Shown here: positions 1 to 64,000 of the stretch, piece after piece
How positions within the stretch are numbered: the first letter of the stretch is position 1
Layout: each line of letters starts with the position of its first letter
Assembly (NCBI GenBank): GCA_023511615.1
Contig: JAIMBL010000003.1
Location: 1-64,000 of the forward strand
Length of the DNA stretch: 64,000 bases
DNA from: Leptolyngbyaceae cyanobacterium HOT.MB2.61
Lineage (GTDB): Bacteria > Cyanobacteriota > Cyanobacteriia > Leptolyngbyales > Leptolyngbyaceae
Direction of reading: 5' to 3'
Translations under genes and position numbers: made by a program
Notes under the pieces: generated by a model
What the model was told of the DNA's origin: nothing
What the model saw: only the letters and a program-made list of their open reading frames with translations
Database searches by the model: none

Positions 1-315
1 GTTTTGTGGGGCTAGGTGATTTGTATTAGTGTAAGTATTGGTGGCGAAGCCCCCACTCCCTCTCTAATTCCAATGTCCTGACGCACCTGCGTAAAGCTAT
101 AGAAGCCAGGAGCCAGAAGTTAGAAGCCAGACGGGAAAAGTAGAAGGAGGAAAGCAGTGGATGAGTGGATGAGTGATGAGTGTTCAACCCCTCAGCTCTC
201 TTTCCCCCATTCCTAGCTAGGGACTGATCCCCAGTTTCCTAAATCACGGTACGATAAGTAGGATTCGATGATTCATAGAAGGTTACAATGTAGTTCCGTC
301 GTTTTGCGAATGCTT
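1..315. other. Intergenic region upstream of psb27 with repeat fragments
   Basis: No gene is recognised here. Positions 43-65 carry a G/C-rich repeat fragment (GGCGAAGCCCCCACTCCC) of the same family as copies near 7490, 17200, 43100, 51035 and 60730. Around 158-182 there is a short tandem run of GTGGATGA-like heptamers, a motif that recurs at 4179-4257. The promoter of psb27 must lie here, but no convincing -10/-35 pair stands out. Confidence 0.5.
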
Positions 316-723
316 ATGAAGCGCTATCTATCACGCCTGCTCTCGCTCGTCCTTGTTGTTTGCATTGGCCTTATGGGGTGCTCTTCTGCGCCAGCAGGCT
401 CGATTGGCATCACTGGAGACTACAATCAGGATACTCTGGCAGTCGTAAATGTATTGAGAAACGCAATTGAATTGCCCGATGACTCGCCCGAAAAGGTTGC
501 TGTTCAGGCGCAAGCGCGTCAACTAATTAACGACTTTTCGTCTTACTATCGGCGGGAAGATTCTGTTGCCCGGTTGAACTCCTACACAACTATGCGGACG
601 GCCCTAAACTCTTTAGCAGGACACTACAGTTCCTATCCCAACCGTCCGATCCCTCAAAAGTTGAAGGATCGGCTGGAAATGGAATTCAAACAAATTGAAC
701 AGGCGATTAGCCGGGGTGTATAG
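316..723 (+). CDS. psb27: Photosystem II assembly lipoprotein Psb27
   Basis: Psb27 is a thylakoid-lumen lipoprotein that binds CP43 and accompanies photosystem II intermediates during assembly and repair before the Mn cluster is made. I use the ATG at 316, which gives MKRYLSRLLSL and then a hydrophobic stretch ending in a lipobox (LMGC), as expected for a lipid-anchored cyanobacterial Psb27. The in-frame ATG at 268 would put 16 extra residues in front of the signal peptide. The mature part (DYNQDTLAVVNVLRNAIELP, then a helix-rich tail with YYRRE and NRPIPQKLKDR) matches the family's four-helix bundle, and 135 aa is the usual length. The 3' end overlaps the convergent adenosine-deaminase-like gene by 17 bp. 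Identification is firm; the start choice is inferred from the signal peptide. Confidence 0.93.
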   Translation: MKRYLSRLLSLVLVVCIGLMGCSSAPAGSIGITGDYNQDTLAVVNVLRNAIELPDDSPEKVAVQAQARQLINDFSSYYRREDSVARLNSYTTMRTALNSLAGHYSSYPNRPIPQKLKDRLEMEFKQIEQAISRGV

Positions 724-1768
724 AAGCGAGGGAGCGATCACGATCGCCCTCCACTTGCAGTAGCCCGTTCAATAGCGATGCTGGACGTTGCCGGTAGGGC
801 CAGGCAAAGGCATGACGGAATGCCGCATCCTGGCAGGCCTGTAGCTCCTGGAAGCCGATGATGTCGTGAGTTAATAGGTTCTCATACTCAAACGGCAACC
901 GGACGTTATGGAGTCCGGCATTGTCTGTGCAGATGGCAATATCAACTCCGGCATCAAAGCAGCGATCAAACACCAGCTTTAGTTCGGAAATATCCTTCAA
1001 AGTGCCCGTTTTGGGATAGGTGGTAGGGCAAATCTCCAGGCATTGCCCCCGCTCTGCGACCTCTTTCAGCAGGTGAGGATAGTGAAGCGGAATTTGAATA
1101 CCATGCCCAATTCGCATCAGATAGGGTAGCAGCTCCGGATAGCAACCTTCACGGGTTTCATACAGATGTCCAGTGGTGTTCATATCGAGAGACCGCGCAT
1201 AGGCATACAATTCCACAAATTCATCCAGGCGATCGCGGTAGTGATTATCGCCCCCTGCCAAGTCGATCGCGCAAACGTAGTCCGGTGACTGGGCTGCCAG
1301 ATCAACAATTGCCCGGTTTACCTCATAGGGCAACCGAGCGTGCATGCAAAGAATCTGGCTGGTCACAATCGGGTACTCATTCAATCGGCTGGCCTTGCCC
1401 ACAATTTCCACAATTTGTGCCATCATCTCGATCCGTTGGGACTGGGGCAAGTGTTCAGGCGTCCGCAGATAGGGGGTATACCGCAGTTCCAGGTAAGCCA
1501 GGTTTTCAAAGATGTAGGCACCCCGCATCAAACGGTAGACAAAATAGGGCAAAGCCTCTGCTGTCTGCACGCTTTCAACCAGAGTGTGCAACTCCAGATA
1601 TTCATCCAATGTGTTGCGCGGGCGAGTGTAAAAATCCTCAAACTCTAGATAATTGGGAAATCGTTGAGCTAGGTCAGGATCACAACGTTGCAGATACCGC
1701 CACAGAATACGAGGTACAACAGAGCCTCCAAGGTGACGGTGGAGTTCAGCATACAGAGCCACGGGCAC
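707..1768 (-). CDS. Adenosine deaminase-family metal-dependent hydrolase (atypical motifs)
   Basis: This 353-aa protein belongs to the adenosine/AMP deaminase fold, TIM-barrel hydrolases that deaminate purine nucleosides with one Zn ion. Visible motifs are the N-terminal metal pair in ELHRHLGGS, the RIGHG motif near residue 220, LEICPTT near 245 and CTDNAG near 280. Several differ from classical ADA: the HAGE catalytic motif reads HLYE, and TDDP reads TDNA, so the second Asp that contacts the substrate is Asn. Substrate may therefore differ from adenosine. The start is a GTG at 1768 behind a purine-rich GAGAG; a second GTG lies two codons in. It converges on psb27 with a 17-bp overlap, so both mRNAs share an antisense 3' tail. 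Family is certain; the deamination substrate is not. Confidence 0.8.
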   Translation of the reverse strand: MPVALYAELHRHLGGSVVPRILWRYLQRCDPDLAQRFPNYLEFEDFYTRPRNTLDEYLELHTLVESVQTAEALPYFVYRLMRGAYIFENLAYLELRYTPYLRTPEHLPQSQRIEMMAQIVEIVGKASRLNEYPIVTSQILCMHARLPYEVNRAIVDLAAQSPDYVCAIDLAGGDNHYRDRLDEFVELYAYARSLDMNTTGHLYETREGCYPELLPYLMRIGHGIQIPLHYPHLLKEVAERGQCLEICPTTYPKTGTLKDISELKLVFDRCFDAGVDIAICTDNAGLHNVRLPFEYENLLTHDIIGFQELQACQDAAFRHAFAWPYRQRPASLLNGLLQVEGDRDRSLASIHPG

Positions 1769-3453
<1,685 letters not shown>

Positions 3454-3552
3454 AGTCAGCAAGCTGGAAAAGGAAGCCAGGGTAAATCTATCCTGCCATC
3501 CGCCCCCTGCCCGCTCTATCTCTCTTTCCTCCCATTTCATTTCTCAACCACT

Positions 3553-4149
3553 ATGGAACTCTCACTTGAATGTCAAACCCGCGCCTCTAACAGTAAAGCG
3601 AATGCCCTCCGGCATTCTGGTTTGATCCCCGCCGTACTCTACGGCCACAACGGGGTTGAGTCGGTTTCCCTGGCGGTGCCCGCCAAAGCTGCGGAGTTGC
3701 TTGTCCGAGATGCTTCCGTCAACAACACCCTGATTGACATCAACGTAACTGACCTGCCCTGGAGAGGCAAGGCTTTGCTGCGAGAAGTTCAGTCCCACCC
3801 ATGGAAAGGAACTCTCTATCACCTCAGCTTCTTCTCGGTTGGTTCCCACGCAACTCTGGATGTCGATGTTCCAGTCCACACGGTTGGTGAAGCCCCAGGG
3901 GTTAAGACAGGCGGCGGTTCCCTAGATCTGCAAATTAACGAACTCCATGTTCGCTGCGCCCCAGACCGGATTCCAGAAGTCATCGAAATTGATGTGTCTG
4001 GGCTGAATGTGGGAGATTCACTCCACATTCGTGAACTGAACTTACCTGAGGGGGTTACGGCCCTGGTTGAACCTGACCAAGTGGTAGTTACCATTCTTCA
4101 GGGGAGGGATAGCGGCAGCGGTACTGCTGGTGAGGAAGAATCTGCTTAA
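3553..4149 (+). CDS. rplY: 50S ribosomal protein L25/general stress protein Ctc
   Basis: L25/Ctc binds 5S rRNA in the large ribosomal subunit. The 198-aa protein has the two-domain CTC form: an N-terminal 5S-binding L25 domain (residues about 3-90, with the typical SNSKANALRHSGLIPAVLYG opening) and a C-terminal beta domain (about 95-185, including VHTVGEAPGVKTGGG and the ELNLPEGV segment). The tail is rich in Gly, Ser and Glu, as usual. The ATG at 3553 is the only sensible start and has no obvious Shine-Dalgarno. A strong inverted repeat (4179-4257) follows the stop and should terminate transcription. Confidence 0.93.
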   Translation: MELSLECQTRASNSKANALRHSGLIPAVLYGHNGVESVSLAVPAKAAELLVRDASVNNTLIDINVTDLPWRGKALLREVQSHPWKGTLYHLSFFSVGSHATLDVDVPVHTVGEAPGVKTGGGSLDLQINELHVRCAPDRIPEVIEIDVSGLNVGDSLHIRELNLPEGVTALVEPDQVVVTILQGRDSGSGTAGEEESA

Positions 4150-4178
4150 TGAGTGGGGAAAGGAGAAAGGAAGTAGAA

Positions 4179-4257
4179 GGGTGGATGAGTCAATGAGTGG
4201 ATGAAAATCCATTGACCTATCTCCCAACTGCCCATCCACTCATCTACTCATCTACCC
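4179..4257. terminator. Long imperfect inverted repeat between convergent rplY and PAP/fibrillin genes
   Basis: Positions 4179-4203 (GGGTGGATGAGTCAATGAG onwards) and 4233-4257 are near-perfect inverted copies, giving a stem of about 25 bp with a few mismatches. The arms are built from GTGGATGA-like heptamers. The structure sits just after the rplY stop and covers the stop codon of the convergent gene at 4248, so a bidirectional termination role is a reasonable inference. No long T-run is present. Confidence 0.55.
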
Positions 4258-4868
4258 CCTTCCCGCACCCAAATGGCAAGCCCTCCTCCCCGACCACGGG
4301 CGGCAATATAGTCTTGAGTTATCAGAAAGAAGGCAAAAAAGGGAAGTTTAGAAATCGGCTGATGCTCAAAGGCTTGCGTTTGAGTGGTGCCGCCACGGAC
4401 GTTTCCCTCGTAAAGCGTGCGCCCAAGCAGGGCAATTTGCATGTGAGTAAAGTCAAATGCCAGCAGGTTTTTCTTACCCAGGTATCTACAAGGGCCTGTA
4501 AACTTCACCAGAAGTGGGCCAAGACGAGCCTCATTGCCAACTTTACCCTGGCTTGAACCCTCAAGGGCGTTGAACGAGATCTGTGCCTTTGCCACTTTTG
4601 GCATGTACCAGCCGCGCCCTAACAGGACTCCTCCCCGTTGACGGGCTTTGCGGGTGCCAGTTGCAAAACAAAGCTGCCAGTAGCCCAGGAGAGGCTGCAA
4701 AGGATAGACCAGCCGTTGTTGCTTGGCAGCTTTTTCTGCCTGAAGCAAAGCATTGACTACCGCATCAGCGGGAGGACGATTGGATGATTCCCCTCGAAAG
4801 GCGGCAACCGCTTCGGAAAGGACTGTCAGGTAGGCAGGCTGGGCAGTAGATGGTAGATTCACCGTCAT
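4248..4868 (-). CDS. PAP/fibrillin family protein
   Basis: This 206-aa protein belongs to the plastid-lipid-associated protein (fibrillin) family, lipocalin-like proteins of thylakoids and plastoglobules that bind lipids and isoprenoids in chloroplasts and cyanobacteria. Supporting features are the central LLGYWQLCFATGTRK segment (about residue 65) and the C-terminal signature FFLITQDYIAARGRGGG followed by LAIWVR. The position of the domain and the length fit cyanobacterial members. The gene is monocistronic and converges on rplY. The precise ligand of cyanobacterial members is not known from sequence. Confidence 0.85.
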   Translation of the reverse strand: MTVNLPSTAQPAYLTVLSEAVAAFRGESSNRPPADAVVNALLQAEKAAKQQRLVYPLQPLLGYWQLCFATGTRKARQRGGVLLGRGWYMPKVAKAQISFNALEGSSQGKVGNEARLGPLLVKFTGPCRYLGKKNLLAFDFTHMQIALLGRTLYEGNVRGGTTQTQAFEHQPISKLPFFAFFLITQDYIAARGRGGGLAIWVREGGR

Positions 4869-5073
4869 GGGATTAGTTTTTGGGTGGTGCTACCACAGAT
4901 CTAGCATACTAAATGGCTCTCTCTGCTCTGGTAATAGGGAATGGGCTGTTGGGGCGAATTTGGAAACCCTAACCCTACAGCGGAGAGGAATTTTCCCTAT
5001 CTGGAGGTGACGGCAGTGCCTGGGAGTCCAAAGGGGGGCATACAATGGAGTTTTGCCCATCGCATTTTGAGTC

Positions 5074-5853
5074 ATGCTGCCACGAGACGAATTACTGAAG
5101 ACTGTTGAAAATCGTGAAGCTGTAGCACGAGTCCTGGATCAGGCAGAGCAGGCTATCAAAACCTGGGAAGCGGTGCAGACAGATTTCCTTTCGCCTCCAG
5201 AATATAGCGAGGTTCAGCAAGTATTCGGGCGGTTGACCGAAATTCATGCAATTGCATCGGGTGGATACCCACAGGCGGAACGCCAGAGGTTGGCGATCGC
5301 CCGTACTGAGTTACCCCTCGACTCCAATCAGGTGGAACTTGCCGCATTAGAAATTGCGGGAAATTTTCTGTTTGACCTGGCAACCCACCGCGACTTTTTG
5401 GGAGCCCTTCTGGGTACGGGAATTGTGCGGGGAAAGGTGGGTGACATTATTGTGTTGGGCGAACGGGGCGCACAGGCGATCGTCGTTCCGGAGATGGTGG
5501 AATTTCTGGAAATGAACCTGAAGCAAGTTCGTTCTGTACCAGTTAAAACTCAACCCATCAGCCTGGGCGAACTCAAAGTACGAGAGCCAAAGAAAAAGGA
5601 AATGACGACCGTAGAGGCTTCTTTGCGACTGGATGCGATCGCCTCGGCTGGGTTCGGCATGTCCCGCAGCAAAATGGCGGATTTGATTACGGCGGGTGAT
5701 GTGCGAGTTAACTGGAAAGAAACAACCAGTGCCAGTTACCCGGTTAAAGAAGGGGACCTGATTGCCATCCGCGGCAAAGGCCGGGTTGAGGTGGGCGAAA
5801 TTGCTATCACCAAAAAAGACCGCTACCGGGTTCAACTTACCCGGTTTGTATAA
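5074..5853 (+). CDS. Photosystem II S4 domain protein (YlmH-like RNA-binding protein)
   Basis: This 259-aa protein is the cyanobacterial/plastid 'photosystem II S4 domain protein', related to bacterial YlmH. An N-terminal helical region (about 1-75) precedes an RRM-like central domain (about 80-165) with FLGALLGTGIVRGKVGDI and IVVPEMVEFL. The C-terminal S4 RNA-binding domain (about 180-245) has LRLDAIASAGFGMSRSKMAD, DVRVNWK and EGDLIAIRGKGRVE. The family is needed for PSII accumulation in some organisms, probably through RNA binding, but the mechanism is not settled. The ATG at 5074 gives the expected MLPRDELL start. It lies 205 bp from the divergent PAP gene. Confidence 0.88.
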   Translation: MLPRDELLKTVENREAVARVLDQAEQAIKTWEAVQTDFLSPPEYSEVQQVFGRLTEIHAIASGGYPQAERQRLAIARTELPLDSNQVELAALEIAGNFLFDLATHRDFLGALLGTGIVRGKVGDIIVLGERGAQAIVVPEMVEFLEMNLKQVRSVPVKTQPISLGELKVREPKKKEMTTVEASLRLDAIASAGFGMSRSKMADLITAGDVRVNWKETTSASYPVKEGDLIAIRGKGRVEVGEIAITKKDRYRVQLTRFV

Positions 5854-5895
5854 ACAGAGGCATTGCTGAATCTGGATATGAAATATTTGCACTAT

Positions 5896-5916
5896 ACTCG
5901 AAACTTTGTTTCGAGT
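5896..5916. terminator. Short perfect hairpin after the S4-domain gene
   Basis: ACTCGAAAC (5896-5904) and GTTTCGAGT (5908-5916) form a perfect 9-bp stem with a TTT loop, 43 bp after the stop codon at 5853. There is no following T-run, so a terminator role is only plausible. It could instead be a repeat remnant at the border of the adjacent decayed region. Confidence 0.35.
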
Positions 5917-5936
5917 CGTACTACTTTTCAGCAACC

Positions 5937-6127
5937 TGCGATCGCTCTGGATGGCGGCGATGGTGTTGGCGATCGCCTTCTGGACGGCCTGAAATTGGTG
6001 ATATCCGGGGATGATTTTACGCAGGCCAGAGCCAGAGTCGCCAAAAACAGTGAAGTTTTGGATCAGGTTGAGTAATCGGTGTTTGGCAAAGACGCCCTCA
6101 ATCAGCACTTGCATTTCGGGGGTGTTT
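5937..6127 (-). pseudogene. Relic of a type I restriction endonuclease R subunit (hsdR)
   Basis: On the minus strand about 60 residues match the segment of HsdR that precedes the helicase domain: TPEMQVLIEGVFAKHRLLNL, then IQNF(T)VFGD, KIIPGYHQFQAVQKAIANT and AAIQSDRR. In intact HsdR this runs directly into the Walker A helicase region (DRR-x-GVVWHTQGSGKS). Here the similarity stops after DRR at about 5937, and a TGA lies just upstream of the TPEM segment. No HsdM or HsdS sequence is nearby. This is a gene fragment, not a functional enzyme. Recognition rests on memory of the HsdR consensus and is fairly confident. Confidence 0.7.
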
Positions 6128-6654
6128 TTGGGGATTATTCACTCTATTTGTCAGCCTAAGCAAGCCTGGAGAAGATGTTTACACAACTTGACTTACATGA
6201 GCTAAATTGCACTGACCTACTTATTCTGCAACTCACCTGGATTCTGTGGCTCACCTGGAAAGTGTTCAATCAGAATTGAATTCACTCCAAGTGAACTATG
6301 CTGTACCAAAGAAAGTAACTTGAAAGATATATCGCCACACTACTTAAGAGTTTGCAACGCAGAGTTTGCAACGCCTTGATCGATTGAATCTGCTTGAAGC
6401 CATCAAACCGGGGGTAACGCGTCAAATATCCAGCTGGGCGAAAAGAAAAAAATTATTCCGTAAAATCTTCCATTAGTTGGATAGAGAGTGTATCTGTAGA
6501 TAGTGTTATTTTCTACGGCGAATGGTGAAAAATTGATTAAATATTGTCTGAAGATTCGATGAAACGGAAAATAACAGTTGTAGAAATTACTGAAACCCTA
6601 TTACTCAGTAAAATTCCATAACTATCCAGATCAGGTTGGGCTTAAGTGAATACA

Positions 6655-6960
6655 ATGAGAGTACTGGAAAAGCAGCTGATTTTTATGGGCGTCCCTCCTA
6701 CAAAAATAGGTGTAGCAGCTTTGGTGTCTGGTATTCAGTTAGTCACCCTATTTGCTACGGCGGCTTTGGCAGGGCTCACAACACCAGAAAGCAATCAGCA
6801 AGCGGTAGGCTTTTCTCTCCTTTCTACCTCTCGCCAGCAAACGTTAGTTCAACCTCAATTAGATACTTCTCTTAGGGTCGCTGGCTTTAAACCGCGAAAA
6901 GTAAAAGGCCCTAAGGGACCAACAGGTGGTGCTGGAACCCGCTTAATGTCTCCTGCTTAG
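6655..6960 (+). CDS. Hypothetical small protein with N-terminal hydrophobic segment
   Basis: This is an unrecognised 101-aa product. Starting at the ATG at 6655 (a GTG at 6646 is also in frame), residues about 15-40 form a hydrophobic stretch (GVAALVSGIQLVTLFATAAL) ending in small residues, which looks like a signal peptide or single membrane anchor. The rest is Ser/Gln-rich and ends in a basic, Gly/Pro-rich tail (KVKGPKGPTGGAGTR). That tail is reminiscent of the segment before the core of cyanobacterial DUF928-like exported proteins, but no core domain follows. It lies alone between relics of hsdR and an IS630 transposase and could itself be a truncated gene. No clear Shine-Dalgarno is present. 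Confidence 0.4.
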   Translation: MRVLEKQLIFMGVPPTKIGVAALVSGIQLVTLFATAALAGLTTPESNQQAVGFSLLSTSRQQTLVQPQLDTSLRVAGFKPRKVKGPKGPTGGAGTRLMSPA

Positions 6961-7093
6961 TGCTTTAAGTAAAATAGCAATCCTATCTGGATTGTGGAAA
7001 GGGACTCCGATGGAATCTCTTTTCACGAAGTCTTCTCTTTTCACAAATCATACGGAACCCGGATGGTAAAATAGCACTATCTTAGCCTCCCTT

Positions 7094-7490
7094 TCACCAG
7101 TGAAAAAGGGTGGGCTGACAGATGGCTTCTGGCATCGCTGAAAGGGTGACCCATCGTCTGGCCAGGGTTTCCTCCAACTTAGCTAAGGACTCAAACTTGC
7201 GATTGACGAGAGGTTTATCACTTAATGACCACAGGCGTTCTGCCGGCTGGAGTTCAGGAGAATCAGGCGGCAAGAACTCAACGTGGAGACCCTCTGGGAT
7301 TGGCCCTCTGGGATTGGGACGTTGTCCTCGCTTTGACCAATGATGGGTTTGAGTCCCAAGCAATGTTTATCAAACGCCCAGACTTCGATGTCTGCCCCTG
7401 GATATTGCCAACTCAATTGTTCAACTCGCTGGGGCAATTTTTTTAAAGCTGCTTGAGCCACTTCGTTTGCCTGGGCATGACGGGGGCAAG
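7094..7490 (-). pseudogene. IS630-family transposase relic, frameshifted and internally deleted
   Basis: Two minus-strand frames together recall an IS630-type DDE transposase. The upstream part (about 7340-7490) encodes ADIEVWAFDKHCLGLKPI, which aligns with the first catalytic Asp region (ADxEVWAxDEHRLGLKPI). The downstream part (7094-7363) encodes KRGQRP fused to PEGLHVEFLPPDSPELQPAE and RLWSLSDKPLVNR, the third-catalytic-acid region (normally PPYSPELQPAERLW). The roughly 80 residues that should lie between KRGQRP and PEGLH, including the second catalytic Asp, are missing, and a frame change separates the two parts. The element cannot be active. It sits just downstream of devC, where devA would be expected. 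Confidence 0.7.
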
Positions 7491-7587
7491 GGCGTTGCCC
7501 CCAGGCAGGGGGTCACCCCCTCCACCCCCAAAACCATCTTTAATTTAATTGCACTCAAATTTAATTGCACTCAGCTACTTATAACAA

Positions 7588-8748
7588 CTAAAAAATATCA
7601 GCTGGGTCTGCGTCTTGAACCTTGCGGACGGCGATCGCACCGGAAATGAGGCACATCATGACCGTTAAACAGAAAACCAGAATTGCCCTGGCGGTTGTCA
7701 TACCAATGGGTAGAGAAGTTGCATTTTGAGTTAGTTTATACAATCCGATGGAAAGGAAAAATCCAGGGATATACCCTAAAACCGAAAGGATGAGAGCTTC
7801 CTGAAAGACCACCGATAGTAGATAAAGGTTTTTGTAACCCATTGCCTTTAATGTGGCATATTCTGCCAGATGGTCTGTGACATCGGTGTAGAGAATCTGG
7901 TAAACAATAACTGTACCAACGACAAAGCCGATCGCCGCTCCCAGGGTAAAAATGTAGCCAATGGCGGTGCTGTCTTTCCAGTATTTCTGTTCAAATTCAA
8001 TAAATTCCTGTTTCGTTAAAACTCTAACGTCCCTGGTTACATCTTCCATATCCCGCTTCAGGGCACTCACCACTTTCTGAACATCGGCTCCGGGCTTTAG
8101 CTTGATTGAGCCTGCATCAATGTGCCCCGGTTTGCGTCTGCTAAAGATACGAAGAAAGTTCAGATCGCTGGTAATAAAGTTTCCATCGGCTCCAAAGGAA
8201 GCTCCCAGACTGAATAGCCCCCCCACGGTGACCCGCCGACCGTCGATTTCCGTGATTACGGGTTTTCCTTCGTTGAATAGCTTTGCGATTGGACCAAATT
8301 CCTCTCTTGATTTATCGTCAAACAGCACCACATCGGGAAACCGGATGGGATCAAGATCAGGCAGAATTTCGGGGCCAAATACAGGATTTGCCGGGTCAAA
8401 GGCGATCGCCAGAATGCTGCGCGTATTGCGATTCACCGGGTTTTTCCAAAAAGCAAATCCCAGGTAGATGGGGCTGACCGATTCAACCCCTTCATAGCCC
8501 AGCGCCTGGTACAGGCGACGCTGGGAAAAACTACGCATTGCAATCAGCGCTGTTGATTGCGGACTGATTAAAAACACATCCCCTTTCAGGTTCCGGTGCA
8601 GCCGCACGGCACTGTCAAACAATGCATCCTGAAACCCCATTTGAACGAACATCAAAATAACCGCAAATCCAATTCCTGCAAGAGCAACCAGAAGGCGGAT
8701 GGGTTCTCTTTTCAGTTGTAACCAGGCAAGGGGAATGGCAAACATCAC
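7588..8748 (-). CDS. devC: DevC-family ABC exporter permease
   Basis: DevC is the membrane subunit of DevBCA-type exporters. In heterocystous species one paralogue exports heterocyst glycolipids; non-heterocystous cyanobacteria keep others of less clear substrate. The 386-aa sequence has the FtsX/MacB-like layout: one N-terminal membrane helix (about 15-40, LLVALAGIGFAVILMFVQMG), a large periplasmic domain (about 45-260) and three C-terminal helices (about 265-375). The IPLAWLQLKREPIRLLVAL opening is typical of DevC. Its ATG at 8748 overlaps the devB stop by 4 bp, so the two are translationally coupled. The usual third gene, devA (ATPase), is absent downstream, where an IS630 relic is found instead. 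Confidence 0.88.
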   Translation of the reverse strand: MMFAIPLAWLQLKREPIRLLVALAGIGFAVILMFVQMGFQDALFDSAVRLHRNLKGDVFLISPQSTALIAMRSFSQRRLYQALGYEGVESVSPIYLGFAFWKNPVNRNTRSILAIAFDPANPVFGPEILPDLDPIRFPDVVLFDDKSREEFGPIAKLFNEGKPVITEIDGRRVTVGGLFSLGASFGADGNFITSDLNFLRIFSRRKPGHIDAGSIKLKPGADVQKVVSALKRDMEDVTRDVRVLTKQEFIEFEQKYWKDSTAIGYIFTLGAAIGFVVGTVIVYQILYTDVTDHLAEYATLKAMGYKNLYLLSVVFQEALILSVLGYIPGFFLSIGLYKLTQNATSLPIGMTTARAILVFCLTVMMCLISGAIAVRKVQDADPADIF

Positions 8749-9896
8749 GGAGCAATCTTAACGCTGACTCTAGCATTGGTGAGTCTGGCAACGGGTCTGC
8801 TGTCGTCTAGCCGCACTCTGACTTCAACCACACGGGTATCGGTATCGGCAACGGGGTCGGTGTTCAATACATCATTCCTGCGAATTTGCAGACCTACTCG
8901 TTCAACAGTGCCAGACAGACTACCAGGGAAAGCCTGACTCAGGCTGGTAACGCTGGCTCGTTGCCCTGGCCTCACCCTGGAAATCGAGGTTTCATCGACT
9001 TCGGCAACAGCATACATCTGGTCCGTTTTGCCCAATTCGGCTACACCGTTACACTCCTGACTGTTTGTACTGCCCAGAGTACCAATCTGTTCTCCTTCCT
9101 TCACCCGAATTTTGAGTATCTGTCCTGTGATAGGAGAACGAACCGCCGCCGTTTCCAGTTCAGCCTTTGCCCGTTGCAGGTTTGCAATCGCCACCTGAAG
9201 TTGGGCTTCTGCCTGCTGTACGTCCACCGGGCGTACCTGGGCCAGACTATTGGCTTTGCTAATTGCCTGTTCAATCTGTCGGGTGGTGGTTTGCAGAGTC
9301 AAGAAGCGGCTATCCAGCTCGGATTTAGAAATGGCACCTTCCTTGTAAAGCCGTTCGTAACGCTGGTACTCTGCCAGCGCATTGGCCCGTTCGGCTTCCC
9401 AGCGAGCTGCTTCTGCCTGCTGGGCCTGGATCTCTGCGGGCTTGGCCCCAGTCTTTGCCTGAGCAACCCGTACCTGGGCTTCCTGCACCTGAGCCTGAGC
9501 CTGAAGGGCAGAGGTGTAAAGGCGATCGTAGGTATCCATCACCGCAATGACCTGATTTTGCTTGACGCGATCGCCCTCTTTCACCATCCATTTGCGAATC
9601 ACACTGCTAAAACCACCACTGGAAGAAGAAGCTGCCACACAAAAAACCTCCCCTCCAGGCTCCAAACGCCCCAGAGCCGAAATTGCTTCCTCTGGCTGGC
9701 TGGGGAATGACAGCGGAGAGGGAGAGGTACTGGCAGCCTGATTGGTTGAAGAGGGGCGTAATGCCAGGAAAATTCCCCAACCCGTAACGCCCAGAGCCAG
9801 GATGATGAGAACGGCGATGAACTTACCAGGAGACTTAAAGAAAGGATCTAGCACACAGCACGGCTCCACACGCAGGACAGGTTGCCCCTCTATCAC
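8745..9896 (-). CDS. devB: DevB-family ABC exporter membrane fusion protein
   Basis: DevB is the periplasmic adaptor (HlyD/MFP family) linking the inner-membrane DevAC exporter to an outer-membrane TolC-like channel. The 383-aa product has an N-terminal membrane anchor (about 24-45, KFIAVLIILALGVTGW), a lipoyl half (SALGRLEPGGEVFCVA), a long Ala/Gln-rich coiled coil (about 135-255, QAQVQEAQVRVAQAKTGAKP), the second lipoyl half (AAVRSPITGQILKIRVKEGE) and a beta-barrel region. The start is a GTG at 9896, since no ATG exists near the conserved N-terminus. It is the first gene of a devB-devC operon and diverges from the pentapeptide gene at 10015. An imperfect NtcA-like half-match lies upstream, too weak to call. 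Confidence 0.88.
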   Translation of the reverse strand: MIEGQPVLRVEPCCVLDPFFKSPGKFIAVLIILALGVTGWGIFLALRPSSTNQAASTSPSPLSFPSQPEEAISALGRLEPGGEVFCVAASSSSGGFSSVIRKWMVKEGDRVKQNQVIAVMDTYDRLYTSALQAQAQVQEAQVRVAQAKTGAKPAEIQAQQAEAARWEAERANALAEYQRYERLYKEGAISKSELDSRFLTLQTTTRQIEQAISKANSLAQVRPVDVQQAEAQLQVAIANLQRAKAELETAAVRSPITGQILKIRVKEGEQIGTLGSTNSQECNGVAELGKTDQMYAVAEVDETSISRVRPGQRASVTSLSQAFPGSLSGTVERVGLQIRRNDVLNTDPVADTDTRVVEVRVRLDDSRPVARLTNARVSVKIAP

Positions 9897-10014
9897 TTAC
9901 AAAATTTTAGACAATTCTTACATGAGTCGAACCAATCCCTATTTTATTGCTTTGGAAAGGGTAAGGTGGTCAGTGGATTGATGAGTAGACGGCCATGACT
10001 CCTGCCATAACATT

Positions 10015-10518
10015 GTGAAAACAAGAAATCTACTCATCCTGGGATTGTTGATCGTGGGGAGCGTGATACTGCTTCAGCGTCGTGAGGTGAGAGTTTTTGG
10101 GTTGCTGATAACAAAAGAGTGTCAGGCTTGTGATCTACAAGGAGTTGAGCTTGTGGGCAAGGATCTACAAGGAGCAAATTTGCAGGGGGCGAATTTGAGC
10201 GGCGCAAAGCTGAGTGAAACCCGTCTGGAACAAGCCAATCTTTCAAATGTCAACCTGCAACAGGCAGACTTGAGTTTGGTAAACCTGACAGGAGCAAATC
10301 TTCAGAATGCTGATTTGGGGGGCGCGAATCTGAGTGGAGCAAGTTTGATTCGCTCATGTTTGCGCCAGGCCAATTTGAAACGCAGCTCACTGATCTTTGC
10401 GGAACTGGCAGAGGCCAACTTCAGTGGGGCTGATCTGAGGCAGGCAGAACTACACGGTGCGAATTTGACTAATGCCCAGTTACAGGGAGCGGTGATGCCG
10501 GATGGCAAAGTGCGTTAA
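10015..10518 (+). CDS. Membrane-anchored pentapeptide-repeat protein
   Basis: This 167-aa protein starts with a GTG at 10015 and has one N-terminal hydrophobic helix (about 5-22, NLLILGLLIVGSVILLQ) followed by a linker with CQAC. From residue 40 onward there are some 24 consecutive A(D/N)LXX pentapeptides (LQGANLQGANLSGAKLSE and so on), which fold as a right-handed quadrilateral beta-helix. Such proteins are abundant in cyanobacteria and mostly of unknown role; the anchor implies the helix projects from a membrane. It is monocistronic and divergent from devB, with the convergent antiporter gene 30 bp downstream. Confidence 0.82.
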   Translation: MKTRNLLILGLLIVGSVILLQRREVRVFGLLITKECQACDLQGVELVGKDLQGANLQGANLSGAKLSETRLEQANLSNVNLQQADLSLVNLTGANLQNADLGGANLSGASLIRSCLRQANLKRSSLIFAELAEANFSGADLRQAELHGANLTNAQLQGAVMPDGKVR

Positions 10519-10548
10519 GCAGAAGAAGCGGGGGGCGACAACTGACCT

Positions 10549-12711
10549 TCACCCCTCCGCTCTTCCTAACTCAAAAGGCGGCTGCTTAGCCTTTTCAGTG
10601 TCTACACCAATCAAGCCAGCGGTTGCACCTGGCTGAGGTTCCCCTAGCATAATGACGGAACAGGTTAATCGCTCAGCCATGCGGGGCATGATGTCGCTGA
10701 CGGCTAATCCTCCCGCACTGGTACGACGGGGAGAAGAGCGCAGAATCACCAGATCGTAGGATTTGGATACAGAGGCGATCGCTCTCACCACATCGTCATC
10801 GGACACAATTTCGATTTGTGGTGGCGAGTTGGGTGAGACTTTGTCTGCCAGCAGTTCCAGTTGAGAACGCACCCAGGCAATCCTCGCTGCTCCGGGGCGA
10901 TTGGCAAATCGGCCTGTAGCGGTGGGATCGGACACATGCAATAGGGTGACCTGCGCCTGTGTTGCTTCGGCTAATACCTGCGCGAATCGCATCACCCAGA
11001 GCGATCGCGGGGCCAGGTTTTCAATCGGTACCAGAATTCGCTGTATGGTCGTGGGAGACTCCAGCAGACGCGAAATGGCAACCGGGCAATGGGACCCCCA
11101 CAGCACACTATCAATTACACTGCCAAATAAGCGAGCCTGGAACCCCATGCGGCGTCCCCATCCCATCACCACCAGGCTGGCATTTTGCTCTCGGCTGGCC
11201 CGGTTAATTCCCTGAGCAATGCTGTCGTCAATTCGAATCAGAGGTTTCGCTTCCACCCCCATCTCCCGGCTCAACTCTACTGCGGCTGCCAGTAGGGCCT
11301 GACTCCGTTTCAGGGTATTGGTGATTTGCGGGTCGTTCATATGGATGTGTCCGGGGGCGATCGACAGTGGTACGATGCACCCAGAATGACTCCGAACTAA
11401 TAACGCTGCCAGTTCCAGCAAGTACCGCTCAGTCTTTGGGTTATAGACGGGCACAACGACCGTCAATGAATTACCCTCACTCTCATCCCAATTTAGAGAA
11501 CCCGTAACCTCCTCTGGTTCCAGGTCTGCTACCACCAAGTCTGGGGCAAAGCGAGCAGTTAGAATAGGACCCAAAATCGATGTCACCAACATTAAAACAA
11601 TCACACTGTTGAGGACATTCTCAGTCAGCAGGTTCGCCCGAAAGCCAACCAGGGTTGCCGCCAGCGTCGCCGCCACCTGAGGCATCGATAGCGACCACAT
11701 AACCATCATTTCTCGCCTGTTGTAGCGATACATCCAGGCAGCGATGAATGCGGCCAGAAATTTGCTGAGAATTAACCCCAACACGATCGCCACTGTCAAT
11801 CCCAGAGTTTGAGGAGTTGTCAGGCTGCGAATAAACACTGGTACATTGATCAGCGATCCCATGTCCACAAAGAAAATGGGGATAAACAGGACGCTCCCGA
11901 CAAACATCACCTTCTCTTTGACCGGGCCGTGTCCCAGAGCTCCGTTAACCGCCAGCCCTGCCAAAAATGCCCCTACAATCTTTTCAACCCCAATTAACTG
12001 GGCACCGACCGCCGCCAGGAAAACTGCTAGCAGGACGAACAAAAACTGATTGCCCTCCTCATCCCCAGAGCGACGAAAAAATTCCCGCCCCGCCCAGTTG
12101 AATCCAAACAGAATAACGACCGTATAGATGATCAGCGATCCCAGTAGCGTCGCCAATTTCAGAGGGGTGAAATCCCCCGCATGGATGCCGATGCATACTG
12201 CCAATACCAGCAATGCGGCAATATCGGTAAAAATGGTGGCTCCAATCGTAATGGTCACAGCTTCATTGCCCACAACCCCCAGGCGACTGACAATGGGATA
12301 AGCCAGCAATGTATGGGAAGCGAACAGTGAACCAATCAGGATAGATGCATTCCAACCAAAGCCAAATGTTCGCCCTACAATCGTTCCTACAATCAGAGGT
12401 ACTAGAAATGTACAAATGCCAAATCCGATAGAGCGATGCTTGGTCTTGTTGAACTGCTCCAGGTCTACTTCCAACCCCGCTACAAACATCAGGTAGACCA
12501 GGCCAATATCTGAGAGCAATTTCAGTGCCTGGGATTTTTCCTGAAGTAATCCCAGCCCATTGGGACCCAGTAACACCCCTGCTGCCAGTAGCCCCACCAG
12601 CCCAGGCAGGCGGATTCGTTCAAACAAGGGGGGCACCACCAGAATGACTGCCAGCAGAACCACAAAGGGAACAATCGGCTCTTTCTGAAGAACTTGCAGG
12701 GTTGTTTCCAT
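10549..12711 (-). CDS. CPA2-type cation:proton antiporter with C-terminal universal-stress domains
   Basis: This 720-aa membrane protein is a monovalent cation/proton antiporter of the CPA2 (KefB/NhaS-like) family. The first ~400 residues hold about 12 membrane helices with the typical RLPGLVGLLAAGVLLGPNG motif near residue 33. A segment around 140-165 (SHTLLAYPIVSRLGV) and the following helices hold the family's ion-binding core. Residues about 430-690 form two cytoplasmic UspA-like domains (VVPVYNPKTERYLLELA; RILVPIENLAPRSLWVM; VILRSSPRRTSAGG), a common regulatory fusion in cyanobacteria. The ion (Na+ or K+) cannot be told from sequence. It starts at an ATG at 12711 and follows the HAS-barrel gene by about 90 bp on the same strand. 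Confidence 0.87.
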   Translation of the reverse strand: METTLQVLQKEPIVPFVVLLAVILVVPPLFERIRLPGLVGLLAAGVLLGPNGLGLLQEKSQALKLLSDIGLVYLMFVAGLEVDLEQFNKTKHRSIGFGICTFLVPLIVGTIVGRTFGFGWNASILIGSLFASHTLLAYPIVSRLGVVGNEAVTITIGATIFTDIAALLVLAVCIGIHAGDFTPLKLATLLGSLIIYTVVILFGFNWAGREFFRRSGDEEGNQFLFVLLAVFLAAVGAQLIGVEKIVGAFLAGLAVNGALGHGPVKEKVMFVGSVLFIPIFFVDMGSLINVPVFIRSLTTPQTLGLTVAIVLGLILSKFLAAFIAAWMYRYNRREMMVMWSLSMPQVAATLAATLVGFRANLLTENVLNSVIVLMLVTSILGPILTARFAPDLVVADLEPEEVTGSLNWDESEGNSLTVVVPVYNPKTERYLLELAALLVRSHSGCIVPLSIAPGHIHMNDPQITNTLKRSQALLAAAVELSREMGVEAKPLIRIDDSIAQGINRASREQNASLVVMGWGRRMGFQARLFGSVIDSVLWGSHCPVAISRLLESPTTIQRILVPIENLAPRSLWVMRFAQVLAEATQAQVTLLHVSDPTATGRFANRPGAARIAWVRSQLELLADKVSPNSPPQIEIVSDDDVVRAIASVSKSYDLVILRSSPRRTSAGGLAVSDIMPRMAERLTCSVIMLGEPQPGATAGLIGVDTEKAKQPPFELGRAEG

Positions 12712-12800
12712 AAACAGAAAGACAGGTAGACTCTATTTCTGTAACACACCTGGAGCCCGAAAGATAGAAGCTCTGTGCCTCTTATTAGAAAAGATCTACC

Positions 12801-13460
12801 TTAAAGATGAACTTGGCTGAGGATGATGCGGAGACGATCATAGTCGTCCTTCAGCAGCAAGCTGAGATGGCGTCCAGCTTGCACCAACCAGCGACGATCG
12901 GCCCGCCGCAGATTGTAAATTTCACGAATTGTTGCGGCCACTAAGGCATCCACAGGGGCTCCACTCATTTGCAACAAGGTGCGCAAAAAGTCTAGCTTCT
13001 CAGTGAACTCCACAATTTCCTCTGGGTCGCAACAGTAGACAGCCTGATGCACTTGGGGCGGGCGGGGCGGCAGATGCTGGTAAATAGCTGAAACTCCTCC
13101 ATTCTTAGTTTCTAGGGGAAGTTGAAACCCAACGATCGCCGCCCGGAATTCCGTCTTCAACATGGCAAAAATCTGCGGTTGCTGCTCCCGCAACTCCTGC
13201 AGGGAAAGCCCCAATGCTCGTGCCCGGTGAACCGAGTCAATGGGGCTGGTGGTGGCATAGTAAACCACCCCGTAAATTTGATTTCCCGACTCCTCATCAA
13301 CCGCCTTGACCCAACTGCCAAAGGGGGGCATCACAGGAAAACTTAAATCTTCCGGCTCCAGACACTGGGCTAAAAATTCAGTCGTTGCCGTTTCAATCAC
13401 CTCAGCGATGTGATTGGGGCGGCGATCCCGAGTTATGAACTGCGGCAGCGGAAGACGCAT
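12801..13460 (-). CDS. HAS-barrel domain protein, conserved in cyanobacteria
   Basis: This 219-aa soluble protein is conserved in cyanobacteria and carries an N-terminal HAS-barrel (the beta-barrel shared by HerA and F1-ATPase subunits). Supporting segments are HIAEVIETATTEFLAQCL at about 17-35, then FGSWVKAVDEESGNQIYGVV and HRARALGLSLQELREQQPQI. The C-terminal half is helical (FLRTLLQMSGAPVDALVAAT; RHLSLLLKDDYDRLRIIL) and unassigned. No ATPase motor domain is attached, unlike HerA. Function is unknown. The gene lies between a MITE-like element (13546-13668) and the antiporter gene. Confidence 0.72.
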   Translation of the reverse strand: MRLPLPQFITRDRRPNHIAEVIETATTEFLAQCLEPEDLSFPVMPPFGSWVKAVDEESGNQIYGVVYYATTSPIDSVHRARALGLSLQELREQQPQIFAMLKTEFRAAIVGFQLPLETKNGGVSAIYQHLPPRPPQVHQAVYCCDPEEIVEFTEKLDFLRTLLQMSGAPVDALVAATIREIYNLRRADRRWLVQAGRHLSLLLKDDYDRLRIILSQVHL

Positions 13461-13545
13461 AGCGATCGTTACTAGTTTTGAGTTCTCAGTCTTGAGTCAA
13501 TATAATTCATTTGTTCTAATTTACAACTCAAAACTCAAAGCTTTC

Positions 13546-13668
13546 GGCTCTCCTGAAAGCTTGGTGATCAGCGACGCTTATCACCAAAACAAAATCAATA
13601 TTCCAGGGATTTTGTTTTAGATGAAAAAGTAGCGTAAGCTACTTTTTCACCGGCAAGCCGGAAGAACC
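13546..13668 (-). repeat. MITE-like multi-hairpin element, copy 1
   Basis: This ~122-bp element is repeated at 24326-24447 and 60860-60982. Read on the minus strand it starts GGTTCTTCCGG and ends CAGGAGAGCC, imperfect terminal inverted repeats. It contains successive perfect stems: CCGGC/GCCGG; TGAAAAAGTAGC/GCTACTTTTTCA; AAAACAAAATC/GATTTTGTTTT; and TTGGTGAT/ATCACCAA. It lies 9 bp after the ndhS stop, between ndhS and the HAS-barrel gene. Confidence 0.85.
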
Positions 13669-13677
13669 AAATTTTCT

Positions 13678-13875
13678 CTATTTCCCCTTCTTCTTGCCTG
13701 CTGTGACATCCACCTCTTCCAGCTCAGATAGGCGAAAGGTGATCAGTTTGTCCCAGTTACCCCCTTCAAACAGGACAGCGGCCTTACCATCACTCACCCG
13801 CTGAACAGAGCCCTGAAACATGTAATAGGTGTCTTGAGGATTAATTACCCGAACGGCTGAACCTGGAAGAATCAT
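13678..13875 (-). CDS. ndhS: NAD(P)H-quinone oxidoreductase subunit S
   Basis: NdhS is the small stromal/cytoplasmic subunit that helps form the ferredoxin-binding site of the photosynthetic NDH-1 complex, which carries out cyclic electron flow. The 65-aa protein is an SH3-like beta fold: [20 protein letters not shown], then [19 protein letters not shown] and a basic Lys-rich tail (AGKKKGK). Length and sequence match cyanobacterial NdhS, which is about 65-70 aa. It starts at an ATG at 13875. It is a lone gene, upstream of the HAS-barrel gene on the same strand with a MITE-like element between them. Confidence 0.88.
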
Positions 13876-14017
13876 TGCTTTTCTACTGCTTGATGTTCAT
13901 TCATTAGCTTACAGGCACTCAAGGGGTTGGAGCCATCAGACAGAATAGGGAGTGGATGGTATGAACGATAGATAGGGGGTAATGAGTTAAGGATTCAGGC
14001 TGCTATATGACTAACTC

Positions 14018-14800
14018 TCAGGAGAGCCGGGGTTGCAGGGTTTGTAGAAAAGTTTGGGCTTCTGGATGGGTTGAGTTCAAAAACTCCCTGGGTGTCCCCA
14101 GAAATACCAGTTTGCCCTCACACATCAGACCAATGCGGGATGCCAGCACAAACGCTTCTTGAATGTCATGGGTCACAAACACCACTGTCTTGCCCAATTC
14201 CTGCTGTAATCGTTTGAACTCCTGTTGCAAATCCAGACGGGTAATCGGGTCGAGGGCACCAAAGGGTTCATCCATCAGCAGAATGGGAGGATCCGCTGCC
14301 AGAGCACGGGCAACCCCCACTCGCTGTCGCTGCCCTCCAGAAAGCTGATGGGGATAGCGATTAGCAAACTGAACGGGATCTAACCCTACCAGATGCAGTA
14401 ATTCATGGGTGCGTGATTTGATTTGTAGAGGTTTCCATCCTTCCAGAGCAGGCACCAGGCCTACATTACGTTCGATGGTGAAATGGGGAAATAACCCAAT
14501 CTCTTGAATGACATAGCCGATTTGCCGTCTGAGCCGAATCGGGTCCCAGTCTGTGGTTGCTTTTCCCTGAACCTGGACTGCGCCACTCGTTGGTAGGATG
14601 AGCTGGTTAATTAGCTTCATGGTTGTGGTTTTGCCAGAGCCACTGCGTCCCAGAAGCACCAGAAATTCTCCTGTGGGAATAGCAAAATTCAGGTCAGAAA
14701 GCAGGGTTCGCCTTTGAACAGTAAACCCAACTTGATTGAACTGAACGGCGATCGCACCACTCCTCACCTGAGAATTTTCATTCATGGATGATGAACACAC
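14018..14800 (-). CDS. ABC transporter ATPase, quaternary-amine/osmoprotectant (OpuCA/ProV-like) type
   Basis: This 260-aa ATP-binding subunit has Walker A (GRSGSGKTT, about residue 52), the Q-loop (YVIQEIGLFPHFT), the signature LSGGQRQRVGVARALA, Walker B ([13 protein letters not shown]) and the H-loop (VTHD). The [18 protein letters not shown] motif and the insert after the Q-loop fit the osmoprotectant (OpuCA/ProV) group, but there is no C-terminal CBS pair, and no permease or binding-protein gene is adjacent. The partners must be elsewhere, or the ATPase is orphaned. The first start, a GTG at 14800, overlaps the stop codon of the upstream pentapeptide gene by one base; an ATG at 14785 is an alternative. 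Coupled translation with the pentapeptide gene is likely. Confidence 0.78.
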   Translation of the reverse strand: MCSSSMNENSQVRSGAIAVQFNQVGFTVQRRTLLSDLNFAIPTGEFLVLLGRSGSGKTTTMKLINQLILPTSGAVQVQGKATTDWDPIRLRRQIGYVIQEIGLFPHFTIERNVGLVPALEGWKPLQIKSRTHELLHLVGLDPVQFANRYPHQLSGGQRQRVGVARALAADPPILLMDEPFGALDPITRLDLQQEFKRLQQELGKTVVFVTHDIQEAFVLASRIGLMCEGKLVFLGTPREFLNSTHPEAQTFLQTLQPRLS

Positions 14801-15429
14801 TATCCTTTATCCAGCACGGTTCCTACCACACAGGCTCCAGCGAAATTGGCCCCATTAAAATTGGCATTCTCTAACTCAGCACACAGCAGGTTGGCCCCAG
14901 CCAGATTGGCCCCAGCCAGATTGGCCCCTTGCAGATCTGCTTCTTCCAGGTTGGCTTCGTTGAGCAACGCCCCCTGAAGGTCTGCCTGCTGCAGATTGGC
15001 ACCGTGCAGGTTGGCATTGCTCAGGTTGGCACCGCGTAAATCAGCACCACGTAGATCAACGCCCTGCAAGTTCACTCCCATTAGATTTGCACCACTGAGA
15101 AACGCTCCGGCAAAGGTGGCTTTGCTGAGGCGCGATCGCATCAAATTCACACCCCGCAGATTGGCTCCCCGCAAGTCAGCTTCAGTCAAATCTGCCTGCA
15201 TCAGGTTGGCCCCCATCAAACTGGCCCGCAGATCAGCCCCTTCCAGTTGCGTACCAATCAAATTTGCCCCTTCCAGCGATGCCCCACTCAGTGCCGCCCG
15301 GTTCAGGTTTGCCCCAGTCAGCTTTGCACCCGCCAGATTCACCCCCTGGAGGTTTTGTCCTGACAGGTCTTCGTCTTCCAAATTGGCACCGGGAACAAGC
15401 TTAGCGGCAATGGTAGTACTGAGATTCAT
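14800..15429 (-). CDS. Pentapeptide-repeat protein
   Basis: This 209-aa protein consists almost entirely of A(D/N)LXX pentapeptides (about 35 of them) from residue 17 to the end, predicting a long right-handed beta-helix. No signal peptide or membrane helix is visible, so it is probably cytoplasmic. The first 15 residues (MNLSTTIAAKLVPGANL) cap the helix. The stop codon overlaps the GTG start of the OpuCA-type ATPase by one base, implying coexpression; whether the two proteins work together is unknown. Upstream, at 15438-15475, is a tandem repeat of TTGAGTTTTGAGTTTCAA-like units. Confidence 0.82.
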   Translation of the reverse strand: MNLSTTIAAKLVPGANLEDEDLSGQNLQGVNLAGAKLTGANLNRAALSGASLEGANLIGTQLEGADLRASLMGANLMQADLTEADLRGANLRGVNLMRSRLSKATFAGAFLSGANLMGVNLQGVDLRGADLRGANLSNANLHGANLQQADLQGALLNEANLEEADLQGANLAGANLAGANLLCAELENANFNGANFAGACVVGTVLDKG

Positions 15430-15544
15430 AGACAGATTGAGTTTTGAGTTTCAATTGAGTTTTGAGTTTCAATGAAGGCGACTGGCGACTGGCGATAGGC
15501 AGTACTCCTTCTGTCGCCTGTCCCCTATCCCTTTTCTTTTTTCC

Positions 15545-16981
15545 CTAACCCCTGACTTCAAATTCCTCCACAACTTCTCCAAACAAATTGTCTCCACAGT
15601 GAGAATCAATGAGCCAGAGTCCGGCTGAAATTTTGGGCAGGTTGACGGATAGGCTCAGCCCTTGCTGCAAGCCACAAACGAGAAGGGATAGTGTGTCTAC
15701 CAGTTTTGGATCCCAACGTTTGCTCTGCTCTTGCTGACACTCGGCCAGTGCTTTTGCCATACATTCCGCTGTTGTGAGCGGTTCTTCCTGGTTGCGAGTT
15801 TCGGCTTGCAGGGACGCAACTCGCTGCTGAAATTCCGTTGCCAGGCCTAAAATGCGGGATTCTAACGGAATGTCATCTCCGGCGAGTCCGGCGGGTTGTC
15901 CACTGCCATCCCAGTGTTCCGTCTGGTGGGTGATGATGGTGGCGATAGCCCTCATGCGTGGCATTGTCCGTACCACCTGCGCTCCCGGTACCAGGGGACA
16001 ACTGGGGGCAGTACTGGCGTCTTCAGAATAGCGAAACTCGACTGGGCTGAGAACGGTTTCTGTGCGCTGCAAGGGAGCCAGACGATGCAACAAACCGGCC
16101 AGTTTCAACCGATTCAATTGCCAGGAGGGAAGATCGAGCAGTTGACCCATGGCTTCTGCCAGGGCTGCCACTTCTGCTGCGGCATGGGGATTGATTGCAT
16201 CGGCCTGGTCAGTCAACTGTGCCATTCGCAGGAATGCCTGCACCTCATTCGATAGCAGGTTGCTGTCCAGAATGTCCTGATGCAAAGGGAGGCGATCGCT
16301 TTGACCTATCTGATTCAGGTCTGCCTGTCCCGCCTGAAGGTAAGTCACAACACGGGAAACAACGGCTCCCAGGTCATCCCGCTCATGGGTTTGGGCAGAA
16401 ATCGCTTGCATCTGAGCCGTGAGCGCCTGTGCCAGGGAGGGGTTATAACGATGAATATGGGCGATCGCCAGTTCCACCGTTTCCTGCACTAGATTCGTTT
16501 CAAACGTCCAGAAGCCATAAAACTTCCGTTCTAAATCGTGTTGTGGCAATCCGCTTTTGCCGTAATCTTCTGCCGAAAGCTCCTGACACAGCACCATGGC
16601 CGAATAGGTAGGAGCCAGAATCATTAAATGCCATTCCTGGGCTACCGGATCGGAGGGTTCCAGATTGACCAGCGCCACATTAGCCCGCTGGCTGGTGGGA
16701 TGCTCTGCAAAACCTGTATCCGGTGCCGCCATGATTACCACATGCTCCGATTTTTCTGCCAGGGCTGCATAGCGATCAGCTTCTTGCAAATACCATTTGC
16801 CCCGCTGAAAGGCCGCAATCACCAGCGGCTTGCTACTTGCCGTCAGAATGCAGTCCTCCAATGCGTGACACAGGGCAACCAGTGTGTTTTTGTAATAGAC
16901 GCCAAAATTGAGCGATCGCTTACCAACCTGACCGGGTTGATGGGCTGTTTTTAACTGATAAAGTATCGAGCCTTCTAACAT
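15545..16981 (-). CDS. DICT sensory domain protein with degenerate HD-GYP-like domain
   Basis: This is a 478-aa signalling protein. The N-terminal ~180 residues match the DICT domain, a sensory domain found with cyanobacterial two-component and diguanylate-cyclase proteins (SLNFGVYYKNTLVALCHALE; FERGKWYL-like AFQRGKWYLQEADRYAAL; APTYSAMVLCQEL). The second half (about 250-440) resembles HD-GYP c-di-GMP phosphodiesterases, with HWDGSGQPAGLAGDDIPLES and RILGLATEF. The HD pair itself is replaced: where LLHDIGK is expected the sequence reads LLHRLAP, so metal-dependent hydrolysis is doubtful and it may act as a binding module. The gene is monocistronic. The family is common in filamentous cyanobacteria, and its signal is unknown. 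Confidence 0.78.
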   Translation of the reverse strand: MLEGSILYQLKTAHQPGQVGKRSLNFGVYYKNTLVALCHALEDCILTASSKPLVIAAFQRGKWYLQEADRYAALAEKSEHVVIMAAPDTGFAEHPTSQRANVALVNLEPSDPVAQEWHLMILAPTYSAMVLCQELSAEDYGKSGLPQHDLERKFYGFWTFETNLVQETVELAIAHIHRYNPSLAQALTAQMQAISAQTHERDDLGAVVSRVVTYLQAGQADLNQIGQSDRLPLHQDILDSNLLSNEVQAFLRMAQLTDQADAINPHAAAEVAALAEAMGQLLDLPSWQLNRLKLAGLLHRLAPLQRTETVLSPVEFRYSEDASTAPSCPLVPGAQVVRTMPRMRAIATIITHQTEHWDGSGQPAGLAGDDIPLESRILGLATEFQQRVASLQAETRNQEEPLTTAECMAKALAECQQEQSKRWDPKLVDTLSLLVCGLQQGLSLSVNLPKISAGLWLIDSHCGDNLFGEVVEEFEVRG

Positions 16982-17157
16982 GAGGATAAATCTGGCATCT
17001 AAAGCTGCATTCGGAGGATGACACAGTCTGCTCTCCTCATCTTCTTAACAGAAGTTTACCAGCTAATTTCTGGAAGTGGGAGATTTGCCCTGGGAGAGAT
17101 AATATCTGTGCTGACCTGGACAATAACCCCCCTCGGTTCCCCTGACTCCCCAATTTT

Positions 17158-17271
17158 ATAGCTGTCGCCAGGTTGCTTAGGACACTGGGTTTAAGGGGGG
17201 GTTGGGGGCTTCGCCCCCAGCCAGGGGTTCCCCCCCTGCACCCCGTCCTAAGCCTGGTGGCTATAGCTATA
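17158..17271. repeat. G/C-rich palindromic intergenic element (family B) with imperfect terminal inverted repeats
   Basis: The left end (ATAGCTGTCGCC then TTGCTTAGGAC) and the right end (GTCCTAAGC, then GGCTATAGCTAT) form an imperfect inverted repeat of about 26 bp. Between them are GGGGGCTTCGCCCCC and an AGGGGTTCCCCCCCT-like stem. The left 22 bases recur exactly at 26276-26297, and a diverged full-length relative is at 43041-43158. Related core fragments lie near 43, 7490, 51035 and 60730. No open frame is present. Confidence 0.7.
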
Positions 17272-17328
17272 TTTTCTAGTAGAATCCAAAACGTTTTCTG
17301 TGGAGACTTTGGGCCGCATTTGAGTCGG

Positions 17329-17676
17329 TTACGAGTAAAGGTACGCAGGAATGCGGTGTAACAGTGGATTGAAAGAAAGGGAAGTGAGAAAATAGGATAT
17401 AGCATCAACGACGATATCCATGCCCAGGAAGATTCGAGAGCTGAAAGCCCAGATTGCGCGTGAAGGGTTATAGAGCCTTTGAACATTCATGCGAGGATTG
17501 TGCAGCCAATGGCTAAAGCGTCGTTGGTAGCTCTGAGCCAACCTTGCACAACCGTTGACGTAGGCTCCCCATTTGCTCAAGTTAATGCATTCACTGCAAA
17601 TCGGTTTTGCTGTTAGCCGTCTGTATCTCCCTGCCCCACACAAAAAATCCAGGCTCATGCTTGGAATCGTTCTCAT
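17329..17676 (-). pseudogene. Probable transposase N-terminal relic (IS4-like)
   Basis: On the minus strand the segment INLSKWGAYVNGCARLAQSYQRRFSHWL (split in the sequence as SKWGAYVNGCARLAQS and YQRRFSHWLHNPRMNVQRL) resembles the N-terminal part of cyanobacterial IS4-type transposases, which read SRWxRY...RRFxRWLxNxRxxVxxLYxP. After LYNP the similarity ends abruptly, and no DDE catalytic region follows. I regard it as a truncated relic. The identification is from memory of the consensus and moderate at best. The surrounding 16982-17737 interval has no other gene, apart from the palindromic element at 17158-17271. Confidence 0.42.
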
Positions 17677-17737
17677 TATGGAGAAATCAGTGAGACACTA
17701 GGGTTGTTTTTGCTAAACGACAGGTTGTGAGGTCTCC

Positions 17738-19465
17738 ATGAAAACCTTTCCAACTCCCGAAGCGTTACGACGCTTTCCTTTTGGATTGGCAGATGTCGCC
17801 GTTATACTTGGCACGCTGGTTTTACTGGCGTTAGTGACTCGTATAGGGGCTGGGGCGTTGGTCAGCTTTGAACCCCCTGATATTGTGCCTGCCATTGATC
17901 TCGATCCGCGTAACTTGCCCTACTATGCGGGGCGATCGACTCTGCGAATGTTCATCGCTCTGTTTTTTTCGACGGTGTTCACGCTAGTCTATGGCTATAT
18001 TGCGGCCAATAGCCGACGGGCAGAGCGGGTGATGATTCCGCTGCTTGATATTTTGCAATCGGTTCCCGTATTGGGGTTTCTTTCAATTACCGTGACCGGA
18101 TTCATTGCGTTGTTTCCAGGCAGTTTGCTGGGATTGGAGGCAGCTTCTATTTTTGCCATCTTCACCAGCCAAGTCTGGAATATGACCTTTTCCTTCTATC
18201 AATCATTGCGGACGGTTCCTAAAGAACTGGACGAAGTTGCAAGGCTATACCACCTGTCGCGCTGGCAACGATTTACTAAGCTGGAAGTGCCTTCAGCGAC
18301 GATCGGACTCTTATGGAACGCCATGATGAGCTTTGGTGGCGGCTGGTTTTTTGTGGCGGCGAGTGAAGCCATTAGTGTCTTGAATCAGGAATATACGTTA
18401 CCGGGGATTGGTTCTTATGTCGCTGCGGCGATCGCGGCTGAAAATCTGACTGCATTAGGCTGGGCGCTGCTCACGATTGCGATCGTGATTGTATTGGTAG
18501 ATCAACTCTTTTGGCGACCCTTAATTGCCTGGTCAGACAAGTTTCGGATGGAACAGAGCGCGTCTGCTGAGGCTCCCGAATCATGGGTCTATGACTTGCT
18601 ACAAACGGCACGAATTCCGCGAATGCTGGGCAAGGCACTAACACCTATTACGGAAACTCTTAATCGCCTTCTGTCCAGACTCACCCGAACCCAAGCCACC
18701 TTTAAGGTTGATCCAGCGCAGCAACAGCAGAGCGATCGCCTCTACAACCTGATCTTGCTTGTCATTATTGGTTCTCTAGTCGCCTGGGTACTGCACTTTA
18801 TCGTGACCACCGTGGGCATTAGTGAAGTGTTCATAGCTTTTGGGTTGGGTGTTCTCACAATGCTTCGAGTTACAGTGCTCTTGCTGTTCGCCACCCTAAT
18901 CTGGACACCCATCGGAGTAGCGATCGGGTTTAATCCCAAATTGGCGCGCGCGCTTCAGCCCCTCGTCCAGTTCCTCGCCTCGTTTCCAGCCAACTTCATT
19001 TTCCCGTTTGCCACCTTGTTTTTCATTCGCACCAACATCAGCATTGAATGGGGCAGCATTTTACTCATGGCGCTGGGGGCACAGTGGTACATCCTGTTTA
19101 ACTCGATCGCAGGCGCTCAGAGCATTCCCACCGATCTGCGAGAAATGGCAGATGATATTGGTTTAAAGGGCTGGCAACGCTGGAAGAAGCTGATTATTCC
19201 CGGCATCTTCTCTGCCTGGGTGACGGGAGGCGTAACCGCCAGTGGTGGAGCCTGGAACGCTAGCATCGTCTCAGAAATTGTTTCTTGGGGATCAACGACC
19301 TTAACGGCAACGGGGTTAGGGGCCTACATCGCTGAAGCAACAACAATAGGCGACTGGCCCCGCATTACGCTGGGCATCAGCATGATGAGCTTATTCGTAG
19401 TTGGGTTGAACCGCCTATTGTGGCGACGACTCTACCAGCTTGCTGAGGCAAAATACCATCTTTGA
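17738..19465 (+). CDS. ABC transporter permease with two fused BPD transmembrane domains
   Basis: This 575-aa permease contains two binding-protein-dependent transport domains in one chain. The first is at about 65-265, with the EAA-like motif SLRTVPKELDEVARLYHLSRWQR. The second is at about 365-560, with ADDIGLKGWQRWKKLIIPG. Each has five to six membrane helices. It belongs to the NitT/TauT (nitrate/sulfonate/bicarbonate) type of system and normally pairs with an ATPase bearing an AAA-associated C-terminal domain, as found here at 21074. The ATG at 17738 has a GAGG 6-9 bases upstream. No substrate-binding protein is in the cluster. The metal-related genes between permease and ATPase suggest a metal or metal-complex substrate, which is an inference. 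Confidence 0.85.
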   Translation: MKTFPTPEALRRFPFGLADVAVILGTLVLLALVTRIGAGALVSFEPPDIVPAIDLDPRNLPYYAGRSTLRMFIALFFSTVFTLVYGYIAANSRRAERVMIPLLDILQSVPVLGFLSITVTGFIALFPGSLLGLEAASIFAIFTSQVWNMTFSFYQSLRTVPKELDEVARLYHLSRWQRFTKLEVPSATIGLLWNAMMSFGGGWFFVAASEAISVLNQEYTLPGIGSYVAAAIAAENLTALGWALLTIAIVIVLVDQLFWRPLIAWSDKFRMEQSASAEAPESWVYDLLQTARIPRMLGKALTPITETLNRLLSRLTRTQATFKVDPAQQQQSDRLYNLILLVIIGSLVAWVLHFIVTTVGISEVFIAFGLGVLTMLRVTVLLLFATLIWTPIGVAIGFNPKLARALQPLVQFLASFPANFIFPFATLFFIRTNISIEWGSILLMALGAQWYILFNSIAGAQSIPTDLREMADDIGLKGWQRWKKLIIPGIFSAWVTGGVTASGGAWNASIVSEIVSWGSTTLTATGLGAYIAEATTIGDWPRITLGISMMSLFVVGLNRLLWRRLYQLAEAKYHL

Positions 19466-19511
19466 TGGGTAGCTCAGATTATCAAGGATCTGATCATATT
19501 TGGAGATACCG

Positions 19512-20522
19512 ATGCATTTTCACAGCCTTGATTCATTTCAACATCACCACAATTTTCTGAGTCCTCCTGCACGGGCAGAGCGAAATACTAAACTCGTGCT
19601 TGGCCTTACCTTTGTCACCATGATTGTGGAGGTGGCTGCCGGTTTTGCGCTAGGGTCGCTGGCTTTGCTGGCGGACGGTTGGCATATGGCGACTCACGTG
19701 GCCGCCTTTGGAATTACGATATTTGCCTATCGATATGCGCGTCAGCAGGCGCACAATCCAAGATATACCTACGGGACTGGCAAGGTCAGCGTATTGGGGG
19801 GATTTACCAGTGCAGTTGCTCTGGCGGTAGTGGCTCTGATCATGGCATTAGAGTCAGTTCTCCGTTTGATGCAGCCTTACATGATTCAGTTTAACGAGGC
19901 GATCGCCATTGCGGTCTTAGGTCTGAGCATCAACGTGCTGAGTGCTGTGTTATTACAAGGCTCCGCCAGGCATCACCACCACGGAGAAACCCATCATCAC
20001 CCTCCTGACAGTCATCACCACCATCACCACTCCCATGCCGAAACGCCCAGCGATCACAACCTCAAGGCAGCTTACTTCCATGTTCTCGCCGATGCCTTGA
20101 CCTCGGTTTTGGCGATCGTGGCGCTGGCCGTCGGAAAATTTTTGGGCTGGGTTTGGTTAGATGCCGTGATGGGATTGGTGGGAGCCGTTGTCATTAGTCT
20201 ATGGGCCTATGGCTTGGTGCGAGAAACAGGCATCATCTTATTAGATGGCTCTGCTGACACTCAGATAAAACGAGATATTCTCAACCTAATCGAGGCCGAT
20301 GCTGACAATCGAGTTACAGACTTGCATGTATGGTGCTTGGGACCCAATCATCTAGCTGCCACCATTGCCTTGGTTACACACTATCCTCAATCCCCGGATC
20401 ACTACAAAAAGCTTTTAACTGCCCTGAATCTGTCCCACGTGGTAGTTGAGGTTAATCCTTGTCGTGGTGAACCTTGTCTAGCTCTAGCGGAATCTGGATT
20501 CTCAGCCGCCGCTAGACAATAG
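19512..20522 (+). CDS. dmeF: Cation diffusion facilitator, DmeF-like Co/Ni efflux transporter
   Basis: This CDF-family antiporter exports divalent metal ions from the cytoplasm in exchange for protons. The 336-aa protein has six membrane helices, with ligand residues in helix 2 (LLADGWHMATH) and helix 5 (HVLADALTS, the HxxxD motif). A long cytoplasmic His-rich loop (about residues 152-178, with runs of HHHH) separates helices 4 and 5. The N-terminal HFHSLDSFQHHHNFL motif and the C-terminal NPCRGEPC fit the DmeF (Co/Ni) subgroup. I choose the ATG at 19512, which has GGAG at 19502-19505; the in-frame TTG at 19500 lacks one. It sits between the permease and the ATPase of an ABC system and before a metallochaperone gene. 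Confidence 0.82.
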   Translation: MHFHSLDSFQHHHNFLSPPARAERNTKLVLGLTFVTMIVEVAAGFALGSLALLADGWHMATHVAAFGITIFAYRYARQQAHNPRYTYGTGKVSVLGGFTSAVALAVVALIMALESVLRLMQPYMIQFNEAIAIAVLGLSINVLSAVLLQGSARHHHHGETHHHPPDSHHHHHHSHAETPSDHNLKAAYFHVLADALTSVLAIVALAVGKFLGWVWLDAVMGLVGAVVISLWAYGLVRETGIILLDGSADTQIKRDILNLIEADADNRVTDLHVWCLGPNHLAATIALVTHYPQSPDHYKKLLTALNLSHVVVEVNPCRGEPCLALAESGFSAAARQ

Positions 20523-20599
20523 GGTTACTGATTGGCCAATTCAACTTCATGGTACTGTCTACCAGGTATGGCATACAGTTCTACAGGAAAGAAGCGATC

Positions 20600-21057
20600 A
20601 TGCATCGTTGTTGCTCCGAAATGGAATTGGGCGATCGCCCTGATCCGTTCCGATGTCCCCATAACCATCGCCAGGGAAAACTGGTCAAGCTTATCACGCT
20701 CAAAAGTCTTCTCTTGCCGACAGCCCTTGAGCAGCTTAATCCCCAAACTTCCTACCGTTTTTGTGAAAGTTCTAGCTGTCCAGTTGTATATTTTTCAGCG
20801 GAGGGACAAACGTTTACCACTGAAGATATTAAAGTGCCTGTCTTTCAAAAAAACGAGGGGGATAATGTTCCGTTTGTTACTGTTTTGGCTGGACACGCAA
20901 ACGAATTCAAGAGGCTCTTAGCAATCCAGATCGGTCAGTGAAAGTCGCGATCGCAACTCATCTCAAAGCAGGGCGGTGCGGTTGCGAGGTGAACAATCCT
21001 CAGGGCATCTGTTGCATGAGAAATATCAGCCATTATCTAGAATCACTCACCCATTAA
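20600..21057 (+). pseudogene. CopZ-type Fe-S/Zn metallochaperone gene broken by a one-base frameshift
   Basis: The frame from the ATG at 20600 (AGGAAAG at 20585-20591) encodes MHRCCSEME, then GKLVKLITLKSLLLPTALEQL, NPQTSYRFCESSSCPVVYFS and DIKVPVFQKNEGDNVP. That is the N-terminal zinc/[2Fe-2S] domain of CopZ-like 'putative iron-sulfur cluster-binding metallochaperones'. At about 20870 it leaves the family sequence. The next frame continues it exactly: VCYCFGWTRKRIQEAL, then HLKAGRCGCEVNNPQGICCM, to a TAA at 21055-21057. A missing base between 20866 and 20872 explains this; the second frame has a stop at 20863-20865, so the shift cannot lie further upstream. All expected Cys residues are present in the joined product (about 152 aa). 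It may be a real mutation or a sequencing error. Confidence 0.82.
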
Positions 21058-21073
21058 TCGGGAGATATTTTTG

Positions 21074-22441
21074 ATGACTACAGTCGTTACCCCAGACATT
21101 TTGATCGCCGTAGAAAATGTTTCTAAGCGATTTCCCCTGCCGGATGGGAAAGGAGAATTTACGGTGCTCAATGGCGTGAGTTTATCCGTGAATTCCGGTG
21201 AAGTGGTTGCCCTGTTAGGACGCAGTGGTAGCGGCAAAAGTACCCTCTTACGAATTATGGCGGGTTTGATTCCGCCAAGCGAGGGCAAAGTCTTCAGTAA
21301 CGGGAAGCCCCTGCGAGGTGCGAATAACGATGTTGCTATGGTCTTCCAGAGTTTTGCCCTATTGCCCTGGTTAACGGTTCAGGAGAATGTGGAATTGGGC
21401 TTAGAAGCGCGGGGAGTTAAACGAGAAGAACGCCGCCAGCGTGCCTTAAAAGCAATTGACATCGTGGGTCTAGATGGGTTTGAGAGTGCCTATCCCAAAG
21501 AGCTTTCAGGTGGCATGAAACAACGAGTCGGCTTTGCACGGGCGTTTGTGTTAGAACCCCAGGTTCTATTTATGGACGAACCGTTTAGTGCCCTCGATGT
21601 GCTGACCTCGGAAAACCTGCGGGGTGAAATTGACGATCTGTGGAATGCGAATAGTTTTCCGTCGAAAAGTATTTTGATCGTCACCCACAACATCGAAGAA
21701 GCGGTATTTCTAGCCGATCGCGTTGTCATTTTAGGTTCCAATCCTGGTCGCATCCGAGGAGAAGTCGTGATTGACTTGCCCCGTCCCCACGATCGCGCCC
21801 ATCCCCGCTTTGCCTCATTGGTAGACTACATCTATACCGTCATGACCAATCCCGAAATTGAGGTGACCGGCGAGGTAGCGGTTAAGACAGGTACAGCCGC
21901 AGCTCCAGCCATGACCTCTCCCTATGCCACAGCGTTGCCCCATGTGCGGGTTGGGGGAATTAGCGGATTGTTAGAACTCATCGTGGATCAACCCGAAGGC
22001 ACCGATGATATTCCTCGCCTCGCTGAACGACTTCAGCTTGCCGTAGACGATCTTTTACCAATTCTGGATGCGGCTGTCCTGCTAGGGTTTGCTACAGTTT
22101 CTCAGGGGGATGTGCAGCTAACGGATATCGGACGAGACTTTGCCACAACAACAATCCTTCGGAGTAAGGATCTGTTTCGGCAGCAAGCGCTTACCCACAT
22201 TCCCGTTTTGAACAGTATTGTCCAAACTCTGCGAGAAAAGCGTAGTGGCTCTATGCGGGCAGATTTCTTTTTAGACCTCTGGGACGAGCATTTCCCCCAC
22301 GAAGAAGCCGAGCGCCAGTTTGCAACGGCGGTAGATTGGGGGCGTTATGCCGAGTTGTTCGAGTATGATGCCAGTGAGGCTCGGCTTTACCTCCCTGAAG
22401 TTCGCTCAGATTTAGAGACTGCTATTCCACCTGAACAGTAG
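21074..22441 (+). CDS. ABC transporter ATPase with C-terminal AAA-associated domain
   Basis: This 455-aa ATPase of the nitrate/sulfonate/bicarbonate type has Walker A (GRSGSGKST, about residue 50), the Q-loop (MVFQSFALLPWLTV), the signature [15 protein letters not shown], Walker B (VLFMDEPFSALD) and the H-loop (VTHN). Residues about 290-445 form the AAA-associated C-terminal domain (GLLELIVDQPEGTDDIPRLA; DLLPILDAAVLLGFATV; LWDEHFPHEEAERQF), which is usual in partners of fused double permeases like the one at 17738. I start at the ATG at 21074, with GGGAG at 21060-21064 upstream, rather than the TTG at 21071. It follows the broken metallochaperone by 16 bp. The stop codon lies in the first copy of a 36-bp direct repeat. 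Confidence 0.86.
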   Translation: MTTVVTPDILIAVENVSKRFPLPDGKGEFTVLNGVSLSVNSGEVVALLGRSGSGKSTLLRIMAGLIPPSEGKVFSNGKPLRGANNDVAMVFQSFALLPWLTVQENVELGLEARGVKREERRQRALKAIDIVGLDGFESAYPKELSGGMKQRVGFARAFVLEPQVLFMDEPFSALDVLTSENLRGEIDDLWNANSFPSKSILIVTHNIEEAVFLADRVVILGSNPGRIRGEVVIDLPRPHDRAHPRFASLVDYIYTVMTNPEIEVTGEVAVKTGTAAAPAMTSPYATALPHVRVGGISGLLELIVDQPEGTDDIPRLAERLQLAVDDLLPILDAAVLLGFATVSQGDVQLTDIGRDFATTTILRSKDLFRQQALTHIPVLNSIVQTLREKRSGSMRADFFLDLWDEHFPHEEAERQFATAVDWGRYAELFEYDASEARLYLPEVRSDLETAIPPEQ

Positions 22442-22547
22442 CAAAGATGGCTAACACTGCGTGGCAAGAGCGACCTCTTTGAGCACTTTGAGCCGATTTT
22501 GATAACCCTGGTAGCAAAGATGGCTAACACTGCGTGGCAAGAGCGAC
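22439..22547. repeat. Two perfect copies of a 36-bp direct repeat
   Basis: Positions 22439-22474 and 22512-22547 are identical over 36 bp (TAGCAAAGATGGCTAACACT onward). The first copy includes the stop codon of the ATPase gene. Each contains an ATG opening a short frame beginning MANTAWQER that soon ends (11 and 26 codons). The two copies are 73 bp apart. No protein family is recognised in either frame. Confidence 0.8.
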
Positions 22548-22814
22548 TGGCTCTAGGAGATTGCCGTTGCCCTGTTTCAGCAAGAATGGATCTCCCTTAG
22601 CCTGCATTATTCATGAGGGGTAGCGCAAGCTGGAGAAGGAAGCCCAAACTGGGCAAATAAGAGTTCAGTATGAACTCAACCATGAACTACATCCTGAAAA
22701 GATGAAAAAGAATGATCGCAAAGGGTGAAAAGAGTCGCAAAACGCGCTCAATAGACCCACTACTCCTACAACAAGGCTCAAATTAGCCCCAGGACAGCTC
22801 CTTTGAGAAGACTA

Positions 22815-23178
22815 AGGGTTGCCTAATTTGACGGAATTCTTGAGCAAACGGACAACAAGCGGCTAACTCGACGAACACTTGCTGTATAGACACGCTCACC
22901 CTGGCGGCACATTTGATGAGCATCGCTTTGATGATCATCGCTTGCAGACGGGGGACTTGAGCGGAGGCAAATGGGGTTCCTTGGGAGGCTTGCCTTCATC
23001 ACCAATCGCTCCGGTGCCGCCCAAGAGGCAGCCACATAGCCAGGATTATCTTTGAGTTCTACTATCGTCCCCGGTAGATACTCAAACATTTCATCCCAAT
23101 CAATCGCCAACTCAGTTTATTACGCTCAACCCGTAGAATACCTGAATTGCCTGCTTGCCTGTACCAGACTTGTCTGAA
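22815..23178 (-). other. Decayed region, possible transposase C-terminal relic; no intact gene
   Basis: The frame at 22823-23110 begins plausibly (AIDWDEMFEYLPGTIVELKD, then NPGYVAASWA) but turns into Ser/Arg-rich text and matches no family I know. In a neighbouring minus-strand frame, about 22815-22950 encodes MIIKAMLIKCAARVSVSIQQ followed by VFVELAACCPFAQEFRQI. That looks like the tail of some cyanobacterial transposases, which end in a basic helix and a SxPxxxxFR motif. I treat the stretch as relic DNA. From 22548 to 22814 nothing is recognised. Confidence 0.3.
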
Positions 23179-23424
23179 TCAACAATAGAACTGGTTGCGA
23201 TCAAGCACTACTTCGCCGTGGCCTGGCACCCAGGCAACCCAGGTCTCTGGAGATTCCTGGCAGAGCAACTTCGCTTCATCAAAGGCATAGTCGCTGGGAG
23301 GTTGGATCAATTTCACCCAGATATCTCGGTTGTAGGTAATGTGGCACACAGGGTTCCAACCATCAGCAACCGCCCGCTCTAGTGGGAATGCTGGGGCATA
23401 ATCTAAAGCTGTTTGAAGGGACAT
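23179..23424 (-). CDS. Conserved cyanobacterial small hypothetical protein
   Basis: This is an 81-aa product from the ATG at 23424 (MSLQTALDYAPAFPLERAVA). It contains VCHITYNRDIWVKLIQPPSD, then EAKLLCQESPETWVAWVPGH and GEVVLDRNQFYC. I recall similar short acidic, Trp-rich proteins as hypotheticals in other filamentous cyanobacteria, but no function is known. No signal peptide or membrane helix is visible. It sits in an otherwise decayed region and has no operon partner. Coding character is supported by its balanced composition and the recalled conservation, not by any known domain. Confidence 0.5.
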   Translation of the reverse strand: MSLQTALDYAPAFPLERAVADGWNPVCHITYNRDIWVKLIQPPSDYAFDEAKLLCQESPETWVAWVPGHGEVVLDRNQFYC

Positions 23425-23993
23425 AGGCTTTCTCCGGCTCAAAGTCACCAAACCCACTGAGTTACTTTTTCTCAGTGCAGTCAAGGAGAAGCAACTCAAA
23501 CGATTTCTGTATCTATCTTTACAGAATCGGGGCAATGCCTGCGAAATAGCTCAGAATAAATTAACAAATCCTGACATAGTTGATAATCAACGCTTATAGG
23601 TAACACGTATGCTATTCAACCTTTTGGTCATTCTGCATCCTCTGGAAGCCACGGTTTGAACGGGTGGGCTTTGCAGTTACGGTGCTCCCTCAAGCCTTAA
23701 GAAACCGCAACCCCGATCGCATCCATCAATTCGAGTCTCACTTCGAGGACTTTGGGTTAGCTTCAAGGGAGTAGACTACCGCCGTCAAGGCTATACAAAA
23801 TAAGGGGGTAGACCTAACAAGGGAGTGATGAGCGGCGCCAGCCGCCATCATGGACGACTCAAAATCATTACGATTTAGGCACTACCAATAAGGGTTGTGG
23901 CTTTTGATCAATTATCTACTTCAAGTCGTAGGGTTGAACAAGGTCATGGCTGATACTGCGGCGTTTAATCATGCCTCGATCGCTTGATTGCGA

Positions 23994-24110
23994 TCGCTCG
24001 GTTTCCAGCGAGAGGGCTGTCTGCGGCAGCATCAACTTCTCGATGGAGTGCTCTATGACCAACTCCTTTTCAGTGCGTTAGCCGAGGAATGGCGAGGCAA
24101 AGGATCATGA
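23994..24110 (+). pseudogene. C-terminal relic of a GNAT (RimJ/RimL-type) acetyltransferase
   Basis: The plus-strand frame encodes LGFQREGCLRQHQLLDGVLY and then DQLLFSALAEEWRGKGS before a TGA at 24108-24110. This is the terminal strand-helix-strand of RimJ/RimL-like N-acetyltransferases, which typically read (Y)EKLGFxREGxLRQHxxxDGxYYDxxLYSxLxxEW. The preceding acetyl-CoA-binding motif (RxxGxG/A) is absent, and an in-frame TGA lies at 23985-23987. It is a fragment. The rest of 23425-24325 contains nothing else I recognise. Confidence 0.6.
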
Positions 24111-24325
24111 ACACTGGCTGTAATCGACTGAGAGGGCAAATAAGTCGAACGTTGCTGATGAATGTGCTCAGTATTTTTGATAGGAGCGAGCATGGGAAGA
24201 TTAGAACTAAATGCTGAACTTGTTTCAGGCTGAAGCATAGTCCAGGTTGAAATTTCCTACGTGATTAATGCATTTAGATCATGTGATTTTTGCATCAACT
24301 GTGTCCTGAATCTCCAGATTTTTGC

Positions 24326-24447
24326 GGTTCTCCCGGCTTGCTGGTAAAAGGGTAGCTTACGCTACTCTTTCATCTCAAACAAAATCCCTGAAATATTGAT
24401 TTTGTTTTGGTGACAAGCATCGCTTACACCAAACTTTCAGGAGAGCC
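24326..24447 (+). repeat. MITE-like multi-hairpin element, copy 2
   Basis: The element starts GGTTCTCCCGGCTTGC and ends TTTCAGGAGAGCC. Internal stems are AAAGGGTAGC/GCTACTCTTT, AAACAAAATC/GATTTTGTTT and a weaker third stem around GGTGACAAGC. It is collinear over its full length with 60860-60982 and with the reverse complement of 13546-13668. It lies about 240 bp upstream of the truncated YwiC-like gene. Confidence 0.85.
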
Positions 24448-24488
24448 ATTTTTGCCAGCCTGAAGATAGTTCCAGAGCGGTGAACAGT

Positions 24489-24614
24489 ATGGATGATCAA
24501 ACACAGAAAACTATTGCAATCCAGAAGGCTGAACCTTTAGGTGGCACAATTGCCTCGGACAATTTTGAGCGTTGGGCAAAGGCTGTAAGCCAGCAAATGC
24601 TGGATTGTCTATAA
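24489..24614 (+). CDS. Putative 41-residue ORF, doubtful
   Basis: From an ATG at 24489 a short frame encodes MDDQTQKTIAIQKAEPLGGT and then IASDNFERWAKAVSQQMLDC-L. It has the composition of a soluble helical peptide and ends cleanly at a TAA, about 70 bp before the YwiC-like gene. There is no clear Shine-Dalgarno, and I recognise no family with confidence. It may be a small conserved protein or the remnant of a larger gene. Confidence 0.3.
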   Translation: MDDQTQKTIAIQKAEPLGGTIASDNFERWAKAVSQQMLDCL

Positions 24615-24685
24615 AAACGAACCAGGCAATAGCAGGGCATTTTGAACAGCTCAAGCCACTAATCGCACAGGTTATCATTTAGCTT

Positions 24686-25147
24686 ATGGCAACTTCTCAA
24701 CCCAACCTCGCACAACCTGCTGCTGCCCAGCCTGCAACTGCTGTTTCCCGTGCCCCAGCCTGGTATCACCCGATATTCTCCCCAAGGCATGGGGTTTATG
24801 TCATGTTATTCGTATCCTTCCTGACGGGAGTTGCTTCCGCCCAACAATGCACTTGGGCAACGACACTAACATTTATCTGTGCCCTTGCAGGCTTTCAAGT
24901 TGAGCATCCCTTGACGCTCCAGATTAAGCAGCACCGCGGTTGGAAGCCTCGATTTCTAGTGTGGGGTAGTCTTTATTTTGGCATCGCTTTGGGCATTGTG
25001 GTTTACCTATATCTGCAAACACCCCTGTTACTTTGGTTGTATTGGGGGGCGATCGCGGCGGTTGTCATCGATGCGATTTCAGTCTTCTATCGGCAACAAA
25101 AATCCTTTGCCTCAGCAAAGCGTAGCCCATGGGAGTCCAGATATTAA
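24686..25147 (+). CDS. Truncated YwiC-like membrane protein
   Basis: This 153-aa membrane protein opens with an Ala/Pro/Gln-rich leader and then the YwiC-family core: SPRHGVYVMLFVSFLTGVAS, then GFQVEHPLTLQIKQ, WKPRFLVWGSLYFGIAL and LLLWLYWGAIAAVVIDAIS. That gives about four membrane helices. Cyanobacterial YwiC-like proteins are usually around 250 aa and continue after the VFYRQQKS motif with several more helices. Here the family sequence stops at about residue 141, and an unrelated tail (FASAKRSPWESRY) leads to the stop. It is probably a 3'-truncated, non-functional gene. The family's function is unknown. Confidence 0.6.
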   Translation: MATSQPNLAQPAAAQPATAVSRAPAWYHPIFSPRHGVYVMLFVSFLTGVASAQQCTWATTLTFICALAGFQVEHPLTLQIKQHRGWKPRFLVWGSLYFGIALGIVVYLYLQTPLLLWLYWGAIAAVVIDAISVFYRQQKSFASAKRSPWESRY

Positions 25148-25165
25148 TACGCTTTGAGGAAAATA

Positions 25166-26269
25166 ATGGTCAGTCGGATTCTGGTATTGGGTGGGAGGGG
25201 ACGAATTGGTCGGGGTGTGGTTACTGATCTTTTGGCCCACAGCCAAGCACACATCACAATTACCGGAAGAACCGATATAGCTACTGGTGATCTGAAGGGC
25301 TATCCTACAGAGCGGGTGCAGTTTCAGATGCTTGACCTGGCAGATCAGGCGAGAGTGGAGGTAGCGATCGCCGCCAGTGATTTAGTCATCCACTGCGCTG
25401 GACCTTTTCGCTATCGAGATGCGTCTGTTCTAAAGGCTTGCATTGAGCATGGTACCCATTACATCGATGTGAGCGATGATCGCAACTTCACCCGCACAGT
25501 TTTGAGTTACCGGAGTGAGGCTCAGGCAGCAGGAATTACTGCTGTAATTAACACGGGCGTTTTTCCTGGAATTTCCAATAGCATGGCTCGCCAGGGGGTT
25601 GAACTGCTAGAAGTACCAGAAGAAATTCATTTGAGCTATGCAGTAGCAGGATCTGGAGGGGCTGGAGAAGCTGTCATGCAGACCACGTTCCTAACCCTCC
25701 AGCATCCATTTAAGGTCTGGCTACAGGGCCAGTGGCAGGAGGTTAAACCCTATACCGGACGAGAAATTGTTGAATTTCCCCAACCCTTTGGTCGCACGGG
25801 TGTTTACTGGTTTGATATGCCAGAGTCCTTCACGCTGGCAGAGAACTTTCCTGTGCAAACCGTTATCGTTAAGTTTGGAACCGTTCCCGACCTCTACAAT
25901 CACCTCACCTGGATGGTTGCCAACTGGTTTCCGGGAACCGTCATCCGGCACCCTAAAGCCGTTCAAATTCTGTCACGGGTGAGTCAGATGATGACCCAGG
26001 TGAGCGATCGCTTCAGCGGGACGGGAGTTGCCATGCAGGCAGAAGTCAAAGGCCAAAAAGATGGGAAATCTGCCTGCTATCGTGCTACCTTTACCCATCC
26101 CGATGCCGCAACAGCAACGGGTTTAGGTGCAGGCACTATCGCCCAGTCTATTCTTGCCGGAGATTTGAACCAGCCAGGAGTTTGGACCGTTGAACAGGCT
26201 TTCCCAACCCATCTATTTCAGCAAGCTATGCAAATTCGGCAAATCACAATCCAACAGGAGTGGCGGTGA
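25166..26269 (+). CDS. Saccharopine dehydrogenase-like NAD(P)-binding oxidoreductase
   Basis: This 367-aa protein has an N-terminal Rossmann fold (RILVLGGRGRIGRGVVTDLL) and the layout of the saccharopine dehydrogenase/reductase superfamily. Further segments are VIHCAGPFRYRDASVLKACI, GTHYIDVSDD and GVFPGISNSMARQGVE. These proteins reduce or oxidise varied substrates; lysine metabolism is not implied, and the real substrate is unknown. I start at the ATG at 25166, preceded by GAGGAAA at 25156-25162; the TTG at 25154 is in frame but lies within that ribosome binding site. It follows the truncated YwiC gene by 18 bp and might share its promoter. Confidence 0.72.
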   Translation: MVSRILVLGGRGRIGRGVVTDLLAHSQAHITITGRTDIATGDLKGYPTERVQFQMLDLADQARVEVAIAASDLVIHCAGPFRYRDASVLKACIEHGTHYIDVSDDRNFTRTVLSYRSEAQAAGITAVINTGVFPGISNSMARQGVELLEVPEEIHLSYAVAGSGGAGEAVMQTTFLTLQHPFKVWLQGQWQEVKPYTGREIVEFPQPFGRTGVYWFDMPESFTLAENFPVQTVIVKFGTVPDLYNHLTWMVANWFPGTVIRHPKAVQILSRVSQMMTQVSDRFSGTGVAMQAEVKGQKDGKSACYRATFTHPDAATATGLGAGTIAQSILAGDLNQPGVWTVEQAFPTHLFQQAMQIRQITIQQEWR

Positions 26270-26275
26270 TTAGTA

Positions 26276-26460
26276 TAGCTGTCGCCAGGTTGCTTACAGC
26301 TAGTTTCAAATGCATAAGCCCCTCTTTAGTCCCTGGCCCCTAACCCCTGGCCCCTGCAAGAATGTAGCTAATTCAACTGAAAACCTCTGCAGGACATTGG
26401 AGGCGTTGCTGAAAGCAGGATTGGGTTTAAAGAGGATGTGGGGGCAAAGCCCCCTAGAAA
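26276..26460. repeat. Half copy of the family B palindromic element
   Basis: Bases 26276-26297 (ATAGCTGTCGCCAGGTTGCTTA) repeat exactly the left end of the element at 17158. The interval continues with poorly conserved text and ends with a GGGGGCAAAGCCCCC-like stem near 26440-26455, close to the por stop. This is the non-coding spacer between convergent genes (26269 and 26468), and the GC stem may aid termination. Confidence 0.5.
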
Positions 26461-26467
26461 TCCAGTA

Positions 26468-27445
<978 letters not shown>

Positions 27446-27510
27446 TTAATCACCGTTGACCGTATCCATGATCTCATACCGGGTGTAACCAGATCTTAGT
27501 TTTGTCATTC

Positions 27511-28818
27511 TCACTTTTCTCTGCTCCACTCTTGTAATGCGATCGCCACTCCCCGTTTCATTGCTTCCGGTAAATTATTTTGTTGAGCAAGGGCTTCCAG
27601 GTGTTGTAGGGAGGCTTGAAAATCGAGGGATTTGAGGGCAGCGATCGCGTGCAGTTGGACTCCACTATCGTCGTCTGCCAGCAGTTGGGTCAGGGGTTCA
27701 ATAGCAGCCAATTGTCCTAAATAGCCCAGGCTGAGAGCGATTGCTTGTTTAATTTTGGGATGGGTGGTGATGGGGTGGGTGGAATTCAGCAGGTTGATCA
27801 GAATGGCTGCCGCACGGGGTTTAAGGTCAGGGTTAGACCATCGCCCCAGAATTGTCACCATTTCCAGAAATACATCCACAGGGGTGTGGGATGGGTTTAA
27901 GGTGACCAGTGACTGTTGTAGATATTCCAGGGCTTTTTCAGTTTCAGCCCAACCCAGTGCCCGGACTGTCTCAATCTGAAGAGAAAAGGGCGTGTAGGGA
28001 GAATTCAGCACCCGGAACAGGCTGGCAATGGCTGCGTCTGTTCCGAGTCGTCCAAGGGCGATCGCCGCCTGCTGGCAAACCTCCAGGTTCAAATCCCACA
28101 GGCGATCAGACAGAGGAGAAACCAAATCCAATTCATTGACCAGGTCTGAGCGAACTCCCAGACTGGCAACCGCTGCTCGCCGAACAATGGCAGCAGGGTC
28201 TGTCAGTGCTTGCAGTAACAGTGGTGGAATGCGAGGATCATGAAAACTCCCAAGGGCATCAACCGCCATTGCCCGGATCGTGGGCTGTGGATCATCAACC
28301 ACACCCAACAGAGGAGTAATCGTTTCAGCGTGGCGAATTTGAGACAGGGACTGGACAGCCAAAAAGCGAGTGTCTTCATCAGCCAGCAGAGGGGTGAGGG
28401 CAGCGATCGCTGAAGTGCCGAGATTTGCCAGGGCTTCGGCGGCCATCATGCTTAGTTCTTCATCCGCCGCATTTTGCAGAATGGCAATCAGCGCCTGCAC
28501 GGTCTCAGGGCTATCAAACTGGCCTAAAATTCGGGCTGCAAACCAGCGGCTTTCCAGATCGGCTTCGTCATCTTGCAACAACTCAATCAGGGGCGCGATC
28601 GCCGCTTCCCCCAGTGCCGGAAACACCTTTGCCACCTCCCAGCGAGCCTGAAAATCGCCCGCTTCCAGAACCATGAGCGCCAGTGCCAGCCCTTGCCTGA
28701 CGTCCGCTTCTGACAGCGGAGCTTTCAGTTCTGCCAGATAATGCTGCAAAGACTGGTTAAGCTGCGACCAGTCGCTCTGTTGTGCTGCTTTCTGAGCCTG
28801 TCCTAAAAAATTTGACAT
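27511..28818 (-). CDS. HEAT-repeat protein
   Basis: This 435-aa protein is made of consecutive HEAT/PBS-lyase-type repeats from about residue 60 to the end (for example ALGEAAIAPLIELLQDDEAD, ALANLGTSAIAALTPLLADE, ALGSFHDPRIPPLLLQALTD, SLGYLGQLAAIEPLTQLLAD). Such alpha-solenoids include phycobilin lyases of the CpcE/IaiH group as well as general scaffolds. No catalytic signature separates these possibilities here. It is preceded by a short helical N-terminus. It lies 80 bp upstream of por on the same strand and could be cotranscribed with it. Confidence 0.75.
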   Translation of the reverse strand: MSNFLGQAQKAAQQSDWSQLNQSLQHYLAELKAPLSEADVRQGLALALMVLEAGDFQARWEVAKVFPALGEAAIAPLIELLQDDEADLESRWFAARILGQFDSPETVQALIAILQNAADEELSMMAAEALANLGTSAIAALTPLLADEDTRFLAVQSLSQIRHAETITPLLGVVDDPQPTIRAMAVDALGSFHDPRIPPLLLQALTDPAAIVRRAAVASLGVRSDLVNELDLVSPLSDRLWDLNLEVCQQAAIALGRLGTDAAIASLFRVLNSPYTPFSLQIETVRALGWAETEKALEYLQQSLVTLNPSHTPVDVFLEMVTILGRWSNPDLKPRAAAILINLLNSTHPITTHPKIKQAIALSLGYLGQLAAIEPLTQLLADDDSGVQLHAIAALKSLDFQASLQHLEALAQQNNLPEAMKRGVAIALQEWSREK

Positions 28819-29139
28819 TGTGAATACAGACTCACCTGGTTAATCTGCCTAACCTATCAAGAAACAGCCTCTGCCCAAATTTATCAGAGGTAGACGACGG
28901 GTGATAGGCAAAATTTCAAACTCAGGCTTATCTCTGCCTGCAAGCACTCGTTGCTACTTGCCTCGGTTGTCCCATGGGTTGCTATCTGATACCGTTTGCC
29001 TAACATCCATCGCCTGTCGCTGGCGATAGCAGTAGCGATCCAGCAGCCTGCCAGGCAGATTTTGCCAGGTTTGCAAAGAAGTGATGGGTGAAAACGTGAT
29101 TGGTTTTCCGGTTCGATCAACTCCTGGAGTAATTAAACC
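28819..29139. other. Divergent spacer between HEAT-repeat and globin genes
   Basis: This 321-bp interval holds no recognisable gene or repeat copy. The globin ribosome binding site (GGAG at 29125-29128) lies at its right end. I found no GTA-N8-TAC site for the globin promoter. Confidence 0.45.
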
Positions 29140-29574
29140 ATGTCTCTCAATGTTGAACTTTTAGAACAAAGCTTTGAGCAAATCAAGCCCTCCGCAAATG
29201 AGTTCGTATCAACCTTCTATACAACTCTTTTTGAAAACTACCCAGACGCGGCCTCCCTCTTTGCCAATACCGATATGGCAAAACAGAAGAAAAAATTGCT
29301 GAATGCCTTAGTACTCGTGATTCAGAACCTGCGGAAGCCGGAGGTTCTGAACTCTGCTCTGAGGGGATTGGGCGCAAAGCATATTGCTTACGGTACCTTG
29401 CCCGAACATTACCCACTGGTGGGTATCACTCTGATCAAAACATTTGAGTTTTACCTGGGAAAGGACTGGACACCTGAACTCCAGCAAGCCTGGGCTGATG
29501 CCTACGATGCGATTGCTGCCCTGATGCTGGAGGGAGCCAGCTATTCAGAAGAAGCCATTAAGCTGACTCTGTAA
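29140..29574 (+). CDS. Globin family protein
   Basis: This 144-aa single-domain globin has the F-helix proximal His in GLGAKHIAYG (about residue 85), the CD-region Phe in SLFANTDMAKQKKK (Gln at the distal E7 position) and the G/H helices around LIKTFEFYLGKDWTPELQQAW. It resembles bacterial flavohaemoglobin-type (Vitreoscilla-like) globin domains rather than truncated 2/2 globins. A clear GGAG lies 11 bases before the ATG. It sits directly upstream of the nitrate assimilation operon, and bacterial globins of this type often detoxify or sense NO, a by-product of nitrite reduction. A link to nitrate metabolism is an inference from position only. Confidence 0.85.
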   Translation: MSLNVELLEQSFEQIKPSANEFVSTFYTTLFENYPDAASLFANTDMAKQKKKLLNALVLVIQNLRKPEVLNSALRGLGAKHIAYGTLPEHYPLVGITLIKTFEFYLGKDWTPELQQAWADAYDAIAALMLEGASYSEEAIKLTL

Positions 29575-29789
29575 AGTCTCTGAAGAAATGGAGTGAGCGA
29601 TCGCTTACTCCATTCAACTTACTAATAATACCCAGAATAATCATTAAAACGCGCTGGGAAGTGGGCGTGGGCAATGGCCAATAGCGGCGAATTCCAGGTG
29701 ATCCCAACAGAAATTCGGACTAACCAGACACACCCTCATGCCTAAAGCGCATCAGGATTATGCAGAAACTTCATATTTAGAAATAGTTT

Positions 29790-29831
29790 GTAACGAGAGA
29801 TACGAATTCAACCTCTCTATCCGCTTACCTT
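29790..29831 (+). promoter_or_regulatory. Canonical NtcA-activated promoter of nirA
   Basis: A perfect NtcA box, GTA-ACGAGAGA-TAC, occupies 29790-29803. A -10 element, TACCTT (TA-N3-T), follows at 29826-29831, exactly 22 bp after the box. This is the standard architecture of NtcA-activated nitrogen-assimilation promoters in cyanobacteria, in which the box replaces the -35. Transcription would start near 29838, giving a nirA leader of about 140 nt. Confidence 0.9.
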
Positions 29832-29873
29832 AACTTCAACGACGCACTGAGAAAACAGTTTCAACAGGAAGCG

Positions 29874-29927
29874 AAACATTTCTTAATTAAACATTTCTTA
29901 ATTAATTAGTTCGACGATTAGTTCGAC
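29874..29927 (+). repeat. Two back-to-back tandem duplications in the nirA leader
   Basis: A 15-bp unit (AAACATTTCTTAATT) is perfectly repeated at 29874-29888 and 29889-29903. Right after it, an 11-bp unit (ATTAGTTCGAC) occurs at 29905-29915 and 29917-29927. Both lie in the presumed untranslated leader between the NtcA promoter and the nirA start at 29978. Confidence 0.8.
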
Positions 29928-29977
29928 CAACGAGGACCGATACTGACCCGCTCAGCTTTAGAGAAGAAGGGAAATCT

Positions 29978-31924
29978 ATGACAAGCACAGTCCCAGCGGC
30001 AGCCAGTCAGAACAAGTTTGAAAAATTTAAGGCAGAGAAGGACGGTTTAGCCGTTAAGGCGGAACTGGAGCATTTTGCTCGAATTGGTTGGGAAGCGATA
30101 GATGACACCGATCGCGACCATCGCCTTAAATGGATGGGGCTCTTTTTCCGCCAGTCTACCCCTGGTAAGTTTATGCTCCGGATGCGCATTCCTAATGGAG
30201 TGCTGACCAGTGGGCAAATGCGGGTTCTGGCAGAAGTCGTACAGCGGTATGGCGAAGATGGGGTGGCAGACATCACAACCCGGCAGAATATCCAGTTGCG
30301 GGGTGTGCGAATAGAGGATGTGCCAGACATTTTCCGTCGATTTGAAGGAGTAGGGCTGACCAGTATTCAATCTGGGATGGATAACGTCCGCAACATTACC
30401 GGCTCTCCCGTCGCAGGCATTGATGGGGATGAGTTGATTGACACCCGTGGCCTGTGCCGCAAGGTGCAAGACATGATTACCAATAACGGTAAGGGCAATC
30501 CTTCCTTTACGAATCTGCCGCGCAAGTTCAACATTGCGATCGCTGGTTGCCGCGATAACTCCGTCCATGCCGAAATCAACGATATTGCCTTTGTTCCTGC
30601 TTACAAAAACGGCAACCTGGGCTTCAACGTGCTGGTGGGCGGTTTCTTCTCCGCTAAACGCTGCGAAGCCGCCGTTCCCCTCGATGCCTGGGTCGATCCC
30701 CACGATGTCGTTGCCCTTTGCGAAGCGATTCTAATCGTTTATCGAAATCACGGCCTGCGCGCCAATCGCCAGAAAGCCCGCCTCATGTGGTTGATTGACG
30801 AATGGGGCATCGAGAAGTTTCGAACAGAAGTGGAAAAGCAACTGGGCTTTCCCCTGCAAACCGCCGCTCCCAAAGATGAGATTGTGTGGAATAAGCGTGA
30901 CCACATTGGCGTTTATGCCCAGAAACAACTCAGCCTCAACTACGTGGGTTTGCATGTGCCAGTAGGTCGCCTCTATGCCCAGGACATGTTCGACCTGGCA
31001 AGACTGGCCGAGGTTTACGGCAGTGGTGAACTGCGGCTGACGGTTGAACAAAACGTGATTATTCCCAATGTGCCCGACTCTCGCATCACACCATTGCTGA
31101 GGGAGCCATTTTTAGAGCGGTTCTCGGTCAACCCCAGCCCACTGGAACGGGCACTGGTATCCTGTACTGGCAACCAGTTCTGTAACTTTGCCCTGATTGA
31201 AACCAAAAACCGCGCCCTCGCCCTGATTCGGGAACTGGATGAGGAACTTTACTGCCCCAATCCCGTACGAATTCACTGGACGGGCTGTCCCAACTCCTGC
31301 GGTCAACCCCAGGTTGCCGATATTGGCTTAATGGGAACCAAAGTTCGCAAGAACGGGCAAACGGTTGAAGGGGTTGATATTTACACAGGTGGAAAGGTTG
31401 GCAAACATGCCCAACTCGGCACCTGCACTATGAAAGGAATTCCTTGCGATGACTTAAAGCCTGTTTTGCGCCAGATGCTAATTCAAGATTTTGGTGCAAA
31501 AAATCGGAATGAGCTGCCGCCAGAGTTTGCATCTCGGCGATCGCAGCTAATGGTTGAAGCAACTGATTTTAATGGGGCAACCAGTTCCCCAGTAGCCCCC
31601 GTCGCGATGGCAAACCCATCAACCGTGGTAACACCCCCACCTCCTGTCATCTTAGCTCCCCCTGCAACCATTTGCTTCGCCAGTACAGGCAAGGAAATCA
31701 CCTGCACAGAAGCTGACCTTATTCTGGAGGCGGCGGAACAATCGGGAGTGGCGATTGAAAACAGTTGTCGCTCAGGCACCTGCGGCACCTGCAAACACAA
31801 ACTTCTGGAAGGCAACGTGAAATACGAGGGAGATCCGGATGCTCTGGATGACCAGGAGCGAGCAGAGGGATACATCCTTACTTGCATTGCTCACCCAAGC
31901 GGTCGAGTGGTGATTGATGCCTAG
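29978..31924 (+). CDS. nirA: Ferredoxin-nitrite reductase with fused C-terminal [2Fe-2S] ferredoxin domain
   Basis: NirA reduces nitrite to ammonium with six electrons from ferredoxin. Two sulfite/nitrite reductase ferredoxin-like halves span about residues 40-500. The siroheme/[4Fe-4S] ligands are in SCTGNQFC (Cys about 396 and 402) and GCPNSC (about 436 and 440). After a Pro/Ala/Val linker (about 530-560), a plant-type ferredoxin domain follows, with CRSGTCGTC and ILTCIAHP supplying the four [2Fe-2S] Cys. Most cyanobacterial NirA proteins end at about 500-512 aa; the 648-aa fused form is known from Plectonema/Leptolyngbya boryana. It is the first gene of the nirA-nrtABCD-DUF1830-narB cluster, behind an NtcA promoter. 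Confidence 0.95.
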   Translation: MTSTVPAAASQNKFEKFKAEKDGLAVKAELEHFARIGWEAIDDTDRDHRLKWMGLFFRQSTPGKFMLRMRIPNGVLTSGQMRVLAEVVQRYGEDGVADITTRQNIQLRGVRIEDVPDIFRRFEGVGLTSIQSGMDNVRNITGSPVAGIDGDELIDTRGLCRKVQDMITNNGKGNPSFTNLPRKFNIAIAGCRDNSVHAEINDIAFVPAYKNGNLGFNVLVGGFFSAKRCEAAVPLDAWVDPHDVVALCEAILIVYRNHGLRANRQKARLMWLIDEWGIEKFRTEVEKQLGFPLQTAAPKDEIVWNKRDHIGVYAQKQLSLNYVGLHVPVGRLYAQDMFDLARLAEVYGSGELRLTVEQNVIIPNVPDSRITPLLREPFLERFSVNPSPLERALVSCTGNQFCNFALIETKNRALALIRELDEELYCPNPVRIHWTGCPNSCGQPQVADIGLMGTKVRKNGQTVEGVDIYTGGKVGKHAQLGTCTMKGIPCDDLKPVLRQMLIQDFGAKNRNELPPEFASRRSQLMVEATDFNGATSSPVAPVAMANPSTVVTPPPPVILAPPATICFASTGKEITCTEADLILEAAEQSGVAIENSCRSGTCGTCKHKLLEGNVKYEGDPDALDDQERAEGYILTCIAHPSGRVVIDA

Positions 31925-32004
31925 TTCGCTGGTACTCGCTCCCACAACCGATGCTCAAGCAGAAATCAATATTTCCATTACTGAAAGATCAGGAAACTTA
32001 AGTT

Positions 32005-33339
32005 ATGTCACAACTATCAAGACGGAAGTTCATCATCACAGCCAGTGCAACTGCTGCGGGTACGTTTTTAGTCAATGGTTGTAGTTCAAAAGTCAAGTCG
32101 GGCGGCAGTGCTGATAGCAGTAACCCCAGTGCTGTTCCCGCCGCTAATGTGAATGCGGCTGATGCTCCCGAAACCACAACCGCAACCCTCGGTTTCATTG
32201 CTCTGACAGATTCTTCTCCCCTGATCATCGCGAAGGAGAAGGGATTGTTAGCCAAGTATGGGATGTCCGATGTCAAACTCGTAAAGCAAACTTCCTGGGC
32301 CGCGACCCGCGACAATCTTGTAACTGGCTCTGCGGGGGGTGGCATTGATGGTGCCCATATTCTGACACCGATGCCCTACCTGATGACCACTGGAAAAATT
32401 ACCGAGGGCAAACCTGTGCCCATGTATATTCTGGCCCGGTTAAACCTGAACGGACAGGGGATTTCTGTTGCCAATACCTACAAAGATTTGAAGGTGGGTC
32501 TGAAAAGTGACGAAATGAAGAAAGTGCTGGCTAAGGTAAAGTCGGCGGGTAAAGAGCCCAAATTTGCAGTCACATTCCCTGGCGGCACCCATGACCTGTG
32601 GATGCGCTACTGGTTGTCAGCCGGGGGGATTACACCCAAGAAAGATGCTTCCCTGATTGTGATTCCACCGCCTCAAATGGTCGCCAACATGAAGGAAGGA
32701 CAGATGGAAGCCTTTTGTGTGGGGGAACCCTGGAATGCCCAACTGGTAAACCAGGGAATTGGTTACACTGCTTTGACTACAGGGGAATTGTGGAATAACC
32801 ACCCCGAAAAAGCGCTCACTATGCGGGCAGATTGGGTAGACAAAAATCCTAAAGCTGCCAAAGCGATATTGATGGCAGTGATGGAAGCTCAGATCTGGTG
32901 CGACAAGATGGAGAACAAGGCAGAGATGGCAGAGATTGTCTCTCAGCAGAAGTACTTCAAGGCTCCAGCTAAGGATATTGTTGACCGCGCGATGGGCAAG
33001 TTTGACTATGGCGATGGCCGGGTGGTTGAAAACAGCCCCCACGTGATGAAGTTCTGGATGAATGGGGAAGCGTCCTATCCGTTCCAGAGCCACGACCTCT
33101 GGTTTATTACCGAGGATAAGCGCTGGGGCTACTTACCTGTCGATCTGGATAGTCAGGAATTGATCAAGAAAGTCAATCGGGAAGACATCTGGAAGGAAGC
33201 TGCCAAAACGATTGGCCAGGAAGCCGCCATTCCCAAGAGTACCTCACGCGGCGTAGAAACCTTCTTCGATGGCACCAAGTTTGACCCGGAAGATCCCGAA
33301 GGTTATCTGAAGAGCCTCAAGATTACTGCGATCGCCTGA
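32005..33339 (+). CDS. nrtA: Nitrate ABC transporter substrate-binding lipoprotein
   Basis: NrtA captures nitrate and nitrite in the periplasm for the NrtBCD transporter. The 444-aa protein begins with a twin-arginine-type leader (SRRKFIITASATAAGTFLV) and a lipobox ending NGC, so it is probably exported folded and lipid-anchored. The binding domain starts near residue 60 (LGFIALTDSSPLIIAKEKGL) and includes the GEPWNAQLV motif and the NrtA-typical C-terminus (FDPEDPEGYLKSLKI). It starts at the ATG at 32005, 80 bp after nirA. A perfect 15-bp hairpin stem follows it and separates it from nrtB by 162 bp. Confidence 0.95.
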   Translation: MSQLSRRKFIITASATAAGTFLVNGCSSKVKSGGSADSSNPSAVPAANVNAADAPETTTATLGFIALTDSSPLIIAKEKGLLAKYGMSDVKLVKQTSWAATRDNLVTGSAGGGIDGAHILTPMPYLMTTGKITEGKPVPMYILARLNLNGQGISVANTYKDLKVGLKSDEMKKVLAKVKSAGKEPKFAVTFPGGTHDLWMRYWLSAGGITPKKDASLIVIPPPQMVANMKEGQMEAFCVGEPWNAQLVNQGIGYTALTTGELWNNHPEKALTMRADWVDKNPKAAKAILMAVMEAQIWCDKMENKAEMAEIVSQQKYFKAPAKDIVDRAMGKFDYGDGRVVENSPHVMKFWMNGEASYPFQSHDLWFITEDKRWGYLPVDLDSQELIKKVNREDIWKEAAKTIGQEAAIPKSTSRGVETFFDGTKFDPEDPEGYLKSLKITAIA

Positions 33340-33352
33340 TTTTCCCAATCGT

Positions 33353-33400
33353 GAGTTTTGAATGATGAGCCACCGATCTTCACCTCATCATTCAAAACTT
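33353..33400 (+). promoter_or_regulatory. Strong intercistronic hairpin between nrtA and nrtB
   Basis: GTTTTGAATGATGAG (33355-33369) pairs perfectly with CTCATCATTCAAAAC (33384-33398) around a 14-nt loop, 15 bases after the nrtA stop. No T-run follows, so it is more likely an mRNA 3'-end stabiliser or partial attenuator than a full terminator. The next ~60 bp are repeats of CAAAACTCAAACTT-like units. Confidence 0.65.
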
Positions 33401-33501
33401 CAAAACTCAAACTTCAAAACTTTAAAGCTCAAATTTCAAAACTCAAACTTCAAAACCCAGAATCCATGCCTTAAACTCTACTCCCTCTAAGGACAACATT
33501 C

Positions 33502-34350
33502 ATGACAGCAACAGCAGGCAGAAGACTTCCAGCGTTCGATATTGCCACATTTTTTCGCAGAAACTCCCGTAGGATTATTGCTCCTGTTGTAGCCCTGTTT
33601 ATTGCATTGGTCATCTGGCAAATTTTTTCGTCAGTGACTCAATCATTACCTGGACCGATTCAAGTGATCCAGGAAACCTGGGATCCATGGATTATTTGCC
33701 CGTTCTTTGTTGGAGACGAATCTTTTGGCTTGAATGGGTTACAAGGCGGTGACGTTGGGTTGGGCTGGCAAACGATCGCCAGTTTGATTCGGGTGGCCAT
33801 TGGTTACTCTCTGGCCTCGATTATTGGAATTATTGTTGGCGTCATTATTGGTATTAGTCCGCTGCTGTATCAGGCAGTAGACCCCATGTTTCAGGTTTTG
33901 CGTACCGTACCGCCGCTGGCCTGGTTGCCCATTGCGCTGGCAATTTTTAAGGATTCGGGTCCAGCAGGTATTTTTATTATCTTTGTCACCGCTATTTGGC
34001 CCATCATTTACAACACGGCAGTGGGCGTACAGCAGATGCCCCAGGACTACAAGAACGTTGCAAAAGTACTACGTCTTTCCGGGAAAGAATACTTTTTCAG
34101 CATTCTGTTGCCTTCCATCGTGCCTTACATGTTTACGGGCTTGAAGTTGGGGATTGGTCTGGCCTGGTTAGCGATTGTGGCAGCTGAGATGTTGCGAGGT
34201 GATACCGGCATTGGATTCTATATCTGGAATGCCTACAATAGCGGCGCTCTCAGTGAGGTGATTCTGGCACTGGTCTATATTGGTCTGGTTGGCTTCATGC
34301 TGGATAAACTGGTGGGATTTGCTGCTACCCTGGTTAGTTCAGACAAGTAG
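33502..34350 (+). CDS. nrtB: Nitrate ABC transporter permease
   Basis: NrtB is the membrane channel of the nitrate/nitrite importer. The 282-aa protein has about six hydrophobic helices and the BPD-type EAA region (VAKVLRLSGKEYFFSILLPS at about 190-210). The early helices (IIAPVVALFIALVIWQIFSS) and the segment FQVLRTVPPLAWLPIALAIF are typical of NrtB/CmpB/TauC permeases. Its location after nrtA and before nrtC fixes the assignment. It is preceded by CTCTAAGGACAAC, giving an AAGGA ribosome binding site before the ATG at 33502. Confidence 0.94.
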   Translation: MTATAGRRLPAFDIATFFRRNSRRIIAPVVALFIALVIWQIFSSVTQSLPGPIQVIQETWDPWIICPFFVGDESFGLNGLQGGDVGLGWQTIASLIRVAIGYSLASIIGIIVGVIIGISPLLYQAVDPMFQVLRTVPPLAWLPIALAIFKDSGPAGIFIIFVTAIWPIIYNTAVGVQQMPQDYKNVAKVLRLSGKEYFFSILLPSIVPYMFTGLKLGIGLAWLAIVAAEMLRGDTGIGFYIWNAYNSGALSEVILALVYIGLVGFMLDKLVGFAATLVSSDK

Positions 34351-34462
34351 ATCATTTTGAGTTTTGAGTTGTGAGTTGTGAATTGAATTGTTTGCTCAAG
34401 ATTTAAACTCAGTTGATTTTGAAATCGGAACGTATCACGCATTACTCGTCATTCTTGCAGCC

Positions 34463-36466
34463 ATGGCTTTTTTAGAAGTAGATCACGTTGATCGCGTTTT
34501 TCCATTACCCAATGGCGCAAAATATATTGCCCTCAGCAACATTGAGCTGAAAATTCAACGGGGCGAATTTATTTCGCTGATTGGGCACTCCGGTTGTGGT
34601 AAGTCTACGCTGCTGAATATGATTGCCGGGCTTGATCGCCCAACCGCTGGCGGCATCGTGCTGGAAGGGCGGCAGGCAACCAGACCGGGGCCTGACCGGA
34701 TGGTGGTGTTTCAAAACTATTCCCTGTTGCCCTGGTTGACGGTGCGCCAGAACATTTCCCTGGCAGTGGATAAAGTGTTGAGTACTTTACCTAAAGGTGA
34801 GCGCCGCGGCATTGTGGAACATCATATCGACATGGTGGGTTTGCGCAACGCCGCCGACAAAAAGCCGAAAGAACTGTCCGGTGGAATGAAACAGCGGGTT
34901 GCGATCGCCCGTGCCCTGGCAATCCGCCCCAAGGTATTATTGCTGGATGAACCGTTTGGTGCCCTGGATGCCCTCACCCGTGGCAACTTGCAAGAGCAGT
35001 TGATGGCCATCTGTGAAGAAAGTCAAATGACTTGTGTCATGGTGACTCACGATGTGGATGAGGCATTGCTGCTTTCGGATCGGGTGGTGATGATGACCAA
35101 TGGTCCAGAAGCCCACATTGGGCAAATTTTGGAAGTCCCCATTCCCCGCCCGCGCCGCCGAATGGAAGTGGTCAATCACCCCAGTTACTATGCCCTGCGG
35201 AGCGAAATTGTTTACTTCCTGAATCAGCAAAAGCGGGAGAAGAAGCGGAAGAGTGTTCAGAAAGTGGCGATCGCCCGCCACGGCCTGGAGAAAATCAACC
35301 TGGAGATTGGCTTTGTGCCCCTCACTGACTGCGCTCCCCTGGTGGTTGCCAAGGAGAAGGGCTTCTTTGCCAGACATGGACTGGAAGAGGTGAACCTTTC
35401 CCGCGAACCAAGCTGGAAAGCGATCGCTGAAGGCGTTGCAACCAAACGCCTGGATGGCGCCATGATGGTGGCCGGGATGCCCCTGGCCATGACCCTGGGT
35501 TTCGGTAACAAAGTTCCCCTGCCCATGACCACGGCGATCGTCCTCAGTCGGAACGGCAATGCCATTACCCTGGATGACCGTCTGTATGAAGCAGGCGTGC
35601 AGAACCTGGATGACCTGAAAGCGGCGATTGATTGCACGCCTGACAAAGTCCATACTCTGGGTGTGGTGCATTCGACTTCCATGCACAACCTCATGCTGCG
35701 TTACTGGTTAGCAACGAGTAGCATTGATCCTGACCAGGATGTGAGCCTGGCAGTCATTCCCCCCGCCCAGATGGTTGCCAACCTGATTGCTAACAATATC
35801 GACGGCTACTGTGCCGGTGAACCCTGGAACTCTCGCGCTGTCTATGAAAACCTGGGTTTTGTAATTGCAACGGATTTAGACATTTGGCCAGGGCACCCCG
35901 AAAAGGTTCTGGGTGTACGGGAAGAGTGGGCCAACGAATATCCAGAGACCCATCTCGCCCTCGTCAAGGCTCTGTTAGAAGCCTGTGAATACTGTGACGA
36001 TCGCCGCAACCGCGAAGAGATTCTGGAACTGTTATGCCAGCCTCAGTATGTCGGTTCTGCCCCAGAATACACTCGCCCTGGCTTCATTGATCCCTATACC
36101 TGCGTCCATGGGGAAGAACCCAGAATATTACTCCGGTTCAACCAGTTCTACGTAGATCAGACCAACTGTCCGCGTCAGACCGAAAGTCTGTGGATTTTGA
36201 CCCAACTGGCTCGCTGGGGCATCACCCCCTTCCCCAGAAACTGGATCGAAGTTCTGGAACGCACCCATCGGCTCGACATTTACCGGGAAGCCACCCGCCA
36301 ACTTGGCTTGCCTACCGCCGAACCCGATCGCGACCCCTTCCAACTTTTCGACGGCAAAATCTTCAACCCCGATGACCCCATCGGCTATCTCAACAGTTTC
36401 GAAATTCATCGACCGCTCAAAATCGAAGAAATCATCCTCGACGCCATCGAAAAAGCAACCCCTTAA
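34463..36466 (+). CDS. nrtC: Nitrate ABC transporter ATPase with NrtA-like C-terminal domain
   Basis: NrtC is one of two ATPases of the importer. The 667-aa protein carries an ABC ATPase (about 1-250; Walker [10 protein letters not shown], signature [16 protein letters not shown], Walker [12 protein letters not shown]). Residues about 275-650 form a cytoplasmic NrtA-like domain ([42 protein letters not shown]). In studied cyanobacteria this domain mediates ammonium-promoted inhibition of uptake. I use the ATG at 34463 ([15 protein letters not shown]), which aligns with known NrtC; an in-frame TTG at 34388 would add 25 unconserved residues. No strong Shine-Dalgarno is visible. Confidence 0.94.
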
Positions 36467-36476
36467 GAATGAAAAA

Positions 36477-36533
36477 GTTTTGAGTTTCGAGTTCTAACGT
36501 CTAGCTGAAATCCCAAACCCCAAAACTCAAAAC
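36477..36533 (+). repeat. Inverted GTTTTGAGTTT / AAACTCAAAAC repeat between nrtC and nrtD
   Basis: GTTTTGAGTTT at 36477-36487 is complementary to AAACTCAAAAC at 36523-36533. The units belong to the TTTGAG-type short repeats also found at 13480-13540, 15438-15475, 33350-33460 and 34353-34385. It may form a weak hairpin in the nrt mRNA. Confidence 0.5.
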
Positions 36534-36566
36534 CCAAACCTCAAACTCCCAAAAACCACATCTTTT

Positions 36567-37394
36567 ATGCAAACCCTCACCAGCCCCAAAGCGACTTCCC
36601 AAACTCACCAGGATTCCTTTTTGGTGATTGAAAACGTTACCAAGTCTTACCCCACGCCAAACGGCCCCTATGTTGTTTTGGATGGAATTAATCTGACCGT
36701 TTCTGAAGGGGAATTCGTCTGCGTCATCGGTCACTCTGGTTGTGGTAAAACTACTTTATTAGATACGGTTTCAGGCTTCCGCAAACCCACCAGTGGCGAG
36801 GTTCGGGTACAGGGCAAGCGAATCACCCGTCCCGGTCCCGATCGCATGGTGGTGTTCCAGAACTACGCCCTGTTGCCCTGGAAAACCGCATTTGAAAATG
36901 TCTACATTGCCGTGAATGCGGTCTATCCCGAAAAATCCAGGCAAGAGAAAACTGAGATTGTACGGGAACACCTGGCCATGGTGGGCTTAGAAGAAGCAAT
37001 GCATAAGAAACCAGGGCAACTTTCGGGTGGAATGAAGCAGCGGGTTTCCATCGCCCGTGCCCTATCTATCTATCCTCAGGTGTTGATTCTGGACGAACCG
37101 TTTGGTGCCCTGGATGCCATCACCAGAGAAGAACTTCAGGAAGAACTGTTGCAAATCTGGAGCAAGCATCGGGTAACGGTCATGATGATCACCCATGACA
37201 TTGATGAAGCCCTGTTCCTGGCGGATCGGATTGTGATGATGACCAACGGTCCTCACGCCAAAATCGGCGAGATTATGGAGATTCCCTTCCCTCGCCCTCG
37301 CAACCGGACGCAGATCATGGAAGACCCGCAATATTACACCCTCCGCAACCATGCACTCGACTTTCTGTTCAGCCGCTACGCCCTGGCCCATTAA
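36567..37394 (+). CDS. nrtD: Nitrate ABC transporter ATPase
   Basis: NrtD is the second, single-domain ATPase of the importer. The 275-aa protein has Walker A (GHSGCGKTT), the Q-loop (VVFQNYALLPWKT), the signature [16 protein letters not shown], Walker B ([11 protein letters not shown]) and the H-loop (ITHDIDEALFLADRIVMMTN). It is highly similar to the first domain of NrtC but lacks the regulatory extension. The ATG at 36567 gives MQTLTSPKA. It ends 14 bp before the DUF1830 gene, so the two are surely cotranscribed. Confidence 0.94.
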   Translation: MQTLTSPKATSQTHQDSFLVIENVTKSYPTPNGPYVVLDGINLTVSEGEFVCVIGHSGCGKTTLLDTVSGFRKPTSGEVRVQGKRITRPGPDRMVVFQNYALLPWKTAFENVYIAVNAVYPEKSRQEKTEIVREHLAMVGLEEAMHKKPGQLSGGMKQRVSIARALSIYPQVLILDEPFGALDAITREELQEELLQIWSKHRVTVMMITHDIDEALFLADRIVMMTNGPHAKIGEIMEIPFPRPRNRTQIMEDPQYYTLRNHALDFLFSRYALAH

Positions 37395-37408
37395 ACCCAA
37401 CAACTGCC

Positions 37409-37711
37409 ATGGTTCAAAGCCTCACCTCGTTACCCAGTGATTGGTCTGGCCGCATTCTCTGCTACTACGAGAACGCCACCAGTCAGGTTCAGCTTGCTCG
37501 CATTGCCAATATTCCCAACTGGCTCTACGAGCGGGTCGTATTTCCAGGACAGCGGCTTTTGTTTGAGGCGTTGCCGGATGCCTTGCTGGAAGTCCATGTC
37601 TGTACGCCAGGTATGACTTTGCTGGAATGCATTCCCTGTCCTCAATTGCGTGTCAGAGAAACGGTTCAGCCATCCTCAGACGCATCTAACCCTGGTGGTC
37701 GGTCAAACTAA
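37409..37711 (+). CDS. DUF1830 domain protein
   Basis: This 100-aa cytoplasmic protein matches the cyanobacterial DUF1830 family: ILCYYENATSQVQLARIANI, then NWLYERVVFPGQRLLFEALP and DALLEVHVCTPG. The last ~20 residues are a Ser/Asn-rich tail. The family's function is unknown. Here it lies 14 bp after nrtD and 109 bp before narB, on the same strand inside the nitrate operon, so coexpression under NtcA control is likely. A role in nitrate uptake or reductase maturation is a guess from position only. Confidence 0.72.
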   Translation: MVQSLTSLPSDWSGRILCYYENATSQVQLARIANIPNWLYERVVFPGQRLLFEALPDALLEVHVCTPGMTLLECIPCPQLRVRETVQPSSDASNPGGRSN

Positions 37712-37820
37712 GTTTGACAAGTGGTTCAAGCTTAATGGTTTGATTTGAGTTAAATTTTGAGGGTTTTTACCCATCAAAATTTTCCTGACGGAACACTAGC
37801 GATTTAACGAATTAAGCGGA

Positions 37821-40058
37821 ATGACTGTATCCAGTTCCACCAAAACTCTTTGCCCTTACTGCGGTGTTGGCTGTGGGTTAGAAGTGACCCCCGCAGGCAA
37901 GCCATCGGGAGAAGAGAAAGCGATGAACCCGTGGCAGGTCCGGGGCGATCGCACCCATCCTTCCAGTCAGGGAATGGTCTGCGTCAAGGGTGCAACGGTG
38001 CTGGAATCGTTGGACAAAGACCGACTCCTGTACCCCATGATGCGAGATTCACTGGCTCAGCCCTTTCATCGGTGCAGTTGGGAGGAAGCTCTGGAGCGAG
38101 TGTGCGATCGCATCCAGACTGTGCGAGCTGAATATGGAGCCAATGCCCTTTGTATGTATGGCTCCGGCCAGTTTCAAACGGAAGAGTACTACGTGGCTCA
38201 GAAGCTAATCAAAGGTTGTCTGGGCACGAACAATTTTGATGCCAATTCCCGGCTGTGCATGTCTTCGGCTGTCGCTGGTTATGTCCAGAGTCTTGGTTCC
38301 GACGGTCCTCCCTGCTGCTACGACGACCTGGATCTAACCGACTGTGCCTTTTTAATTGGTACTAATACAGCAGAATGTCACCCCATCATCTTTAACCGTC
38401 TGCGCAAACACCACAAGAAAAATCCCAACGTCAGACTGATTGTGGTCGATCCCCGCTGCACCACAACCGCAGAAGCGGCAGACCTGCACCTCGCCATTCG
38501 CCCCGGTACCGATATCGACCTGCTGAATGGTATCGCCCACTTGTTGCTGCGCTGGGGGTTGATCGATCAGCCCTTCATTGACGCCCATACCAGCGGATTT
38601 GAAGCATTTGCTGAAGTTGCTCGTCACTATCCGCCGGAAAGGGTGGCTGAGCGTTGCCAGATTTCAGCCGCAGAGGTGGAAACTGCCGCCCGTTACTGGG
38701 GCGAATCCCAGCGAGTACTTTCCCTGTGGTCGATGGGAATTAACCAGTCCTCCGAAGGAACCGCTAAGGTGCGCAGTATCATCAACCTGCACCTGATGAC
38801 GGGCATGATTGGCAAACCGGGTGCAGGACCTTTTTCCCTCACCGGGCAACCCAACGCCATGGGCGGACGCGAGACAGGGGGACTTTCCTATCTATTGCCT
38901 GGCTACCGTTCTGTTACCAATCCCCAACACCGGGCTGAAGTGGAAAATTACTGGGGTCTTCCTGCTGGAACCATTCAACCCACCCCTGGACGCACCGCCT
39001 GGGAGATGATTACCGGGCTGGAATTGGGAGAGGTTCAGTTTCTCTGGATTGCAGCCACCAATCCCGTGGTCAGTCTGCCCGACCTGGAACGCACCAAAGC
39101 AGCCCTACGGCGATCGCCCTTCACCGTTTACCAGGACTGCTACTACCCCACGGAAACCTCGGCTTACGCCCATGTGCTGCTACCAGCCTCCCAATGGGGC
39201 GAAGAAACGGGCACCATGACCAACTCGGAACGGCGCGTCACCCTCTGTCGCAAGTTTCGCAACCCACCGGGCGAGTCCCGTCCCGATTGGGAAATTTTTG
39301 CCGAAGTCGGTCGCCGCCTTGGTTTTACCCACCAATTTGCCTTCCAGACCGCGGCTGACGTGTTTGCTGAGTTTGTCCAACTCACCCGCGGACGCCCCTG
39401 CGACATGTCCGGCTTAAGCCACGAACGCTTAGCCGCCGAAGGCCCCTTACACTGGCCTTGCCCCATCTCAAGTCTTGATTCTGAAGCAGACAACCCGACC
39501 ACCGAAGAAGGGGAAAGGCGAAAGGGGAAAAACTCCCCCCGTCTCTACATCGATCTTCACTTCCCCACCCCAGATGGCCGCGCCCGCTTTGCCGCTCACC
39601 ATTCCCGTGGACTGGCAGAACCCCCGGATGAGGCCTATCCCTTTATCCTGACAACGGGCAGACTGTATGGGCACTGGCACACCCAGACCCGCACGGGACG
39701 GATTCAAAAAACCAGCGAAATGTATGACAGTCCATTTATTGAGATTCATCCCCGTGATGCTGAGCAATTGGGAATTCAGGAAGGTGAACTGGTTGAGGTG
39801 CGATCGCGACGGGGAATGGCTCGCTTTCCGGCCACGGTGACGAAGGCGATCGCACCGGGCACTGTTTTTGTCCCCATGCACTGGGGCGCGATGTGGGCAG
39901 ACTCTGCCGAAGCCAATGCCCTCACCCATCACCACGCCTGCCCCGACTCCGGCCAACCAGAACTGAAAGCCTGTGCTGTGCAGCTTGCCCCCGTCAAACC
40001 CAACGACTCTCAATCGCTGCTGCAACCGAGTATGATGACATCCCCAATTTCTGTGTAA
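37821..40058 (+). CDS. narB: Ferredoxin-nitrate reductase
   Basis: NarB reduces nitrate to nitrite in the cytoplasm using ferredoxin, a [4Fe-4S] cluster and bis-MGD molybdenum cofactor. The 745-aa protein begins with the cluster motif [12 protein letters not shown] and the fourth Cys in GMVCVKG. Further features are [19 protein letters not shown] (about 110), [13 protein letters not shown] with the presumed Mo-ligand Cys, [20 protein letters not shown] and the C-terminal molydopterin-dinucleotide-binding domain (about 590-720, [17 protein letters not shown]). Length and order fit NarB. It is the last gene of the nirA cluster. Confidence 0.95.
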
Positions 40059-40411
40059 AGGTATCCCCTTTCATGTTGAACTTAACCCACCAGCAGGAGG
40101 CTTGAAAGTACGCAGTTTTGTCAAGTGTGAAGACTCCGCTCCATTTCTGTAGAGTGACTTGAGAGGCGTTGGGGGGCAGTTTCGGCAGAAACACTAGCGG
40201 CAGTAGAAAATGGGTTGCGAATTTTAATGGGACTATGAAAAGTGAGTTTTTGAGTGCTGCAATCCCCACAATCTCTCTCAAAGCAACTTAGCAACCATGA
40301 GAGCAGCCAGTAGAGGGTCTGGAGAAGGGGTGTTGCTGAAAAGCAGTATGAATCGAAAGAAAGACGTGGGGTGTAGGATGTAGGGAAACTCTGATCGCTC
40401 TTCGCCTAGAA
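40059..40411. other. Intergenic region narB/rnhA
   Basis: This 353-bp spacer has no gene I can support. A minus-strand open frame across it (about 40000-40281) has no recognised family and is hydrophobic without clear helices. No obvious terminator with a T-run follows narB. Confidence 0.45.
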
Positions 40412-41104
40412 ATGTCTATGTTCGTCCAATCTGGTCAATCTGAAGAAGCTCTGACTTTACAAGAACGTGCCGAACGGGCTGAAAAACACCTCTCAGAAGC
40501 ACTTCAGCAGTTAGAGCAAGAGCGCCAGCGAGCCAATGCCATGGAGGCAAAACTGCGGGAACTCAATGTTCCACTCGATTTTTTAGCGGCTTCTAATTCA
40601 ACTGAGGTTGAAGGCGATCGCTCCCTCCCCCAACACCAAAACTTCCTGATTCAACGCATCTACACCGATGGTGCCTGTTCTGGGAATCCGGGTCCAGGCG
40701 GGTGGGGCGTGGTTATTTATTATGCGGATGGTTCCGTGTATGAAATGGGTGGTAGTGACCCAATGACGACTAACAATCGGATGGAGATGGAGGCGGCGAT
40801 CGCTGCTCTGCAATTCTTCAATGAAACTGGGCAAACCCAACCTATTGAGCTTTACACCGACAGTGAATACGTCTTGAAAGGGATTACGGAATGGATTAAG
40901 GGCTGGAAACGGAAGGGATGGAAAAACTCAAAGGGGAAGCCTGTAGAAAATCAGGCCCTCTGGCAGGTGCTGGATTTGCTCAATTCTTCAACAGTGAAAT
41001 GGTGCTATGTCCGGGGTCATTCTGGCGATGAAGGTAACGATCGCTGTGACGAAATTGCCCGTGCATTTTCCCTTGGCAGAACACCCAGCCTCAGGCAACG
41101 GTAA
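40412..41104 (+). CDS. rnhA: Ribonuclease HI with N-terminal coiled-coil extension
   Basis: RNase HI cleaves the RNA strand of RNA-DNA hybrids. The C-terminal domain (about 80-225) has the four acidic catalytic positions: Asp in IYTDGACSGNPGPGGWGVV, Glu in NNRMEMEAAIAAL, Asp in LYTDSEYVLKGI and Asp in GNDRCDEIA, preceded by the HSGDEGN loop. Bacterial RNase HI is about 155 aa. Here an extra ~75 residues form a Glu/Arg-rich coiled coil (LQERAERAEKHLSEALQQLE, then RANAMEAKLRELNVPLDFLA), resembling the C-terminal tail of Uma2-type nuclease-like proteins. It starts at the ATG at 40412. The downstream MFS gene follows closely. Confidence 0.9.
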   Translation: MSMFVQSGQSEEALTLQERAERAEKHLSEALQQLEQERQRANAMEAKLRELNVPLDFLAASNSTEVEGDRSLPQHQNFLIQRIYTDGACSGNPGPGGWGVVIYYADGSVYEMGGSDPMTTNNRMEMEAAIAALQFFNETGQTQPIELYTDSEYVLKGITEWIKGWKRKGWKNSKGKPVENQALWQVLDLLNSSTVKWCYVRGHSGDEGNDRCDEIARAFSLGRTPSLRQR

Positions 41105-41142
41105 CCCTGCCAAACCCTTCATTGAACTCCCCCGCCTCCCCT

Positions 41143-42768
41143 ATGACCTCCTCGGCTCCCACCTCCGCTTCTACCTGGAGTCCTCTCCGGCAGCCAGTGT
41201 TTCGAACTCTGTGGATTGCATCGGCAGTCTCAACCGTTGGCACATGGATGCATGATGTGGCCGCAGCCTGGCTGATGACATCGCTCTCTCCCTCTCCTTT
41301 TTTGGTTGCCATGATGAGTGTAGCGGCGAGTTTGCCTTTTTTCCTGCTGGCATTGCTGGCGGGTGCGATCGCCGATGTGGTGGATCGCCGCAAGATGTTA
41401 CTGATTACGCAGGGGTGGATGCTGGCGATCGCGCTGTTAATGGGCATCCTCACCATGACCAATCTCACGACACCCTGGCTTTTAATTGGGTTGACCTTTG
41501 CCCTGAATGCAGGCGGCGCGATGAGTATGCCAGTCTGGCAGGCGATCATACCCGAACTTGTGGTGAAGGAAGAACTGACATCTGCAGTTACTTTAAATGG
41601 AATCGTGATTAACCTGGCCCGGTTGATTGGGCCAGCACTGGCCGGCGGGTTGATTGCAGTAATTGGCGCCGGTGGAGTGTTTTTGCTGAATGCCGTGTCC
41701 TTTATCGGTGTTATGGTCGCCCTCTACCGCTGGCGCAGAACACCTCAAACCACTGCCTTGCCAACCGAACGGGTGATTGGGGCCATTCAGGCAGGAATTC
41801 GCTACACCCGTCATGCTCCACCCCTGCAAACGGTTTTTATTCGAACAGTCAGTTACATTTTCTTTGCCAGCGTACTCTTTGCCCTGCTGCCAATCCTGGG
41901 CCGCCAGGAGATGGGACTTAATGCCTTTCAATATGGAACGGTGATGGGCTTCTGGGGGGTCGGTGGGTTGATGGGTGTTTTTTTATTACCCAGGTTGCGG
42001 CAACGCATGTCGGTGGATCGTCTGGTTGCAAATGGTTCCCTAATTTTTGGGGCAGCAATTCTGGCTCTGGGGTTTGTTCGCAATTTCTACCTCGTTTGTG
42101 CGGTCATGATTCTGGTCGGAATTGCTTCCCTCGCGGTCATGGTAAACCTGAGTGTGGCAGTTCAAACAGCAGTTCCAGGCTGGATACGAGCCAGAGCACT
42201 GGCCATCCAATTGTTGCTGTTTCAGGGGTGCATGGCGTTAGGGAGTCTGCTGTGGGGTGCGATCGCCCAACATTTCAATATCACAACAGCTATGACTACG
42301 GCTGCGATCGGACTCTTGATCGGTGTGTTGCTTACGTCCCGCTACCGCCTCCGCTGTGCCGAAAAGCTTGACCTGACAGCTTCCTTGCACTGGCAACAGC
42401 CCAACCATGCCTTTGAACCCCGTGCCCATGATGGTCCTGTTCTCATCACATTGGAATACCGCATCAATCCAGCCGACGCCCCGGCCTTTACCGAAGCGAT
42501 GCAAGCCTTTAGTCGCACTCGTCGGCGGGATGGTGCAATCCGGTGGGGACTATTTCAAGATCTCTCTGACCCTGGACGCTTTGTAGAAACGGTGCTGGTT
42601 GAGTCCTGGGCAGAGCACCGCCGCCAGTTTGAACGGGTGACCAAGGCAGACCGGACCCTTGAGGAGCGGGTGCGTGCTTTTCACATCGGTAGTGAGCCAC
42701 CTAAGATTTCCCAAATGATTTACGCCAACCAGGATAAGTATGACAGGCAGGTATCACGAGGTAAGTGA
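41143..42768 (+). CDS. MFS transporter (EntS-like) with C-terminal ABM-like domain
   Basis: This 541-aa exporter-type major facilitator protein has about 12 helices in the first ~415 residues (TLWIASAVSTVGTWMHDVAA; the GAIADVVDRRKML loop-2/3 motif; LIGPALAGGLIAVIGAGGVF), as in the EntS/MFS_3 group. Residues about 440-515 form a soluble dimeric alpha-beta barrel-like domain (VLITLEYRINPADAPAFTEA; VETVLVESWAEHRRQFERVT) of the antibiotic-biosynthesis-monooxygenase/EthD type, a fusion seen in other MFS_3 proteins. Substrate is unknown. I take the ATG at 41143; a TTG at 41122 is also in frame. It follows rnhA by 38 bp. Confidence 0.8.
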   Translation: MTSSAPTSASTWSPLRQPVFRTLWIASAVSTVGTWMHDVAAAWLMTSLSPSPFLVAMMSVAASLPFFLLALLAGAIADVVDRRKMLLITQGWMLAIALLMGILTMTNLTTPWLLIGLTFALNAGGAMSMPVWQAIIPELVVKEELTSAVTLNGIVINLARLIGPALAGGLIAVIGAGGVFLLNAVSFIGVMVALYRWRRTPQTTALPTERVIGAIQAGIRYTRHAPPLQTVFIRTVSYIFFASVLFALLPILGRQEMGLNAFQYGTVMGFWGVGGLMGVFLLPRLRQRMSVDRLVANGSLIFGAAILALGFVRNFYLVCAVMILVGIASLAVMVNLSVAVQTAVPGWIRARALAIQLLLFQGCMALGSLLWGAIAQHFNITTAMTTAAIGLLIGVLLTSRYRLRCAEKLDLTASLHWQQPNHAFEPRAHDGPVLITLEYRINPADAPAFTEAMQAFSRTRRRDGAIRWGLFQDLSDPGRFVETVLVESWAEHRRQFERVTKADRTLEERVRAFHIGSEPPKISQMIYANQDKYDRQVSRGK

Positions 42769-43040
42769 GGGGGGAGGGGAGAGGAGGAGGGGAATAGGAA
42801 GTGGAGGGTGATGAGGTGATGCTCTTTTATTCCTCCTGGCGTGCATAAACAGGCAATGAAGTAACTCCGGCCTGGATATGAAGATTACTTGAAGTTCCGG
42901 ATTCATTTGCCATTGCTTAACTTTTGTTGGCGTTCTCTTAACCCGCGATCGCTACGGTATTGTGGTGTCCGTAAATTCACGGGTGCGATCGTGCAATTCC
43001 GATTCCTCCTGCTGCTCCGCTTCGAGGTTCCATTCAAGCC

Positions 43041-43158
43041 ATATAGCTCTACACAAATGCGTTAGGGCAATCAGGTTTAAGGGAGTTTGGGGGCGGTGCC
43101 TCCAGCCAGGGGCTTCCACCCCCGCACTCCGTCCTAACTACCATGACTACCGCTATAT
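43041..43158. repeat. Diverged full-length family B palindromic element
   Basis: ATATAGCTCTAC at the left end and GACTACCGCTATAT at the right are imperfect inverted repeats. The core has GGGGGCGGTGCCTCC, AGGGGCTTCCACCCCC and GTCCTAACTACC, paralleling the element at 17158-17271. It ends 28 bp before the nucleotidase start. The rest of 42769-43186 contains nothing recognised. Confidence 0.6.
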
Positions 43159-43186
43159 CTGTTCATTCATATCCAAAGCAATACCC

Positions 43187-45283
43187 ATGTTGTCTCAAAA
43201 GCCTTCTGAGATTAGACCTCTACTTCGTTGTTCCCACCTGCTGTTGGCTTCAAGCCTCACCCTGGCAGGAGTGCTGGTTCCCAATCCGGCTAAAGCTTTT
43301 ACTCTCAATCTGCTCCACTTCAGTGATGGCGAATCTTCCCTGCTCACCCGCACCGCCCCTGCAACACCAACAACTCCAGCCTTTCAGTACAGCGGTGTTG
43401 GCCTGTTCGCGGACCTTATTGATCGCCAGCGTAACGCCAGCAACACCGATTTCGACTTGCTGGTAACGGCAGGTGACAACTTCCTCGCCGGGCCTCAATT
43501 TGAAGCCAGCCTGCAATTGCCCGTTGGCCAGCCCTTCTATGATACGCGGGCACTGGAACTGTTCAACATCGATGTGGGAGGCATTGGCAACCACGAATTT
43601 GACTTTGGGCCTGATGTCCTGGCTCGCTTTATTGACCCAGACGGCAACGGTGTTGGCTTCCGTCCGTTTGTTTCTGCTAACCTGATTATTCCAGACAGCA
43701 GTCCCTTAAGAGGCCTGATTCAACCCAGCACTATCGTTACCAAAACGGTCAATGGAGTTGAAGAACGCGTTGGGGTTGTTGGCGTCACAACTCCACTGCT
43801 GCGCAGCATCTCCAGCCCTGGAAATATCGGAACCATCGGAGATGCATCGAACACACCCGGTTTTAATGACCTGGTGAATGCCGTTCAAGCAGAAGTGAAT
43901 AACCTGACTAGCCAGGGAGTTGATAAAATCGTTCTGGTTTCTCACCTGCAAAGCATCAGCGAAGAGCAAGTTCTGGCAGGCAGATTGCAAGGTGTTGATA
44001 TTATCGTGGCAGCGGGTAGTGATACTCGTCTGGCTAATCCCGACGATCCTCTACTACCGCTGGGTACTACCGAAACAGCAGTTCCTTCTTATCCTCAGAT
44101 TTACAACCCGCAAACGGGTCAGCGGGTTAACAGTCTGGCTGACTTACCCGCAGGAGTCGATCCTGTATTGCTTGTTTCTACCGATGGTGAATACAAGTAC
44201 CTCGGTAACTTGCAGGTAGAGTTTGAAAACGGCAGAGTTGTTAGCATCCTGGAACCGGGTAGTGGTCCCAAGCGTAACACTGACCTGGATGGACTGACTC
44301 CCCGCTCTGACCTGGTGAGTGAAGTGCAGAACCCGGTGAGCGCATTTGTCGATGACTTGAGACGAACAGCCGTTGGCGTGACCAATGTACCCCTTGATAG
44401 CGTGCGCACCAACGTTCGCTCCAGAAGTACCCTGGCTGGAAGCCTGATTGCTGATGCCATTCGCAATGCGGCGCAGGATGGAGCTCCTAGTGTTGGGCTG
44501 GATCCCGCCAAAATTCTTGTGGGGATTCAAAACGGGGGCGGCATCCGCAACGATCGCCGCTTCAACCCTGGTGATACCATTAGCGAGTTTGACACCTTCG
44601 ACGTTCTGCCCTTCTCTAACTTTGTCTCAGTCGTCACTGACATCACCGCTGGTGAGCTATTGGAAATCCTGGAGCGTTCTGTAGCTTCCCAAACTGCACC
44701 GGACACGGGTGGGGGTGGTCAGTTCCTGCAACTGTCTGGACTGGAAGTCGTTTATGACGTGACTCAACCGGCACAGGTTGTCACCGCAGCCGGTGAAATT
44801 ACCGCAGCGGGCTCCCGCATTCTCAGCATTTTGCTTGACCCGGACAACGATCGCACCGGGCAGTTTTTGTTCGATGTGGCGCAGGGTGGTTTTCTGGTCG
44901 ATCCCACTCAGCCCCTGTTTGACCTGGCAACGATTGATTTCACCGCTCGTGGAGGTGACAACTTCGCAACCCTGGCAAACATTCCTCAGACTCGTAAGTT
45001 CACCATTGCTGGCCTGACCTACCAGGCCGCACTGGAGCAATACATCCGTCAGGATCTCCAGGGCACCATTGATGCCGCCGACATTCCCAGCGGTGAAGGA
45101 ATTCGGGTACGGGATGTGACATCTTCAGTTGGTCCTGCTACCGGAGGACAGGTTATTGTTGCTCCCGGAGACAATACGGAAGCCATCCCCGAACCCACAA
45201 CTATGTTGGGTGTGTTAACCGCTGGTCTGGGCCTGGGGTATATGAAGCGCCGTCAGGCAAAGCGGAAAGAGGTGGGGGGCTAG
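43187..45283 (+). CDS. Metallophosphatase/5'-nucleotidase family protein with PEP-CTERM sorting signal
   Basis: This 698-aa exported protein begins at the ATG at 43187, giving a signal peptide (HLLLASSLTLAGVLVPNPAKA); upstream in-frame codons would bury it. The N-terminal metallophosphatase domain (about 35-350) has TAGDNFLAGP and GIGNHEFDFGPD, the metal-binding motifs of UshA-like enzymes. The first DxH motif is altered to LLHFSDGES. The 5'-nucleotidase C-terminal domain (about 400-640) has NGGGIRNDRRF and TARGGDNF. The end (IPEPTTMLGVLTAGLGLGYM plus RRQAKRK) is a PEP-CTERM sorting signal, so the protein is probably processed by an exosortase and placed at the cell surface. It likely hydrolyses extracellular nucleotides or phosphoesters. 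Confidence 0.85.
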   Translation: MLSQKPSEIRPLLRCSHLLLASSLTLAGVLVPNPAKAFTLNLLHFSDGESSLLTRTAPATPTTPAFQYSGVGLFADLIDRQRNASNTDFDLLVTAGDNFLAGPQFEASLQLPVGQPFYDTRALELFNIDVGGIGNHEFDFGPDVLARFIDPDGNGVGFRPFVSANLIIPDSSPLRGLIQPSTIVTKTVNGVEERVGVVGVTTPLLRSISSPGNIGTIGDASNTPGFNDLVNAVQAEVNNLTSQGVDKIVLVSHLQSISEEQVLAGRLQGVDIIVAAGSDTRLANPDDPLLPLGTTETAVPSYPQIYNPQTGQRVNSLADLPAGVDPVLLVSTDGEYKYLGNLQVEFENGRVVSILEPGSGPKRNTDLDGLTPRSDLVSEVQNPVSAFVDDLRRTAVGVTNVPLDSVRTNVRSRSTLAGSLIADAIRNAAQDGAPSVGLDPAKILVGIQNGGGIRNDRRFNPGDTISEFDTFDVLPFSNFVSVVTDITAGELLEILERSVASQTAPDTGGGGQFLQLSGLEVVYDVTQPAQVVTAAGEITAAGSRILSILLDPDNDRTGQFLFDVAQGGFLVDPTQPLFDLATIDFTARGGDNFATLANIPQTRKFTIAGLTYQAALEQYIRQDLQGTIDAADIPSGEGIRVRDVTSSVGPATGGQVIVAPGDNTEAIPEPTTMLGVLTAGLGLGYMKRRQAKRKEVGG

Positions 45284-45329
45284 ATACTGGAAACCAGGGT
45301 GGAATGCCCCCTGCGCTAACCAATTGTAA

Positions 45330-45387
45330 GGGCGGGTTTTGCGAACGAAACCTGGATCAAGCAGGAGTTTCGCAACAAAACCCGCTC
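45330..45387. terminator. Bidirectional terminator between convergent genes
   Basis: GGCGGGTTTTGCGAACGAAAC (two parts, 45331-45351) can pair with GTTTCGCAACAAAACCCGC (45368-45386) around a short loop. An ATTTTT run follows on the plus side. It sits exactly between the stops at 45283 and 45388 of convergent genes, so a terminator for both directions is the natural reading. Confidence 0.7.
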
Positions 45388-48300
45388 CTATTTTTGGACA
45401 ATCTGACAGAAGAACTTTTCCAGGGCTCTAACGCAGGTAAGGTCGTTGTAGATTAAATCACTGCGTTCCTGTTGCTTCTGCCGAATTTGAGCCCGGTATT
45501 CAGGATCTAAACCCAGTTTGACAGCGATCGCTACAAAGTCATTCTCACTATTTGCAATCATTTCGGTCATGCCCATGACTTTCAAAATTGCGCAGGCATG
45601 CCGTCCTCGCATGAATTCGCCGGGACAGGTGAGGACGGGTAAGCCGCAGGCGATCGCTTCAAATACGGTATTTCCGCCGCCCCAGCCAAAGTTGTCCAGC
45701 ATCACATCGGAAACACTGTTCAGTCCCCAGAAACCCAACTGGTTCTGACGAGGCACAATTACGCAATAATCATTGCTATTCAATCCTTTTGCAGCAAATG
45801 CCCGCCCTAGTCGCTGGCGAAACTGTTCTGCCAGGTCGCGATCACTGGAGGCGATAAAGGCAAACTGGGCCTGGGGTACCTGATGGGCAATGTCTGCAAA
45901 GATATGGTCGTACTGGGGTAAATACTTGAACAGGGATTGGGAAGAAAGGTAAACAACCGCATCTTGCCGCAGGCCGAAGTCTTTGCGGGTGTGGGGTAGG
46001 GACGGCACTCGCGGGCGAGCATAGCAGAGTCCGGTATTGGGCAACCGAATTAAGGTTTCTGAGTAATGATCCTGGGCGTTTTCTGGCTCCATCAGATCGC
46101 TGGAGAGGTAGTAGTCGATGGTGGGCAGGCCGGATGTAACGGGATGTCCCCAGGCGGTGCATTGGACTGGAGCCAGCCTTAACCCAGCAATTTGGGTCGT
46201 GAGCGGGTCCATGCCAATGTCCGTAAAGATCAAAACGTGTAACTGATCAGCCTCAATCTGGTGACAAACCGCTTCCAGCTCATTGGGAAAGTGGTAGAAG
46301 CGATCGCTATACAACTGAAATTGGCGGGTAATCTGGTCTGCCAGTTGCCCGGTGTGATAACTGTAAATTTCAAACTGCTGCCGATTCATGGGTTTGATCC
46401 AGCCCAGAGCCCACTTCCCGCCGTTGTGATTGCGGAGGTGGGCGGATAGGAAGCCAATGCGGATTTTAGAGCGGGGAGGGGTGGATGGAGAAAGAGCAGT
46501 GCTTTTATTCCCGTCCCATTGGGGGTAATTGGCGGCCATGACCTGATGCACGTATTCTCCATAGCGGCTCTGGAGTTCGCGATCGTTGCGACACTGGTAC
46601 TGGAGGTAAAAGTTTGTACGCCATTGCAACCCTTTGAGGGCCTGTTGTTGATGTTCTGAAGTTTGTAAATCAATATGCTGAATCAGGTTTGTCAGTCCCT
46701 GGGTGAAGCGATCGCGGTAATGCTCAATTTCACTGGTGGTGTTGTATAGCAGTGGCAGGGTGCGCCATTGTTCAAATTCCCAGACGGGATTGTTGGGAAA
46801 CTGAACAGCGGCTTCATGGGCAGCAGCAATGGCGTCCTGAGTATACCCAGCATTTTGAAGGGAGGTGATGCGATAAAGATGGAGAGTCTCGTTCTGGGGA
46901 TAGTACTGAAGAGCCTGCTGGCAAATTTCTGCAGCTAAACGATTCTGGGCTTGAAAGCAGTAGGCATTGGCCAGGTTGATGAATACGGAGTCAGCGATCG
47001 CTCCCAGGTTGGGTTGCAGTTGCACGTAGCGCCTGTATTGAGTGACGGCTTCTGAATAGTCGCCCCGAAACAGGGCCGCATCGGCCAGAAACAGTGACGC
47101 CTGTTCGAGATCGTTTTTTGCTTCGCAGGCAGTCCCTAGTCCTTCTAAAGCATCAGGATTAGCAGGTTTGAGGGAGAGGGCAGCCTGAAAAACAGGGATG
47201 GCTTCATCGGGTTTCCCCTGCTGGTTCAAAACATTCCCCAGACCCACATAGCCACTAACATCATTGGGATTGGCAGCAATTTCCTGGCGATAGATCATCT
47301 CGGCTTGAGCCAGCTCTCCGGATTGAACGAGGCATTGTCCCAGACACTCATAGGCAGGCAGGCTAGTAGGGTCAGTTTGAATGGCGGTTCGATAGGTTTG
47401 AATGGCCTGCTGCAACTCTCCCATCTTTTCAAATAGCATTCCCAATTCAATCGAAATCTCAGCTTGAAAATGATTCAGCTTCAATGCCTGGGAAAGCATC
47501 TCTAATGCTTCTGGATACCGCTCAATTTCGGAATAGAGAGTCCCCAGATTGAATAAAGCATCAACATCCTGGGGATTGAGTGATAACACTTCTCGATACT
47601 TTTGTTCCGCTTTCAGCAATGGTTCCCTGACCCAGTTCACAATTTGGGGATACTGTCTATATTCCTTCAGGTGAATGGATTCGTATTGGGCTATTGCTTC
47701 CGCAGCTTGATTTTTAAGTTGCTGAATGGTTTGCTGGATCGTTTGCAATCTGTCTTCAGGTGCAGATGAATTGGCAACAAGTTTTTCTTGTACAACCTGA
47801 CGATAAAAAGTTTCCAGAGCATCAACGCAAGTTTTGTCTTCAAACAGCCGAGAATGGTGCTGCTGTATTTTCTGACGAATGCTTGTTCGATAGTCCGGGT
47901 CTAAACCTAACCGGACGGCGATCGCGACAAACTCTGCTTCATTCGTGGCAATGGTTTCAGTGATGCCCATCGTTTTCAAAATCCCGCAGGCGTGATGCCC
48001 CCGCATAAATTCACCGGGACAGGTCACGACTGGTAGACCACAGGCGATCGCGTCAAATACGGTATTGCCACCACTCCAGCCAAAGGTATCAAGCAGTACG
48101 TCAGAAACAGAATTCAATCCCCAAAAGCCCAGTTGATCCTGACGGGGAATCATCACACAGAAGTCTTCGCTATTCAGGCCAACGGTAGCAAATGCCTGTT
48201 TGAGACGTTGTTGAAATTGCTCCGTTACTTGAGGACTGTTCTGACTTACCAGAAAAGCAAATTGCGCCTGGGGAATCTGACGGGCTATCTCTGCAAAAAC

Positions 48301-50880
48301 AAAGTCGTACTGTGGCAGGTATTTGAACAGGGATTGGCTGGAGAGATAAACAATGGCATCGTTTCGCAACCCAAAATCCTCGCGGGTGTGGGGCAGGGGA
48401 GGAATATCGGGTTGGGCATAGCAAAGCCCCGTATTGGGCAATGGAATCAGAGTTTCGCAGTAGTGTTCCTGAGCATGGTTGGGTTCCATCTGCTCACTGG
48501 ACAGGTAGTAATCTATGGTTGGAAGTCCTGTTGTGATGGGATGGCCCCAACCGCTGCACTGGACAGGCGCTAAGCGTAAGGCGGCCATCTGGGTGGTAAG
48601 TGGCTCCATGCCCACATCTGCATATACCAGAATGTGCAGGTTATCGGCACGAATTTGCTGGCATACCGCCTCTAAGTTTTTGGGAATGTGGTAGAAGCGA
48701 TCGCTATCCAGGCTGAACTGGCGAGTAACGGAGTCCGCCACTTCCCCAGTATGGTAGGTGTAAATTTCAAACTGCTGGCGATCGCTGTGTCGCAGCCAGC
48801 CAGCGGTCATTCTGGCAACTACGTGTTCACGAAAGAAACTGGAAACATAACCAACGCGAATTTTGCCATTCCCTTCCAAATCAGGCATGGGGAGTGGTTG
48901 TACCCAGTGGGGATAGTTTGCCGCCATGACTCGATGGACATGCTCTCCATACTGGATCTGGAGTAACTTATCGTTGCGGCACTGGTATTGCACATAAAAA
49001 TTCGTTCGCCACCAGGTTCCCATCAATGCCTGCCAGGTCGCTGTGGGAGTTTCTAAGCGAGTGTTTTGGACGAGTTCAGCCAATCCCTGCGTAAACCGTT
49101 CTCGATAGTAATCAATTTCAGCAGATGAGGTGTAGAGAATGGGAAAGGTGCGCCACTGCTCAAATTGCCAGGCCGGAGCGGTGGGAAACTGGAGGGCGGC
49201 TTCCTGAGCAGCAGTGATCGCGGCCTGGGTGTAGCCACTATCCTGCAAACTAATAATTCGAGCAATGTGCAGCAACTCGTTGTTGGGATGGTGCTCGATT
49301 GCTCGCTGATAAATTTCGACGGCTGCACTGTCCTGCCCTGCTCTCCGGCAGGCTTCTGCCAGATTGAGGTAGGTTTGGGCAGCAATGGTTTCTGGGTGGG
49401 GATGCTGTTCCAGATAATAGTTGTACTGCTGAATCGCTTCCGCAAAATTCTTCCGATACAGGGCCGCTTCTGCACAATAAAAGCTGGCCTGCCAGGATTC
49501 TCCTTTTGCCATCAATGCCGTTCCCATCCCCTGGAGGGCATCGGGATGGGTGGCCTGAAGAGAAAGGGCTTTTTGATAGGCAGCGATCGCCCGATCAAAC
49601 TGCTGTTGCTTGATGAAACAATTGCCTAAACCAAGCTGACTGTTAATGTTGTCTGGGTTTGCAGCGACCGCCTGCTGGTAGATCGCTTCTGCCTGTGCAA
49701 CCTCTCCCAGTTGAATGAGCAGTTTACCCAAATGCTCATAGGCTGGAATAAAGGTAGGGTCGAGTTCAATCGCTTTCTGGTAATGCTGGATGGCCTGGGC
49801 GTAGTTGTGCAACTTCTCATAAACTCGCCCCAGTTCACCATAAATGACGGCCTGCGATTCGTTGAGCTTAAGCGCCTGAAACAACATTTCCAGGGCTTTT
49901 TCATACTGCTCCTGTTCAGCATAAAGGGTTCCCAGGCTGTAGTAAGCCTCAAGATCTGAGGGATTCCAGCGCAGCACTTCGTGATATTTCGCCTTTGCCT
50001 GGAGCAATGGTTTCTTGACCCAGTTCACAATTTCTGGATACTGCCCGTACTTTTGCAAGTAGGTGGAGTTGTAATGGGCGATCGCCACCGCTGCTTCGAC
50101 TTTCAGACGGTGAATCAGTTGTTGCCTTTCCTGTATTTCCAGCGCTTGCATCGCTTGCAGAAAGGACTTCTGCCGTGCCTGTTTCAGGATTTCTGAGGGA
50201 TAGGATTCTGGGCAATGATTGTCCCAACTCAAAACCTGCAACCCATTCCAGAACGTCGAGTGAGCAAAGCTTTGCGTCGGTAAATCTAACAGCAATTTGC
50301 ACTGGGGATGGGCACTCATGAAATCCCAGATGGCCTGTTGAGTGGCTTCTGAGTTGCGGTTGGCACAAACAATCAAAGCTTGCTCAGATAGAAAGGGTTT
50401 GACGAGGAGCAAACCCAGCAATTGCGATCGATAATCGGAGGCAGCGTCGTAGAAGTACAGCCCGATGGGTTTTCGGTCCTCCACCGTAGCCAAGTCGCGA
50501 AAGAACTCTTCAAAACTTTGCAGGCAAAACAGCACCTGCTCATCAATCCCAAACTGGGTCAAATGGTCACTCAATTGCACCAGGTTAGTTTCAAATGGGT
50601 CAAACTCAGAAAAATTATCAACTGCATAGGCCAACTTTTCTGGATGGTTGAGCAAGGCACCAATCAGACTGGCGCCCTGAAAACAGCCCACTTCACAGTA
50701 CACTTCTTCCGGCTCCAGGCAGTCCACTGCAAAGTTGAGCAACTGCAACAGGCTAGGGGTTGCCATGCCATTCACTTGTTCTAGTACGGCTGCAAACTGC
50801 TCGTTCCTGGGCGTGATGGATTCCAGCCCCCAGTTTTCGTAGAGGCCAGGCAGATGGGCGCTAAACCGTTGATAATCCAT
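45388..50880 (-). CDS. Giant protein: methyltransferase-like domain plus two tandem TPR/O-GlcNAc-transferase (GT41) modules
   Basis: This 1830-aa protein has five regions. Residues about 1-240 resemble a class I methyltransferase of the Methyltransf_24 type (PEEVYCEVGCFQGASLIGAL; IGLYFYDAASDYRSQLLGLL). Residues about 255-640 hold TPRs (LEAYYSLGTLYAEQEQYEKA; AQAIQHYQKAIELDPTFIPA). About 665-1040 is a SPINDLY/OGT-like GT41 domain (IRVGYVSSFFREHVV; GHPITTGLPTIDYYLSSEQ; GGNTVFDAIACGLPVVTCPG). Then a second TPR block (about 1055-1430) and a second GT41 domain (about 1465-1830) repeat the same order. The two modules are about 797 residues apart and strongly similar, so this is an internal tandem duplication. 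It would glycosylate proteins or glycans in the cytoplasm; the target is unknown. Confidence 0.85.
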   Translation of the reverse strand: MDYQRFSAHLPGLYENWGLESITPRNEQFAAVLEQVNGMATPSLLQLLNFAVDCLEPEEVYCEVGCFQGASLIGALLNHPEKLAYAVDNFSEFDPFETNLVQLSDHLTQFGIDEQVLFCLQSFEEFFRDLATVEDRKPIGLYFYDAASDYRSQLLGLLLVKPFLSEQALIVCANRNSEATQQAIWDFMSAHPQCKLLLDLPTQSFAHSTFWNGLQVLSWDNHCPESYPSEILKQARQKSFLQAMQALEIQERQQLIHRLKVEAAVAIAHYNSTYLQKYGQYPEIVNWVKKPLLQAKAKYHEVLRWNPSDLEAYYSLGTLYAEQEQYEKALEMLFQALKLNESQAVIYGELGRVYEKLHNYAQAIQHYQKAIELDPTFIPAYEHLGKLLIQLGEVAQAEAIYQQAVAANPDNINSQLGLGNCFIKQQQFDRAIAAYQKALSLQATHPDALQGMGTALMAKGESWQASFYCAEAALYRKNFAEAIQQYNYYLEQHPHPETIAAQTYLNLAEACRRAGQDSAAVEIYQRAIEHHPNNELLHIARIISLQDSGYTQAAITAAQEAALQFPTAPAWQFEQWRTFPILYTSSAEIDYYRERFTQGLAELVQNTRLETPTATWQALMGTWWRTNFYVQYQCRNDKLLQIQYGEHVHRVMAANYPHWVQPLPMPDLEGNGKIRVGYVSSFFREHVVARMTAGWLRHSDRQQFEIYTYHTGEVADSVTRQFSLDSDRFYHIPKNLEAVCQQIRADNLHILVYADVGMEPLTTQMAALRLAPVQCSGWGHPITTGLPTIDYYLSSEQMEPNHAQEHYCETLIPLPNTGLCYAQPDIPPLPHTREDFGLRNDAIVYLSSQSLFKYLPQYDFVFAEIARQIPQAQFAFLVSQNSPQVTEQFQQRLKQAFATVGLNSEDFCVMIPRQDQLGFWGLNSVSDVLLDTFGWSGGNTVFDAIACGLPVVTCPGEFMRGHHACGILKTMGITETIATNEAEFVAIAVRLGLDPDYRTSIRQKIQQHHSRLFEDKTCVDALETFYRQVVQEKLVANSSAPEDRLQTIQQTIQQLKNQAAEAIAQYESIHLKEYRQYPQIVNWVREPLLKAEQKYREVLSLNPQDVDALFNLGTLYSEIERYPEALEMLSQALKLNHFQAEISIELGMLFEKMGELQQAIQTYRTAIQTDPTSLPAYECLGQCLVQSGELAQAEMIYRQEIAANPNDVSGYVGLGNVLNQQGKPDEAIPVFQAALSLKPANPDALEGLGTACEAKNDLEQASLFLADAALFRGDYSEAVTQYRRYVQLQPNLGAIADSVFINLANAYCFQAQNRLAAEICQQALQYYPQNETLHLYRITSLQNAGYTQDAIAAAHEAAVQFPNNPVWEFEQWRTLPLLYNTTSEIEHYRDRFTQGLTNLIQHIDLQTSEHQQQALKGLQWRTNFYLQYQCRNDRELQSRYGEYVHQVMAANYPQWDGNKSTALSPSTPPRSKIRIGFLSAHLRNHNGGKWALGWIKPMNRQQFEIYSYHTGQLADQITRQFQLYSDRFYHFPNELEAVCHQIEADQLHVLIFTDIGMDPLTTQIAGLRLAPVQCTAWGHPVTSGLPTIDYYLSSDLMEPENAQDHYSETLIRLPNTGLCYARPRVPSLPHTRKDFGLRQDAVVYLSSQSLFKYLPQYDHIFADIAHQVPQAQFAFIASSDRDLAEQFRQRLGRAFAAKGLNSNDYCVIVPRQNQLGFWGLNSVSDVMLDNFGWGGGNTVFEAIACGLPVLTCPGEFMRGRHACAILKVMGMTEMIANSENDFVAIAVKLGLDPEYRAQIRQKQQERSDLIYNDLTCVRALEKFFCQIVQK

Positions 50881-51110
50881 GGTGAAACTGAAGCGAGATA
50901 GGGCTTAAAGCTTTGGATAGTTCTTTAGTGGTCCTTAATAGGGTACCCGCTATCTTTTGCAGCAAGTCATGGGGCCACGGAGTCAGTATTCAGACTCCCG
51001 TGGTTAGGACCAGGCGCAGGGGTGGAACCCCCGGCTGGGGGCTTCGCCCCCACTCCCTCTCTCATTTCACCAGACTCTCAGGAGAGCCTTTGCCTGTTTG
51101 ATCAAAGCAG
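50881..51110. repeat. Spacer with family B repeat fragment and palindrome CTCTCAGGAGAG
   Basis: Between the giant glycosyltransferase gene and chlH, both on the minus strand, about 51012-51065 carries the G/C-rich repeat core (AGGGGTGGAACCCCC, GGGGGCTTCGCCCCC, ACTCCCTCTCT). The ACTCCCTCTCT part recurs at 55-65. A perfect 12-bp palindrome CTCTCAGGAGAG follows near 51071; the same palindrome occurs at 14014-14025. These may help terminate chlH transcripts. Confidence 0.5.
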
Positions 51111-54100
51111 CTAATCAATCCCCTCGATCCGGTCTTCCACTTCCTGGTAGAGCTGGCGCAGACGTTCTAGGTTTTCTTCGCTGGTTTCCCAGTAGCCGCG
51201 ACCGTTTGCTTCCAGCAGGGTCGTCACCATTTTGCGGAAGGAATTGGGGTTCATATTAATCAACCGCTTGCACATCTCTGGATCTTTGAAAAAAGTGGTA
51301 TTCGTATCTTCATAGACCCAGTTATCAACGGCTCCGGCAGTTGCCGACCAACCCATCGTGTTCACCAACCGCTTTGACAGTTCGCGCACGCCTTCGTAGC
51401 CGTGGCTCAACATACCCTCATACCACTTGGGGTTTAGCAGCTTAGTGCGAGCATCCAGACGCACAGTTTCTGACAGGGTACGAATTTGAGCGTTAGCGGT
51501 GGTGGTGTCTGCCATATAGGAGTTGGGCATTTTGCCGTCATCTCGCAGGCGCGCCACAATTTTGGTTGGGTCAGAGTCGTAGTAGTGGGAGACGTCGGTG
51601 AGGGAAATCTCTGAGGAGTCGAGATTCTGGAAGGTAACTTCCGCCGTCTTCAGAGCGGACTCAAACAGTTCACGGCTCTGCTCCATCGTACCGGGATTAT
51701 CGGACGAGAAAGCAAAGGATTTCCGCGCCAGGTACATATCCTGAAGTTCTGACTCCTGCTCCCAGGTGCCGTTTTCCACGGCCAGGTTGATATTGCTGGA
51801 GTAAGAACCAGAGGCATTGGAAAAGACGCGGGTAGCAGCCTGACGCAGTTCAATACCCAGGTCTTTTGCCTGTTGCAGGGCATGCTTGCGAACGAAGTTC
51901 ATTTCCAGGGGTTCATCCGCTTCAGCAGCCATTTTGATGGCGCGATCAAGCAAACTCATCTGGTTAATGAACAGATCGCGGAAGACGCCAGAACAGTTGA
52001 CGACCACATCAATCCGAGGGCGGCTCAGTTCTTCCAGGGGAATCAACTCTAATTTGTTGACGCGCCCCAGGGAGTCGGGCAGGGGGCGAACACCCACCAT
52101 CCAGAGAATTTGAGCCAGGGATTCACCGTAGGTTTTGATGTTGTCGGTGCCCCAGAGAACGGAAGCAATGGTTTCGGGATATTTCCCGCCATTTTCAGCA
52201 CACTGGCGAGCCAGGAGGCGATCGACCACTACTTTGGCTGACTTCACTGCTGCTGCCGTAGGAATTGCCTGGGGATCAAGGGCATGGATGTTTTTACCTG
52301 TAGGTAGCACATCCGGATTGCGGATGGGATCACCGCCGGGGCCAGGAAGGATGTACTGGCCATCCAACGCCAGAAGTAAAGCACCCAACTCGTTATCGGC
52401 AACAACCTGCTTAAGGCAGAATTGCAGATACTCAAACAGGGGGTTTAGTGCTTCGGTGTCTACGTTGGTGTAGCCTGCATTGTGCAGGGATTCGACCCAG
52501 GGTTCTTTCTTGCTACCCAGGCTGAAGAGGTTGGTCAGCATGGAGATTTTAGAGACACGCCCCTCTTCGTCTACTTGACTCTGAACCATTGCAGTAACGG
52601 CAGCACGAACGGCCTGGTTAATATCATTCAGTAGTTGAACATCATCCAGGATGCCACGATCGCTCCTTTCATACACCTCGTCAATGTTCCGCCCGATGCT
52701 GTTGGCGATAATCCGTTGCAGGCTGAGGATGCCTTCTTCCTCCCGATCCAGTCCGGCGATGTTAACCAGGGTGGCGATCGCCTCCTCGGCGCTGGGTGGC
52801 TTTCCAATCACATGCAACCCACAGGGCAACAGACGCGATTCAATCTCCATCAGCTTAATGTAAACTTTGCCAACGATCGTGTCTCGCTCCTCCGGGGTCA
52901 TATCCTTTGCGTCTTTCTCCGGCAGGTCGATGTCCTTATCCAGGTTCACCATCCGGCACTTGTCCATGATGGTGTTGGTAATCGACTCACCCCGTCCGGT
53001 GTCTTTCAGGGTCTGGTAAGAAGCAATCAGTTCGCTCAGTTCCTTCAAGCCCTTGTAAAGTCCAGCATTTTCAGCCGGCGGCGTGAGGTAGCTGATGGTT
53101 TCGGCGTAGGAGCGGCGCTTGGCGATCGTCGCCTCACTGGGATTATTGGCAGCGTAATAGTAGAGGTTGGGGATGGTGCCAATCAGACTGTCGGGGAAGC
53201 ACTCATCGGACATGCCAATCTGCTTACCGGGCATAAATTCCAGCGAACCGTGGGTGCCAAAATGGAGCACCGCATCGGCTTTCCAGATTTTCTCCAGGTA
53301 GGTGTAGTACGCTGCAAAACCGTGATGGGGGCTGGCAGAGCGGGAGAACAGCAACCGCATCGGATCGCCTTCGTAACCAAAGGTGGGCTGCACCCCAATG
53401 AAGATATTGCCAAAGGATTTTCCGTAGACCAGCAAGTTTTGCCCATCGGTATTGAGGTGTCCGGGGGGTTCTCCCCAGGAGGGAATCAACCGCTCGTAAT
53501 AAGGGGTCAGTTGCTCGTATTCCTGCACTGACATGCGGTAGGCAATATTGAGTTCGGGGCTGTTGTACTGCGCCCGTGCATCATGCAGCACCTCCAGCAT
53601 GAGCTGTTCAGGAGACTCTGGCAGACCCTGGACGTCGTAACCGTTCAACTTCAGGGCTTCCATCACTTTGTAAATGGAACCAAACACGTCCAGGTAGGCC
53701 GCAGTTCCGACATTTCCCTTGTCCGGCGGAAAGCTAAAAACAGTAATCGCAACGCGTTTATAAAGCTTGGGTTTGCGGCGCAGGTTGGCCCACTTCAGGG
53801 CCCGCTGGGCGATCGCTTCCACCCGGTCTTGCAGAGCGATTGCTTTCCCCGTTGCCCCATCCCGACCTGACAAAATAATTGGTTCAATCCCACCATCCAG
53901 TTCTGGCAAAGCAATTTGCAGCGCCACCTGAATCGGATGGAGCCCCAGTTCGCTATCTTGCCATTCTTCGGTAGTCTGGAATACCAGGGGTAACGCCACC
54001 ATATAGGGGCGGTTAAGCCGCTTGAGGGCTTCGATCGCCTTGGGGTGATCCTGCCGGGCCGGACCGCCTACCAGGGCAAACCCGGTCAGGGAAACAACCA

Positions 54101-55100
54101 CATCGACGATGGGTTTCTCAGCTTTGGAAAGCGGGTCGTAGAAGAATGCGTCTACAGGTTTAGAGAAGTCTAAACCACCCGCAAAAACAGGAATCACCCG
54201 TGCCCCCATAGCTTCCAGTTCAGACACCATTGCCACGTAGTGGGCATCGTCCCCTGTGACCAGGTGCGTCCGCTGCAAGACCAGACCAACCGTAGGAGCC
54301 AGGGGATCTTTCATATCGGCAGAAATATCCCGCCGGGAGTTGAACCAGTTCAGGTATTCCTTAATGTCTTCATACATGCAGGGAGCCAGCGGATGCCAGA
54401 TTCCCATATCGGGATAGGTGACGGGTTCCCGATATTGCAGGGGTGAGCTGCCATTCGCCCCTACGACGTACTTATCGGCCAGCATCAGCAAAAAGTTCTC
54501 CAGGTTTTCCTGGTTTCCCCCCAGCCAGTACTGGAAACTGAGCATGAAATTACGAGCATCCTGCGCTTTGTCCATCGGCAGGTACTTCAACACCTGGGGC
54601 AACGTCCGCAGCAACTTCAGCATGGCATCCTGGAAGCCTGCCCCAGAGCTCTCCTTGCGCTTTTTCATGAACTGGGAAATCACGCTTTTGGATTGCCCGA
54701 TTTGAGCTAAAGAGAAACTACCCATTTTGTTCAGGCGCATGACCTGGGGCATGGAGGGGAAAACTACGGCCACATCCAGGCGATCGCGGTACGGCTCCAC
54801 CGCTGCCACCAGCTTATCCGCCAGGTCTTCCAGGAAAATGAGTGATGCGATGAAGATGTTTGCCTCAGAAACATCCCGTTTGAAGTCTTCGTAGTTCTGG
54901 TGATCGCGGAGTTCCTCGATTAAGTATCCACTGATTTCAACAGCCAGATGAGGGTGGTTCTGGTTGATGGAGCGAACCGCTGCTGAAAGGGAACTTTGAT
55001 ACTGAGGCTCCAGCACAACGTAGACCACCTTGATCAGAGAGCGCCCGCGCAAGTCATCTGGGGCGATATGTCTGACCGTGGGCTTAACGTGTGTGAACAT
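51111..55100 (-). CDS. chlH: Magnesium chelatase subunit H
   Basis: ChlH is the large porphyrin-binding subunit that inserts Mg2+ into protoporphyrin IX together with ChlI and ChlD, the first committed step of chlorophyll synthesis. The 1329-aa length is that of cyanobacterial ChlH. The N-terminal domain (about 1-180) opens with [20 protein letters not shown]. The CobN/Mg-chelatase domain follows to the end, with [20 protein letters not shown], the [15 protein letters not shown] region, [20 protein letters not shown] and VEDRIEGID at the C-terminus. It starts at the ATG at 55100. A MITE-like inverted repeat lies about 370 bp upstream. No chlI or chlD is nearby, as is usual in cyanobacteria. 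Confidence 0.97.
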
Positions 55101-55468
55101 GCGGCAATGGCTCCTTCTCTGTGAATCGGCGATCGGGCTGTCGCAGGTTAAGACTTATGGATTGCAATCATTAGTTCAATTGCGAATGAGTAAAGCAAAA
55201 TCACAAATGACAAATCATCCTTGACAAATCACTACATCTAGAAACTGACAGCTACCAGCCCATGAATGTTTTTATCAGAAAAGCGGCACCAGATGGGCAT
55301 TTCAGCCGCTATCCGACACAATTTGATAAAAATATCTGAAGATTCGTTTGCAAAAGTTAGCAAACTCTTGAGTATTTACTCAAGGCTATCTTTCCAAAAA
55401 GATATTCTTATGATTCAACGCCCTTGCTTGTATCAATGCTTAAACCCCCAGGTTTTGGCAAATAGGTA

Positions 55469-55572
55469 ATACCAATTCTTCAAATTAGGGCTACAGATGA
55501 ACAGACTGGAACTCTTTTAGGGTTCAGTGCTTGTCAACCCAAAATCGCAAATCCAAAATTGAGAATTGGTAT
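55469..55572. repeat. MITE-like element with ATACCAATTCT terminal inverted repeats (family C)
   Basis: ATACCAATTCTTCAA (55469-55483) and TTGAGAATTGGTAT (55559-55572) are nearly perfect inverted repeats, 104 bp apart end to end. The interior has no open frame. It lies between gltS and chlH, in the 530-bp spacer 55101-55630, upstream of the chlH start. The rest of that spacer shows no gene. Confidence 0.65.
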
Positions 55573-55630
55573 AAGTCCGTTAAGAACCTTGACCAAACCT
55601 CGGAGGTTTTAATTCAGAGGTTCACTCCTT

Positions 55631-58600
55631 CTACTGCACCGGACTCAATACCTTCTCCTCCACCGCATCCGGGTTGGCTTCGGGGGAATCTTTCTCGGAC
55701 GGGGGCACCACCTGCCAAAACCTGGGCAGGTATTCTGACCAGTTCGCCAGGATCGCCTTGGCTTTGGAACTGCCAGTGCGATCGCCGTGGGCCTTAATTA
55801 GCTCCTTCAACTGCCGCTCACCCGCAGGCGTCATCACCCGCTGGGTTCTAACAATCTCCGGATTGACCTTGGCTGGAAAGCTGCCATCCTCGTCCAGGAA
55901 ATAAGCCAATCCACCAGTCATCCCAGCCCCCACGTTGCGTCCGGTGTTGCCCAGGACAACGATGACTCCACCTGTCATATACTCGCAGCAATGATCTCCG
56001 GCTCCTTCTACCACAGCCTGAGCCTGGGAGTTGCGGACAGCAAACCGTTCTCCGGCCTGCCCATTGGCGTACAGAAAGCCGCCTGTTGCCCCGTAAAGGC
56101 AGGTATTTCCAATGATCACATTTCTGGCTGGATCGTAGGTGGCCTCCTGGGGTGGGGTAATGATGATTTCACCTCCATGCATGCCCTTGCCCACATAATC
56201 GTTGGCCTCTCCCTCTAGTTTCAAAGTCACGTTAGGGATATTGAACGCGCCAAAGCTCTGACCGGCTGCCCCTTTAAAGTGGAGGGTGATCTGACCGCTA
56301 AAGCCACTGTTGCCATATTTCTTCGCGATCGCCCCTGCCAGGCGAGCCCCCACCGTTCGGTCGGTGTTGACGATAGTGTAGGTTTTGCTGACGCTGGTTT
56401 GGGTTTGAATTGCGGCCTGGATGTCCGGGTCACTGAGGATTTCGTCATCCAGCACCGGGCCGTTACTGTGAACCTCTTCGTGATTGAGCCAGGCGCGATC
56501 TTCACGGGTGTCGGGCAGGTTGGTCAGGCAATTCAGGTTGAGTGCCTGAGTTTTGGTTAGCTTCACACCTTCGCGTAATTTCAACAGATCGGCCCGTCCC
56601 ACCAGTTCATTCAATGACCGATAGCCCAGCCGCGCCATCAGCGATCGCGCCTCTTCCGCAATAAAGAAGAAGAAGTTGACCACATGTTCGGGGATACCCG
56701 TAAACCGCTTGCGGAGTTCCTCTTTCTGGCTAGCAACCCCTACCGGACAGTTATTGGTGTGGCAAATGCGGGCCATAATGCAGCCTTCGGCAATCATGGC
56801 AATGGAGCCAAACCCGAATTCTTCTCCACCCATCAGAGCAGCCATCACCACATCCCAGCCAGTTTTGATGCCGCCATCCACCCGCAATATGACGCGATCG
56901 CGCAGTTGATTTTCCAGCAGGACACGATGAACCTCCGTCAGACCGAGTTCCCACGGGCTTCCAGCATGCTTGATGGAACTGAGGGGAGAGGCTCCCGTAC
57001 CGCCATCGTGCCCGGAAATCTGGATGATGTCTGCATTGGCTTTGGCAACTCCAGCCGCAATGGTGCCAATCCCAATTTCAGCCACCAGTTTCACAGACAC
57101 CTGAGCAGTCGGATTGATCTGGTGCAAATCAAAGATCAGTTGGGCCAGGTCTTCAATGGAATAGATGTCGTGATGGGGAGGTGGAGAAATTAACGTCACA
57201 CCCGGCTTAGAGCGACGCAACATGGCAATGTAAGGACTGACCTTGGTGCCAGGTAGTTGCCCTCCCTCTCCTGGCTTGGCTCCCTGAGCAATCTTAATCT
57301 CTACCTGCCTGGCACTCATCAGGTATTCGGGCGTGACCCCAAACCGGCCCGAAGCCACCTGCTTAATGGCTGAACTGGCCGTATCTCCATTCCGCAGTCC
57401 CTTCAGGTGAGGCAGCACGGAGGAGAGGCCATTCTCATCCACATCGTCCAAAACCCGGAAACGGATTGGGTCTTCCCCCCCTTCCCCTGAATTGGATTTG
57501 CCACCGATGCGGTTCATCGCGATCGCTAGGGTTTCGTGCGCCTCCCGCGACAGGGCGCCCAACGACATTCCTCCAGTGCAGAATCGCTTCACAATCTCGG
57601 AGGCGGGTTCCACCTCTTCGATCGGAATGGAGGGGCGATCGCTCTTAAAGTCCAGCAAGTCACGCAGGGCGGTCAGAGGGCGTTCCTCCAGATACTTCAT
57701 GTAAAGTGCGTAGTGGTCATAGCTTTGGTTCTCGACTGCCTTATGGAGATATTTCGCCATTTCCGGGCTGTTCATGTGGTATTCCCCACCCGGACGGTAG
57801 TTAACATACCCAAAGTTTTCTAGCTTTTTAATCGTCAGTTCGGGGAAGGCACGGCAGTGGAAGGACATCACTTCCTGAGCCAGGTCAGCAATGCTGATGC
57901 CGCCAACACGGGAGGTGGTGCCCGCAAAGCCCAAGTGGAGCAGGTCAGAACCGATGCCAATCGCTTCAAAGATTTGAGCCCCGTGATAGCTGGACAGCAA
58001 TGAGATCCCCATTTTGGACAGGATCTTGAGTAATCCATCTTCGATCGCCTTACGGTAGTTGGCCTGAGCCGCTGCCAGTGGAAGGGACTTGAGCTTGCCC
58101 CGCGCCATCATGTTCTGTGTTTTGGAGTCGGCCCACCACTGGCGCACCGTTTCCAGAGCCAGGTAAGGGCACACAGCACTGGCTCCGTAACCAATCAGGC
58201 AGGCGAAGTGATGGGTGCTCCAGCATTGGGCCGTATCCACAATTAAGGAAGCTTTCATTCGCAACCCCTGACGAATCAGGTGGTGATGTACGGCTCCCAC
58301 AGCTAACAGGGGCGGGATGTAGCTGTACTCCGCCTGAAGTCCACCTGGTTCGCCTTTGTGGTTGATGCGATCGCTCAGGATCAGAATCTTACAGCCCGCT
58401 TGCACTGCTGCGGCAGCCTGCTGGCACAGATGGGTCACAGCTCGTTGTAACCCTTCGGGGCCTGTTGCCACCTCAAACAGGGTAGACAGCTCCGCTGTTT
58501 CAAACCCGGATTGACGGACTTGCTCTAACTCAATGTCACCCAATACCGGGGATTCCAGTTTCAGCAGGCGAGCGAATTCAGGCTTTTCCTCCAGCAGGTT

Positions 58601-60325
58601 GCCGCGATCGCCCAATTGCATCGTCAGGGACATCACTAGCTTTTCCCGCAGGGGATCAATGGCAGGGTTCGTCACCTGAGCAAACCGCTGCTTGAAGTAG
58701 TCGTACAACAGGTGAGGTTTTTCAGATAGCACCGCTAGAGGAATGTCATCCCCCATACAGAAGGTTGGCTCCTTGCCCTGAGCTGCCATTTCCTCGATGA
58801 TCATTTCCACGTCTTCGGCGGTGTAGCCGAAGGCAGTCTGGTACCGCAACACCTCCTGGGCATCCATCCGGGGAGCCTCATCCGCGAAGGGTTGGGGGGC
58901 GATCGTCACCCGATTTTGCCGCAACCACTCGCCGTAGGGTTGGGCGCTGGCAACTCGTTGCTTAATCTCCCAGTTTTTGAGGATCTCGTGCTTCTCCAGG
59001 TTGACGATGATCATCTGACCGGGACCCAACCGCCCCTTTTCTACAATTTCGGCTTCCGGTAAATCCACTACCCCAGCTTCCGAAGCCACCACCACATAAC
59101 CACCGCGGGTAATGCTGTAGCGAGCAGGACGCAGCCCATTGCGGTCTAGAGTCGCGCCAATCGTTTTGCCATCGCTAAAAACGAGCAGAGCTGGACCATC
59201 CCAGGGTTCCTGGATACCACTGTAGTATTCGTAGAAATCGATAATTTCGGGATGACTGAGCAGATCGGGCTGGTTCTGGTAGGCTTCTGGCACCATGATC
59301 ATCAGCGCTTCCTGGGGGCTGCGGCCAGAGCGCACCAGCAACTCCATTACGTTGTCCAGATTGGCAGAGTCACTGTTTTCGGCGTTGACGGTAGGTTTGA
59401 GATCCTGCAGGCGATCGCCCCAGCAGGGATGGGCCAGTTCGGCCTCGCGGGCCACCATCCAGTTAATGTTGCCCAGCAGAGTATTAATTTCGCCGTTGTG
59501 CCCTAGGAGGCGCATAGGTTGTGCCAGAGGCCATCTTGGCATTGTATTTGTGCTGAAGCGGCGATGGTAAACTGCAAACGCACTGGTATACTCCGGCTGT
59601 TTCAAATCTAAGTAGAACTCACCCAGGACTGCCGATCGCACCATGCCTTTGTAGACAATTGTGCGGCAGGAGAAGGAACACATGTAGAAATCCCGGAAGG
59701 CATCTTCCAGGGCAGAACCACGAACCTCGCTAGCAGCTGTCCGCAGAACTCGCTTACGCACCAGATACAGTAAGCGTTCTAGCTCGTCACCAGCCGCATG
59801 TTTGGATTCAACCAAAATTTGCTCAATTTGAGGCTGGTTTTCCCGTGCCTGAATACCCAGCATTTCTGGTCTAACAGGCACTTTCCGCCAGCCCAGAACA
59901 GTCATTCCTTCTTCCTGAACCGCTTGCTCAATAATCCGACGGGCGATGGCAGCCGCTTCTGGCTGACTGGGCAGAAAAATCATCCCAACCCCAATGCGAT
60001 CGCCGGGTAGGGCATCAACTCCTCTGTCCGCCAGCCAGGATTTAAATAACTCCCACGGAATAGCCGTCATCAAACCAGCACCATCACCGGAGTCGTAGTC
60101 GGCACTACATCCCCCCCGGTGTTCCATGCAGGACAGGGCAGATAACGCCTGCTCTACCAATGTATGGCTCGCCCGACCCTTCTGATCGGCAATAAAGCCA
60201 ACACCGCAGGCATCTCGTTCTTCCACCAGCCAGCGCTGCCCCCCGTACCCCGCATCCGATCCTGGATTCTGATGTCCATCTTGATTCACAGTTGTCCTAC
60301 CCATGAGAGAACCTTGTTGATTCAT
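55631..60325 (-). CDS. gltS: Ferredoxin-dependent glutamate synthase
   Basis: Fd-GOGAT transfers the amide group of glutamine to 2-oxoglutarate using ferredoxin electrons, completing the GS-GOGAT cycle that assimilates the ammonium made by NirA. The 1564-aa protein has the class II glutamine amidotransferase domain (about 40-430) with the nucleophilic Cys in [11 protein letters not shown]. Cys40 becomes N-terminal after removal of a propeptide. A central domain, then the FMN-binding synthase domain (about 860-1240, [16 protein letters not shown]; the [3Fe-4S] Cys in [12 protein letters not shown]) and the C-terminal beta-helix (about 1300-1500, [13 protein letters not shown]-like [17 protein letters not shown]) follow. 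Length fits cyanobacterial GltS/GlsF. It is a single gene with a 690-bp upstream spacer. Confidence 0.97.
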
Positions 60326-60859
60326 TTACTTAAAGTCAGGCCTTAATTGAACATTCCTAATTCGCGTCCAGATCGTTATTCAGCCACATTAGAGGCTGAA
60401 AAAGTGGGATAAATTTCTGGAAAGCAGACAATCCTGGTAAAAAACCTGTCTAACTTGATACAGCTGTAGCAATTGGATCTGCCATTACCAATCGACTACC
60501 GAAGCACTGCAACGGGTGAATCAAATCTTATTAAAAAAGCCTTACCCTGACAATCCCCGCTTCTTGAGTTCTATCTCTATCTATCTCTAATGCGGTTTTC
60601 GTGGGTGACCATTGATCGCAGAAAGGATAGCTTACTCTCGCTTACCTGATGCCCATTGAGTACCTCCTCTATCCTAGCGTTGCAAAATCTAAATTTTGCA
60701 CCATGGGAGTTTGGAGACTTTACCCCCAAGCAGGGGTGGACCCCCTGCATCCCCAACAAAACTTTCGCTTTGCTGTCCTAGCTTTACTGATTTCCGATCA
60801 ACCTTCCAGGCCAATTTCTGGCAAATTATGGAAGGTCAGATCGCTCTGACAACATCCTC
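60326..60859. other. Long spacer upstream of gltS with a family B fragment
   Basis: No gene is recognised. Around 60718-60772 there is a G/C-rich repeat core (CCCCAAGCAGGGGTGGACCC, then CTGCATCCCC and GTCCTAGC), related to the family B elements elsewhere in the window. The gltS promoter lies on the minus strand here; no GTA-N8-TAC NtcA site was found on either strand. Confidence 0.5.
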
Positions 60860-60982
60860 GGTTCTTCCGGCTTGCTGGTGAAAGAGTAGCTTATGCTAGT
60901 CTTTCATCTAAAACAGAACCCCTGAAATGTTGATTTTGTTTTGGTAATAAGCGTCACTTATCACCAAACTCCCAGGAGAGCC
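60860..60982 (+). repeat. MITE-like multi-hairpin element, copy 3
   Basis: The element starts GGTTCTTCCGGCTTGC and ends CCAGGAGAGCC. It keeps the stems TGAAAGA(G)TAGC/GCTA(G)TCTTTCA and TTGGTAATAAG/CTTATCACCAA; the middle stem is partly degraded (AAAACAGAACC against GATTTTGTTTT). It ends 35 bp before the start of the phosphodiester glycosidase gene, so it lies in its 5' region. Confidence 0.85.
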
Positions 60983-61017
60983 CAATCCTGTAAACAAATT
61001 TTGAGTGACAATAAGCA

Positions 61018-62925
61018 ATGGTTGTGATTGGAGCCAGCATGTGGGGATGGTTGAAAGGTTTTCGGTGCCCCTGGAAAGAACTTGTCAGACCAATCGTTAG
61101 TGTTCCGTTAGCAGCCGTTACAATTCATTGGGCTGCACCTGAAGAAGGCACGATGAAGTCTGCGATCGCCCTTTCCCAACCACTCCTTCTGAGTCAGGCA
61201 ACGCAACCTGCCCTATCCCAGGGAACCCAAATTCTCCTCAATGGCCGTACCCTGCCAGTCGCCTGGAGTCAGTGGCGGGTAGCCGGTTCCACTCGCACGG
61301 GCATCAGTGATGCCGGGTTGATGCAAGCGATGGGGATAGAGCTTTTGAATACTGAGGATGCCAGCCGTCAACCTGTGCAATGGTTCTCCGATCCCAGAAC
61401 TAACCCGCTTCTGCTGCCAACCCACCTGACGGGAACCCTTCGCTATCTGGATATTACCGACTTTGCCCGCCGGATGGGTTGGCAGATGCAGACTAACGGC
61501 ACGACCCTGCAAATCACCTCAGTCCCGGCCAGGGTGCAGTCGGTGCGATTGGGCAAGCAGCCCTGGGGCGATCGCATCGTGATTGAGCTCGACCAGCCCG
61601 CAACCTGGCAGGTTGATCGGCAAAGCCAGGAATTTGCACTCACCCTCAATGCCCAACTGGATCCATCCCTGCTCAGTCCCCAAACCAATCCCACCACTGC
61701 TCCCAACACTCCCAGTCCAGGGAGCCAGCTTGCCTTTCTTCTATCCCAACCGAGTCCCAATCAAACCCAACTTCGACTCCGCATTCCCCTTAGCCTTCGC
61801 CCCCGCGTCTGGAGTTTGCCCAATCCCAACCGCTTAATCGTAGATGTCCGTTCTGATTCACTGGTAGAGCGAAATATTGTCTGGGCACCCGGTCTGCGCT
61901 GGCGCTCCCAAACTCTGGAACTGGGTGGCACTCGCTTTCCAGTCGTGTGGCTGGCGGTGAATCCCCGCCACTCAGGGATTGGACTCAAACCAATCCTGCC
62001 TAATCCCAGTACGATGACGGGCATTGCCCCCCTGCCGCAGACTGCCCGGCTGGCCCAAGCCGCAGCCGCCGTCAACGCTGGCTTCTTCAACCGTAATAAT
62101 CAACTTCCCCTGGGAGCTGTTCGCCTGGATGGACGCTGGCTCTCCGGCCCCATTCTCAATCGGGGAGCGATCGCCTGGAATCCTTCAGGATCATTCAAAA
62201 TAGACCGCCTCAGTTTGCAGGAAACCTTGATTACCCAAACCGGACAACGCCTCCCTCTCACTCACCTCAACAGCGGCTATATTCAAGCGGGTATTGCCCG
62301 CTATACCCCGGATTGGGGACCGACCTACACCCCCCTCTCAGATAATGAAATTCTCGTCCTCATCCAAAACAATCGGATTCTCAGCCAACAATCAGTTCCT
62401 ACCGCAGGTAGCCAGGCCGTTCCAATTCCAGCCAATGGCTACCTCCTGGTACTGCGCTCTAACCGCACAGCAGCCACCAGTCTCCCGGTTGGGTCTTCCC
62501 TGAGGCTCGAAAGTGTCACTACCCCCCCTGATTTCATCTCCTATCCCCAAATTGTGGCTGCCGGGCCGCTCCTATTACAAAACCGCCAGATTGTTCTAGA
62601 CCCCCAGGCGGAAAAATTCAGTCGGGCTTTTGCGATTGAAAAGGCCAGCCGAAGCGCGATCGGGCAAACTGCAGAGGGCCACCTCATCATTGCTACTGTC
62701 CACACTGACATCCGAGGAGTCGGAGCAACCTTAACGGATATTGCCCAAATCATGCAGCAGCTTGGAGCCATCAACGCCCTCAATTTAGATGGTGGTAGCT
62801 CCACAACCCTCTATTTGGGCGGACAAATCCTCAATCGCCCCCCTCGAACCGTTGCTCGCGTCCACAACGGCATCGGCATCTTTGTGCAGCCTGCCCCCCC
62901 TCCCTTACCATCTAATCCTTACTGA
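61018..62925 (+). CDS. Phosphodiester glycosidase (NAGPA) domain protein with AMIN-like region
   Basis: This is a 635-aa probable envelope protein. The N-terminus has a hydrophobic stretch (about 25-45, PIVSVPLAAVTIHWAA) that may be an anchor or signal. An AMIN-like beta domain follows (about 190-280, RVQSVRLGKQPWGDRIVIEL; VWSLPNPNRLIVDVRS), a fold that targets proteins to peptidoglycan. The C-terminal half (about 330-625) is the NAGPA/DUF2233 phosphodiester glycosidase domain, with AAVNAGFFNRNNQLPLGAVR, YPQIVAAGPLLLQNRQ and NALNLDGGSSTTLYLGG. The natural substrate in cyanobacteria is unknown; cell-wall glycans are plausible. It starts at the ATG at 61018, with copy 3 of the hairpin element just upstream. 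Confidence 0.82.
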   Translation: MVVIGASMWGWLKGFRCPWKELVRPIVSVPLAAVTIHWAAPEEGTMKSAIALSQPLLLSQATQPALSQGTQILLNGRTLPVAWSQWRVAGSTRTGISDAGLMQAMGIELLNTEDASRQPVQWFSDPRTNPLLLPTHLTGTLRYLDITDFARRMGWQMQTNGTTLQITSVPARVQSVRLGKQPWGDRIVIELDQPATWQVDRQSQEFALTLNAQLDPSLLSPQTNPTTAPNTPSPGSQLAFLLSQPSPNQTQLRLRIPLSLRPRVWSLPNPNRLIVDVRSDSLVERNIVWAPGLRWRSQTLELGGTRFPVVWLAVNPRHSGIGLKPILPNPSTMTGIAPLPQTARLAQAAAAVNAGFFNRNNQLPLGAVRLDGRWLSGPILNRGAIAWNPSGSFKIDRLSLQETLITQTGQRLPLTHLNSGYIQAGIARYTPDWGPTYTPLSDNEILVLIQNNRILSQQSVPTAGSQAVPIPANGYLLVLRSNRTAATSLPVGSSLRLESVTTPPDFISYPQIVAAGPLLLQNRQIVLDPQAEKFSRAFAIEKASRSAIGQTAEGHLIIATVHTDIRGVGATLTDIAQIMQQLGAINALNLDGGSSTTLYLGGQILNRPPRTVARVHNGIGIFVQPAPPPLPSNPY

Positions 62926-63137
62926 AATGAAACTCCCTTAAACGAGACTCACCGTTTGTAAAGTGTTGGTGTAGATCTGGTTCTAGAGGGATGCTTAAGC
63001 CTGAATATGCGGTTACATATTTGCTATCTTGGCTTCGGCGATCCCTTTTTATAGATCTCTTTGAACAAGAGGTTGGAATAAATTCGCTCTTGGAACAGAC
63101 TTGCTCATTGACGCTCGCTTAGTAAGGAGATAGACCC

Positions 63138-63554
63138 TTGGCTCAACCTCAAGAAACCACCCAAACTCCCGCCCTTGCTCTATCAGCTTCTGCTAAACAG
63201 CAGCCCATCGCTGCAACTGAGCTGCGTCCCTGGGGTTCCTTCACGGTTTTAGAAGAAGGCCGAGGCTACAAAATTAAAAGAATTGAGGTGAAGCCAGGTC
63301 ATCGCCTTAGCTTGCAGATGCATCACCACCGGAGTGAGCACTGGATCGTGGTTTCGGGCACCGCAAAAGTGACCTGTGGTAACAATGAACACATCCTCAC
63401 CAGCAATCAGTCCACCTACGTCCCCCAATGCACGACCCATCGGCTGGAAAACCCAGGAGTCATTCCCCTGGTTTTGATTGAAGTTCAAAATGGAGAATAC
63501 CTGGGAGAGGATGACATCGTTCGCTATCAAGATGATTACGCCCGTGCCCAGTAG
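63138..63554 (+). CDS. Mannose-6-phosphate isomerase type II, cupin domain
   Basis: This 138-aa cupin corresponds to the isomerase part of type II mannose-6-phosphate isomerase/GDP-mannose pyrophosphorylase: RPWGSFTVLEEGRGYKIKRI, then VKPGHRLSLQMHHHRSEHW, where the His and Gln residues bind metal, then VVSGTAKV and the conserved HRLENPG. It interconverts fructose-6-P and mannose-6-P for GDP-mannose and cell-surface polysaccharides. In cyanobacteria it occurs alone, without the pyrophosphorylase half. The start codon is TTG at 63138, supported by AGGAG at 63124-63128 and the absence of any nearby ATG before the conserved region. Confidence 0.85.
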   Translation: MAQPQETTQTPALALSASAKQQPIAATELRPWGSFTVLEEGRGYKIKRIEVKPGHRLSLQMHHHRSEHWIVVSGTAKVTCGNNEHILTSNQSTYVPQCTTHRLENPGVIPLVLIEVQNGEYLGEDDIVRYQDDYARAQ

Positions 63555-63690
63555 GGAGTGATGGAGTGATCGGGGAGAGGAGTGAGGATTAGTTGTTAGT
63601 GGTTGGTTGTTCGTTTCCTCCTTCCCGGCTCCCTTAACCCTCTACTCCTTCCCTGCGGTAGGATGGAAGCTGAATGATTGACACTTCGAA

Positions 63691-64000
63691 ATGATTCATC
63701 TCAGCAGTACCGCAGCGAACGAAATTTTGCGTTTGCGGGCGAGGCGGAACAGAGCCGATCTTTTTCTTCGTCTTGGAATTCAGTCCAGGGGTTGCCTGGG
63801 ACTATCTTATGTGATGAGATTTGATGAAGAGGTGCAGCCGAACGATCAGATTTATGATTGTGAGGGTGTTCAGATTGTTGTCGATTCTGAGAATCTTCCC
63901 TACCTGGATGGCCTGTCTCTGGATTACTCCGAAGACCTGATGGGTGGAGGATTCCGTTTCCGTAATCCAAATGCCGAGCAAAGCTGTAGCTGCGGCATTT
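63691..64000 (+). CDS. IscA/SufA-type iron-sulfur assembly protein (partial, runs off the window)
   Basis: The frame from the ATG at 63691 stays open to the window edge (about 103 residues). It encodes MIHLSSTAANEILRLRARRN, then LRLGIQSRGCLGLSYVMRFD, VDSENLPYLDGLSLDYSED, GGGFRFRNPNAEQSCSCGI. This is the HesB/IscA/SufA family: the three conserved Cys are in RGC and the C-terminal CSCG, which bind iron or an Fe-S cluster for delivery to apo-proteins. The protein lacks only a few C-terminal residues in this window. It follows the isomerase gene by 136 bp on the same strand. Confidence 0.85.
   Translation, partial: MIHLSSTAANEILRLRARRNRADLFLRLGIQSRGCLGLSYVMRFDEEVQPNDQIYDCEGVQIVVDSENLPYLDGLSLDYSEDLMGGGFRFRNPNAEQSCSCGI

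Follow-up and report, generated by a model that had tools for sequence, protein, structure and literature searches.

A hairpin-bearing repeat family of a cyanobacterial genome, best explained as an orphan ISL3-type MITE, with hairpin tips in both orientations

The three repeats of the window (the whole stretch of 64,000 nucleotides of DNA that was analysed) are copies of a non-coding MITE present in some 300 places in this cyanobacterium. Judging from the sequence, the best explanation of the element is a non-autonomous MITE of the ISL3 type, whose GGYTCTYC ends and duplication of 8 bp resemble those of ISL3 elements. The hairpins look like those of a conserved RNA but decay neutrally, no selection on their structure being detectable, and the tips of the two strongest of them occur in both orientations. 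The account as a whole, in which an ISL3-type MITE spread, decayed neutrally after insertion and had its hairpin tips inverted by template switching, is in our judgement very probable. A striking structured repeat is in this way explained as an orphan ISL3-type MITE, a case in which three copies can resemble a covarying RNA while more than one hundred copies give no support to one. The part worth following is the inversion of the hairpin tips.

The three copies of the window

The initial annotation had described three dispersed copies of a ~122-bp element, and these were recovered at the positions given in Table 1, all with the ends GGTTCT...AGGAGAGCC. Their alignment spans 122-123 columns, the ends being conserved and the similarity dropping abruptly outside, and the covariance model of the family found no further full copy in the 64-kb window. 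None of the three contains an ORF of 90 aa or more. The perfect 8-bp direct repeat ATTTTTGC which flanks copy 2 had been missed in the initial annotation.

Table 1. Positions of the MITE copies, their flanking 8-mers and their hairpins in the window.
Feature	Position	Strand	Remarks
MITE copy 1, full length, 123 bp	13546..13668	-	
Copy 1 flanking 8-mers GAAAATTT / GAAAGCTT	13669-13676 and 13538-13545	read on minus strand	6/8 match
Copy 1 hairpin H2	13620..13651	-	stem quoted in the initial annotation
Copy 1 hairpin H4	13561..13587	-	
MITE copy 2, full length, 122 bp	24326..24447	+	
Copy 2 left target-site duplication ATTTTTGC	24318..24325	+	8/8 match with 24448-24455
Copy 2 right target-site duplication ATTTTTGC	24448..24455	+	8/8 match with 24318-24325
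MITE copy 3, full length, 123 bp	60860..60982	+	
Copy 3 flanking 8-mers ACATCCTC / CAATCCTG	60852-60859 and 60983-60990	+	5/8 match
Copy 3 hairpin H2 (element positions 18-49), 14-bp stem, 4-nt loop	60877..60908	+	consensus fold
Copy 3 hairpin H3 (element positions 53-81), 9-bp stem, 11-nt loop	60912..60940	+	consensus fold
Copy 3 hairpin H4 (element positions 82-108), 12-bp stem, 3-nt loop	60941..60967	+	consensus fold

Up to four successive stem-loops had been described for each copy. The strong folding stands (on the element strand z = -6.8, -5.9 and -4.2 for the three copies, with 0 of 200 dinucleotide shuffles as good for each), while hairpin 1 comprises just a few pairs. The covariation quoted for the second stem comes down to a sole true double change, at pair 25/42, where copies 2 and 3 have G-C for the A-T of copy 1; at the neighbouring pair copy 2 has a G-T wobble, and in copy 3 the pair 27/40 is broken, with G facing G. 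One scan for promoters and terminators near copy 3 gave nothing clearly over chance. The corresponding region of the congener is without the element and too diverged to serve as a clean empty site.

A perfect 37-bp direct repeat (22438-22474 and 22511-22547, 73 bp apart) lies in the window just behind an ABC-transporter ATPase ORF, and AACTCAAAACT-like tracts recur in its intergenic regions (33395-33470, 36515-36554, 13518-13539 and 34356-34382), one of them adjoining copy 1.

Copy number, duplications and genomic spread

With up to three mismatches, the 19-nt 5' end of the element has 313 matches in the own genome (5,287,283 bases in 383 contigs), 157 on one strand and 156 on the other; the reversed control has 3. 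The 4 matches to PsaA/PsaB in the same genome mark it as that of a cyanobacterium. A search with nhmmer of 1.52 Mb of own-genome stretches, a biased sample picked on contigs with copies, returned 171 matches, of which 122 are full length, 29 keep just the 5' end, 18 just the 3' end, and 2 are internal. Contigs C7, C40 and C74 start with a copy, as would be expected of a repeat that breaks assemblies.

The initial annotation had proposed a MITE-like transposable unit as one of two readings, and had suggested a search for target-site duplications. The search was positive: among the 131 distinct full copies, both flanks are present in 125, and the 8-bp duplication is perfect in 53 of these and matches at no fewer than seven of eight bases in 79 (0.62% in shuffled flanks), while direct repeats of 9 or 10 bases were found in none by the same flank test. 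The two ends form terminal inverted repeats, agreeing at 14 of 24 positions in an outer block and an inner GGTGA block. The copies also avoid genes, at least as represented by simple ORF calls in place of curated genes: among 103 copies, 4 share more than 60 bp with an ORF of 100 aa or longer, where random placement gives 81%. The transposable unit is supported by the duplications and terminal inverted repeats together with the number of copies and their intergenic spread.

Matches consisting of a lone 5' end were tried as traces of a longer transposon, a candidate that was dropped when they proved to be truncated copies. In a scan of other contigs, from which the window's own records may be missing, the 5'-end pattern gave 40 stretches of varied bacteria with a single match each, and these were read as chance matches. 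Among the variants of the own genome are a 55-bp derivative (L132:5863-5917) having both MITE ends and a 7/8 duplication, either an internal deletion or a smaller mobile form, and a copy with extra DNA inside hairpin H3 (L037:1501-1713), whose halves match separately.

Relationship with ISL3 elements

A search for a transposase whose ends match those of the repeat had also been suggested, and here the own genome gave none: the ISL3 transposase (PF01610) was found neither in it nor in the one congener among the genomes searched, while 75 of 194 genomes of the class have it, and the matching ISL3 ends lie in other genomes. The MITE family therefore looks orphaned, and its link to ISL3 is drawn from the similarity of its ends to elements of other genomes. 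An autonomous parent, meaning a longer element with MITE ends and an 8-bp duplication, was not found in the stretches scanned, which gave 55-bp and 166-bp derivatives only.

Thirty ISL3 loci of other genomes were examined. In six of them clear inverted ends of the GG..CC type are accompanied by a perfect 8-bp duplication, no such pair appearing in the scan of the other 24. The ORFs of L191 and L204, the two of the six that were tested, exceed the NCBIfam cut-off for ISL3. L204 (1231 bp) and L205 (1238 bp) share with the MITE the GGCTCTCCTGA ends, an inner GGTG block and the 8-bp duplication; unlike these transposase-carrying elements, the MITE is 123 bp long and non-coding. The 3' end of the MITE agrees with the two ends of L204 at 17 and 17 of 24 bases and with those of L205 at 20 and 17, where 20 of 24 is the top score over all 24-mers of the six loci and three of the four 24-mers scoring 17 are L204 and L205 ends. 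The 5' end fits less well, with 14-16 of 24.

Duplications of 8 bp and GG ends are not unique to ISL3. Another family with these features, such as IS6 or IS1595, might have mobilised the element, its likeness to ISL3 being convergent, and that the own genome is without a detected ISL3 transposase agrees with this. We consider it improbable, as the match to the ISL3 ends is specific, the IS1595 transposase (PF12762) is absent from five genomes carrying the element or its relatives, and a published MITE of Microcystis with GGCTCTTCG ends and 8-nt duplications has been assigned to ISL3 (PMC11448079).

This last element, from Microcystis aeruginosa PCC 7806, is described as a non-coding stem-loop MITE of 187 nt whose ends match ISL3 elements, and it comes closest to the present one: both are cyanobacterial, non-coding, built of stem-loops and flanked by 8-nt direct repeats, and the 9-nt imperfect terminal repeats of the Microcystis MITE, beginning GGCTCTTCG, count as a further likeness (PMC11448079). 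It differs in its length and in its 31-33 identical copies accompanied by a resident ISL3 element (PMC11448079), whereas the present element has 123 nt, about 300 copies that have diverged and flipping hairpin tips, and no ISL3 transposase was found in its genome. A term search for ISL3 in a review of prokaryotic MITEs gave no occurrence (PMC10969869). The family is new, while its kind, the orphan ISL3-type MITE, is already known.

According to the ISL3 reading, an ISL3-family transposase, not found in the genome today, would have recognised the terminal inverted repeats GGYTCTYC together with the second block GGTGA about 18 bp further in, and copies would have been inserted into intergenic DNA with an 8-bp target-site duplication, reaching some 300 places. 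The hairpins would have arrived with the mobile unit. Once inserted, copies would decay at about the neutral rate and, while the stems were still long, the replicating polymerase may sometimes have switched template between the arms and left the hairpin tip inverted.

Decay of the hairpins

The changed but still paired bases of the three copies had led the initial annotation to suggest selection on structure, possibly in a structured RNA. This was examined in 131 copies over the 45 pairs of the fold of the consensus; the structure given by RNAalifold was implausible and was set aside. Counted per copy and pair, 5127 cells are unchanged, 650 have a one-sided change (247 still paired, 403 unpaired) and 72 a two-sided change, 53 of these being paired; 46 gapped cells were set aside. 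These figures supersede an earlier tally of 90 copies, in which doubles were paired 24 times and unpaired 9 times, with 18.9 expected overall.

A structured RNA in a leader or trailer or as a small RNA, with its pairs kept by selection, would account for the strong folding, for the relatives with structure in other genomes and for paired doubles in excess of column shuffles (53 against 24.3 +/- 4.2 in the 131 copies; 17 against 9.4 in 64 copies, with 4 of 500 shuffles as high). The excess is, however, not specific to pairing. The mutation load varies from copy to copy, and doubles reach 1.4 times the expected number at random unpaired sites of the stems as well. In the 36 of the 45 pairs without a common polymorphism there are 27 double changes where 17.7 are expected with load taken into account, and of these 14 are paired and 13 unpaired, the predictions under independence being 6.3 and 6.0; doubles are thus somewhat in excess at paired sites, with no preference for those that pair. 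Pairing also declines as the duplications decay, the paired fraction being 0.934 in copies with a perfect duplication and 0.905-0.910 in the others, so that older copies are less paired. Moreover, Rfam has no match in the 64-kb window at gathering scores, and copies between tandem genes show no preferred strand (19 sense, 26 opposite). We regard a selected RNA as very unlikely, and the suggestion of selection on structure is not supported.

Neutral decay of a transposed element fits the divergence of the stems from the consensus (0.050-0.077 per site, which includes subfamily differences), which is no lower than the 0.045 per copy that was estimated from duplications with five or more of the eight bases matching. 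Stem changes that are not compensatory, together with random truncation, had been named as evidence against selection on structure; the former was found, the doubles being paired and unpaired in the chance ratio, and the latter in part, full-length copies making up 122 of 171 matches.

Hairpin tips in both orientations

The loops of H2 and H4 occur together with their reverse complements. For the 3-nt loop of H4 the counts are GTC 33 and GAC 22, ATC 17 and GAT 9, CTT 12 and AAG 10, and TTC 4 and GAA 3, with the rarer classes GTT 3 and AAC 4, and CTC 3 and GAG 2. Between the forward loops and their reverse complements the counts have a correlation of 0.98 (0.93 when the GTC class is left out), while under a simple change of the middle base the correlation is 0.81, or 0.11 without that class. 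The outer bases of this loop are associated with the middle one (Fisher p = 4.6e-11, in a test chosen post hoc and treating copies as independent). The 4-nt loop of H2 is GTAA in 40 copies and TTAC in 32, and TTAT in 11 and ATAA in 5; GCAA (8) and CTAA (8) are without an inverted partner. By a first loop-flip statistic on 88 of 90 copies H2 was significant (0 of 2000 shuffles) and H4 was not (294 of 2000 shuffles when the loop was taken as 3 nt, 1086 when it was taken as 5 nt). Among 131 copies, an inverted H3, with its 11-nt loop, was seen once and an inverted H1 never.

The main rival to recurrent inversion takes the two orientations for old alleles, which inheritance and gene conversion would have spread among the copies. 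Conversion among hundreds of similar copies is plausible, and some loop types are seen in one orientation only. Against this, linkage persists among the subfamily markers (six marker pairs are significant, with Cramer's V of 0.33-0.57), while the orientations of H2 and H4 are linked neither mutually (V 0.01) nor to any of these markers at p < 0.001 (largest V 0.28); several loop types are each present in both orientations, and flipped tips also occur in the related families of G050 and G039. We therefore think old alleles unlikely, although less so than the alternatives weighed above. Copy pairs differing at 4-6 of 110 other sites agree in orientation as random pairs do (0.50 for H2 in 185 pairs, 0.52 for H4 in 239), and the mismatch at 29/38 is weakly associated with H2 orientation (p = 0.024). 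In G050 the corresponding loop is TCTC in 3 copies, TCTT in 1 and GAGA in 2. In G039 tip orientation differs among diverged copies (L231 and L312 versus L218), and 18 identical young copies show no flip.

Recurrent inversion of the tips, probably through template switching in replication as the simplest cause, is the best reading. The small inversions of chloroplast genomes are a comparable system, being inversions of hairpin loops. Template switching between the arms of a hairpin is described as inverting the loop and homogenising the arms (PMC8794818; PMC8604942), and in the examples given, rRNA and microRNA genes (PMC8794818) and yeast genes (PMC8604942), loops change recurrently to their reverse complement with the stem intact, much like the MITE tips. 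Unlike those systems, the tips belong to a multicopy element of one bacterial genome, with different stem and loop sizes side by side. The flip rate appears to depend on stem and loop, being frequent in H2 and H4, rare in H3 and nil in the short H1. We incline to the view that inversion has been so frequent that orientation is near equilibrium, with a turnover faster than the divergence of subfamilies, and that the hairpins are natural recorders of template switching. Tip inversion could also imitate some of the "covariation" that gave the element the look of an RNA under selection. If the inversions are recurrent, the family offers a within-genome measure of template switching in bacterial hairpins of varied stem and loop size.

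Relatives in other genomes

Of 388 genomes of the class searched with the covariance model under strict filters, 15 have a match, a figure that includes the own genome. Among the 24 hits in other genomes, the 8-bp flanking repeat is perfect in 8, matches at 7 of 8 bases in 5 and is lower in 11, several of which are probably chance matches or truncated. Relatives with good duplications have GG..TCTYC-type ends in common, their hairpins being quite different. In the congener (G001) there is one match, similar over the first 75 nt only. With so few relatives elsewhere and one partial match in a congener, the family has therefore expanded in the own genome or been lost elsewhere.

In G039 a 112-bp relative (L316, about 1501-1612) directly follows an ISL3-transposase-like coding sequence and is flanked on either side by the 8-bp repeat TGACTTAT; it appears to have been inserted into the transposase-like sequence. 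It belongs to a young burst, in which 18 of the 19 copies inspected are identical.

Follow-up and report, generated by a model that had tools for sequence, protein, structure and literature searches.

A gene with two TPR-GT41 modules and its neighbours

The window, by which we mean the whole 64-kb stretch of DNA that was analysed, contains on its minus strand (45388..50880) a gene that starts with ATG and encodes 1830 residues in a single stop-free frame. The order of its parts is head, TPR, GT41, TPR and GT41. In Pfam searches, the head by itself matched Methyltransf_24 (28.8 bits against a cut-off of 26.3), each module contained Glyco_transf_41 (119.7 and 98.2 bits, cut-off 25), and TPR repeats were present in both modules, with many TPR models matched. 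A methyltransferase-like head followed by two collinear TPR-GT41 modules had been proposed in the first-pass annotation, and the frame and the Pfam matches bear this out. The head comprises residues 1-250 (50131..50880, minus strand) and carries the EVGCFQGASL motif at residue 63. Module 1 (residues 251-1047; 47740..50130, minus strand) and module 2 (residues 1048-1830; 45391..47739, minus strand) each consist of a pre-TPR insert, a TPR block and a GT41 domain. The inserts at residues 251-300 (49981..50130, minus strand) and 1048-1096 (47593..47739, minus strand) contain QYPEIVNWVKKPLL and QYPQIVNWVREPLL, respectively, and the GT41 domains were placed at residues 673-1047 (47740..48864, minus strand) and 1472-1830 (45391..46467, minus strand).

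A gene for a 5'-nucleotidase (PF02872) lies at 42962-45283 on the plus strand and is convergent with the 1830-residue GT41 gene. The C-terminus of the nucleotidase, IPEPTTMLGVLTAGLGLGYMKRRQ, resembles a PEP-CTERM sorting tail. Between the ends of the two convergent genes, at 45332..45385, an inverted repeat, GCGGGTTTTG / CAAAACCCGC, was noted by eye, and it may be a bidirectional terminator. Near the GT41 gene, at 61018-62925 on the plus strand, a protein is encoded that contains a phosphodiester glycosidase (NAGPA) domain. A conserved neighbourhood with chlH was considered and rejected as chance, as GT41 genes occurred near chlH in two distant genomes in another orientation or at another spacing. 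The remaining chlH loci retrieved from relatives showed no GT41 gene near chlH.

The anchor segments of the two modules had been reported to be about 797 residues apart, and we measured a spacing of 796, with QYPEIVNWVKKPLL at residue 280 and QYPQIVNWVREPLL at residue 1076. A self-comparison of the protein was performed, for which an off-diagonal at about 797 residues had been set beforehand as the test, and the signal was present at 796-799. Residues 249-659 lay on off-diagonal 796 (55% identity, score 1166), residues 666-881 on 799 (66% identity, score 823), and residues 878-1032 on 798 (66% identity, score 566). The best diagonal outside the repeat scored no more than 133, and its source was TPR self-similarity. 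In a BLASTP comparison, the modules were 59.8% identical over 774 columns (966 bits). A missed stop or an assembly misjoin of two genes is hardly credible as the source of this gene. Misassembly can affect tandem repeats, and the host genome (5.29 Mb) is split over 383 contigs. However, the frame is open over 5.5 kb without a stop, and an independent one-frame GT41 tandem exists in another genome (G153). At the DNA level, moreover, the alignable parts of the modules share only about 68% identity, which rules out an artefact of assembly duplication.

Catalytic domains and the methyltransferase-like head

Lys842 of OGT has a catalytic role (PMC4683255). When the catalytic residues of both GT41 domains were compared, as the first-pass annotation had proposed, Lys853 of module 1 and Lys1652 of module 2 were both found to align with this residue. 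We then defined 88 GT41 columns as conserved, with 117 other GT41 domains as reference and 93% as the minimum; module 1 retained 84 and module 2 retained 83 of these positions. The AF2 model of module 2 (pLDDT 91.8) consisted of a TPR superhelix and a GT-B fold, and its best Foldseek matches were SPINDLY and OGT (E about 1e-32). Module 1, by its 60% identity to the modelled module 2, is predicted to have the same GT-B fold and TPR superhelix. Where OGT has the motif GHTT, each module has GNTV; therefore, donor and acceptor specificity are not transferable from OGT. The NCBIfam NGTferase equivalog, which represents HMW1C-type N-glycosyltransferases, scored 117.8 bits, below its cut-off of 1000. 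As far as conservation shows, the residues that a working OGT/SPINDLY-type transferase should have are retained in each of the two GT41 domains.

The earlier annotation had allowed for two active modules, or for one active and one regulatory module. It is unlikely that one GT41 module is catalytic and the other is a substrate-binding or regulatory scaffold. Duplicated enzymes often retain a single active copy, and each module has a change of its own: module 1 alone has H in place of R962, which 98% of the family keeps, and module 2 alone has M1774 where 96% of the family has Thr. However, the catalytic Lys is present in both modules, and since both keep the conserved residues of the family equally, the regulatory option found no support. 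Identity to a single-module relative was also nearly equal (61.3 and 59.8% for modules 1 and 2), which indicates that neither module is drifting.

The head was modelled by AF2 with a pLDDT of 85, and in Foldseek it was closest to cation-dependent O-methyltransferases (E about 1e-9), with matches that included catechol O-methyltransferase, SafC and a Synechocystis enzyme. A comparison of the head with solved methyltransferases by sequence gave no meaningful PDB match. The SAM-binding loop is kept, with E63, G65 and G69 conserved. For the metal site (Asp, Asp, Asp/Asn), we assumed the ligands of CCoAOMT and paired them through a hand alignment with a Methyltransf_3 protein of the host, L184, in which IDADK...IDN was set against YDGAH...VDD; a profile alignment of the head with the same protein by hhalign covered the SAM loop only, with weak scores. 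On this hand pairing, together with an alignment of 69 family heads, the site at codons 145-174 (50359..50448, minus strand) appears degenerate: D145 is kept, H148 is replaced by S, D173 by A, and D174 by N, so that one of the three ligands is lost and the inferred metal site is incomplete. W177, replaced by S, also departs from intact family heads.

The same site was surveyed in the 69 family heads. The full inferred metal triad was present in 25, including the head of the host paralogue on contig C32, and 44 did not have all three ligands. E63, G65, Y150 and R151 were nearly invariant. Thus, many heads are without the inferred metal site yet keep the SAM loop and the DYR motif. An active methyltransferase head, with which the protein would both glycosylate and methylate its target or the glycan on it, is doubtful. 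The retained SAM-binding loop, the fold and the 25 related heads with a full inferred triad would agree with it, but the changes at D173, H148 and W177 depart from the intact heads. The description of the head as methyltransferase-like holds for family profile and fold, whereas methyl transfer has probably been lost. Taken with the Pfam, AF2 and Foldseek results, the site residues suggest that the head is probably catalytically impaired and repurposed as a non-methylating domain.

Relatives and the origin of the doubling

The host is a cyanobacterium, and its genome contains two further head-TPR-GT41 genes, which encode 948 residues on C32 and 1181 residues on C318, the latter with an extra C-terminal Methyltransf_11 domain. 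The head was detected in 41 of 390 genomes of the class at E<=1e-20, and the head-carrying frames in the 390 genomes reached at most about 1230 residues, the 1830-residue gene excepted. When genome contigs were scanned and 79 loci re-analysed, 43 ORFs that combine head and GT41 were obtained. We found no second protein with a head and two complete GT41 domains among the 390 class genomes or these 43 ORFs, in a screen that may miss some; one candidate (L130) was rejected because a single GT41 hit had been split in two. Literature searches found no paper describing a head with a double TPR-GT41 architecture. The first-pass annotation had called a methyltransferase-headed tandem unusual and had named many proteins of the same full architecture as the observation that would speak against it. 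No such proteins appeared in the class genomes or the contig scan, and the doubling is indeed rare, whereas the head on a TPR-GT41 protein is not. Only the doubling is unusual, because the single-copy head-TPR-GT41 form is common in cyanobacteria and is found twice more in the host itself.

Tandems of other kinds were also found. In a GT41 survey of the class, the best five candidates per genome were scored, and the longest frames among the matches listed were rescanned; among these matches, at least one other tandem of two like modules was present. It is a headless protein of 1577 residues (L082, 6694-11424) in G153, from another cyanobacterial family. Its modules are mutual sisters in a different GT41 branch, which indicates an independent duplication. 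An open frame of at least 2634 residues in Rhizonema sp. PD37 (L137) contains two GT41 domains of different subfamilies (186 and 596 bits). Arrays of GT41 genes, most with the methyltransferase-like head, were observed as well, with three genes in G053 (L073, 2910-12091) and four in a row in Prochloron (L125, 2101-14635).

The phylogeny of the two modules, which the first-pass annotation had suggested as a check, was examined with a tree of 44 GT41 domains. The modules were sisters (support 96/81), and the pair joined L070, a single-module head-TPR-GT41 protein (support 98/99). The sisterhood was repeated in a quick tree of 119 rows (SH-aLRT 91). Of the sequences gathered, the two modules and L070 were the sole carriers of a pre-TPR insert that reads IVNWVxxPLL or closely similar, and the repeat diagonal begins at residue 249, the end of the head. 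Since the modules are sisters and share the insert only with L070, an internal duplication that left a single head is suggested; most simply, the insert, TPR block and GT41 domain would have been duplicated as one unit. The outcome would be no different if the entire gene had been doubled and the second head then lost. A gene in a genome of the same genus pairs with the C32 copy of the host and not with the 1830-residue gene, and no such gene was found beside chlH in that genome. For these reasons, the 1830-residue gene is lineage-specific within the genomes examined.

Likely target, proposed working and comparison with known systems

According to a review (PMC12288463), Ogt genes adjoin pilA in many cyanobacteria, and Ogt is involved in PilA glycosylation. 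In 13 of 65 loci, with one locus counted twice because it came from two collections, a pilin with the motif GFTL[IV]ELL lay within 6 kb of the head-bearing gene, against an expectation of 0.36 derived from the host density of three such pilins in 5.29 Mb; related loci were pooled for this comparison, and the pilin density used was that of one genome. The host paralogue on C318 lies 176 bp from a pilin motif, and the other neighbour of the pilin is a second GT41 gene. At this locus (L009, 366-10179), the pilin gene at 7059-7601 lies between two GT41 genes of different branches, and two further class I methyltransferase-like genes are beside them. No pilin motif was found near the 1830-residue gene in the 64-kb window, and the assignment of its target therefore rests on the paralogues and the family. 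The target of the 1830-residue protein is most likely a pilin or another exported surface protein.

An active tandem glycosyltransferase with a target that is neither a pilin nor a surface protein, such as an intracellular regulator as in eukaryotic O-GlcNAc signalling, is the less probable reading, at a chance that we would still call appreciable. The lack of a nearby pilin and the unrelated neighbours, chlH and the 5'-nucleotidase, would fit such a target, and, as PMC4683255 reports, an OGT homologue of Synechococcus is connected with phosphorus retention and aggregation. However, pilin genes are enriched across the family, and glycosylation of PilA itself is reported (PMC12288463).

The gene belongs to a common family of protein glycosyltransferases and is set apart by an internal duplication that is rare there. 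As the best explanation overall, we favour, with some confidence, an internal duplication in the head-TPR-GT41 family with two working GT41 sites, a non-methylating head and a pilin or surface target. The duplication would have been a lineage-specific event within this common cyanobacterial family. Each TPR superhelix would hold a stretch of the target polypeptide and feed it to its own GT41 site, and each site would attach one sugar, taken from a nucleotide-sugar donor, to a side chain, most likely that of Ser or Thr. With its modules doubled, the chain may thereby act on one kind of target at two sites or on two of its subunits, and a pilin or surface protein would be modified in the cytoplasm ahead of export. 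The head would be a SAM-binding, docking or structural domain. We give little credence to the version in which two independently loaded TPR-GT41 units jointly attach two sugars to a single pilin-like target or to two neighbouring subunits, with the head in SAM sensing or docking.

Provided that both sites work, a single natural chain would combine two OGT-like catalytic units, and it could serve to examine whether TPR-GT41 enzymes act on several sites per encounter. The points that concern the whole family, namely the inferred loss of the metal site in many heads and the linkage to pilins, are of interest comparable to that of the tandem. Given this linkage, pilin glycosylation in filamentous cyanobacteria would be a direct test.

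The closest known systems are the single-copy proteins with a Methyltransf_24 head, TPR and GT41, which share domains and their order with the 1830-residue protein at mostly 40-53% identity. Examples are L070 (G040), L010 (the C32 paralogue), L106 of Fischerella muscicola PCC 7414 and L107 of Trichocoleus sp. FACHB-40. They differ in having one TPR-GT41 module and about 950-1070 residues, and some of their heads have the full inferred metal triad; L070 resembles the 1830-residue protein further in its pre-TPR insert. The G153 tandem likewise has two TPR-GT41 units in one frame that are sisters to each other, but a methyltransferase-like head was not detected in it and it belongs to a different GT41 branch. 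The Rhizonema protein also has two GT41 domains in a single frame, but these come from different subfamilies, and no head is present in the part seen. The cyanobacterial Ogt beside pilA is a GT41 glycosyltransferase like the 1830-residue protein; its gene adjoins pilA, whereas the 1830-residue gene does not, and the C318 paralogue of the host does sit at a pilin locus. The 741-residue GT41 protein beside the host pilin is from a distant branch (25% identity) and, unlike the 1830-residue protein, has no head. Human OGT, Arabidopsis SPINDLY and Thermobaculum terrenum OGT resemble each module in TPR superhelix, GT-B fold and catalytic Lys equivalent, but they have a single module without a methyltransferase-like head, and OGT has GHTT where the 1830-residue protein has GNTV. 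HMW1C-type N-glycosyltransferases belong to the same CAZy family, GT41, and match the catalytic domain by sequence, but at 46-58 bits the match is weaker than that of OGT/SPINDLY.
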